From Dehalococcoidia bacterium (lineage in GTDB: Bacteria > Chloroflexota > Dehalococcoidia > GIF9 > AB-539-J10), in the NCBI GenBank assembly GCA_009619075.1, contig WJOY01000020.1, positions 1 through 37,692 of the forward strand: a DNA stretch of 37,692 nt, given 5' to 3'. Positions 1 to 37,692 of this stretch are shown here, one piece after another. The notes under the pieces were generated by a model that ran no database searches, was not told where the DNA came from, and was given only the letters and a program-made list of their open reading frames with translations. A program made the position numbers and the translations under genes. The first letter of the stretch is position 1, and each line of letters begins with the position of its first letter.

Positions 1-130
1 TCTCATAGCGCTCAGGACAGGCTCCGCGAAGAATCTAGAGACCCCTTCCCCTTATTCAGGGTGACAGTAAAAACCTACAGACCTAGCTTGCTTGACAGCG
101 AAGGGAAGAAAACCTAGAATATTTGAGCCG

Positions 131-203
<73 letters not shown>

Positions 204-212
204 CTTTGAAAT

Positions 213-287
213 GCGGAAGTAGTTCAGCGGTAGAATGCTTCCTTGCCAAGGAAGAGGTCGCGAGTTCGAATCTCGTCTTCCGCTCCA
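213..287 (+). tRNA. tRNA-Gly (anticodon GCC)
   Basis: The acceptor stem gcggaag pairs with cttccgc, and the anticodon loop ttgccaa gives GCC. The T-loop is ttcgaat. The discriminator T284 is followed by an encoded CCA (285-287), unlike tRNA-Phe just upstream, so the cluster mixes CCA-bearing and CCA-less genes. Confidence 0.95.
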
Positions 288-305
288 TCTGAAAGGGGTA
301 AACGC

Positions 306-390
306 GCCGAAGTGGCGGAATGGTAGACGCGGCAGTCTCAAAAACTGTTGGGAGGCAACTCCCGTGTCGGTTCGAATCCGACCTTCGGCA
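306..390 (+). tRNA. tRNA-Leu (anticodon CAA)
   Basis: The gene is 85 bases long with the long variable arm of a class II tRNA (gttgggaggcaactcc region). The acceptor stem is gccgaag/cttcggc with discriminator A390. The anticodon loop ctcaaaa gives CAA, which reads UUG leucine codons. CCA is not encoded. Confidence 0.95.
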
Positions 391-398
391 GTAAGTAA

Positions 399-469
399 TG
401 CCGAGTTGTGTAGTGGTAGCACGAAGGACTTTGGATCCTTAAGCCCTGGTTCGAATCCAGGCTCGGCAG
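399..469 (+). tRNA. tRNA-Gln (anticodon TTG)
   Basis: The acceptor stem tgccgag pairs with ctcggca, so the first pair is U1-A72, the weak first pair usual in tRNA-Gln, with discriminator G469. The anticodon loop ctttgga gives UUG. The T-arm is ctggttcgaatccag. CCA is not encoded. Confidence 0.94.
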
Positions 470-475
470 CTTTGT

Positions 476-550
476 TCCCTGGTAGCTCAATGGTAGAGCA
501 GGCGGCTGTTAACTGCAAGGTTGTAGGTTCGAATCCTACCCGGGGAGCCA
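476..550 (+). tRNA. tRNA-Asn (anticodon GTT), apparent integration site
   Basis: The acceptor stem tccctgg pairs with ccgggga (one U-G pair), the anticodon loop ctgttaa gives GUU, the discriminator is G547 and CCA is encoded (548-550). The last 24 bases (527-550, T-arm loop to CCA) recur in altered form at 3847-3870, 1523-1551 and 2929-2958. Integrases commonly use this part of a tRNA gene as attachment site, so this gene probably anchors the cassette array behind it. Confidence 0.95.
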
Positions 551-593
551 ATTTGGGTTTTCCGAAGCTGAGCAGATACAAAATGACCCGACC
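527..593 (+). repeat. Cassette boundary repeat, copy A (overlaps tRNA-Asn)
   Basis: The left half is the tRNA-Asn 3' end (gttcgaatcc to gagcca). The right half (551-593) contains the tail shared with copies B and C: an aattt block, then ccgaagctgagcagataca, then acccgac. It fixes the left boundary of the array and shows that the repeat extends about 43 bases beyond the tRNA gene. Confidence 0.7.
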
Positions 594-733
594 TTCCTAT
601 GGTCGTTGCAATTGCTAGAACCTGAGTATTTGCCCCAGCTGAAGTATTAAGCAACGACAAACGATACAAAAGTGTTTGCACCGCTACCTGCGTTTCCGCT
701 AGAGTATAATAAAACGCAAATGAGGTGCTTGTA

Positions 734-1450
734 ATGCGTAAGAGCCGCCGGATAGGTCAGAACTGGTTGGTGATAATCATAGCAATGTTCTTGTTAGCGG
801 TAGGACTTGTTGTATTTAGACTTTTGGATTTCTTTACAACTGCTGAAGCCGTCAACATTTTCCTTGTAGCTGCTCTGGTTCTCGTGACTACTGTCTATGC
901 AAAGGAATCAGAGAAGTCAAGGAAAGCTACGGAAGAACAAGCAAAAGCCACTAGGGAGATGGCAGAGGAAATGAAAGAGCAAAGACAAAGCGCTGTTATT
1001 CCAATATTGGTAGCTGAGTGCTTCCCGAAAACCGTAAAGGCTGATGGTGAACACGAACTGTTGGGTGTCTCAGTAATACTTCGGAATATTGGCTTAGGTC
1101 CGGCTCTGGATATAGGAATAAGTCTAGTTGAGGCTCCGCCTCAGCAGATAGAGTACGCATGGAAAGAAGGCAAGACGGCAGGCATTTCTTCCTTCAGGAC
1201 TCAGTTCAATTTGTCTGAATTAGCATCTGGAGAGGATACAGCGGGTAATCCAAAGGATATGCCCGATTTGCACCTTATCAAGAACATGAAATTTACAATT
1301 GTTACCGAGTGTATCGATGGTTATAGAAATGTTATTGGGGCGTACAGGGGTTTTCGCGTGTTGGAGGGCGAGAGAGGCAAATTGCTTATCGAAGTAACTC
1401 GAACTGTTTCTGCACAAAAAGTCGGCCATAGAATCAGAAGCTATCCCTAG
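734..1450 (+). CDS. Cassette 1: two-helix membrane protein of unknown function
   Basis: The product is not recognised by name. It is 238 aa from the ATG at 734, which has gaggtg 7 bases upstream; a GTG at 725 would overlap that ribosome binding site. Residues about 10-30 and 36-55 are hydrophobic and probably form two membrane helices. A charged coiled-coil-like stretch rich in E, K and Q follows (about 58-85), then a soluble, probably beta-rich domain beginning PILVAECF with an ILRNIGLGPALDIGISL segment. The cassette 3 protein has the same layout and a matching segment (LLQNTGGLAREVKIDI), so the two are probably distant paralogues. A TATAAT box lies at 705-710 but has no clear -35 element. 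Cargo of the tRNA-Asn island; function unknown. Confidence 0.75.
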   Translation: MRKSRRIGQNWLVIIIAMFLLAVGLVVFRLLDFFTTAEAVNIFLVAALVLVTTVYAKESEKSRKATEEQAKATREMAEEMKEQRQSAVIPILVAECFPKTVKADGEHELLGVSVILRNIGLGPALDIGISLVEAPPQQIEYAWKEGKTAGISSFRTQFNLSELASGEDTAGNPKDMPDLHLIKNMKFTIVTECIDGYRNVIGAYRGFRVLEGERGKLLIEVTRTVSAQKVGHRIRSYP

Positions 1451-1522
1451 CTTCAACTAGGGGAAAGCCTCCATTCACTGCTAACTCGTGCCAGGCTTAC
1501 GATAAGAGATATTGTAAGGAAA

Positions 1523-1594
1523 GTTCGGATTTCCCCCCACGCGGGGAGCAAATTTGCTCTTTCTGAAGCTAAGCAGATACAAGTCTACCCGAAC
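1523..1594 (+). repeat. Cassette boundary repeat, copy B
   Basis: The copy is 72 bp. It starts gttcggattt, has a cccc/gggg mini-hairpin around cacg, then the perfect 14-base palindrome gagcaaatttgctc, then ctgaagctaagcagataca, and ends acccgaac. The outer ends GTTCGG and CCGAAC are inverted repeats. It lies between the first and second cargo genes. Confidence 0.7.
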
Positions 1595-1706
1595 TCGGGC
1601 ATATTGCGGTTGTTGGAGTGTAGTTGCCTTTTTGACGGTTGAGCTGTACACTATAAATACTATTGGGTTACCTACAATTCAAATCTTTGCGTCCTTTTAG
1701 CTAACA

Positions 1707-2813
1707 ATGAATGACTTCTGTGCCCTTTATATATCGGATTTTTCCATAAGAGATAAACGCACACTCAACACACTGTGTTTATTCTACGACCGTGTTTTTT
1801 TGCATGATTATTTTGGTATATTTCACTGCGTGCAAAACCAAGATATCTACGATAATTATGAAAAGGCAAGCAAAGGGTTAATTGACCCTAACTGGGCAAT
1901 TGCCGGAGGATTAGATTCAGAAACTAAACGTTACTTAAAATCTGCATTTGAGACGGGTTTTGATAATTTTGTTCTAAAAGGAGTGTCCCAAGGTCTTGGA
2001 TGTGCCACTGGCAAATTTAGCCCAACTTTTGTATTGAACTTTGCTAAGACTTACATCGATTTCTTAAGGGCGAATCGTGTTCTTTTCTTTGAGGACGTTC
2101 TCTGCTTTTGCCAGAGCCTACGCAATCCGTTGCACCCAGCACACAGACTAGAAGGCGGGGTCAAGCTAGATTTAAGCTGTTCACAAAAAGAGAATTTTGA
2201 TAGCCTTTCAAAGGCTCTCTTAAATAATAAGTATGCATGTCTATTCGAACAAGAATACCATAGGCTTCCCTTGGTCTCAGATTCAGAAGAGGATCTTCTT
2301 CGCTGGGATCGAGCTAAAGACTTACTTACCACAGCTTTGTTACTAACAGCAATACCTGCTAGAGTACCCACCATATCTGAGGTCACAGCCGACGAAATTC
2401 TCGAAGCAAGAGAAAAATTAAGAGACCTGCTACCGCCGTTTCGTTCTTCTATTCTGAAGGCAGCTTGGGAGATTGCCAAGGCATCACGCGAAACATCTCA
2501 AAAAGAAGTTATGGGACTGGCTCAACTATATTACGAGACCAATATTGTACCCAGCATTTTCGAAATTGAAAGCAAAATAAAATCTGAGAGCAAAAAACTA
2601 TTTCGGAAGCTGATAGAGCAAGGAGTAGACAAGGCCACTCTTGTTGCAAAAGCTTTAGATCCAACCGAGCCCTTTTCCAAGTGGGATTTGATTGGCTCTG
2701 GCCTTAAGTCTCTATTGGATATCGATTCGTCTTGGCAATCAAAGGTCAAGATTAAAGGTCCTTATGAGTTTCTTATAAGATTGCCAAGCGTTATTCGGAG
2801 AAAGAGGTATTAG
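1707..2813 (+). CDS. Cassette 2: orphan protein of unknown function
   Basis: The product is 368 aa and I do not recognise it. It begins MNDFCALYISDFSIRDKRTL, has no signal peptide or clear membrane helix, and has an aromatic- and cysteine-rich N-terminal half. The C-terminal half is charged and helical, with EIESKIKSESKKLF, and the protein ends in the basic string RRKRY. There is no obvious Shine-Dalgarno sequence before the ATG at 1707. A possible promoter (ttgacg at 1632, taaata at 1654, 16-base spacer) lies upstream. It fills the second position of the cassette array, between repeat copies B and C. Cargo genes of tRNA islands often serve in phage defence or stress response, but nothing in this sequence shows which. 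Confidence 0.75.
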   Translation: MNDFCALYISDFSIRDKRTLNTLCLFYDRVFLHDYFGIFHCVQNQDIYDNYEKASKGLIDPNWAIAGGLDSETKRYLKSAFETGFDNFVLKGVSQGLGCATGKFSPTFVLNFAKTYIDFLRANRVLFFEDVLCFCQSLRNPLHPAHRLEGGVKLDLSCSQKENFDSLSKALLNNKYACLFEQEYHRLPLVSDSEEDLLRWDRAKDLLTTALLLTAIPARVPTISEVTADEILEAREKLRDLLPPFRSSILKAAWEIAKASRETSQKEVMGLAQLYYETNIVPSIFEIESKIKSESKKLFRKLIEQGVDKATLVAKALDPTEPFSKWDLIGSGLKSLLDIDSSWQSKVKIKGPYEFLIRLPSVIRRKRY

Positions 2814-2928
2814 ATACCAACGGCGGTGGACGCAGGCTTTGTGGTCTCAACAACGTTAGACGCATTGCCAATTGGGTGTTTCCTGTTTGCCCCTCGGTAG
2901 GCTGATGATGAGAGAAACAGTGAACGAA

Positions 2929-3002
2929 GTTCGGATTTTCCGCCCATGCCGGGAGAAAATTTGCGTTTTTCTGAAGCTAAGCAGCTACAAAATCACCCGA
3001 AC
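2929..3002 (+). repeat. Cassette boundary repeat, copy C
   Basis: The copy is 74 bp and collinear with copy B: gttcggattttcc, a ccg/cgg mini-hairpin around cccatg, gagaaaatttgcg, ctgaagctaagcagctac, and acccgaac at the end. The tail matches copies A and B at most positions over about 50 bases. It separates the second and third cargo genes. Confidence 0.7.
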
Positions 3003-3067
3003 TCAGGCACGTTGATTTGCTTAGGGACACCAGCAAATATTAGTTGTCTAGGAAAGGAGTGAGGTAG

Positions 3068-3748
3068 ATGGACAAAGTGGCTATACGATTCTGGGGGATG
3101 TGGGGGCTGAGTTTGTTAGTGGTGTTAGTTGTAGCAGCTTGCGCTGTAATAGCAGTATGGCTATCGCCTACCCAATACAGTCGGCAAATTGAATCTTCCG
3201 CTCTTGTTCTTGCAGCCATTATGATGGGCTGGTCTGCTTGGCAAAGTAGAAGCATCGCTTACTCAAGCAGGGAACAAATCGAACAAATGAGGCAGCAAAG
3301 GGTGGAAGTGGTGCGCCCGTCGCTGTCTTTGAGACCGGAGCACTATACCGCAGGTGGCGGCTTTATGACTCTGCTCTTGCAAAATACGGGAGGCCTAGCT
3401 AGGGAGGTTAAGATAGACATTGAAGCGACTAATTCACTTGAGAAGAAGTCTCTGTTTATCCCTGCTATTGATACAGAGCACATAGTATATCTCCCGATAG
3501 ACATCCACAAAATTGAGAGAAGTAGTGGCACGGTCAAAGTGAAGGCGTACCTAAAAGATAGCTACAATCGTAACCTTACAGAAGAATTATCTATTGATTT
3601 CGGCATGCTAAGAGCAGAAGACAGGGATTTTGCCTTTCAAGAGGCACCTATGTACAGAGCCTTAGGGAACATCGAGCGAAAGCTAGGAGAAATAGAACGT
3701 AGCTTAAGACAAATAGAAGGTGATTTCAAGCCTATCGGGCGACGTTAG
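3068..3748 (+). CDS. Cassette 3: two-helix membrane protein, related in layout to cassette 1
   Basis: The product is 226 aa and starts at an ATG with a strong aaaggagtgagg site just upstream. Residues about 8-32 and 43-58 are hydrophobic and should form two membrane helices. A Q/R/E-rich stretch (REQIEQMRQQRVEVV) follows, then a soluble domain with PSLSLRPEHY and LLLQNTGGLAREVKIDI, and a C-terminal heptad-like helix (IERKLGEIERSLRQIEGDF). The order of parts matches the cassette 1 protein, and the NxGxxxEVKIDI segment aligns with that protein's NIGLGPALDIGISL. The C-terminal coiled coil is its own feature. Function unknown. Confidence 0.78.
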   Translation: MDKVAIRFWGMWGLSLLVVLVVAACAVIAVWLSPTQYSRQIESSALVLAAIMMGWSAWQSRSIAYSSREQIEQMRQQRVEVVRPSLSLRPEHYTAGGGFMTLLLQNTGGLAREVKIDIEATNSLEKKSLFIPAIDTEHIVYLPIDIHKIERSSGTVKVKAYLKDSYNRNLTEELSIDFGMLRAEDRDFAFQEAPMYRALGNIERKLGEIERSLRQIEGDFKPIGRR

Positions 3749-3846
3749 CCGTGTGATAAGTTTTTGTGATTGAGCTACGCGGTAAACAAAAGCTATAGCT
3801 AAAGTCACTATGCCCTAAACTTAGCAAGAACCAAACCTCAATAAAA

Positions 3847-3870
3847 GTTCGGATTTTCCCCGGGGAGCCA
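3847..3870 (+). repeat. Cassette boundary repeat, copy D (terminal half copy)
   Basis: Only the left, tRNA-like half is present: gttcggattttc followed by cccggggagcca. Aligned base by base to tRNA-Asn 527-550 there are 4 mismatches in 24. The conserved tail of copies A-C is missing; the following bases run into the end of the alcohol dehydrogenase gene. This is what the far end of an integrated island would look like. Confidence 0.65.
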
Positions 3871-3882
3871 CCTTCGAATTAA

Positions 3883-5028
3883 CTAGTAGGAATCTCTATA
3901 AATCTGGGCTACGGCAGGAGCATCGAGCAAATTAGGGTGTTTACTAAGCCACGGAGCCGTCCTTATAGCACAATCGGCTATTTCCTCAATACGCTGAGGT
4001 TCGATACCGAGAGTTCGCAGGTTAAGTTTCATCCCCACCTTATCCAACCACCCTTCGACTGCAGCTATCCCATCTGTCTCACCAAAAACATTTCTGCCCA
4101 GGGAATTAAACCTCTCTTGCCGTACAGGAAAAGTATACCTCATCCAAGCAGGAAGCAGTGCCGCCAGTCCATCACCATGGGCAATATCATAGTACCCACT
4201 TAGAGAAAGCTCAATACCATGAAGAGTCAGATAGCCGGCACCACTTCCCAGATGTCTAACAGGTGAACAGGCAATGGTACTGGCCCAAGAAAGCTTGGTA
4301 CGAAACTCAATATCGTCCAGCTTGCTCAGTGTTCTAGGTAAAGTCTCCACCACCAGCTTCATCACCGTTTCCAAAATTCCATCGGTCAGAGGAGATGTTC
4401 TCTCTGTTGTAATATAGCATTCGCCTACATGGCAAAAAATATCCACTCCTCCCTGCACTGTTGGCTTCTGAGGAAGGGTAAGAGTCAGTTCAGGGTCTAC
4501 AATAGAAACCTTGGAAAAGAAAGCCGGACTAAATAACACCCGCTTCTCATGAGTTTCCCAGTTAGTAATCACGGCAGCATTATCGGCTTCAGAGCCGCTG
4601 GCAGCCACAGTCGGTACCAGCACAAGAGGTAATAAAGGTTCCACTACTTCAATATCCTCAGCTCCAATATAATAATCCCAAATTGGTTTACCGCCACTGC
4701 TAGCTAATGCCATACACTTGGCTGTGTCCATAGCGCTGCCGCCGCCAAGACCAATGATTAAGTCCACTCCCTTTTGGCAAACCAATCTAGCCCCCTCATC
4801 CACGGTAGAGGCACGAGGGTTAGACACTACTTTATCAAAAATGCAGACCTCCAGCCCATTACTCTCCAAGTCTCGGGTTACCTTATCTAGTAACCCTGTT
4901 TGTCTCGCACTGTGGGAACCAGTTACCAGCACAGCCCGCTTGCCCAATCTTCTCACCTCTGCTCCCAACCTCGCCACACACCCTGAGCCAAAGATAATCT
5001 TAGTGGGTAGATAAAAAGTGGTCACCAT
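3883..5028 (-). CDS. Iron-containing (group III) alcohol dehydrogenase
   Basis: The protein is 381 aa, the normal length for the family, which oxidises alcohols or reduces aldehydes with NAD(P)H. The nucleotide-binding motif GGGSAMDTAK is at 95-104. Candidate metal ligands are D196 and H200 (GGVDIFCHVGE), H270 (TLHGIE) and H284 (IAHGDGL), the usual Asp/His/His/His set. An aggaggtgcc site lies 3 bases before the ATG, and a TATAAT box lies about 60 bases upstream (near 5080-5090). The substrate cannot be read from the sequence; butanol or lactaldehyde type enzymes share these motifs. It borders the right end of the tRNA-Asn island: its stop is only 12 bases beyond repeat copy D. Confidence 0.93.
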   Translation of the reverse strand: MVTTFYLPTKIIFGSGCVARLGAEVRRLGKRAVLVTGSHSARQTGLLDKVTRDLESNGLEVCIFDKVVSNPRASTVDEGARLVCQKGVDLIIGLGGGSAMDTAKCMALASSGGKPIWDYYIGAEDIEVVEPLLPLVLVPTVAASGSEADNAAVITNWETHEKRVLFSPAFFSKVSIVDPELTLTLPQKPTVQGGVDIFCHVGECYITTERTSPLTDGILETVMKLVVETLPRTLSKLDDIEFRTKLSWASTIACSPVRHLGSGAGYLTLHGIELSLSGYYDIAHGDGLAALLPAWMRYTFPVRQERFNSLGRNVFGETDGIAAVEGWLDKVGMKLNLRTLGIEPQRIEEIADCAIRTAPWLSKHPNLLDAPAVAQIYRDSY

Positions 5029-5176
5029 AAGGCACCTCCTGAGAAAGTATCAGATACATAAATAATACTTCAAAAGAGAATTATATCATGTTACCTACAC
5101 CATCGAGTTTGAGAATGAAATAAGCAGTGGAACCAAAGCCCATAATATGGCTTTCCCAGGTTCTCTTTCATGTGTA

Positions 5177-7435
5177 TTACAACTCCTTTCCCTTTATACC
5201 CCGTCTATCTACAATTATCCTGAGCAGAGCAGGCAGGAATACAATGGCGCCAAAGAAGCAAAGGCTCAACCCAATAATGGGGATGAGGCTCAAGGACCTC
5301 ATTGAAGGATGGCTGGAGAAAAGGAACGAGGAAAATGCCAGACAGGTGGTGGCCGTGGTAAGGAATATAGCCTTCCCCGTGAGTTGTATAACTTGAGGCA
5401 GTGAACCCTTACCCTCTTCTAAGTAGCGGTGAACGATGTGAATGCCATCATCTATTCCTATTCCGATGACCAAAGGTATCATGCTAATCGAAGAAACGTT
5501 CAGATTGGCACCAAACCACTGGTAAGTTCCCAGGAGCCCAAGTACGCCAAAGGCAACTGGAACCATGGAAAGCAGGGCGTAGACCGGACTACGCCGCCTG
5601 GTCCCAAAGTAAACGATGAGGACAAGCATCCCGGAAGCCATCAAGGAGACGCGGATTACATCTGTGGTCATCACGGTAAGCAACTTGGTCCAGAGTACAG
5701 CGCTAGCAGTAACATTGGGGTGAATCTCACGCAGATCAGCGAGTAGCTTTCTCTGGTACGATTTATCATACAGGTCACCATCAGGGATTATCCTTATCAA
5801 GAACTCCCCCTCATCGGAAACCCACGAGCGAGAGATTTCCTTTGGTAGCTCCTTATAGCTCATCGGTGTTACGTCTATCCCGGGCATAATAGCAAGTTCA
5901 GGATGAAGCCTAACAGCTTGCTTAATGGCCTCTAGCTTTTGGTCCTGATTTTCGGGTAGGTAATCGAGAATGGATTCTACTTTCAGAACCCCATCCACAT
6001 TCTGAAATTCCTTGACACAGCGGTTGAGTTCCCGCTGCCCTTTAACTACACAGGTAAGCTGCTCAGGGTCATAGTCAAAATTCTCCTTGACCTTCTCAAG
6101 CTGTTGGTAGGTCTCAACCTCGGTCGGCATGAGTTCATACATACTCTCACTCAATTTGGCACTGGGCGCCCTGATACCGAATAAGACAAAGAGGGCAACC
6201 AGGATTACCAGAATTCCCGGAGCAAAGCGCTGTACTTGCACGCCGACCACTCTGAGAATATTGAATCTTGTGCGCTTAAATTTGAACCGGCCAAATTTAA
6301 GCCTCAAGACAACCAGGGCAGGAAGCAGGACGAATACCGCCACCAGGGTCAGGGGCAAACCGATGGCGCCGATGACGCCTAACTGATGTAGTGCTTTGGT
6401 CTCGGCAAAGTAAAAGGAGAAAAATGCTGCTGCCGTGGTGAGACAACCCAGAATAACCGCTCTTCCAGTGTGGACAAAGGTATGCTCAAAGGCAAGGGTG
6501 ACATTATCGTGCTCCTCCATCTCACCCATAAACCTCGTCAGTAAGTGGATACAGAAGTCGATACCAAGGCCCAATAGCAGGACGGCAAACGCAGCAGAGA
6601 GTGCATTGAGAGAGTCATATACGAGGAATATCACCCCCGATGTCCAGATTATCCCGATGAGCAGCGGGATGGCGGACAGAAGCGGTAGAGACAGGCTTCT
6701 GAAAGAGACGAAAAGGAGAATTAAGATGAGTATCAAGGTGATAAACGCTGTGAGGTAAATGTCCTGCATAGCCATTTTGTCACCTTCGTAGTCGATGACC
6801 ATCAGACCGCCAGTAAAGCCTACATTGAGGGCTTCATAGTCTTTATCCTCCCCCCTGGTTTCAGTGATAAGCCTCCCCAGGTCGTCGAGGAGATAATTCC
6901 TCTCCAGAGGATTCTCCATGTCTATGGTGAAACCCATAGTGATGAGGTAAATCCTCTTGTTATCCGAGACGATATATTCTGAGAGGGTTGCCTTTTCCAG
7001 CGTAGCGGTTGGTAAAGCCTCGAGCATTCCTGGTGCGGCACGAGGGTCCATTAGGGCGGCAAATTGCTCCTCCGGCAGGTAGAGAATTCCTTTTTCGGCG
7101 GCAAAGCTGAAGTCTTTTTTATATTGAACATCCTCCCAGCGGCTGTCCTTTTCCAACTTCTTTGCCAATGTCCTGGCATACGCCTTGGCGGTGTAGGCAT
7201 TTGAGTCTGAACAGTCTATGACCACCACTACCATATTAGACCCCCCGAATTGCTCTTCAACTGCCTCGGCCGCGAGGAAGTCGGGGTCATCCGACTCGAA
7301 GTATCCCTCCATGCTGGTATCTATAGTGAAATTTGAGGCTGGAATAGCAGCCAGCACTGTTATGCCAAGCACGATCGCCACCGTCTTCACCGGATGGCGG
7401 GTCGTCGCTTTCACCAGCCTTTCGAGAATATTCAT
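5177..7435 (-). CDS. RND superfamily exporter, MMPL type
   Basis: The protein is 752 aa with the two-fold repeat of this family: one membrane helix (about 18-36), an extracytoplasmic domain, and a bundle of helices, then the same again. The paired hallmark motifs are GLGIDFCIHLLTRF in the first half and GIGIDDGIHIVHRY in the second. RND proteins of this type move lipids, pigments or other hydrophobic compounds across the cytoplasmic membrane using the proton gradient; the charged aspartates in these motifs are the usual proton relay. The C-terminus ends IIVDRRGIKGKEL. It lies 121 bases downstream of the lipoprotein adaptor gene on the same strand, so the two probably form one export unit. The cargo is unknown. 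Confidence 0.9.
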   Translation of the reverse strand: MNILERLVKATTRHPVKTVAIVLGITVLAAIPASNFTIDTSMEGYFESDDPDFLAAEAVEEQFGGSNMVVVVIDCSDSNAYTAKAYARTLAKKLEKDSRWEDVQYKKDFSFAAEKGILYLPEEQFAALMDPRAAPGMLEALPTATLEKATLSEYIVSDNKRIYLITMGFTIDMENPLERNYLLDDLGRLITETRGEDKDYEALNVGFTGGLMVIDYEGDKMAMQDIYLTAFITLILILILLFVSFRSLSLPLLSAIPLLIGIIWTSGVIFLVYDSLNALSAAFAVLLLGLGIDFCIHLLTRFMGEMEEHDNVTLAFEHTFVHTGRAVILGCLTTAAAFFSFYFAETKALHQLGVIGAIGLPLTLVAVFVLLPALVVLRLKFGRFKFKRTRFNILRVVGVQVQRFAPGILVILVALFVLFGIRAPSAKLSESMYELMPTEVETYQQLEKVKENFDYDPEQLTCVVKGQRELNRCVKEFQNVDGVLKVESILDYLPENQDQKLEAIKQAVRLHPELAIMPGIDVTPMSYKELPKEISRSWVSDEGEFLIRIIPDGDLYDKSYQRKLLADLREIHPNVTASAVLWTKLLTVMTTDVIRVSLMASGMLVLIVYFGTRRRSPVYALLSMVPVAFGVLGLLGTYQWFGANLNVSSISMIPLVIGIGIDDGIHIVHRYLEEGKGSLPQVIQLTGKAIFLTTATTCLAFSSFLFSSHPSMRSLSLIPIIGLSLCFFGAIVFLPALLRIIVDRRGIKGKEL

Positions 7436-7556
7436 CTGTTACCCGTGTCAAGAAATATAGGTGCCTTATCCTCTAAGAGCCACAACCCCCGTGCACCTTG
7501 TTTCCTCTACCTCAATTACGTCATGCTACATAACTATTTCCTACCTTAAAAGGGAA

Positions 7557-8756
7557 TTAAGTCACAGGAAGCACAACTTTTTCTCCCTCTTTTAGCCCGG
7601 ATAAAACCTCGCTATATATGCCATTGCTTAAACCCAGAGTAACTTGTCTTTTCTCAGTCTCATCGTCGGTGACAACTTCCACCCAGGGGTTTTCCAGAGA
7701 CCCCTGAATAGCTCGATTGGGTATCAGCAATACATTATCACGACGGTTAGTGATAATTTCAGCACTGGCACTCATACCATCTTTAAGTTCTTCATCAGGA
7801 TTTCCCAAAGTTATGGTAATTTTGTAAGACACCTCATCTTCCCAAACTTTGCCCGTTGGGGAGATGAAAGTTACCTTCCCTTTTACTTTTTTATCAGGCA
7901 AAGCAATCAAGGTAATAATGGCTTCCTGCCCCAGCTTCACCTTGGAAATGTCTATCTCGTCAATTTCACCACTCATTTCCACGTTACTGGGGTCAACCAG
8001 GTAGATTGCTGGACTGCTGTATGTCATAGCCGAAAGCTGCTGCCCTTCATCTATATAAACATCGGCTATGATGCCATCGAAAGGAGCAATAATTGTTGCT
8101 TTGGCCAGCTCTAGCTCGACCACAGCTAACTCTAGCTTTGCCATATCTAAAGCTGCTCTGGCTTCATCTGTCTCCAGTTCAGCCAATTTAACACTAAAAG
8201 GCAGCGCCCATGTCCTAGCGTGTGATTTCTTTTGCGCCTTGGATGTGTTCTCCTCAACCAGCTCTAGTAAAGCTTGTGCCCCCTCAATTTCCCCTTGCTC
8301 TAAAAGCTCTTGAGCTTCCTCTAAATTATTCTGGATTTCCTCTAGAGCTAGCCAGACCCCGGGCACGTCAATAGCATAAGTGTTGGTATAATGGGGGTAG
8401 ATTGTTTGCATAAGGTTATTTTCAGCCATTTTGTATTCAGCTTGAGCCATTTCATATCCACCTTGAGCCATCCCTACCCCCATTTCTAAGGGGCGAATAT
8501 CGAGCTTGGCTAATACTTGACCCTCGATTACCTTATCTCCCCTTTCCACCAGTATCTCATCTACTGCTCCCATAGTACCAAATGATAGATATTCCTTATG
8601 ACGCATTTTTAAATTGCCTTCTTTAGCAGAGACACTTATTATTAAATCGCCCCGAGTAACTTCAGCTGTTTGCAAGGGCATTTCTTGCTGGACACATCCG
8701 GCTAAAATTGAGCCAACCAAACACATCGCTATTATTGAAATTAACCATTTTTTCAT
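7557..8756 (-). CDS. HlyD/RND-type membrane fusion lipoprotein (efflux adaptor)
   Basis: The protein is 399 aa. It starts with a lipoprotein signal peptide (MKKWLISIIAMCLVGSILAG followed by Cys), so it should be lipid-anchored on the outer face of the membrane. A biotinyl-lipoyl-like half (GDLIISVSAKEGNL, VDEILVERGDKVIEGQVLAKLD) is followed by a long helical hairpin and then the second lipoyl half (ATIIAPFDGIIADVYIDEGQQL). A beta-barrel region and the C-terminal IPNRAI segment complete the adaptor layout. Adaptors of this kind work with RND or ABC exporters. The only exporter nearby is the MMPL protein just downstream. The start codon overlaps the stop of the upstream micro-ORF (ATGA), which implies coupled translation. 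Confidence 0.92.
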   Translation of the reverse strand: MKKWLISIIAMCLVGSILAGCVQQEMPLQTAEVTRGDLIISVSAKEGNLKMRHKEYLSFGTMGAVDEILVERGDKVIEGQVLAKLDIRPLEMGVGMAQGGYEMAQAEYKMAENNLMQTIYPHYTNTYAIDVPGVWLALEEIQNNLEEAQELLEQGEIEGAQALLELVEENTSKAQKKSHARTWALPFSVKLAELETDEARAALDMAKLELAVVELELAKATIIAPFDGIIADVYIDEGQQLSAMTYSSPAIYLVDPSNVEMSGEIDEIDISKVKLGQEAIITLIALPDKKVKGKVTFISPTGKVWEDEVSYKITITLGNPDEELKDGMSASAEIITNRRDNVLLIPNRAIQGSLENPWVEVVTDDETEKRQVTLGLSNGIYSEVLSGLKEGEKVVLPVT

Positions 8757-8878
8757 TTAATCAGCCTCCTCTTTGGAAACGTCTCCATTTTACTACCACC
8801 GCCAAAGCCCGACAAGACTGGTAACCACACCATAAGTAGAGATACTAAAAGAAACACCTCCAAAATAATTATGCTCAT
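8753..8878 (-). CDS. 41-residue membrane micro-ORF coupled to the efflux adaptor
   Basis: The ORF reads ATG at 8878 to TGA at 8753-8755 without interruption. The product begins MSIIILEVFLLVSLLMVWLP, one membrane helix, and continues with a glycine patch (SGFGGGS) and a basic tail ending FPKRRLIK. A strong gaggagg site lies 4 bases before the ATG. Its TGA overlaps the ATG of the adaptor gene as ATGA, and the adaptor's own site (aggagg) is inside its last codons. Either it is a real small membrane subunit of the exporter or a leader peptide that couples translation. No homologue is known to me. Confidence 0.6.
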   Translation of the reverse strand: MSIIILEVFLLVSLLMVWLPVLSGFGGGSKMETFPKRRLIK

Positions 8879-9004
8879 TGGCCCTCCTCTTATTATTCAT
8901 TTGGAATAACTTTCCACCACATCATTATCGCGCTGCTTTTTGTTTCATACACGCCATCCTACAACTTCTCTAGGCCAAAAAGAAAACGCTGTAAGCCCCC
9001 TGTT

Positions 9005-10720
9005 TTACAAGATTAAGTTCTGCAGGCTACCCACGATCAGTGCCGCGGCTACCATTATTCCAGTAGCTTTAAGGGTGTCTCTTGTCCGTAGCTCTCGAGC
9101 CAGTATCACAAAGGTAGCCACACAAGGGAAAAACATAGCTAGGACCGTACTGCTGATAACCAGCTGCTTAGCAGTTAATGCTAAGGGAGCTAGCATGCCC
9201 ATAGCCACATCCTTACGCAAAAAGCCAATAACTAGGGCAACAACTGTCTCCTTGGGCAGCCCCAGCAACCCGCTCACAATCGGGGCAGCAATATTAGCAA
9301 TAGCATCGAAAACCCCTAAAGTATAGAGAATATTTACCACCAGCACAGTGCTAAGAACTATGGGCAAAGCTTCTTTGATAAAGCCGGAGACTCGCAGCCA
9401 AAGCTTCTCACCGATGACTCGCCACGGCGGCAAGCGATAGGGCGGAATTTCCACCAGAAGTTCCGGGCTGAAACCCTTGACAATGCGATTAAGGATAAGC
9501 CCTATGATAACCCAAGATGCAAACAGGCTACCGTAGACCATAGCTACGTACTGTCCACCTTGCTGCCCCACCAGTCCTATTATCATAGCTTGCAACGCTG
9601 CGCATGGAACGCCAATAGAAATCAAAGTAGCCGCAATAAACCTTTGTCTACGGCTCTCCAAAATACGGGTTGCCATAACCGCAGGCACATTGCATCCAAA
9701 GCCAAGGATAGTAGGGATGATGGCATAACCGTGTAGCCCCAACCTGTGCATTAGGGTATCCATCAATACTGCTAAACGGGGTAGGTAACCAACATCTTCC
9801 AGTATTCCTAACGCCAGGTAAAAAGAGACGATATACGGTAACACCGCACCAAGAGGGATGTAAAATCCAGTGCTAAGCAAACCAAAGGATTGAAAATAGT
9901 CAATTTCCCCAGCAATAAGGTTGCCTATCAAGACACTGTGCCAGAAACCTCCTGACCCTAAAGCAAGGCTCACTTTCATTAGCAAAGGGGTCCATAGCCA
10001 CTCGAAAAGAGGATCGGTCACGTAACCAATGATACTCTCACCAATAAGGCGGATGACCCAAAAGGTGGCAAGGAGAACCACCAGGGCGATGAAAACTCCG
10101 CCCACCGGATGATCGCTGACATCTTCCAGAACATCACGCCAGGTATGGTGACGATGGCTTAACGATTGCACTTGACTGACGATATTGCCAACTCTTGCCC
10201 ACCGTTCATCGCTACTAGAACCAGAATAAGCAGTTTTAGGCACCTTCGCTTCTGGAAGACGCCTGACTAACCCCTTTATTCCTTGCCCGGTTACCCCTAC
10301 TGTGGGGACAACTGGCACCCCGAGAAGTTCTTCTAGCTTAGCAACATCAATACTTATGCCTCGGTGACGAGTATCGTCCCAAATATTGAGGGCAACTATT
10401 ACCGGTACTTGTCTTTCCAGCAGCTGCAAGGTGAGATTGAGGTTTCTCTCCAAATTGGTGGCATCAACAACGTCGATGACTAAATCCCCGTCTTTAAGCA
10501 TCTCCACGGCTACCTCTTCCGCCTTACTAGTCGGCTCAAGAGTATAGGTGCCAGGCACATCGATAACCTCGGCTTGCTCTTCACCCAGTTTCAAATGACC
10601 CTTGGTGAACTCCACCGTGGTGCCGGGATAATTGGAAGCGATTATGTGTATACCAGTAAGCCGGGAAAACAGGGCGCTTTTGCCCACATTAGGATTACCC
10701 ACAAGTAGGATCCGCATCAT
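9005..10720 (-). CDS. feoB: Ferrous iron transporter FeoB, short form
   Basis: The protein is 571 aa. The N-terminal G domain shows G1 GNPNVGKS (8-15), G2 region PGTTVEF (32-38), G3 DVPGT (54-58) and G4 NIWD (112-115). The membrane half has both Gate regions, recognisable by GFGCNVPAV and by GVPCAALQAM with its conserved cysteine. FeoB imports Fe2+ across the cytoplasmic membrane with GTP-dependent gating. Typical FeoB proteins are about 650-770 aa. This one has a compact linker after the G domain and ends soon after the last helices, with no C-terminal cytoplasmic tail. feoA starts 27 bases upstream and the iron-type regulator lies before that, so the three genes form one functional unit. 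Confidence 0.94.
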   Translation of the reverse strand: MMRILLVGNPNVGKSALFSRLTGIHIIASNYPGTTVEFTKGHLKLGEEQAEVIDVPGTYTLEPTSKAEEVAVEMLKDGDLVIDVVDATNLERNLNLTLQLLERQVPVIVALNIWDDTRHRGISIDVAKLEELLGVPVVPTVGVTGQGIKGLVRRLPEAKVPKTAYSGSSSDERWARVGNIVSQVQSLSHRHHTWRDVLEDVSDHPVGGVFIALVVLLATFWVIRLIGESIIGYVTDPLFEWLWTPLLMKVSLALGSGGFWHSVLIGNLIAGEIDYFQSFGLLSTGFYIPLGAVLPYIVSFYLALGILEDVGYLPRLAVLMDTLMHRLGLHGYAIIPTILGFGCNVPAVMATRILESRRQRFIAATLISIGVPCAALQAMIIGLVGQQGGQYVAMVYGSLFASWVIIGLILNRIVKGFSPELLVEIPPYRLPPWRVIGEKLWLRVSGFIKEALPIVLSTVLVVNILYTLGVFDAIANIAAPIVSGLLGLPKETVVALVIGFLRKDVAMGMLAPLALTAKQLVISSTVLAMFFPCVATFVILARELRTRDTLKATGIMVAAALIVGSLQNLIL

Positions 10721-10747
10721 CTCCTAACAAAGTTCCCAGGCAGATAT

Positions 10748-10996
10748 TTATCCAACCGCGACTATTATTCTGTTAGCCATGCCAAAGCCAATAGCTACTT
10801 GGGCATTATCCACCCTGAGAGTAACCGGCCCGCGAAAGAGAGTAGAACTTATTTTAGTCACCTTCTTCCCCGGCCTGATACCCAAAGCCTCCAGCCGCCG
10901 CATCAAACCTCGCCCCCCTAGAATTCCAATTACAGTGCCAGTCTGTCCAATTTCCATCTGACCCAAGGTCAATTGTCCCCCTTGATGCATAGCCAT
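10748..10996 (-). CDS. feoA: Ferrous iron transport protein FeoA
   Basis: The protein is 82 aa with the SH3-like FeoA fold signature: L(10)TLGQMEIGQTGTV, then RRLEALGIRPGKKV and the closing VAIGFGMANRIIV. FeoA is a small cytoplasmic partner of FeoB and is needed for full iron uptake. It has a ggggat site ahead of its ATG and is followed after 27 bases by feoB. The palindrome at 11177-11200, about 180 bases upstream, is the likely control site for the pair. Confidence 0.93.
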   Translation of the reverse strand: MAMHQGGQLTLGQMEIGQTGTVIGILGGRGLMRRLEALGIRPGKKVTKISSTLFRGPVTLRVDNAQVAIGFGMANRIIVAVG

Positions 10997-11176
10997 AATT
11001 TATCCCCTATCTCTGAAATGTCTTAACAAGGCTTCCCCAATAGCGGTCTTAATTCTTCTAAATGCAGTCACCTTACTTCGTGATTCTTTCCTGTCTTGAA
11101 TACTATGGTGAAAAACATGTTGGCAACTACTCGATACCCTGAATCACTAATACACTGGATTTGCCAAAACAAAATT

Positions 11177-11209
11177 TTGAGTTAGTCTTGTCTAACACAA
11201 GAGCGTCAA
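11177..11209 (-). promoter_or_regulatory. Candidate feoAB promoter with DtxR-type operator
   Basis: Read on the - strand, a ttgacg box (11209-11204) is followed at once by an imperfect palindrome at 11200-11177: TTG, one base, then GTTAG-N6-CTAAC, one base, then CAA. The core GTTAG-A-CAAG-A-CTAAC matches the one upstream of the regulator gene, GTTAG-G-CAAG-G-CTAAC. The palindrome lies where the spacer and -10 element would be, fitting repression by a bound regulator. The -10 hexamer itself is weak (actaac), so the promoter call is tentative. Confidence 0.6.
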
Positions 11210-11214
11210 ATTTT

Positions 11215-11721
11215 TTACTTTCTCCTCTCTTCCTTCTCCAAACCCCTAGCCAGACACTCTTCAGGAAGCTGTCCATGCTCCAGATAATATTTATACCTTT
11301 TGGGGAAGTTAGGCTCTTCTAAGGGACATGATTGTATAAACTCTATGAACTTAATCATCCTCTCCAGACTTAGCGAGCTAATGACATGCTCAATCTTGCA
11401 AGCATCCTCCTCAGCCGTTTCCCGATCAATGTCCAGCGCCTCAGTAAAAAAGCGGCTCAGTGCTTCATGGCGGTGAACCACACCCTCAGCAACACTTTCA
11501 CCCTCAGGAGTAAGCTCCACGTATCTATATCTCTCGTGCACCACAAGCCCCTTCTCTGAAAGCCTCTCCAAAGCTGAAGTAACACTAGGCATTCTAACTT
11601 TCAGCCTTCGGCTGATCTGACTTACCCTCACTGCCTTATTCGCATCACGAAGCATGGCTATCGCCTCAAGATAGTCTTCCATACTAGGAGTATGTTGTCT
11701 TTCCACTTGCTGTTTTACCAT
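11215..11721 (-). CDS. DtxR-family metal-dependent repressor (iron-type ligand set)
   Basis: The protein is 168 aa. A winged helix-turn-helix (about 12-72, ISRRLKVRMPSVTSALERLSEKGLV) is followed by the dimerisation and metal-binding domain (HRHEALSRFF; CKIEH). The ligand string C108-x2-E-H corresponds to the Cys-Glu-His of DtxR/IdeR; MntR has Glu at the Cys position. That favours Fe2+ sensing, in line with feoAB next to it. The C-terminal SH3-like domain of DtxR is absent, so this is the short, two-domain form. It probably represses its own promoter and feoAB when iron is sufficient. The targets are inferred from the matching palindromes, not shown. Confidence 0.9.
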   Translation of the reverse strand: MVKQQVERQHTPSMEDYLEAIAMLRDANKAVRVSQISRRLKVRMPSVTSALERLSEKGLVVHERYRYVELTPEGESVAEGVVHRHEALSRFFTEALDIDRETAEEDACKIEHVISSLSLERMIKFIEFIQSCPLEEPNFPKRYKYYLEHGQLPEECLARGLEKEERRK

Positions 11722-11737
11722 CGCTCATCACTTCAAG

Positions 11738-11787
11738 AATTGTTAGCCTTGCCTAACAATTATATCGATGCCTAATTTTCTTGTCAA
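11738..11787 (-). promoter_or_regulatory. Promoter and operator of the DtxR-family gene
   Basis: On the - strand, TTGACA (11787-11782) and TATAAT (11764-11759) are separated by exactly 17 bases, both at consensus. A near-perfect palindrome, AATTGTTAG-N6-CTAACAATT (11738-11761), overlaps the -10 box and the expected start of transcription. A repressor bound here would block RNA polymerase. The core is shared with the site at 11177-11200, which supports autoregulation. Confidence 0.8.
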
Positions 11788-11856
11788 CCCCCCACCCTAT
11801 CTAACCAAAAAATCTGATATTATAGGCAGTAAAATAAATAGGCTTTAAGTATTATT

Positions 11857-12501
11857 ATGTCAAACAAATCAGTAAGGTGGATAGGCAGCGATGAAGCTGG
11901 CAAAGGGGATTATTTCGGACCGTTGGTGATTGCCGGCGTGTTGGTAGATAACACAATTGTTAAGTCGCTTGAGGAATTGGGGGTAAAGGATAGCAAAAGG
12001 CTTTCCGATAATTCAGTAAAGGCATTAGCAAACAAAATTAAGAAAATGTGCCTGTGCTCAGTAGTAACCATAGGACCGGCAAAATACAATGAACTATATA
12101 ATAAGATAAGAAACCTGAATCGCCTGCTTGCCTGGGGGCACTCTAGAGCCATAGAAAACATTCTAGATAGAGAAGAATGTGACTATGCCCTAGCTGACCA
12201 ATTTGGAGACGAGAAATTTATAATCGCTGCCTTAATGGAAAAAGGTAAAGGGATAAAGGTAAAACAGGAAATTAGAGCTGAAAGCGATATAGGAGTGGCA
12301 GCAGCCTCAATACTAGCCAGGGCAGAGTTTGTTCACCGCCTGGCAATGCAGTCAGTAAAATACGGAATGGATTTTCCCAAAGGCGCTTCGCCAGCAGTAA
12401 TTGAAACCGGAAAGGAATTTGTCAGGAGATACGGAAAGGAAAGGCTAAAGGAAGTGGCTAAAATCCACTTTAAGACGACAAAATCAGTCCTGGCAGAATA
12501 G
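11857..12501 (+). CDS. rnhC: Ribonuclease HIII-type enzyme
   Basis: The protein is 214 aa and degrades RNA in RNA-DNA hybrids. The motif GSDEAGKGDYFGP (10-22) carries the first catalytic Asp and Glu in the HIII form; RNase HII usually has DEAGRGPLAGP. DSKRL, LADQFGDEKF and ESDIGVAAASILARA supply the remaining acidic residues and the conserved helix. RNase HIII normally has an N-terminal TBP-like substrate-binding domain of about 80-90 aa. It is missing here, and the start at 11857 sits directly before the catalytic core. It is transcribed away from the DtxR-type gene. Confidence 0.88.
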   Translation: MSNKSVRWIGSDEAGKGDYFGPLVIAGVLVDNTIVKSLEELGVKDSKRLSDNSVKALANKIKKMCLCSVVTIGPAKYNELYNKIRNLNRLLAWGHSRAIENILDREECDYALADQFGDEKFIIAALMEKGKGIKVKQEIRAESDIGVAAASILARAEFVHRLAMQSVKYGMDFPKGASPAVIETGKEFVRRYGKERLKEVAKIHFKTTKSVLAE

Positions 12502-12515
12502 AGGGTGTTTAAAAA

Positions 12516-12567
12516 TGTAGTTGCCCAATTTATTGGGCGTCTGTGCCTGATAAATCAAGCAACTACA
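12516..12567. repeat. Nested inverted repeat (possible MITE or REP remnant)
   Basis: Outer arms tgtagttgc (12516-12524) and gcaactaca (12559-12567) are perfectly complementary. Inside them is a second hairpin, gcccaat-tt-attgggc (12523-12538). The unit is 52 bases long and lies between rnhC and the macrodomain gene. Such compact nested palindromes are typical of small non-autonomous elements. It could instead be a transcription terminator for rnhC, but there is no T-run after it. Confidence 0.5.
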
Positions 12568-12663
12568 AAATTTGGAGGTGAAGAATTTCCGGGATAGTCA
12601 AAACAAATCTGAATCCAAAGCTAGAGCAAAATTAAACAGCCTAAGAATAAGAAAGGAGGGGAA

Positions 12664-13224
12664 ATGGAGGTAATTATCAACAACACAAGGCTATCTATAA
12701 TTCAAGGAGATATCACTAAGCAGACTACTGATGCCATAGTCAATGCTGCCAATCCCAGCTTAATGGGAGGTGGCGGTGTAGACGGTGCCATACATCAAGC
12801 TGGAGGCCTAGCTATTCTGGAAGAATGTAAGCAAATTGTTGCTAAGCAAGGGAGATTACCACCGGGAAAGGCTGTGATTACCACTGGAGGGAATCTTAAG
12901 GCAAAATATGTCATCCATACTGTTGGCCCTGTCTGGCATGGTGGTAGTAGAAATGAAGCCGAGCTTCTAGCTAGCGCTTACTATGAATGCTTAAAAGTGG
13001 CTACAGAGAATAAATTGACTAGTATCTCCTTTCCCTCTATAAGTACAGGAGCTTATGGCTACCCGGTAGCCGAAGCAGCCAGGATAGCCCTGAGAACCGT
13101 GGTTTCATTTCTCAAGGAACAAGCCACTTCTATTAAAGAGGTCGTATTTGTCCTTTTTGATTCCAGAACCTATGAGAGCTACCTCTCCGCCTTGCGAGAA
13201 GCGACAGGCAGTCTTAAGACCTGA
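12664..13224 (+). CDS. Macrodomain protein, predicted ADP-ribose/O-acetyl-ADP-ribose deacetylase
   Basis: The protein is 186 aa, a single macrodomain of the YmdB/MacroD type. The ADP-ribose-binding motifs are GDITKQTTDAIVNAAN (15-30), the glycine loop GGGGVDGAI (36-44), and PSISTGAYGYP near residue 124. Proteins of this type remove ADP-ribose from acidic side chains or deacetylate O-acetyl-ADP-ribose, the product of sirtuins. A sirtuin gene lies in the same window (18560-19324), so both steps of that pathway are present. The ATG follows an ideal aaaggagggg site. It is probably a single-gene transcript: 198 bases separate it from the next gene, which has its own promoter. Confidence 0.92.
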   Translation: MEVIINNTRLSIIQGDITKQTTDAIVNAANPSLMGGGGVDGAIHQAGGLAILEECKQIVAKQGRLPPGKAVITTGGNLKAKYVIHTVGPVWHGGSRNEAELLASAYYECLKVATENKLTSISFPSISTGAYGYPVAEAARIALRTVVSFLKEQATSIKEVVFVLFDSRTYESYLSALREATGSLKT

Positions 13225-13360
13225 AAGCGGCAAGGGATATCTAAAACCCTCTTGGAATTTGCCCCGCGTGAGACTGCACAAAACGTCAGAAAGTGCAATC
13301 TGTGTGTATTATGAAGAGATAGCTCGCGCAAAGTAAAACAAAGACCGGTATGAATATCAA

Positions 13361-13388
13361 TTGACATCTACCGTAGTAAGAGTAGAAT
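13361..13388 (+). promoter_or_regulatory. Promoter of the ATPase/PIN-like gene pair
   Basis: TTGACA (13361-13366) and TAGAAT (13383-13388) are 16 bases apart. The ATG of the ATPase gene lies 35 bases beyond the -10 box. This suggests that the two-gene unit is expressed independently of the macrodomain gene upstream. Confidence 0.6.
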
Positions 13389-13422
13389 TGGAATTACGAA
13401 TGTGGTTGGAGGTGTAGTTGCC

Positions 13423-14763
13423 ATGTTTGAGTCACTAAGAATAAAAAATTTCCGATCGATAAGAGATTCCGGTGAAATTAAACTATCAGATTTGAATGTG
13501 TTTGTTGGGCCTAATAACTCCGGTAAATCATCGATTCTATATGCACTAATGATGATAAAGATGACTATGGAAAGCAAGAATGAAGATATGGCTCTGATTA
13601 CAAGCACACCTGAGTTAGATCTTGGTAGCTATTTGGATCTAATTCGTGACGGAAATACTGACTATAGATTAATGATTAAGTTCAAGCTTAATGACCCAAG
13701 TGTTCGCGAGCCTTTCGCAGTTTTTGCCGAATATGGTAGGGAAAAGCATAATAGCTATGCTGATCTACAAGCAGAATTTTGTTTTGATAAAGCCAGAAAC
13801 AGAATCGAAGTAGTTTCATTTATTGGGAAGGATCATTTAGGAAATAGTATTATAACTGTCAGAAAAACAGACGATAGCAGCTTGAAAATCAGCGGCCCAT
13901 CTGCAAAACTATTGAAACACATGCGGGTTAAGTTCATGAACTTTATTCCCGGAATTGTACCATCTGGCCCAAAACCAAAGTTTGATATGGTCACCCAAGT
14001 TGTAAGATGGGATGTTGCTTCAACGATAAGGGCAGGAGAATTATCAGAAGTTATCCAAAAACTGAAATATGTAGCACCTATAAGGGAGAGAATACCAAGA
14101 CACGGCATAGTTGGAACCATGGTATATTCCGAATTAACCCCCTCGGGCCAGAATTTGATGCGTGTATTGTCCAGCTCAGACATAATTAGCACTCGGGGAA
14201 AAGCAGCCATAGATGAGTTGAATTATTGGCTTGGCAGCAAGTTCAAGCTTTTAAAGAATATTGAACTCATAGATATCGACAAAGCCGGTACTGTAAAAAT
14301 ACTGATTGCAGACGACCCAAGGGGTTCGAAGAAAATAAACCTTGCATCTATGGGGTGTGGTATCTCTCAGTTAGTTCCTGTGGTAGTACAGACTGTCCTG
14401 TTACCCAAATCGGGCTGTTTGCTTGTTGAGCAGCCTGAAATTCATCTCCATCCATCTGCACAGGCTGACCTTGCAGACCTCTTTATTGGGAATATCAGAG
14501 GAAGACGACAATTTATCATTGAGACTCATAGTGAGCATTTTGTTCTTCGCTTAAGAAGAAGAATAGCAGAAGGGAAAATAAAGCCCGAGAAAATTGGAGT
14601 ATTCTTTGTTGAGAAGAAGAAAGGTTTGACTAGGATACGGAAGCTTAATCTGAAACCAAATGGTCATTTCGAAGAATGGCCTACTGGCTTTTTTGAAGAA
14701 GGCTTTAAGGAGGCGTTAGCGATTGCTGAAGCAGGTGGCGAGGCTAGTAAAGAGGAAGACTAG
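13423..14763 (+). CDS. OLD/RecF-like AAA ATPase with DUF3696-type C-terminus
   Basis: The protein is 446 aa from the ATG at 13423, which has ggaggt 9 bases upstream; a GTG at 13402 precedes that site and is less likely. It begins LRIKNFRSI, the usual entry of SMC/RecF/OLD-type ATPases, with Walker A GPNNSGKS at 29-36. The C-terminal half has signature and Walker B (CLLVEQPEIHLHP) and the IIETHSEHFVLRLRR motif. The last 60 residues (RIRKLNLKPNGHFEEWPTGF) match the DUF3696 tail. Such ATPases often pair with a nuclease in defence or toxin-antitoxin-like loci. Here the next gene, 3 bases away, encodes a PIN-like protein. Role in defence is inference. Confidence 0.88.
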   Translation: MFESLRIKNFRSIRDSGEIKLSDLNVFVGPNNSGKSSILYALMMIKMTMESKNEDMALITSTPELDLGSYLDLIRDGNTDYRLMIKFKLNDPSVREPFAVFAEYGREKHNSYADLQAEFCFDKARNRIEVVSFIGKDHLGNSIITVRKTDDSSLKISGPSAKLLKHMRVKFMNFIPGIVPSGPKPKFDMVTQVVRWDVASTIRAGELSEVIQKLKYVAPIRERIPRHGIVGTMVYSELTPSGQNLMRVLSSSDIISTRGKAAIDELNYWLGSKFKLLKNIELIDIDKAGTVKILIADDPRGSKKINLASMGCGISQLVPVVVQTVLLPKSGCLLVEQPEIHLHPSAQADLADLFIGNIRGRRQFIIETHSEHFVLRLRRRIAEGKIKPEKIGVFFVEKKKGLTRIRKLNLKPNGHFEEWPTGFFEEGFKEALAIAEAGGEASKEED

Positions 14764-14766
14764 CTT

Positions 14767-15153
14767 GTGGATGACTTAACATTAGATGTATGTGTTCTGA
14801 TGACTGGATCAAGTATTGGTAATCCACGATATCAGAATACATGCCTTGATCTAATGAAGAGAATGCTAGCTATAGATAATTATAAGCTGGCCTTAGATAA
14901 GAAAAGGCAGATTAGACATCAATACCTAAGGAAAAACGGGGAAGGGACTTTTGGGCATCATTTCGTTATTCAAATGGCGCTCAAGGAAAAAACGGTTATA
15001 ATACCGTGGCGTAATTTAAATGATGCAATCCGGGTAAAGCTTGAAGAGGAAGGTTTCACCAGGAACAGTGAAGACTACAAGTATGTTATATGCGCTTCAG
15101 GAACGTGTTGTAATAAGCTAGTCAGCCACACGACCCGCATTTTTTCGGTGTAA
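14767..15153 (+). CDS. PIN-like predicted nuclease, C-terminus apparently frameshifted
   Basis: The ORF starts with GTG 3 bases after the ATPase stop and gives 128 aa. LTLDVCVLMTGSS near the start and ALDKKRQIRHQYLRK further on look like the first acidic motif and surroundings of a PIN-like fold. The ORF ends NKLVSHTTRIFSV. If two bases are removed from the cacac run at 15127-15131, the reading continues as LVSHDPHFFGVKRIL and on to PIKVLLPGQT, stopping at 15204-15206. That tail has the conserved late Asp and flanking pattern (VSxDxxF) expected of PIN-like nucleases. So the gene is probably a recent pseudogene or carries a sequencing error; the natural end would be 15206. Family assignment is moderate. 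Confidence 0.65.
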   Translation: MDDLTLDVCVLMTGSSIGNPRYQNTCLDLMKRMLAIDNYKLALDKKRQIRHQYLRKNGEGTFGHHFVIQMALKEKTVIIPWRNLNDAIRVKLEEEGFTRNSEDYKYVICASGTCCNKLVSHTTRIFSV

Positions 15154-15206
15154 AGCGCATATTGGCCAAAATACCCATAAAGGTGTTGTTACCAGGTCAA
15201 ACATAG

Positions 15207-15495
15207 ATATCAGTTCCCAACATCAAAACTTTGCACACCCGTGAAGATCCCCTTCTCCTTCTCGACTCTTCTTGGTCACTCCCGACTGTCTGCGATTTAT
15301 GATCTGCCAAAACTTATAAATCGAGGTAGCCAGCGTAAGATATAATAATGGCTGGTCTATAATCTTGTAGTTTATCTAATGTGTGATTAACAATCAGCCA
15401 GTCTGTTCAATTAGCCTTCCGGTTCTCCAACAATTCATCGAAATGTCTTGACTACTTGAAGTGTGCTATAAGGAGCAATTCCTTAGATTTTCAGC
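15207..15495. other. Gene-free stretch between convergent genes
   Basis: I see no ORF with a ribosome binding site, no tRNA and no strong hairpin with a T-run here. The stretch separates the PIN-like gene (+) from the DUF89 gene (-), whose 3' ends face each other. It should contain terminators for both directions, but none can be named with confidence. Confidence 0.4.
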
Positions 15496-16380
15496 CTACT
15501 GCAGCATAGCCACATAGCTATTCATAGGCACCCCGAGTGAATCTGCTACAGGTTTACACTTCGCCATAAGGCAATAGAAAAACTTCCCTTGTTCGGGAAG
15601 CTCGCTCAAAGCCTCATAATGCCCCATCCCTTTAGCAAATATGAGGTCCGCCGATGCAAACTCCTGTTTGAACTGAGTTGAGGCCAAAGTAAAAACTATT
15701 CCCGGTGAAGCTACACCTGTAGTTATGACCTTCCCAAAGTCACTTTCCAAGCCAGCATTGCTAATATCCTCCAGAGTAGCATCATTCTGAACAGGTAAGG
15801 GCTTAACTACGTAGATAACATCAGCAAATTGCCTCATCTTCTTGACTAGAGGCAAATCGAAGTAAACTTCACCAGCATTATCAGCCAAATACAGAACTTT
15901 GCTTGCCTTTCTTAGCTTCGCTTCAAATCGTTGTGAGTCATCTATAGTAAAGCTTATGGACTTTCCCATATCCTCCTTGATGATGCCAGACTCCCTGAAG
16001 AAATCTATGGCATTCGCTGCAGCGGCGAGTTTAAGACAACCCTCAAAATCATCCTTATAGAGATTACTTCGCTTCCTGCCACGCCTTCGGCTCGCAGCTT
16101 CGGCTCGCAATGACAGCTCAGGGTATAATTCCCTAGCAATTGCCATCTCCTTCTCTTTCATCCTCCGATAAGGGTCAGGATTGTGGGTTATTTCCTTTAT
16201 CACCTGATGAATCTTAGTAGCAATCACAATAGATATCTGGTCATAGGAAAATTCATCATCCAGAATTCTCAGAGCTTCTTTTATTGCCTTCTGTTTAAGC
16301 AAGTTATTATCAGTTGCTAAAATAGCAGCTTGATGAATTAACCTTTGCAAACACTGATAGCATTCCGGTGAGATTTTCAC
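15496..16380 (-). CDS. DUF89/ARMT1-family damage-control phosphatase-like protein
   Basis: The protein is 294 aa and starts at GTG 16380, preceded by an aggag site. The family has metal-dependent phosphatase activity on damaged or excess phosphometabolites. Seen here: an N-terminal CYQCL motif (CxxC-like, 7-11), FTIDDSQRFEAKL, the metal-site motif LADNAGEVYFDLPL, and PVQNDATLED with the conserved Asn-Asp. The region about 87-104 (LRAEAASRRRGRKRS) is basic and low-complexity and is encoded by a copy of the dispersed gctcgcaatgac repeat. That segment probably forms an exposed loop added by insertion. The gene stands alone between the ATPase pair and the prfA operon. Confidence 0.82.
   Translation of the reverse strand: MKISPECYQCLQRLIHQAAILATDNNLLKQKAIKEALRILDDEFSYDQISIVIATKIHQVIKEITHNPDPYRRMKEKEMAIARELYPELSLRAEAASRRRGRKRSNLYKDDFEGCLKLAAAANAIDFFRESGIIKEDMGKSISFTIDDSQRFEAKLRKASKVLYLADNAGEVYFDLPLVKKMRQFADVIYVVKPLPVQNDATLEDISNAGLESDFGKVITTGVASPGIVFTLASTQFKQEFASADLIFAKGMGHYEALSELPEQGKFFYCLMAKCKPVADSLGVPMNSYVAMLQ
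16067..16118. repeat. Dispersed repeat copy inside the DUF89 gene
   Basis: The bases gcttcctgcc, then two tandem partial units (cttcggctcgcag and cttcggctcgcaatgacag), match the family seen at 36224-36252. The copy lies in frame and does not interrupt the ORF. Confidence 0.6.
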
Positions 16381-16442
16381 TTCAACTCCTGGTTCAAAAA
16401 GAGAATCTGAGACCCTTCACCATCATTCAGTCACCTTTTCCT

Positions 16443-16538
16443 TGTCATTCTGGATGAGTGAGCTGGAGCCCTGAACAAAGTGAAGGGAAAGTAGAGTAAA
16501 GAATCTCAGAGATTCTTCGCCTACGGCTCAGAATGACA
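16443..16538. repeat. 96-bp element with 10-bp terminal inverted repeats (MITE-like)
   Basis: The ends are TGTCATTCTG and CAGAATGACA, perfect inverted repeats. The interior carries gaatctcagagattc, itself a palindrome, and ttcgcctacggctcagaatgac, which is related to the short repeats in valS, secA and elsewhere. It lies between the DUF89 gene and the prfA promoter. The bases at 28-63 (cgaagaatctagaga, cagggtgacag) look like a second, decayed member. Confidence 0.65.
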
Positions 16539-16570
16539 GAGAATAAGGTTATCAAACACTCCCTTTAAAT

Positions 16571-16599
16571 TTGAGTGCCCTGCACTACTATATTATAAT
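16571..16599 (+). promoter_or_regulatory. Promoter of the prfA-prmC-sirtuin operon
   Basis: TTGAGT (16571-16576) and a consensus TATAAT (16594-16599) are 17 bases apart. They lie 29 bases before the prfA ATG and just beyond the 96-bp element, so the element has not split promoter and gene. Confidence 0.75.
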
Positions 16600-16628
16600 A
16601 ACTTAAAAACAACCAGTGGGTGTGGGCT

Positions 16629-17699
16629 ATGCTTGATAAATTGGAATTAATACAGAAGCGCTATGAAAAGCTAACTCGGCTGATAGCTCAACCTGAAATA
16701 GCCACTGAACCAAAGCAAGTACAGGAGCTAACCAGAGAGAGAGCTAGCCTTGAAGGTATCGTTACCATATACCAAAAATACAAGGCAAACTCTAAAGAGT
16801 TAGCTGAAATGGAGGCTTTACTCGACAACACTACAGAGGCGGACCTAATAGCTCTCATTAAGGAGGAAACGAGCAAGCTTAAGCAACACCAGGATGACCT
16901 CCTTCGCCAGCTCAAACTCTCTTTACTGCCCAAAGACCAGCTAGCTAATAAAGATGTCATCATTGAAATAAGAGCTGGTGCCGGTGGTGAAGAGGCAAGC
17001 CTTTTTGCTGCCGACCTATTCCGTATGTATAGCCGCTATGCCCAAAATAAAGGCTGGGAAGTAAACATTATCAATAGCAACCAGAGTGAAATCGGAGGCT
17101 TCAAGGAAGTAATATTTGAGGTTAAAGGTAAAGGCGCCTTTAGTCAATTAAAGTACGAGCGTGGCGTTCACCGAGTGCAAAGAGTGCCTCTCACTGAGGC
17201 TTCTGGACGAATACACACCTCCACAACCACTGTAGCTGTTCTACCTGAAGCAGAAGAAATTGAGCTGAACATCAACCCAGATGACCTCAAAATGCAATTC
17301 TTCCACAGCCACGGCGCTGGAGGACAGAATGTAAACAAAGTAACTACAGCAGTTCGCATTACGCATCTGCCCACCGGCATAGTAGCTACTTGTCAAGATG
17401 AGCGCTCCCAAGTAAGAAACAGAATGAAAGCCATGGCAGTACTCCGAGCCAGGCTATTTGACTTAAGACAGCGCAAGCAATCTGAAGAGATAGATAGACA
17501 ACGAAGAACTCAAGTAGGCAGTGGCCAGCGGGCAGAGAAAATACGCACCTATAACTTCCCACAAGAGCGTGTTACCGACCACCGCATCAATTCAACTTTC
17601 CACAATCTGAACCAGATTTTGGACGGAGAACTCGATGAAATCATCGAAGCTCTGTCTGCTAAAGAGCAAGTTGAACAATTAGAAGCAGTCCTTTCATGA
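16629..17699 (+). CDS. prfA: Peptide chain release factor 1
   Basis: The protein is 356 aa from ATG 16629 (MLDKLELIQKRYEKLT, the normal RF1 opening); an in-frame GTG lies 9 bases upstream. RF1 ends translation at UAA and UAG. The GGQ motif (HGAGGQNVNK, near 230) triggers peptide release and the segment around VPLTEASGRIHTS belongs to the conserved codon-recognition domain. Length and motifs are complete. Its TGA overlaps the ATG of prmC, which encodes the enzyme that methylates the glutamine of this GGQ, so substrate and modifier are translationally coupled. Confidence 0.97.
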   Translation: MLDKLELIQKRYEKLTRLIAQPEIATEPKQVQELTRERASLEGIVTIYQKYKANSKELAEMEALLDNTTEADLIALIKEETSKLKQHQDDLLRQLKLSLLPKDQLANKDVIIEIRAGAGGEEASLFAADLFRMYSRYAQNKGWEVNIINSNQSEIGGFKEVIFEVKGKGAFSQLKYERGVHRVQRVPLTEASGRIHTSTTTVAVLPEAEEIELNINPDDLKMQFFHSHGAGGQNVNKVTTAVRITHLPTGIVATCQDERSQVRNRMKAMAVLRARLFDLRQRKQSEEIDRQRRTQVGSGQRAEKIRTYNFPQERVTDHRINSTFHNLNQILDGELDEIIEALSAKEQVEQLEAVLS

Positions 17700-18547
17700 C
17701 TTCAAGCGAAACTTTATATTTAACTAGCCACATATTATCTATGGCCAGAATTGATGATGCTTCTATCGAGGCTGAACTTCTAGTGTGCCATGCCCTGGGA
17801 ATATCAAAAACACGCTTATACAGTGAACCAGAGCGGCTATTAACTTCAGCAGAAATAAATCACTTATGGCATCTCCTTCGGCGTCGCCTTTTCCACGAGC
17901 CCACCGCTTACATCTTAAAGCGTTGCCAATTCTATGGCATCAACTTTTACATTGACAATCGTGTTTCTATCCCCAGGCCAGAGACAGAGCTTTTAGTGGA
18001 AAAGGCTGTTGAGTTTGCTAAACAACGCTTTCCCCTAGGAAACCCTATCATAGCTGACATTGGCACCGGCAGCGGGAATATCGCTATTAGCCTTGCCCTG
18101 GCACTTCCTAAAGCCAAAATCTATGCTACAGACATCTCAGCTTCAGCTCTCGAGGTAGCTGGTATGAATTGCCAGCATCATAAGCTCGACAGCCAGGTAG
18201 AACTTATCCAAGGCAATTTGCTTGAACCATTACCCCAACCTGTAAATGTCATAGTGGCTAACCTTCCTTACATCAAGGATTCTGAACTGAAGGCACTAAG
18301 TCTAGAAATAATAAATTTCGAGCCAATAATAGCTTTAGCCGGTGGCGAGGATGGCCTAGATAAGATACGCTGCCTCTTAGCTCAAATTCCAGGGAAAATT
18401 TGCCCTGAGGGAAGCCTGTTCCTAGAGGTAGGTCAAGCCCAAGACAAAGTAGTAAGCTCGATTATAAATGATTATTTCCCCCAAGCCAGTATTGAGTTAA
18501 TTCCTGACTTAAGCGGTATTAACAGGGTAGTAAAGGTTATACTATAA
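17696..18547 (+). CDS. prmC: Release factor glutamine N5-methyltransferase
   Basis: The protein is 283 aa and methylates the GGQ glutamine of release factors using S-adenosylmethionine. The N-terminal helical domain is followed by RPETELLVEKAVE, the SAM-binding motif DIGTGSGNIAISLA, and the active-site motif ANLPYI. Most PrmC proteins have NPPY at that place. NLPY still fits the general (D/N)xPY pattern of N-methyltransferases, so activity is expected. The start overlaps the prfA stop by 4 bases. Confidence 0.95.
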   Translation: MTSSETLYLTSHILSMARIDDASIEAELLVCHALGISKTRLYSEPERLLTSAEINHLWHLLRRRLFHEPTAYILKRCQFYGINFYIDNRVSIPRPETELLVEKAVEFAKQRFPLGNPIIADIGTGSGNIAISLALALPKAKIYATDISASALEVAGMNCQHHKLDSQVELIQGNLLEPLPQPVNVIVANLPYIKDSELKALSLEIINFEPIIALAGGEDGLDKIRCLLAQIPGKICPEGSLFLEVGQAQDKVVSSIINDYFPQASIELIPDLSGINRVVKVIL

Positions 18548-18559
18548 AAGACTGAGGAC

Positions 18560-19324
18560 ATGGAGATTGACTTATTATGCGACCTAATTCTGCAGGCTAA
18601 AAAGATTGTAGTTTTCACCGGCGCTGGTGTGAGCACTGAATCAGGGATACCAGATTTCCGCAGTCCGGGAGGAATCTGGGACAAATATGACCCCGATGAG
18701 TTCACCATTCAAAAATTTCTCAGCAGTGCAGAAGCTCGCAGAAAACACTGGAAGATGCTCAGTGAAAGCAGCCTTATTACAGAAACCAAGCCAAATCCCG
18801 CCCATTACGCTATCGCCGAGCTTGATAGATTAGGTAAGCTGGATTGCGTCATCACTCAAAATGTGGATAACCTCCACCAAAAGGCAGGAGTCCCCGAGAA
18901 CAAGGTGTTTGAGCTTCACGGTAATATGAAATGGACGATATGCTTAAGCTGCCACCAACGCTTTCCTACGGAAGAGCTATTACAAAGAATAAAGCAGGAA
19001 ACCGATGTCCTTGCTTGCCCCAACTGTCAGGGCATTTTGAAACCAGATGTCGTTCTATTCGGTGAGGCACTACCCGAGAAAACACTGACAGAGGCCACTC
19101 GCCGCTCACAGAACTGTGACCTTCTAATCATTATAGGCTCTACGCTCGTTATTTATCCCGCGGCTTATATACCAATGTATGCCAAAAATGCCGGAGCTAA
19201 GCTAGCTATTATTAACCTCAGCGCCACTCCCCTTGACCATTATGCTACGTTAGTCATTCACGGCAAAGCTGGCGAAATAATGTCAAGGGTCATAGGAAAG
19301 GTTAAACTTTCCCAGCTAAAGTGA
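18560..19324 (+). CDS. NAD-dependent protein deacylase (sirtuin)
   Basis: The protein is 254 aa, a complete single-domain sirtuin that removes acyl groups from lysine using NAD+. Motifs in order are GAGVSTESGIPDFR, TQNVDNLHQKAG, the catalytic His in FELHGNMK, the zinc cysteines CLSC and CPNC, KPDVVLFGE and IIGSTLVIYPA. The Tyr-xx-Arg pair that marks desuccinylases is not evident, so a deacetylase is more likely. It follows prmC after 12 bases and should be in the prfA operon. Its product O-acetyl-ADP-ribose is a substrate of macrodomain proteins such as 12664-13224. Confidence 0.94.
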   Translation: MEIDLLCDLILQAKKIVVFTGAGVSTESGIPDFRSPGGIWDKYDPDEFTIQKFLSSAEARRKHWKMLSESSLITETKPNPAHYAIAELDRLGKLDCVITQNVDNLHQKAGVPENKVFELHGNMKWTICLSCHQRFPTEELLQRIKQETDVLACPNCQGILKPDVVLFGEALPEKTLTEATRRSQNCDLLIIIGSTLVIYPAAYIPMYAKNAGAKLAIINLSATPLDHYATLVIHGKAGEIMSRVIGKVKLSQLK

Positions 19325-19406
19325 ATAGGCACCTCACTAGTCTCAAGGCAAAGTTACCGCTAGTAATGTAGTCGTTGTTTCACCCTATGGAGGTCGATTT
19401 CCATGT

Positions 19407-20174
19407 CTAGGTTACTGTTTTTCGAATACGCTTAATGTCCACCGCCTTACCAGTATCTTCATTCACTTCGATCAAGATGGCATTGAAGTCAACAATCCCC
19501 TTCCCCACTGACAAACGTCCAGGTATTTGGGAGAGAAAACGATTAATTACATTGTTAGCATCATCACCAATGATCGAGTCCATAGGACCAACCATGCCTA
19601 TATCAGTAACATAAGCGGTACCTCTGGGCAATATACGAGCATCAATAGTACCTACATGAGTATGTGTGCCGAGCACGGCACTAACTCGACCATCGAGATA
19701 CCAACCCATGGCCACTTTCTCCGAAGTTGCCTCAGCATGAAAGTCAACAATGATAACATTTGTTTTATCTTTAAACTCAGCTAACAATTTGTCCATAGCT
19801 CGAAAGGGGCAATCGAAATTGCCAATGAAAGTGCGCCCCATAAGATTAACAACTAAAACATTGTCCCGGAACCAATAGCCACGGCCGGGACACGCTGGCG
19901 GATAGTTCAATGGGCGGAGAAGGGGAAAGTTACCATCCAGATAAGGCAGGATTTCCTTATGAACCCAGATATGATTGCCTGAAGTTATTGCGTCAATGCC
20001 AGAATCAAAAAGCTCCTGCGCCGTGCTCGGAGTTAGCCCTAAACCACCGGCAGCATTCTCACCATTGCCTACTACCAGATCAACCCCATATTCATGATGC
20101 AAGCCTGGTAACAACTTCTTCACCGCTGCCCTGCCAGGCTTGCCAATAATGTCGCCTATTATTAATATCTTCAG
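19407..20174 (-). CDS. YmdB-type metallophosphoesterase, probable CTG start
   Basis: The protein belongs to the TIGR00282/YmdB family (cyclic-nucleotide phosphodiesterase in Bacillus). Ligand motifs are GNGENAAGG, SGNHIW, DFHAEATSEK and GTHTHVGTID. The first ATG/GTG/TTG in frame (GTG 20123) would remove the essential GDIIGKPGR motif. Reading upstream gives KILIIGDIIGKPGRAA directly after CTG 20174, which is where relatives start. A gagggg site lies 10 bases before that CTG. I therefore place the start there, giving 255 aa. It follows rny on the same strand, as in Firmicutes where rny and ymdB are neighbours. A dispersed repeat directly abuts the start and may have replaced the original start codon. 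Confidence 0.85.
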   Translation of the reverse strand: MKILIIGDIIGKPGRAAVKKLLPGLHHEYGVDLVVGNGENAAGGLGLTPSTAQELFDSGIDAITSGNHIWVHKEILPYLDGNFPLLRPLNYPPACPGRGYWFRDNVLVVNLMGRTFIGNFDCPFRAMDKLLAEFKDKTNVIIVDFHAEATSEKVAMGWYLDGRVSAVLGTHTHVGTIDARILPRGTAYVTDIGMVGPMDSIIGDDANNVINRFLSQIPGRLSVGKGIVDFNAILIEVNEDTGKAVDIKRIRKTVT

Positions 20175-20198
20175 TTTGCTTCGTCCCCTCGCAATGAC
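20175..20198. repeat. Dispersed repeat copy at the ymdB-like start
   Basis: The sequence gcttcgtcccctcgcaatgac belongs to the same family as 36224-36252 (gcttcgcttcgctcgcaatgac). It ends immediately before the apparent CTG start of the metallophosphoesterase gene and supplies its gagggg ribosome binding site. Confidence 0.55.
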
Positions 20199-20218
20199 AT
20201 TGCTTTGCCCAAACCATC

Positions 20219-21742
20219 CTACTTAGCATAATCCACAGCTACAGTCTCTCGCATCACTATTACTTTTATTTGACCAGGGTAAGTCAGGCTTTCTTCTATT
20301 TTCTTAGAAATGTCCCGAACCAGTCTAATAGCTGTCAAATCATCAATTTCCTCAGGTTTCACCAAAACACGTACTTCCCGCCCAGCCTGAATAGCAAAGG
20401 CTTTCTCGACCCCAGGGAAACCACTAGCTATATCCTCCAATTCCTCAATCCGCTTTAGATATTGCTGCAAAGACTCACGTCTAGCACCAGGACGTGAACC
20501 ACTTATAGCATCGGCAGCAGCAACAATAAAGCCCATAACACTGGATGTTGAAGCTTCGCCATGATGCTCAGCAACAGCTTGAACTACTTCAGCAGATTTA
20601 TCCCACTGTTTAACCAAATCAGCACCTATCAAGGCGTGAGAACCCCCCACTTCATAATTCACCGCCTTCCCAATATCGTGAAGCAATCCAGCCCTTCTAG
20701 CTACACCGGCATCGGCCCCAATTTCATCAGCCAGCATGCCAGCTAGATGGGAAACTTCAAGGCTATGAAGTAAAACATTCTGCCCATAACTAGTACGGAA
20801 TTTAAGCTGACCAAGTAACTTGATCAACTCCGGATGTAACCCTGGTACTCCGCCCTCATAAGCAGCCCGTTCACCCTCATTGCGGATTATAACTTCAACT
20901 TCAGTCTTAGCTTTTTCCACCACCTCCTCAATCCGAGCCGGATGAATACGCCCATCAAGGATAAGCCTATTCAGAGCAATGCGAGCTATCTCACGCCTTA
21001 CTGGGTCAAAGCTAGAAATGGTAACCGTTTCCGGAGTATCATCAATAATAAGGTCAACGCCAGTAGCTTGCTCCAAAGCTCGGATATTACGCCCCTCTCG
21101 ACCAATAAGCCGCCCCTTCATCTCATCGCTGGGTAAGGAAATGGTAGATACCATGGTCTCAGAAACAACATCGGTGGTGCACCTCTGGATAGCCGTGGCT
21201 AAAACACGTTGAGCTTCTCTATCAGCTTCTTCCTTTACTTGGGCTTCCCATATTCGAACCAGTCGTGAGGCTTCCTCTTTAACTTCCTGCTCTAGAGCCT
21301 GGAGCAGAGAACGCTTTGCTTCATCGCTAGATATGCCAGACAGGGACTCAAGTTTCGCCAGTTGCTCTTTCCTTATCCGCTCGAGCTCAACCTTTGTCCT
21401 TTCGATGCCCTTTGCTCTATTATCTAGGTCGCGCTCACGCCGTTCTAAGGAATCTAATTTTCGCCCTAACGCTTCCTCTTTCTGGTCGAGGCGTCTTTCT
21501 AAGCGCTGTGACTGAAGGCGATGCTCTCTACTCTCCGCCTCAGCAGCATTCCTAACCTTGGTGGCTTCCTCTTTAGCCTCAAGAAGAACTTCCTTATGCT
21601 TAGCTGTTGCTTCATCTAATAATCTCCGCGCTTCCTTTCTGGCACTTCGAATCTGCTGATTGGCTACCATCTGCCTGGCAAGGTAACCAACAAGGCCACC
21701 TAAAACAAGAGCAAGGCCAACTAAGATATATACATAATCCAT
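20219..21742 (-). CDS. rny: Ribonuclease Y
   Basis: The protein is 507 aa, close to the usual 515-520. It has an N-terminal membrane anchor ([20 protein letters not shown], 4-23), a long coiled coil (about 30-190, rich in E, R, K), a KH RNA-binding domain ([17 protein letters not shown]) and an HD domain ([22 protein letters not shown]) carrying the metal-binding His-Asp pair. RNase Y starts decay of many mRNAs from the membrane. The start ATG has agagggaag just upstream and a good promoter further upstream. The ymdB-like gene follows after 44 bases. Confidence 0.96.
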
Positions 21743-21791
21743 CTTCCCTCTTTATTCCATTAAAGCAATGCATATAATTCATTAGGACTTA

Positions 21792-21820
21792 ATATTAATC
21801 TTTTTGCGAATTGGAGTCAA
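21792..21820 (-). promoter_or_regulatory. Promoter of rny
   Basis: Read on the - strand, TTGACT (21820-21815) and TAATAT (21797-21792) are 17 bases apart. The rny ATG lies 49 bases beyond the -10 box. It is placed between the 16S trailer stem and rny, so rny does not depend on rRNA transcription. Confidence 0.65.
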
Positions 21821-21930
21821 CTTCTACGTGATTTCGACTAAGCCATAGAGAGTAGAAGTACAATAGAGATAAACTAGGAAACAAAAAAGATAAAGCGCTA
21901 CAGCAACTTATAATACTAAGAGCAACACTT

Positions 21931-21956
21931 TTAACAACTGAATAGTGGAAGGAAGG
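21931..21956 (-). other. 16S rRNA processing stem, 3' (trailer) half
   Basis: These 26 bases pair with 23555-23580 on the other side of the 16S gene. 25 of 26 positions are Watson-Crick and one is G-U in the RNA. The pre-rRNA would close into a long stem of the kind cut by RNase III. A perfect 7-bp hairpin (gtagact-ttt-agtctac, 21976-21992) lies between the mature 3' end and this half. Confidence 0.85.
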
Positions 21957-22036
21957 AAATACTTAAAAGCTTACAGTAGACTTTTAGTCTACCAACCGAC
22001 CTAGGAATCATAAGACTATCGCCTTTCGACTCCTTA

Positions 22037-23551
<1,515 letters not shown>

Positions 23552-23554
23552 AAA

Positions 23555-23580
23555 CCTTCCTTCCACTATTCAATTGTTAA
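23555..23580 (-). other. 16S rRNA processing stem, 5' (leader) half
   Basis: This is the partner of 21931-21956 and lies 3 bases upstream of the estimated mature 5' end. It contains ccttccttccactattca on the + strand. The stem brings both ends of the 16S precursor together. Confidence 0.85.
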
Positions 23581-23600
23581 AGTGCACATTTACTTATTAT

Positions 23601-23628
23601 ATTATAAAGTATCTTGCCAAGTTGTCAA
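23601..23628 (-). promoter_or_regulatory. 16S rRNA promoter
   Basis: Read on the - strand, a perfect TTGACA (23628-23623) and a perfect TATAAT (23606-23601) are 16 bases apart. Transcription would start near 23594, about 14 bases before the leader half of the processing stem. It is one of the two consensus-perfect promoters in the window. Confidence 0.85.
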
Positions 23629-23780
23629 GGGCACCAATAACTGCTTTTGTTCTCTTCCTAGTCAAGGACAAGTTTTTGATTCTTAGCCTTATTTCAAAGG
23701 TTCGCTAGCCCGTTTCCTAATCCGGCTTCAGCTATCTTTCTCTCTTTTACCTGGTTATTCTCAACGCTGGATTTAAATTG

Positions 23781-24161
23781 CTATACCAAATCCTTGCCGC
23801 TGGGAACAACCCTATCAGGATGCTCACGATCAAATGGTGGCCCATAAATCGAGAGCCTAACTCCCTTAACAGGCATAAAGAAGCCATGCTGCACTCCCAC
23901 TGGACAGTAAACAAGGTCGCCAGCTTTCACCTCAAATTTCTTGTCTCCAATATAAGCCCAACCCTCCCCTTGAAGTACATAAAGAAACTCGTCGTGCTCC
24001 CTATGCGCATGGATAAAGGGCTCCGTCTGAGGTTGCGCCTGCACCACAAGGGCAGTACAGTACTTGCCATCCACTAAAAAGGTGCGGGTCAGCTTGCGGT
24101 CATCGGGAATAGGGTTGTTCTTTACTACTTCAGCTATGTTCCATACATATTGTTGTTCCAT
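23781..24161 (-). CDS. Single-domain cupin protein
   Basis: The protein is 126 aa from the ATG at 24161, chosen because aaaggagt lies 8 bases upstream; longer readings to 24236 lack such a site. Cupin motif 1 is HAHREHDEFLYVLQGEG with the His-x-His-x4-Glu ligands, and motif 2 is PVGVQHGFF with the last His. It should bind one divalent metal in a small beta barrel. Cupins of this kind include isomerases, dioxygenases and regulators; the substrate is not evident. It lies upstream of the 16S promoter on the same strand. Confidence 0.85.
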   Translation of the reverse strand: MEQQYVWNIAEVVKNNPIPDDRKLTRTFLVDGKYCTALVVQAQPQTEPFIHAHREHDEFLYVLQGEGWAYIGDKKFEVKAGDLVYCPVGVQHGFFMPVKGVRLSIYGPPFDREHPDRVVPSGKDLV

Positions 24162-24409
24162 CCTCTCGACTCCTTTCCTAAGGCTTAAGCTTAAAACAAC
24201 TTTATACCCTCCCCTAAATGATAACAAGGGCGTCATACCATTGCAAAATATGATTTACCTTGGCGCTATTGTTCTGGTTCTTTTTTATTTTCCACCTCCT
24301 TATGACTTGAAAGAGAATAATGTGCCCCTGCTATATAAACGAGTACATAGGCTAGCCTAGCCAGGAAAATAATGATAGAATATGGGAAATTTTTTAATAG
24401 CAGGTATTT

Positions 24410-25360
24410 ATGTCAGCTATTGAACAAAAAGAGCTAAATATAGATTCAATTAGTGAAGGCAAACTAACCTGGTTCTATATTGAAAAACCTTCCAGCAACG
24501 AGGTTAAATTTCTAGAACAGCATTTTACCTTCCACCCTCTCAACCTAGATGATGTTTTGAGTCGTGTGCAGCGTCCCAAGATCGATGAGTACGAAGACCA
24601 CCTGTTTATAGTCCTCCATTTCCCGGTATTTGACAGGGAAAATCGCATAACGCGGCCCAGTGAAGTAGATATTTTTATTGGGGAGAACTATGTCGTTACT
24701 GCACATTGTTCTGCTGACCTCAAGCCATTAGCTAAATTCTTCCGTGAATGTCAAATTCGCGAGAAAAGTCGCCAGACCTACCTAGGGAGAAGCTCTGCGT
24801 TCCTCTTCTACCATATCCTTGATAGATTGGTCAATTATTGCTTTCCTATCCTTGGTAAGATTACAGAAAGTGTTGACGACATAGAGGATGTTATCTTCAC
24901 TAAAGCTGTCCCTGAAACAGTGCGCCAAATTTCCCTGATTCGGCGTGACCTCATTTCCTTCCGCCGCGTTATTCGCCCCCAGATTGCCGTAATTGAGACA
25001 CTAGAGAGAGAGGAATATCCCTTTTTTAAGGAAGAGCAGGAAATTTATTTCGGCGATATTGCTGACCATACTCGCAAAATTTGGGATGGGCTTGAAGACT
25101 GTAAGGAGGTCGTTGATGGGCTTGCTGAGACTAGCAATTGGCTAACCTCACACCGAATTCAGGAGATAATGCGGGTATTAACTATTATCATGGCAATTCT
25201 GGCACCGCCTACCTTGCTGTCTGGCATTTTCGGTATGAATATCCCCCTACCGGGAGGGATAGAATCTGGCAGGCTCTTACCCCTCGGTATACTGCTTTCA
25301 GTTATGGCACTCGTGGGCGCAGGCATGTTCTTTTACCTACGCCATCGAAAATGGATTTAA
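24410..25360 (+). CDS. corA: CorA-type magnesium/cobalt channel
   Basis: The protein is 316 aa. A large cytoplasmic N-terminal domain of alpha/beta and long helices is followed by two C-terminal membrane helices, with the selectivity motif GMN (FGMNIPLPGG) at the end of the first. The last helix ends in the basic string RHRKWI, as in other CorA proteins. It forms pentameric Mg2+ channels in the cytoplasmic membrane. A caggt site lies before the ATG. No M-box-like RNA structure was seen upstream. It leads a run of + strand genes up to valS. Confidence 0.94.
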   Translation: MSAIEQKELNIDSISEGKLTWFYIEKPSSNEVKFLEQHFTFHPLNLDDVLSRVQRPKIDEYEDHLFIVLHFPVFDRENRITRPSEVDIFIGENYVVTAHCSADLKPLAKFFRECQIREKSRQTYLGRSSAFLFYHILDRLVNYCFPILGKITESVDDIEDVIFTKAVPETVRQISLIRRDLISFRRVIRPQIAVIETLEREEYPFFKEEQEIYFGDIADHTRKIWDGLEDCKEVVDGLAETSNWLTSHRIQEIMRVLTIIMAILAPPTLLSGIFGMNIPLPGGIESGRLLPLGILLSVMALVGAGMFFYLRHRKWI

Positions 25361-25414
25361 CCTTTACAATAGCCACTGCTAAACTAGACTATTCCCTTTT
25401 TTGCAAGATCAGCC

Positions 25415-25891
25415 ATGCAAATCAAATTCATTGCTGATAGCAATGTTGGCAAGTTAGCCAGATGGCTAAGGATGATTGGCTATGATACTTTGCTGTTTAA
25501 AGAAAAGGACGATAAAAGAATGATCCAAATTGCCCTTAAGGAGGGGAGAGTTATCTTGACCAAAGACACCCAGATTATGAAAAGGCGCCTAATTACAAAT
25601 GGCGAGCTCAAGGCAATATTTATCAAGCACGATGACCCTAAAGCCCAATTACAGCAAACGGTGAAGGCCTTGAATCTAGACTATCATTTCAAACCTTTTT
25701 CTCTTTGTCTTGAATGTAACCAAGCACTCATGCCTCACAGCAAAGACGAGGTGCAAAGCTTAGTTCCATCCTATGTCTTTAAAACGCAAAAACAATATAC
25801 CGAATGCCCTTCATGTCATCGCATCTACTGGCAAGGCACACACTGGCAAGCAATGGTTAAGGAATTAGAGAATCTTGCAAATGGAAGGTGA
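25415..25891 (+). CDS. Mut7-C RNase-domain (PIN-like) protein with zinc ribbon
   Basis: The protein is 158 aa. It opens with FIADSNVGKLARWLRMIGYDT and continues with RVILTKDTQIM, the acidic motifs of the Mut7-C (DUF82) PIN-like fold. The C-terminal half has two cysteine pairs, CLECNQ and CPSCHRIYW, forming a zinc ribbon, and the family's GTHW motif. It is predicted to cut RNA, but its target is unknown. It starts 54 bases after corA. Confidence 0.88.
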   Translation: MQIKFIADSNVGKLARWLRMIGYDTLLFKEKDDKRMIQIALKEGRVILTKDTQIMKRRLITNGELKAIFIKHDDPKAQLQQTVKALNLDYHFKPFSLCLECNQALMPHSKDEVQSLVPSYVFKTQKQYTECPSCHRIYWQGTHWQAMVKELENLANGR

Positions 25892-26003
25892 TGGCCTCAA
25901 TATATTAACCCGAGTTCCGCAATGGTGGCGGAGGCTAAATCGAAATGGTTGGCAATTCAAGGACTAAGGCTGTAAACTGGTAACTAGCACAGGTGAATTG
26001 GCT

Positions 26004-26777
26004 ATGTTATTAGCTATTGATATTGGAAACACTGCGATCATCGTGGGTATATTTGACGATGATAAGCTAAAGGCAACTTGGCGATTAGCCACCGAAATTC
26101 ACCGCTTGGCAGATGAATATGGTGCTCTACTACTTACCCTTCTCCAACGCCAAAGGCTGCCATCTTCAAAGATCACCGGAGCAGCTTTATGTAGCGTTGT
26201 CCCGCCGCTGGTACCCATCTTTCAAGAAGTATGTCAAAGATATTTCAGCACTTCCCCCCTGATAGTTGAAGCCGGCATAAAAACGGGAATACGTATCTGT
26301 GTAGATAACCCTCGGGAGCTTGGGCCTGATCGTGTGGTGAATGCTGTTGCCGCTCATCACCTTTATGGAGAGCCAGTAATAGTCCTCGACCTCGGCACGG
26401 CAACCACCTTTGATGTCATCTCCAAGGAAGGCAATTATCTTGGCGGAGCTATTGCCCCAGGAATCAGCATAGCCAGTGAGGCATTGTTCACCCGCACTGC
26501 TATGCTTCCCCGAATAAAACTAACTCGCCCCAAGCAAGCTATTGGCAAGAACACTATCTCCGCCATGCAATCAGGCATAATCTTCGGTTACATCGGGCTT
26601 ATTGAAAGCATGATCCAGAGGATAGAGCAGGAACTGGGAAGCAAAGCAAAGGTAGTAGCCACCGGCGGCTATGCCTATCCTTTAGCCAAAGAAATACCAG
26701 CAGTAGAAATAATAAATCCCGATTTGCCCTTAATTGGGTTGCGTCTTGTTTATGAAATGAATAAGATTGAGCAGTAG
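26004..26777 (+). CDS. coaX: Type III pantothenate kinase
   Basis: The protein is 257 aa from ATG 26004, which has aggtga 7 bases upstream; an in-frame TTG at 25998 overlaps the gap to that site. It carries out the first step of coenzyme A synthesis. Motifs are AIDIGNTAI (phosphate 1), NPRELGPDRVVNA, DLGTATTFDVI and GGAIAPGI. Type III enzymes do not respond to feedback by CoA. coaBC, the next enzymes of the pathway, follows after 13 bases, so the two are in one operon. Confidence 0.95.
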   Translation: MLLAIDIGNTAIIVGIFDDDKLKATWRLATEIHRLADEYGALLLTLLQRQRLPSSKITGAALCSVVPPLVPIFQEVCQRYFSTSPLIVEAGIKTGIRICVDNPRELGPDRVVNAVAAHHLYGEPVIVLDLGTATTFDVISKEGNYLGGAIAPGISIASEALFTRTAMLPRIKLTRPKQAIGKNTISAMQSGIIFGYIGLIESMIQRIEQELGSKAKVVATGGYAYPLAKEIPAVEIINPDLPLIGLRLVYEMNKIEQ

Positions 26778-26790
26778 CTGAGGAGACATC

Positions 26791-27978
26791 ATGCTGAAAG
26801 GAAAAACTATCATCTTAGGGGTAACAGGAAGCATTGCTGCTTATAAAACAGTGGACATTGCTAGCCAACTAACCCAGGCGGGGGCAAAGGTGGATGTAAT
26901 CATGACTAAAGCAGCCACTGAGTTTGTCACCCCCCTCACATTTCGAGCCATTACCGGGAGGCCTGTAGTTACTGAAATATTTGCATCAGGTTCAGAGTTC
27001 AACGTTGAGCACGTATCACTGGCAGAAGCTGCTAAGGTGATAGTCATTGCTCCGGCTACAGCTAACATTATTGCTAAGCTGGCCGCTGGCATCGCTGATG
27101 ACATGCTATGCTGTACCGTGCTGGCGAGTAAAGCACCTGTAATCATAGCTCCAGCTATGGATGTCAATATGTATCAAAATCCTATCACCCAAGATAACTT
27201 AACTAAATTGAAAGCACGTAACTTCATTACTGTGGGGCCAGCCTCAGGCAGACTAGCTTCAGGCAAGGAAGGTTTAGGGCGGCTTGCTGACACTATTGAT
27301 ATTATAGGCACCATCCAGCAAGTACTAGGAAAAAATGGCGACTTGGCTGACAAGCATATCGTGGTCACTGCCGGTGGCACTCAAGAGCCTATTGATCCCA
27401 TTCGCTGTATCACCAACCGCTCCTCGGGAAAGATGGGATATGCTCTAGCTGAAGCAGCTCGCGACAGAGGAGCTAAAGTAACGCTCATAACGGCACCCAC
27501 TTCGCTCACCAAGCCCGTTGGCATGGAAATAGTTAATGTCTGCACTGCTCAAGAGACATATCAAGCAGTAAGAGACCTTGTCCCTCAAGCTGATGCTCTA
27601 ATAATGGCCGCTGCTGTGGCTGATTACCGCCCTCTAAGTGTAGCCAGAGACAAGATCAAGAAAGAAGGCAATAGATTGACATTGGAGCTAGAGCACACTG
27701 CAGATATCTTAGGTAGTATAAAAGGAGAGTTCATTAGAGTGGGCTTTGCTGCTGAAAGCAGCAACCTGGTGGAAAACGCTAAACAGAAACTCCACCAAAA
27801 GGAGCTCGACCTCATCGTGGCTAATGACATCAGCAGCTTTGGTGCCGACAATAATCAGGTAACCATAATTGACCGAGAGAGCAAAATTGATAGCTTGCCT
27901 CTTTTACCTAAACGAGAAGTAGCTGACAGGATTTTGGATAAAGTGGTTGCGTTGCTTACCGAAAGGAGCAGAAAGTAG
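26791..27978 (+). CDS. coaBC: Bifunctional phosphopantothenoylcysteine decarboxylase/synthase
   Basis: The protein is 395 aa and joins two enzymes. The N-terminal flavin-dependent decarboxylase (CoaC) shows GVTGSIAAYK, the catalytic His in NVEHVSLAE, and PAMDVNMYQNP. The C-terminal synthetase (CoaB) shows TAGGTQEPIDPIRCITNRSS, AAAVADYRP and ANDIS. Together they turn phosphopantothenate and cysteine into phosphopantetheine. The ATG follows gaggag. With coaX this covers three steps of CoA synthesis. Confidence 0.96.
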   Translation: MLKGKTIILGVTGSIAAYKTVDIASQLTQAGAKVDVIMTKAATEFVTPLTFRAITGRPVVTEIFASGSEFNVEHVSLAEAAKVIVIAPATANIIAKLAAGIADDMLCCTVLASKAPVIIAPAMDVNMYQNPITQDNLTKLKARNFITVGPASGRLASGKEGLGRLADTIDIIGTIQQVLGKNGDLADKHIVVTAGGTQEPIDPIRCITNRSSGKMGYALAEAARDRGAKVTLITAPTSLTKPVGMEIVNVCTAQETYQAVRDLVPQADALIMAAAVADYRPLSVARDKIKKEGNRLTLELEHTADILGSIKGEFIRVGFAAESSNLVENAKQKLHQKELDLIVANDISSFGADNNQVTIIDRESKIDSLPLLPKREVADRILDKVVALLTERSRK

Positions 27979-27982
27979 GAAG

Positions 27983-29002
27983 ATGCCAATATTACTGATA
28001 GACGGCGTGACATACGAAGTGTGGACACCCTCAAATGAAGACGAGTTTGAGCAAATAGTCAAGGAACACGCTAAGGATATTTTCGGCGAAGAGTCTATCT
28101 ATCTTGATATAAAACATAAGCTCAAGTCGAAATCAGGAATTGGCTCCATACCTGATGGGTATGTGATCATTTTTGGAGATAAACCACATTGGCATGTCGT
28201 TGAAGTAGAATTATCTTCTCACCCATTATATGAGCACATAGTTCCGCAAGTCAGTAAGTTCATTAACGGTATTAAAAATCCTTCCAGCCAAAAGGAAATA
28301 GTGGATGTTCTTCATGAAGAAATAAGCCGCCACGAAGATCTAATCGCGAAGATAAAGAGCAAAACGGGTCCGGTAGAAATCCATAAATTCCTATCTACCC
28401 TAATTCCCCAGCTACCCAAACTCGCTATAGTCATCGACAAAGAAGCTGAGGAGTTGCGAGAGGCTGTGGAGGGATTAAAGCTGGAAACCGAAATTGTAGA
28501 ATTTGTTACTTTCGTGAGGAAAGACGCTGGTATCTCACAGCATGCCCACCTACTGGAGCCTCTGGAGCCATCATTACCTAACCCAATAGCACGATTTCTT
28601 CAAGAAGTACGGGAGCAATTTGTTGAGAGGAAACCAAGAGTCAAGTGTAGCAAGGTGTATAAACACTATTGCTACATACCAATAAAGGAACATGAAAAAA
28701 TACATGCAGAGTGGCTTTTCTGGGGGGAACACCGATTGGGAGTAGAATTACATTTCCAAAGGGCAAGTCGTGAGGATAATCTTCGCCTTTTAAAAGAGAC
28801 GCAATCGATTAAAGCTGATCTTGAGAGGCGTGTAGGTGAGCCACTTAGCTTTCAGTTCCCCTGGCATAAGAAGTGGGCTCGAATATATACTCTAAAAGAG
28901 CCAATAGAATTAACAAGCGAACTTAAGGAATGGGCTATTAACACCATGGTGAAATTCTATGAAGTGTTTAAACCTATTTTGGATGAGATGGATGTAGAAT
29001 AA
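27983..29002 (+). CDS. PD-(D/E)XK-like protein with DUF4268-type C-terminus
   Basis: The protein is 339 aa from ATG 27983, 4 bases after coaBC. The N-terminal half contains IPDGYVIIF (P57-D58) followed by HWHVVEVEL (E74, E76), a spacing and pattern like the PD-(D/E)XK nuclease core, but with Glu where Lys is usual. The C-terminal half (about 225-339) has WLFWGEHRLGVELHFQ and a final helix ending FKPILDEMDVE, resembling DUF4268 domains found at the end of restriction-like nucleases. Whether it cuts DNA is uncertain because of the replaced Lys. It lies in an otherwise house-keeping run between coaBC and valS. Confidence 0.7.
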   Translation: MPILLIDGVTYEVWTPSNEDEFEQIVKEHAKDIFGEESIYLDIKHKLKSKSGIGSIPDGYVIIFGDKPHWHVVEVELSSHPLYEHIVPQVSKFINGIKNPSSQKEIVDVLHEEISRHEDLIAKIKSKTGPVEIHKFLSTLIPQLPKLAIVIDKEAEELREAVEGLKLETEIVEFVTFVRKDAGISQHAHLLEPLEPSLPNPIARFLQEVREQFVERKPRVKCSKVYKHYCYIPIKEHEKIHAEWLFWGEHRLGVELHFQRASREDNLRLLKETQSIKADLERRVGEPLSFQFPWHKKWARIYTLKEPIELTSELKEWAINTMVKFYEVFKPILDEMDVE

Positions 29003-29104
29003 GGCCAGCAGGCAAGGCTAAAACCTCCCGGTAACCGTAAAGGGCAACTCTAATTGGAATATTGAGTATAGTTCAAAATCACCAAGAGCAAGTAAGTATA
29101 AGAG

Positions 29105-31813
29105 ATGTCAAATCAGATCCCCAAAGCCTACGAGCCAGGTAAGATAGAGGAGAAGTGGTATAATTTCTGGCTTGAGCAAGGCTATTTTACCCCTAAAATA
29201 GACCCCAGCAAGAAGCCTTTCGTTGTTATTATGCCGCCACCCAATGTCACCGGCGAGCTCCATTTGGGGCATGCTCTGACTGATACACTAGAGGACATTA
29301 TGGTTAGGTGGCACCGGATGAAGGGAGAGCCTACCCTATGGCTGCCTGGGACTGACCACGCTGGCATTGCCACACAAGTGGTTGTAGAACAGGAGTTAGC
29401 TAAGCAAGGACTAACCAAGAATGATATCGGTAGGGAAAAATTCTTAAGAATAATCTGGGAGTGGGCAAATAAGAGTCGGAGGAATATTAACTCTCAGCAC
29501 CAGATGTTGGGGACTTCCTGTGATTGGACACGAGATTGCTTCACCTTGGACGAAGGTCCAAGCAGAGCCGTCCGCACTGCCTTTGTCCGCCTCTATAACA
29601 AAGGATTAATCTATCGAGGAGAACGAATAATAAACTGGTGCCCAAGGTGCCAGACTGCTCTTTCCGACCTCGAGGTAGATTACAAGAGTATTACTGGACA
29701 CCTCTATTATGTCCGCTACCCTCTGACAGCTGATAGCTCTCAGCTGACAGCTATCAGATTTGTCACCGTAGCTACTACCCGCCCCGAAACGCTTCTTGGT
29801 GACACCGCTGTAGCGGTAAATCCCAAAGATAGGCGCTACGAGAATTTGGTGGGAAAAGACGTCATCCTTCCTCTTGTAAATAAAAAAATACCCGTCATCG
29901 CTGATGATGCTGTTGACCCCTTCTTTGGCACCGGGGTGTTAAAGATAACTCCAGCTCATGACCCTACAGATTTTGAAGTAGCTGAACGGCATAATTTGCC
30001 CTTGGTAAATATTATGAACCTTGACGCTACTATGAACGAAAATGCTGGACCTTATGTAAACCTGGAACGCTTCGTTTGCCGCGACAAAGTAGTGGCTGAC
30101 CTAAAAGATAAAGGATTATTGGAGAAAATCGAGCCCTACCCCCATTCAGTAGGGCACTGTAACCGCTGCCAAACGATGATCGAACCTAAAGCCAGCCGGC
30201 AATGGTTTATTCGCACCAGTCCTCTGGCTGAAGCTGCTATTAAAGCTGTTAAAGAGGGTGATATCACCATAGTTCCCGAGCGCTTCACCAAAGTATACTT
30301 TGACTGGATGGAAAATATCCGGGATTGGTGCATCAGCCGACAACTATGGTGGGGACACCGCATCCCAGTATGGCACTGCCAAGACTGCAGCAAGCTAACC
30401 GCATCGGCAGATGAGCCTTTAGCATGTGAGCATTGCGGCTCAAATCAAATTGTCCAAGACCCCGATGTCCTTGATACCTGGTTTAGCTCAGGGTTATGGA
30501 CGCACTCCACATTAGGCTGGCCAGATGATACCGATGACCTTCGTTATTTCTATCCCACCTCGGTAATGGAAACTGGCTATGACATCCTTTTCTTCTGGGT
30601 CGCTAGAATGATCATGATGGGGCTGGAAGATACTGGTGAAATTCCCTTCCATACTGTTTACCTCCATGGCTTGCTTCGAGACGAAAATGGAGAAAAAATG
30701 AGTAAGCTGCGGGGAAATGTCATTAACCCCACTGAGGCTATAAGTGAATACGGTGTTGATGCTCTTCGCTTCGCCCTGATCATCGGCAGCTCCCCCGGGA
30801 ATGATATAAACTTGGGCCAAGGGAGACTGAAGTCTAGCCGCAATTTCGCCAATAAATTATGGAATGCCACCCGATTCATCTTCCAGAGTATAGATGCTGA
30901 AGCGCTAAAATGCCGCACCTTACAAGTAGATGTCATTGCGAGCGAAGCGAAGCAAACTCAAGGATCACGGAGGGTGGAAGATCGCTGGATTCACAGCCAG
31001 CTCAACCGCCTTATCATCAATGTTACCAAACTGATGGAAGACTTCCAATTTGGCGAAGCAGAGCAGCAAATCCACGATTTCATCTGGTCAGAATTCTGTG
31101 ATTGGTATATTGAATTTGCCAAGATACGCCTTGGCAACCAATCACCTCCCTCACCTTTGCCTTTCTTGGTAAACACCCTGGGAATATCGCTCCGCCTCCT
31201 GCACCCTTCCATGCCTTTCATTACCGAGGAACTATGGCAAAGCTTAAAGCAGCGGCTACCCAATAAAAGCCAAATGCCAGCTTCCATAATGATAGCTCCA
31301 TATCCTACCTCTAATGAGAAAGCCATCGACCCCGAAGCAGAAAAGGCTATGGATGCAGTGATAGAGATTATCCGCTCCATCCGTAATGCTCGCTCCCAAT
31401 ATAAAGTAGCACCGGCTAAATGGATTAAGGCTCAGGTCTATGCAGACAATCACTTGCCTTATATTACCTCTCAAGCCAAAGCTATAGAAACATTGGCTCG
31501 GGCCCGCCCTTTAGCTATTCTCAATCGACAAGAAAGGAAAGCTGGTAAAGAAAAGGCACTCATTCTAGTTCTGAAAGAAGCCGAGGTAGTTTTGCCTTGG
31601 ACAGGCATGATAGATCAGCTTGCTGAAAAGAAGCGCTTAATAAAGGAAAAGGAATTAGCCCAAGCCAGGATTGCTCAACTTAATACACGGTTAAGGGATA
31701 ATGCTTTTCTGACCAAAGCACCACCGCATATCGTGGAAAAGGAAAAACAGAAACTTTACCTGCTTAAAGACAAATTGGAAAGATTAAAATCAGAACTATC
31801 TCAGCTCGATTAA
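29105..31813 (+). CDS. valS: Valyl-tRNA synthetase with in-frame repeat insertions
   Basis: The protein is 902 aa, within the family range, and charges tRNA-Val. HLGH (53-56) and KMSKL (near 530) are the two class I signature motifs. The editing domain has VATTRPETLLGDTAV, and the C-terminal coiled coil (about 830-900) is complete. Two segments are unusual: TADSSQLTAIR in the editing domain entry (about 208-218), encoded by a palindrome, and VIASEAKQTQGSR (about 610-622), encoded by a dispersed repeat. Both look like loop insertions that kept the frame. The 3' end overlaps the convergent gene 31810-32484 by 4 bases. No T-box leader is visible. Confidence 0.96.
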   Translation: MSNQIPKAYEPGKIEEKWYNFWLEQGYFTPKIDPSKKPFVVIMPPPNVTGELHLGHALTDTLEDIMVRWHRMKGEPTLWLPGTDHAGIATQVVVEQELAKQGLTKNDIGREKFLRIIWEWANKSRRNINSQHQMLGTSCDWTRDCFTLDEGPSRAVRTAFVRLYNKGLIYRGERIINWCPRCQTALSDLEVDYKSITGHLYYVRYPLTADSSQLTAIRFVTVATTRPETLLGDTAVAVNPKDRRYENLVGKDVILPLVNKKIPVIADDAVDPFFGTGVLKITPAHDPTDFEVAERHNLPLVNIMNLDATMNENAGPYVNLERFVCRDKVVADLKDKGLLEKIEPYPHSVGHCNRCQTMIEPKASRQWFIRTSPLAEAAIKAVKEGDITIVPERFTKVYFDWMENIRDWCISRQLWWGHRIPVWHCQDCSKLTASADEPLACEHCGSNQIVQDPDVLDTWFSSGLWTHSTLGWPDDTDDLRYFYPTSVMETGYDILFFWVARMIMMGLEDTGEIPFHTVYLHGLLRDENGEKMSKLRGNVINPTEAISEYGVDALRFALIIGSSPGNDINLGQGRLKSSRNFANKLWNATRFIFQSIDAEALKCRTLQVDVIASEAKQTQGSRRVEDRWIHSQLNRLIINVTKLMEDFQFGEAEQQIHDFIWSEFCDWYIEFAKIRLGNQSPPSPLPFLVNTLGISLRLLHPSMPFITEELWQSLKQRLPNKSQMPASIMIAPYPTSNEKAIDPEAEKAMDAVIEIIRSIRNARSQYKVAPAKWIKAQVYADNHLPYITSQAKAIETLARARPLAILNRQERKAGKEKALILVLKEAEVVLPWTGMIDQLAEKKRLIKEKELAQARIAQLNTRLRDNAFLTKAPPHIVEKEKQKLYLLKDKLERLKSELSQLD
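29730..29757. repeat. Palindrome inside valS
   Basis: Arms ctgatagct (29730-29738) and agctatcag (29749-29757) are perfect inverted repeats with a 10-base loop, and the flanks add ctgacagct copies. It encodes part of the TADSSQLTAIR insertion. Confidence 0.55.
30932..30966. repeat. Dispersed repeat copy inside valS
   Basis: The sequence gtcattgcgagcgaagcgaa followed by gcaaactcaaggatc is the complement of the copy at 36224-36252. It is translated in frame as VIASEAKQTQGS. Confidence 0.75.
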
Positions 31814-32484
31814 GAAACTTTGTGGTTTTTTAGCCCCATATAATGGTGTAGCTTCACTAAGGCTTTTTGGGTATCACTGGCAACACAGGATTTGTCACTT
31901 CCCTTTAGACGCTGCTTAAATAACCAATAGGTAAATTCATTAACCTCAGTCAAACTCATAGACTTACGCTTAGGATAATGTTTCTCCTTCCTGAAGCGAG
32001 CAATCAACTCCTGTTGAGTGGCACCATAGATGCGTCGATACGCCTCGTCAATTACCCCTCCATCCTTGACCAAGCCCAAAGCCCGCTTTCTTTTGCGGAC
32101 CTCTTCAGCTATAGCTAAAAGCAAAATTTGCTCCACAAGGACACCATAAAGATAGTTGAGATAAGCTTGATACTTGGCCTTACCAACTAATTCTCTAAAT
32201 TCATCTTTAGTCAATTCTATTGGTGGCCGGTCAAAGAAAAGAAGAGCAATTAGTTCATTCTCCGGGATAAGCCCATCAACCTCTTCACATAACCGCTCCG
32301 CCAGAACCAGCCAATCAAAAGCTTCATTGTCAATAAGATACCGATAGTGACGTCCCTTGTAATCTTCCTCAGGACTAGTCCACAATTTGATGGCTTCAAG
32401 TAAGGCTAAATACCAATGCTTACCAGCGGCAATAGCCTCTTTTAGATGTTCAATTGCCTGGGTATCGCCGGCACTGGAGGACAT
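31810..32484 (-). CDS. Conserved hypothetical, helical cytoplasmic protein
   Basis: The protein is 224 aa from ATG 32484, which has agggg upstream; a GTG at 32502 is the alternative. I do not recognise a named family. It is nearly all helical and charged, with no signal peptide or membrane helix. Stretches such as HWYLALLEAIKLW, FDWLVLAERLCEEVDGLIP and RYLIDNEAFDWL are conserved-looking, and the C-terminus is basic. It lies last in the - strand run that begins with the EVE gene, 62 bases after the HAD gene, and overlaps the valS stop. Confidence 0.75.
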   Translation of the reverse strand: MSSSAGDTQAIEHLKEAIAAGKHWYLALLEAIKLWTSPEEDYKGRHYRYLIDNEAFDWLVLAERLCEEVDGLIPENELIALLFFDRPPIELTKDEFRELVGKAKYQAYLNYLYGVLVEQILLLAIAEEVRKRKRALGLVKDGGVIDEAYRRIYGATQQELIARFRKEKHYPKRKSMSLTEVNEFTYWLFKQRLKGSDKSCVASDTQKALVKLHHYMGLKNHKVS

Positions 32485-32545
32485 TATACTTACCCCTAAC
32501 ACTCCCTAATTTTATATCAATTATATCCCTGTCATCCTTGAGGGC

Positions 32546-33223
32546 TCAAGGCAATATCTGCCAGCCATTATGCTCAGCAAATTGACGCAAATTTCTATCG
32601 GGGTAAGTTGCCACTGGGTTACCTACTAGCTTCAATAATGGAATGTCGAACATGCTATCGGCATAAGCGAAGCTCGATGAACAATCTACTTCCAACCCAT
32701 TTCGTTCAATGAATTCTTTAAGCAACTTAGCTTTATTTTCACCAAAACACAAAGGTTTGATAATCTTGCCAGTATATCTACCATCAATTACCTCGAGCTG
32801 GGTGCCAATGATATTGGGCACCCCTAGCCTTTGCCCAACAATCTCCAAGAGTTCGCTATAGGTAGCAGAAACAATTGCCATTATATGCCCACTTTGTTCA
32901 TGCTGCTTCAGCATCTTGACTACATCGCTGCGCAACGATTTGGATATATGGTTATCAGCAATCCAATAAAAGACTTCTAGCACTTCTTCCTCACTTGCTC
33001 CTTCAAAAATGCCGCTCATATCCTCCATCCACTTCGCCCGGCATTTTTCCCTGTTGAGCAACTTGCACTTGCTTAGTAGCCATAAGGGTAAATGAGTAGC
33101 CCAAAATGCTAATAGCCAAGCTCTCTTCTTTTTATGCTCCAGGCAGTACTTGAGGAAGCCGTCCCAGATATGTCCTGAGCATAAGGTTCCATCCAGGTCA
33201 AAAATAGCCAGAATGCTACTCAT
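32546..33223 (-). CDS. HAD superfamily phosphatase, subfamily IB (SerB-like)
   Basis: The protein is 225 aa. Motif I is FDLDGTL (8-14, nucleophile Asp), motif II is IVSATYSE, and motif III/IV is the FAYADSMFDIPLL segment with the metal-binding Asp; the KPLCFGENKAKLL loop supplies the Lys. The TIGR01490-like family dephosphorylates phosphoserine or related small molecules. A hydrophobic stretch (WLLAFWATHLPLWLL) lies in the cap. The ATG is 6 bases after the polX stop, so the two are co-translated. Confidence 0.88.
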   Translation of the reverse strand: MSSILAIFDLDGTLCSGHIWDGFLKYCLEHKKKRAWLLAFWATHLPLWLLSKCKLLNREKCRAKWMEDMSGIFEGASEEEVLEVFYWIADNHISKSLRSDVVKMLKQHEQSGHIMAIVSATYSELLEIVGQRLGVPNIIGTQLEVIDGRYTGKIIKPLCFGENKAKLLKEFIERNGLEVDCSSSFAYADSMFDIPLLKLVGNPVATYPDRNLRQFAEHNGWQILP

Positions 33224-33229
33224 CTATCT

Positions 33230-34945
33230 TTATTTAAAAAAGGCAAGCAATTCCTCTAGAGGCAGAGCATTTAATATATGTTGATGCTCGCACCAGGCTC
33301 GCCGAGCCACGCTAACTCCAAATCTCATGAAACCCAGGTGAGCAACGCTATGAGCATCAGTCTCGATGGCAAGCTTTACTCCCAGTTCTCTGGCTCGAAA
33401 GGTATGAACATCGTTTAAATCAAGCCGATCAGGCATAGCATTAATCTCCAGGACTTTATTATTTTTAACTGCCGCCTTGAAGATAGCTTCCAAATCTATG
33501 GCGATAGGCTCACGCTCACCTAAGAGACGGCAAGTAGGATGAGCTATAAAGTCAACATCTGGGTTTTCTATGGCACTCAGCACTCTCTTGGTCATTTTTT
33601 CCTCGCTTTGATTCATGGCAGAATGGACAGCAGCGATAACTATGTCCAAATCAGAGAGGACCTCATGTGGTAAATCCAAGCTGCCATCTGCCCGAATATC
33701 AACCTCAATGCCGTTAAACACATGGATTCCAGTTAACCTCTCGTTTAGTGCCCTGATCTCAGCCATTTGTTTCCTCAGCCTCTCCACATCAAGACCATGA
33801 GCAATGCCCCGCCCCACAGAATGCTCAGTAATGGCTATATACCGATAGCCTAACTTCTTAGCAGCCAAAGCCATCTCCTCAATAGAATTATGCCCATCAC
33901 TCCAATCAGTATGCATGTGAAGATCTCCCTTTATGTTAGATAATTCCACAAGCTTCGGCAAAGTTCCTTGCCCCGCCCTTTCCACCTCGCCTTGGGCTTC
34001 TCTAAGCTCAGGCGGAATATATTGAAGCCCTAGCCGATGATAAAACTCCTCCTCAAGAGCAAATTTCTCCAGCTTGTCCGTAGCTAAATCGGTGATGCCA
34101 TATTCGCTCAACTTCAACCTCTGCCTTCGTCCTCTTTCCCTCAAGGAAATATTGTGTTGCTTGCTCCCGGTAAAATACTGGAGTAGGGAACCAAAGGAAT
34201 CATGCTCTACCATCCTTAAGTCAACCTGTAATCCCCCAGAAACAATAGCACTCGCCTTAGTTGACCCTTGAGCTAGCACCTGTCCCATATGAGGCAAAGA
34301 AACAAAAGTATCTATAACCTCCCTGGGATTATCAGCAGTGCCCATAAGGTCAATATCACCCAAAGTTTCCCTGAACCGACGCAAACTGCCAGCGTAAGTC
34401 AAATTCCTCACTCCAGAAACAGAACGAAGAGAGCTAAGGATTTCCTCTACAATAGGTAAAGCCTCTCCAATAGGGATACGTTGGTCCTTGCGGCGCAACG
34501 CTTGAATCTGTTGCAGGATATTATTAGCCGTCTTATCACCAAGACGAAAAAGCTTTGCTACTCGTCCACTATGGATTGCTTGCTCTAAGGCATCAGCCGA
34601 GCTTATCCCTAGCTCACTAGAGAGCTTGTTAGCCGTCTTAGGCCCGATCCCAGGAATAGCCAGGAGATTGGTTATCCCTTCGGGGAACTCAGCCTTCAGA
34701 TTCTCGTAGTAGCCTAGCTTCTCTGTAGTCACTAACTCGGTAGTCTTCTTAGCTATTGCCTCTCCAACACCGGGGATACTCCTCAGGTCCTCCCCTTCAT
34801 CAAGCATAATCCTTATCTCCTTAGGATAATGCTCGATAGCCCGAGCTGCCTTCTGGTAAGCACGAATCTTAAAGGCATTCTCGCCTTTAAGCTCTAAAAG
34901 GTCAGCAATATCACTGAATACCTTAGCAATAGCTGTGTTTTTCAT
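33230..34945 (-). CDS. polX: Family X DNA polymerase with PHP exonuclease domain
   Basis: The protein is 571 aa, the normal size of bacterial PolX. It has an 8-kDa-like helix-hairpin-helix region (LRSIPGVGEAIAKKT; LLAIPGIGPKTANKL), the polymerase palm with GSLRRFRETLGDIDLMG and VDLRMV giving the three catalytic Asp, and a C-terminal PHP domain (GDLHMHTDWSDG, ITEHS, EVDI, AVHS, AHPTCR, ETDAHS) with 3'-5' exonuclease metal ligands. It fills short gaps in base excision repair. It lies in the same run as the HAD gene and 47 bases after the small acidic protein gene. Confidence 0.96.
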   Translation of the reverse strand: MKNTAIAKVFSDIADLLELKGENAFKIRAYQKAARAIEHYPKEIRIMLDEGEDLRSIPGVGEAIAKKTTELVTTEKLGYYENLKAEFPEGITNLLAIPGIGPKTANKLSSELGISSADALEQAIHSGRVAKLFRLGDKTANNILQQIQALRRKDQRIPIGEALPIVEEILSSLRSVSGVRNLTYAGSLRRFRETLGDIDLMGTADNPREVIDTFVSLPHMGQVLAQGSTKASAIVSGGLQVDLRMVEHDSFGSLLQYFTGSKQHNISLRERGRRQRLKLSEYGITDLATDKLEKFALEEEFYHRLGLQYIPPELREAQGEVERAGQGTLPKLVELSNIKGDLHMHTDWSDGHNSIEEMALAAKKLGYRYIAITEHSVGRGIAHGLDVERLRKQMAEIRALNERLTGIHVFNGIEVDIRADGSLDLPHEVLSDLDIVIAAVHSAMNQSEEKMTKRVLSAIENPDVDFIAHPTCRLLGEREPIAIDLEAIFKAAVKNNKVLEINAMPDRLDLNDVHTFRARELGVKLAIETDAHSVAHLGFMRFGVSVARRAWCEHQHILNALPLEELLAFFK

Positions 34946-34992
34946 TGGCTTTATCTCAGACCCACTGAAAACAGTTTATGTTCAGTTGTACA

Positions 34993-35226
34993 CTATTTGT
35001 GTTCAGGTGCTAAGACCTTAACCTTCTCCCTTATCCACTCCCAATCAGGATTGCCGTGGTTGAAGAAAGACTTGAAATTATCCTTCAGCCACTCGTAATA
35101 ATCATCTTCAACAAATTGACAGAAAGCCTCTACGAGGTCTTCCTTTGAAATGTTCTTGGGAATTTCTAACTCCATATCTTCAAACTCGCAATCAAGGAAT
35201 TCTTTAACTACCGTTCTATCAAGCAT
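34993..35226 (-). CDS. Small acidic protein of unknown function
   Basis: The protein is 77 aa with a strong aaggagg site before its ATG. It is acidic (EFEDMELEI; FVEDDYYEW) and rich in aromatic residues (DWEWIREKV) and has no membrane helix. I do not recognise it. It lies between the EVE-nuclease-like gene (40 bases upstream) and polX. An antitoxin- or inhibitor-like partner for the EVE protein is conceivable from size, charge and position only. Confidence 0.7.
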   Translation of the reverse strand: MLDRTVVKEFLDCEFEDMELEIPKNISKEDLVEAFCQFVEDDYYEWLKDNFKSFFNHGNPDWEWIREKVKVLAPEHK

Positions 35227-35266
35227 CTTTTGCCTCCTTCGGCATATTTACTTACCTCCCACAAAA

Positions 35267-36085
35267 CTATATGCCAAGCTCCCTTTCAAAGTCCAAGTAG
35301 GATCTCTTGCGTTTATAAAGTTCATCTACTTTGTCTAACTCAATAAACTTTATGCGCTCGCTAATTTCGTGAAAACTTCCCAAAAGCAACTTTCTCGCCT
35401 TCTCTTGGTTCTCCTGAGACACCACAAGAAAAAGGCGACTATTCCAGAGATCGAAAGCGTGCTTTAGTTTAGCTAAGGCATGATAAAGGTCTCCTCCAAC
35501 TTGAATCTCAAATACATAAGTAGGCACAGAACGTTCTATTCGTCTCCAGACAACATCAAGTTTCCCTATGTCAAAGGGATATTCTGGTTCGGCGATATAA
35601 CTTTGAAGTTTCCCAATCTCAATCAGTTTCTGTTTAAGTTCTTCATGTAAAGACAAAGGCCGCTCTGCTTCCTCAAGCTCAGATATTGGCAAAAATTGCG
35701 AGAGCACTTGGCGAGCCAGCTCATCATCAACTAACTGAAAGCCTCTACCGGCTTTAAGCTTCAATACATCTGCGGTTTTTGCATGTGTTTTCCATTCATT
35801 AGGAGGAAGACAATATTCTACGTTAAATTCGAAACGTAATGGCCATATTACCTTTCCTTGGGTTATTTCGTCAGGCCAAAGTGGTTCACTCTGCCGAAAT
35901 TTAGTTTGAACCGTGCCATATCCAATTACTCCACTAATGGGCTGTGTAGCGTAAAATAGCACAGTATCAGCTTGAACAAGGGATTCCCATAAGTGTTTTT
36001 GTCTCACTGTGAGACCCCAAATATTCTTGTGTTTAAAAGCAGCTTCCCAATTCCCAAGCGGACCTACTGCTAGCCAATAATTCAT
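35267..36085 (-). CDS. EVE-domain protein fused to a PD-(D/E)XK-like domain
   Basis: The protein is 272 aa from ATG 36085 with ggagg 8 bases upstream. Residues 1 to about 130 match the EVE (PUA-like) fold: YWLAVGPLGNWEAA, VLFYATQPISGVIGYGTV and WPLRFEFNVEY. EVE domains bind modified bases in DNA. Residues about 145-250 contain IGKLDVVW (D177) and YVFEIQVGGDL (E193, Q195), followed by a helix and LFLVVS, like a PD-(D/E)XK nuclease core with Gln in place of Lys. Together this is the layout of a modification-dependent restriction enzyme, or of an inactive reader. Activity is not shown by the sequence. Confidence 0.75.
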   Translation of the reverse strand: MNYWLAVGPLGNWEAAFKHKNIWGLTVRQKHLWESLVQADTVLFYATQPISGVIGYGTVQTKFRQSEPLWPDEITQGKVIWPLRFEFNVEYCLPPNEWKTHAKTADVLKLKAGRGFQLVDDELARQVLSQFLPISELEEAERPLSLHEELKQKLIEIGKLQSYIAEPEYPFDIGKLDVVWRRIERSVPTYVFEIQVGGDLYHALAKLKHAFDLWNSRLFLVVSQENQEKARKLLLGSFHEISERIKFIELDKVDELYKRKRSYLDFERELGI

Positions 36086-36223
36086 CAACTATTCCTCCCT
36101 TTTGTTCTCCTCTTTTAAACCGTGCCTCTGGCGCGATTCTCTAATCAGGGCTGAAATATCAAATTACGTTCCTGTTCTAGCTTTGATTTTCTTCATAACG
36201 TCTCCTCCCTATCCACAAAATGC

Positions 36224-36252
36224 TGAGATTGCTTCGCTTCGCTCGCAATGAC
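36224..36252. repeat. Dispersed repeat, clearest copy
   Basis: The copy begins tgagattgcttcgcttcgct and ends cgcaatgac. It lies between the secA stop and the EVE gene. Relatives are at 16067-16118, 20175-20198, 30932-30966 and 36691-36731, and the last part recurs in the 96-bp element at 16443-16538. Confidence 0.75.
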
Positions 36253-36269
36253 AAGTGTAAGAACATTCT

Positions 36270-37692
36270 CTACCTCCCACAGCAGTATTTGTACTTCTTG
36301 CCTGAGCCACAGGGGCAGGGGTCATTGCGACCGACTTTTTTGCCCGCTACCACCGCAGCTTTCCTCCGAGGCGGTTCTTTAGTAATGCCAACATGATAAA
36401 TGCTGCGGGCAACATCATGCTGGATATTAGCCAAGAGGCTATCGAAAAGAGCATGTCCTTCCCTCTTATAGACTACCAGCGGTTGTTGTTGACCAGCAGC
36501 ACGTAAACCTATTCCCTGCCGCATGTGCTCCATAGCAGTAAGATGTTCCTTCCATAATCCATCGATGACACGAAGCATCACCAACCTCTCTACCAGGCGC
36601 ATATTATCAGGGCCTAGCTCCTGCTCCCGCTGATTATAAAGCTCGATGGCATAATCATTTAGCTTCTCCGTGATTTGCTTGCCGTTGGACTGAGATTGCT
36701 TCCCCTTCGTTTCACTCAGGGTCGCAATGACGGTCTGGGGTACTGGTAAAATACGAGAAACGTCTTCAAGCAAACCAGGTAAATCCAGCTCGTCCAGATT
36801 ATGGTCAAAGTGAGTGGTTGCCAAGCCTTGGATTTCATCCTGAATCATAGAGATTATGTTCGCCCTTAAGTCGGCGCCACTCAATATCTTTTTTCTCTCG
36901 GCGTAAATCACTTCACGGTGCTTGTTGACCACATCATCATATTCCACAAGATGCTTACGAATATCAAAGTGGTAGCCTTCTGTTTGAACCTGAGCATTTG
37001 TTATGGTCTTAGTGACCAGAGGATGCTCAATAGGAGTGTTCTCATCCATGCCAGCCCATTGCATAAGTCCCTTAACACGGTCGCCGCCAAAACGGCGGAG
37101 AATCTCGTCCTCTAAGGAAGCATAAAAGCGAGAGCTGCCTGGGTCTCCTTGTCTTCCCGCTCGACCGCGAAGCTGATTATCAATGCGCCTGGCTTCATGA
37201 TGCTCCGTGCCAATAATATGAAGCCCAGCAAGCCCAACCACTTTATTATGCTCCGCAAGCCATTCCCCTTGCTCACGCCCCTCAGGGTTGCCACCAAGAA
37301 TGATATCCACACCACGCCCAGCCATATTGGTAGCCACAGTCACCGCTTCTGTACGCCCAGCCTGAGCAATGATGCCAGCTTCCTTTTCGTGATTCTTGGC
37401 ATTTAGCACCTGATGCGGTATGCCTTTCCTTCTTAATAGGTCGCTTAAATATTCCGATTTCTCAATAGAAGTTGTGCCTATGAGGATTGGCCTACCCTGA
37501 TTATGTAATTGGTCAATTTCCCTGGTTACAGCTCCAAATTTGGCTTTCTCATCTTTGTAAACCTGGTCAGGATGCTCAGTGCGAACCAATGGCTTGTTTG
37601 TAGGTATGACTACTACTTCTAATTTATAAATCTTGTAAAATTCCTCAGCTTCAGTGGCGGCAGTGCCAGTCATGCCAGCTAACTTCTGATAC
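36270..37692 (-). CDS. secA: Preprotein translocase ATPase SecA, C-terminal part
   Basis: The gene runs off the window at 37692; about 474 residues of the C-terminal half are present. KLAGMTGTAATEAEEF, PTNKPLVRTEHPD, GTTSIEKSEYLS, TNMAGRGVDIILGG and RGRAGRQGDPGSSRFYASLEDE are the second motor domain (NBD2). The helical scaffold and wing follow, and the end is the zinc-binding tail NDPCPCGSGKKYKYCC. SecA drives Sec protein export. An unusual insertion, TLSETKGKQSQSNGKQ, is encoded by a dispersed repeat (36691-36731). The opening in the window is a cut, not a real start. Confidence 0.97.
   Translation of the reverse strand, partial: YQKLAGMTGTAATEAEEFYKIYKLEVVVIPTNKPLVRTEHPDQVYKDEKAKFGAVTREIDQLHNQGRPILIGTTSIEKSEYLSDLLRRKGIPHQVLNAKNHEKEAGIIAQAGRTEAVTVATNMAGRGVDIILGGNPEGREQGEWLAEHNKVVGLAGLHIIGTEHHEARRIDNQLRGRAGRQGDPGSSRFYASLEDEILRRFGGDRVKGLMQWAGMDENTPIEHPLVTKTITNAQVQTEGYHFDIRKHLVEYDDVVNKHREVIYAERKKILSGADLRANIISMIQDEIQGLATTHFDHNLDELDLPGLLEDVSRILPVPQTVIATLSETKGKQSQSNGKQITEKLNDYAIELYNQREQELGPDNMRLVERLVMLRVIDGLWKEHLTAMEHMRQGIGLRAAGQQQPLVVYKREGHALFDSLLANIQHDVARSIYHVGITKEPPRRKAAVVAGKKVGRNDPCPCGSGKKYKYCCGR
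36691..36731. repeat. Dispersed repeat copy inside secA
   Basis: The sequence tgagattgcttccccttcgt, then ttcactcaggg and tcgcaatgac, matches the ends of the 36224-36252 copy with a different middle. It is translated in frame as part of VIATLSETKGKQSQ in a flexible part of SecA. Confidence 0.7.

Follow-up and report, generated by a model that had tools for sequence, protein, structure and literature searches.

We describe a gene of a Dehalococcoidia bacterium whose product joins an N-terminal EVE domain to a C-terminal domain of the PD-(D/E)XK nuclease fold. With a probability of about two in three, we predict that this protein is a solitary modification-dependent (type IV-like) restriction endonuclease. 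This reading is favoured because, in relatives, the chromosomal slot that holds the gene is occupied by other R-M systems. A preliminary description of the locus had proposed either a modification-dependent restriction enzyme or a reader without cleavage. The former is favoured as a prediction, mainly from the slot and from neighbouring R-M genes, and a non-cleaving reader appears less likely.

The gene lies in the window (the whole stretch of 37,692 nucleotides that was analysed), which is part of a 936-kb assembly of 47 contigs and 68% completeness whose close relatives are Dehalococcoidia. The ORF list and translation gave an open reading frame at 35267–36088 (−), encoding 273 amino acids when counted from a TTG start; residues are numbered throughout with this TTG codon as 1. 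An in-frame ATG at 36085, one codon past the TTG, gives a protein of 272 amino acids and is the likelier start, because a GGGAGG ribosome-binding site is located 8 nt before it. The frame of 35267–36085 given earlier is therefore real, its boundary at 36085 being this ATG. Upstream on the same strand is secA, at 181 nt; downstream are a 77-aa ORF (34993–35226, −), after a gap of 40 nt, and polX, after a further 47 nt. The 77-aa product is acidic (pI 4.5) and is a possible co-expressed partner of the fusion protein. The interval between secA and the fusion gene also contains one of two copies (0–1 mismatch) of a short repeat, GCGAGCGAAGCGAAGCAATCTCA, at 36224–36246 (−); the other is located at 30938–30960 (+), within the valS reading frame. 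No such pair is expected by chance, and the repeat is perhaps a small mobile element able to enter genes in frame.

The N-terminal EVE domain, of the PUA superfamily, comprises residues 1–130 (35699–36088, −). In Pfam searches the window protein matched neither EVE nor a nuclease family, HNH included, and its match to NCBIfam PRK00809/UPF0310 was weak (4e-8, residues 2–88, under the PRK00809 cut-off). As the window protein itself has no Pfam match, profile evidence was taken from its relatives. Pfam EVE (PF01878) was matched by 25 of 49 of them, with a best value of 4e-14, and PRK00809 by 28 of 49. The full-length AlphaFold model had a mean pLDDT of 89.7, and Foldseek searches with it retrieved the UPF0310/EVE structures 2p5d (8e-7) and 1wmm (1e-6), followed by YTH domains and the EVE-HNH enzyme VcaM4I (5e-4). 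A profile of the domain also matched 2p5d (2e-6). Residues W24, G25, W34 and W71 were invariant in 20 proteins spanning two reader types, including three archaeal proteins with a different EVE-like reader. From the model and the profiles in relatives, the EVE/PUA fold proposed for residues 1–130 holds. By analogy with characterized EVE domains, it probably reads chemically modified DNA bases.

The C-terminal domain (C-domain) spans residues 147–273 (35270–35650, −), with the fold itself at 147–250. An AlphaFold2 model built from an alignment of 44 diverse sequences (pLDDT 95, pTM 0.87) showed the order α-β-β-β-α-β, as in PD-(D/E)XK nucleases. The best Foldseek neighbours in the PDB were EcoT38I (probability 0.99) and SfsA (0.98); both have only 9–17% identity to the C-domain and share no architecture with it. 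Other matches were the R2 retrotransposon protein, I-Bth0305I and BstEII. E-values were modest (best 8e-3), though the probabilities were 0.98–0.99. Matches in a library of viral models were enriched for the annotations endonuclease, PD-(D/E)XK nuclease and restriction endonuclease. A profile of the C-domain found nothing among PDB sequences. No Pfam nuclease family was matched among 49 members, and the domain is accordingly not classed as an Mrr catalytic domain. The model and the lack of an HNH match also set it apart from the nuclease of VcaM4I-like EVE-HNH enzymes. PADLOC yielded weak matches (REase_II in 3 of 44 C-domains, with 9e-4 the best value; PDC-M12A, 0.005), and these were not counted as evidence. 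We conclude that the predicted PD-(D/E)XK fold of residues 147–250 holds at the level of the model, and that no other fold emerged in its place.

The same model places the predicted metal ligands Asp178 (codon 35555–35557, −) on strand 2 and Glu194 (35507–35509, −) on strand 3. The latter strand also carries Gln196 (35501–35503, −) at the position of the classical lysine. The Asp...Glu-x-Gln core noticed in the preliminary description is thus present, in an order that matches strands 2 and 3. In a survey of 56 homologous C-domains, L208, D178 and E194 were the sole invariant columns, likewise in 49 longer proteins. D178 and E194 were also invariant in all 29 sequences of a set reduced to ≤60% identity. 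The lysine expected two residues after the strand-3 acid was never found. Position 196 is Q in 33 of the 56 sequences, H in 11, C and E in 3 each, and N, S and V in 2 each, and neither K nor R occurs there in the 56 or in the 29-sequence set. Near-invariant positions are E169 (50 of 56; strand 1; codon 35582–35584, −), which may add an acidic residue to the active site, H148 (53 of 56), and H210 (53 of 56; helix 2; codon 35459–35461, −), which its conservation marks as a candidate catalytic helper. We do not claim that the lysine has moved to helix 2 (K207/K209): among the 56 sequences, 47 have K or R at position 207, which is hence not invariant. Among 17 proteins, mean pairwise identity was 63% in the C-domain and 52% in the EVE domain, and the C-domain was the more conserved of the two in 127 of 136 pairs.

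The missing lysine raises the alternative of a non-cutting C-domain, in which the PD-(D/E)XK fold would be a scaffold for nucleic-acid binding or dimerization. Consistent with this, position 196 is never lysine, and is Val or Cys in 5 of 56 sequences. However, active type II enzymes of this superfamily are known with an altered residue here, namely Gln in BglII and NotI, Glu in BamHI and Asn in MspI (PMC4081073), so the loss of lysine alone neither makes the C-domain a dead enzyme nor bars it from the superfamily. These enzymes resemble the C-domain in fold and in the change at this position, but have sequence-specific methyltransferase partners, no EVE domain and no detectable sequence similarity to it. 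Asp178 and Glu194 are invariant across all the module fusions described below. Inactivated copies usually lose their metal ligands. As these ligands persist unchanged under different N-terminal modules, and as Gln, Glu or Asn is found in active enzymes, we regard a non-cleaving reader as quite improbable, and a restriction endonuclease as the better description.

Gene context fits restriction better than repair. In Dehalococcoidia the locus reads secA, a variable slot, the 77-aa gene, polX, a gene for a 230-aa protein without an assigned family, and valS; the EVE fusion fills the slot on the secA side in a minority of genomes. In a genome of the same genus (G400), the slot contains a BsaWI-type restriction enzyme (PF18643, 4e-14) and an N6_N4 methyltransferase, followed by the 77-aa gene; secA is on the same contig as this cassette, ∼3.4 kb away. 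In a member of another genus (G419), the slot is occupied by an EVE-like/PD-(D/E)XK gene and a methyltransferase gene that overlap, again followed by the 77-aa gene, and in a further genome (G425) it is a methyltransferase with an HNH-type gene. In other relatives the slot holds PIN or ParE toxin–antitoxin genes or is empty. In two more genomes (G406 and G434), the 77-aa gene is immediately preceded by R-M genes, observed at the 77-aa side only. The replacement of one restriction system by another at this single site beside secA is the strongest contextual argument for a restriction role.

The 77-aa gene directly follows the EVE fusion in most Dehalococcoidia loci and directly follows unrelated R-M cassettes in relatives. 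It also occurs without an EVE fusion or R-M cassette in three genomes (G130, G445 and G414) and is decayed in several. Its product could possibly be a helper or regulator of restriction cassettes, or the gene may merely be a fixed part of the locus. Two other genes of the region were observed. The 230-aa protein (31810–32502, −) belongs to no Pfam family and is kept between polX/secA and valS in most of the Dehalococcoidia loci read. A 351-aa gene (27947–29002, +) located between coaBC and valS encodes a C-terminal DUF4268 (6.5e-7) and an N-terminal D...E-x-E stretch resembling a PD-(D/E)XK core; a relative of this gene is also found beside valS in locus L002.

The main doubt about a solitary enzyme comes from methyltransferases, which hint that the protein might instead be the restriction half of a conventional R-M pair, cutting unmodified DNA while a methyltransferase that is adjacent, elsewhere or lost protects the host. 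A close homologue (L120/L027) is preceded by an N6_N4 methyltransferase gene (8e-44), with 142 nt between the end of that gene and the fusion gene. Together with the lysine missing from every member, this arrangement weighs against the preferred reading, as it would fit such a pair; so would the overlapping genes in the slot of G419 and the single N6_N4 methyltransferase of the window's genome (68% complete), which is on another contig. On the other hand, with neighbours recognized by eye, no methyltransferase was seen beside the fusion gene in the window or in the bacterial loci L001–L018. We consider a conventional pair unlikely. In locus L096, an EVE-like/PD-(D/E)XK gene (2048–3124, −; motif E-V-K) overlaps an N6_N4 methyltransferase gene (1135–2079, −). 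This seems to be an R-M pair whose R protein has a domain resembling a modification reader, the EVE match being only 0.013. Mutual exclusion of C5-methyltransferases and the EVE gene, considered as a sign of 5mC reading, was not seen, both being present in two genomes (G424 and G436). Because of this co-occurrence, a protein that reads strictly 5mC would have to rely on the context of the site as well.

The position of polX, two genes downstream of the fusion gene on the same strand, had suggested an operon with this repair polymerase. A further alternative is an accessory nuclease working with PolX on damaged bases. Within the window, polX does follow on the same strand, and it lies near the fusion gene in three other loci (L003, L005 and L007). 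However, the 77-aa gene intervenes, with gaps of 40 and 47 nt, and the linkage is not conserved. In five relatives (L002, L006, L009, L010 and L012), PolX is reduced to an N-terminal remnant of ∼90 residues (the HhH part) with the EVE gene intact; in two of these loci, the remnant after the EVE gene is an open frame of 97–100 aa. The remnant is possibly a retained N-terminal domain or a product of decay. A functional pairing of the fusion with PolX is unlikely because of this reduction, and the repair link was rejected. As the fusion gene is moreover absent from most relatives and its homologues in other phyla are not beside polX, a repair accessory is the hardest of the proposed roles to credit.

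R-M genes also adjoin the gene in archaea. The neighbours of archaeal homologues are a type I R-M system in L127, Eco57I-like R-M enzymes in L128, L129 and L133, and DUF1156/DUF499 genes in L132; another homologue is near an SNF2 helicase (L134). According to Bell et al. (PMC7641849), archaeal stand-alone EVE proteins partner SNF2/COG1743/DUF499 systems. Several other archaeal and bacterial loci that were read showed no R-M-type neighbours of this kind. In one archaeal locus (L135), a second, stand-alone EVE-like ORF (8436–8981, −) lies ∼2.6 kb from the family member.

Homologues of the fusion gene were found in Chloroflexota, Planctomycetota, Poribacteria, Desulfobacterota and archaea, and their presence is patchy. 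The C-domain is matched in 12 of 52 genomes of the family, counting divergent copies with other N-termini, and in 4 of 400 in the phylum; broken copies of the fusion gene occur in two loci (L018 and L034). The gene tree is weakly resolved. The close relatedness of the genes from Poribacteria, Desulfobacterota and Planctomycetota suggests, on sequence comparison, horizontal transfer, and does not prove it. Searches of phage, plasmid and viral-contig collections found no member, which counts against the preferred reading. Terminase- or portal-like phage genes were observed a few kb from two Chloroflexota members (L120, 9205–11501; L136, 8704–10146), which suggests carriage on mobile elements.

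The C-domain is joined to different N-terminal modules. A UPF0310-type EVE domain precedes it in bacteria and some archaea. In Thermoproteota, the sequence pattern points to another type of EVE-like reader. A zinc ribbon is a further module, and an Mrr_N winged helix (PF14338, 7e-19 and 1e-16) was found in 3 relatives only of the 49 members scanned. Mrr-type restriction enzymes have Mrr_N at their N-terminus, and restriction enzymes in general are commonly built as a conserved cutter with varying sensors. These fusions also bear on the alternative of an RNA-directed nuclease, in which a PUA-type domain would recognize modified tRNA or phage RNA and be coupled to cleavage, for example in an abortive-infection effector. 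EVE, YTH and PUA domains are described as mostly binding RNA in other contexts (PMC7641849 and PMC7897488), but Mrr_N, to which the C-domain is joined in some relatives, is a winged helix from enzymes that restrict DNA, and DNA R-M systems are among the genes found beside the C-domain. An RNA target is, on this evidence, very improbable. Tentatively, and with considerable reservation, we suggest a wider picture in which the C-domain is a distinct, uncatalogued, lysine-less PD-(D/E)XK family of bacteria and archaea. It would have interchangeable sensors (two EVE-like kinds, Mrr_N and a zinc ribbon) and an altered catalytic centre of E169, D178, E194, Q/H196 and H210, and in Dehalococcoidia the various restriction enzymes found in the slot would have the 77-aa protein as a common helper or regulator.

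For the solitary restriction endonuclease, we propose the following mode of action. The EVE domain, as judged from its family, would flip and bind a modified base in incoming DNA. In the C-domain, Asp178 and Glu194 would hold a divalent metal, and Gln196 would complete the active site, perhaps together with Glu169 and His210; the domain would hydrolyse the DNA, probably as a dimer. As in type IV enzymes, a modification sensor appears fused to a nuclease, the folds being EVE and PD-(D/E)XK and the reading function being that of the EVE family. We infer nuclease activity, a DNA rather than RNA target and modification dependence from this architecture and context.

The architecture has precedents. 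EVE-PD(D/E)XK proteins were predicted as a class of putative type IV restriction endonucleases in 2020 (Bell, Wolf and Koonin, PMC7641849), with the same core architecture of EVE reader and PD-(D/E)XK nuclease and the same inferred role. Set against the general main-text description of that class, the lysine-less motif, the module exchange and the secA–polX slot are the features described here. VcaM4I, an EVE-HNH enzyme, flips 5mC and 5hmC and holds the base between aromatic residues, and its restriction of phage T4gt has been tested (PMC7897488). It shares with the fusion protein an N-terminal EVE sensor, matched by Foldseek, and a C-terminal nuclease, which is HNH in VcaM4I and PD-(D/E)XK here. 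Mrr-type endonucleases share the Mrr_N winged helix (PF14338, 7e-19) with relatives of the C-domain and differ in their catalytic domain. The EVE-PD(D/E)XK architecture is thus already known as a prediction (PMC7641849), and EVE-HNH enzymes as proven (PMC7897488). As far as the libraries searched show, the uniformly lysine-less motif, the sensor exchange and the restriction slot appear to be new.

If this reading is true, uncultured Chloroflexota and many archaea have a compact family of modification-dependent restriction enzymes with an unusual active site. The family would be a blind spot of defence-gene detection, as Pfam does not cover it and PADLOC barely does, and would be a candidate tool to map DNA modifications. 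The chromosomal slot beside secA is a site where different restriction systems replace one another.
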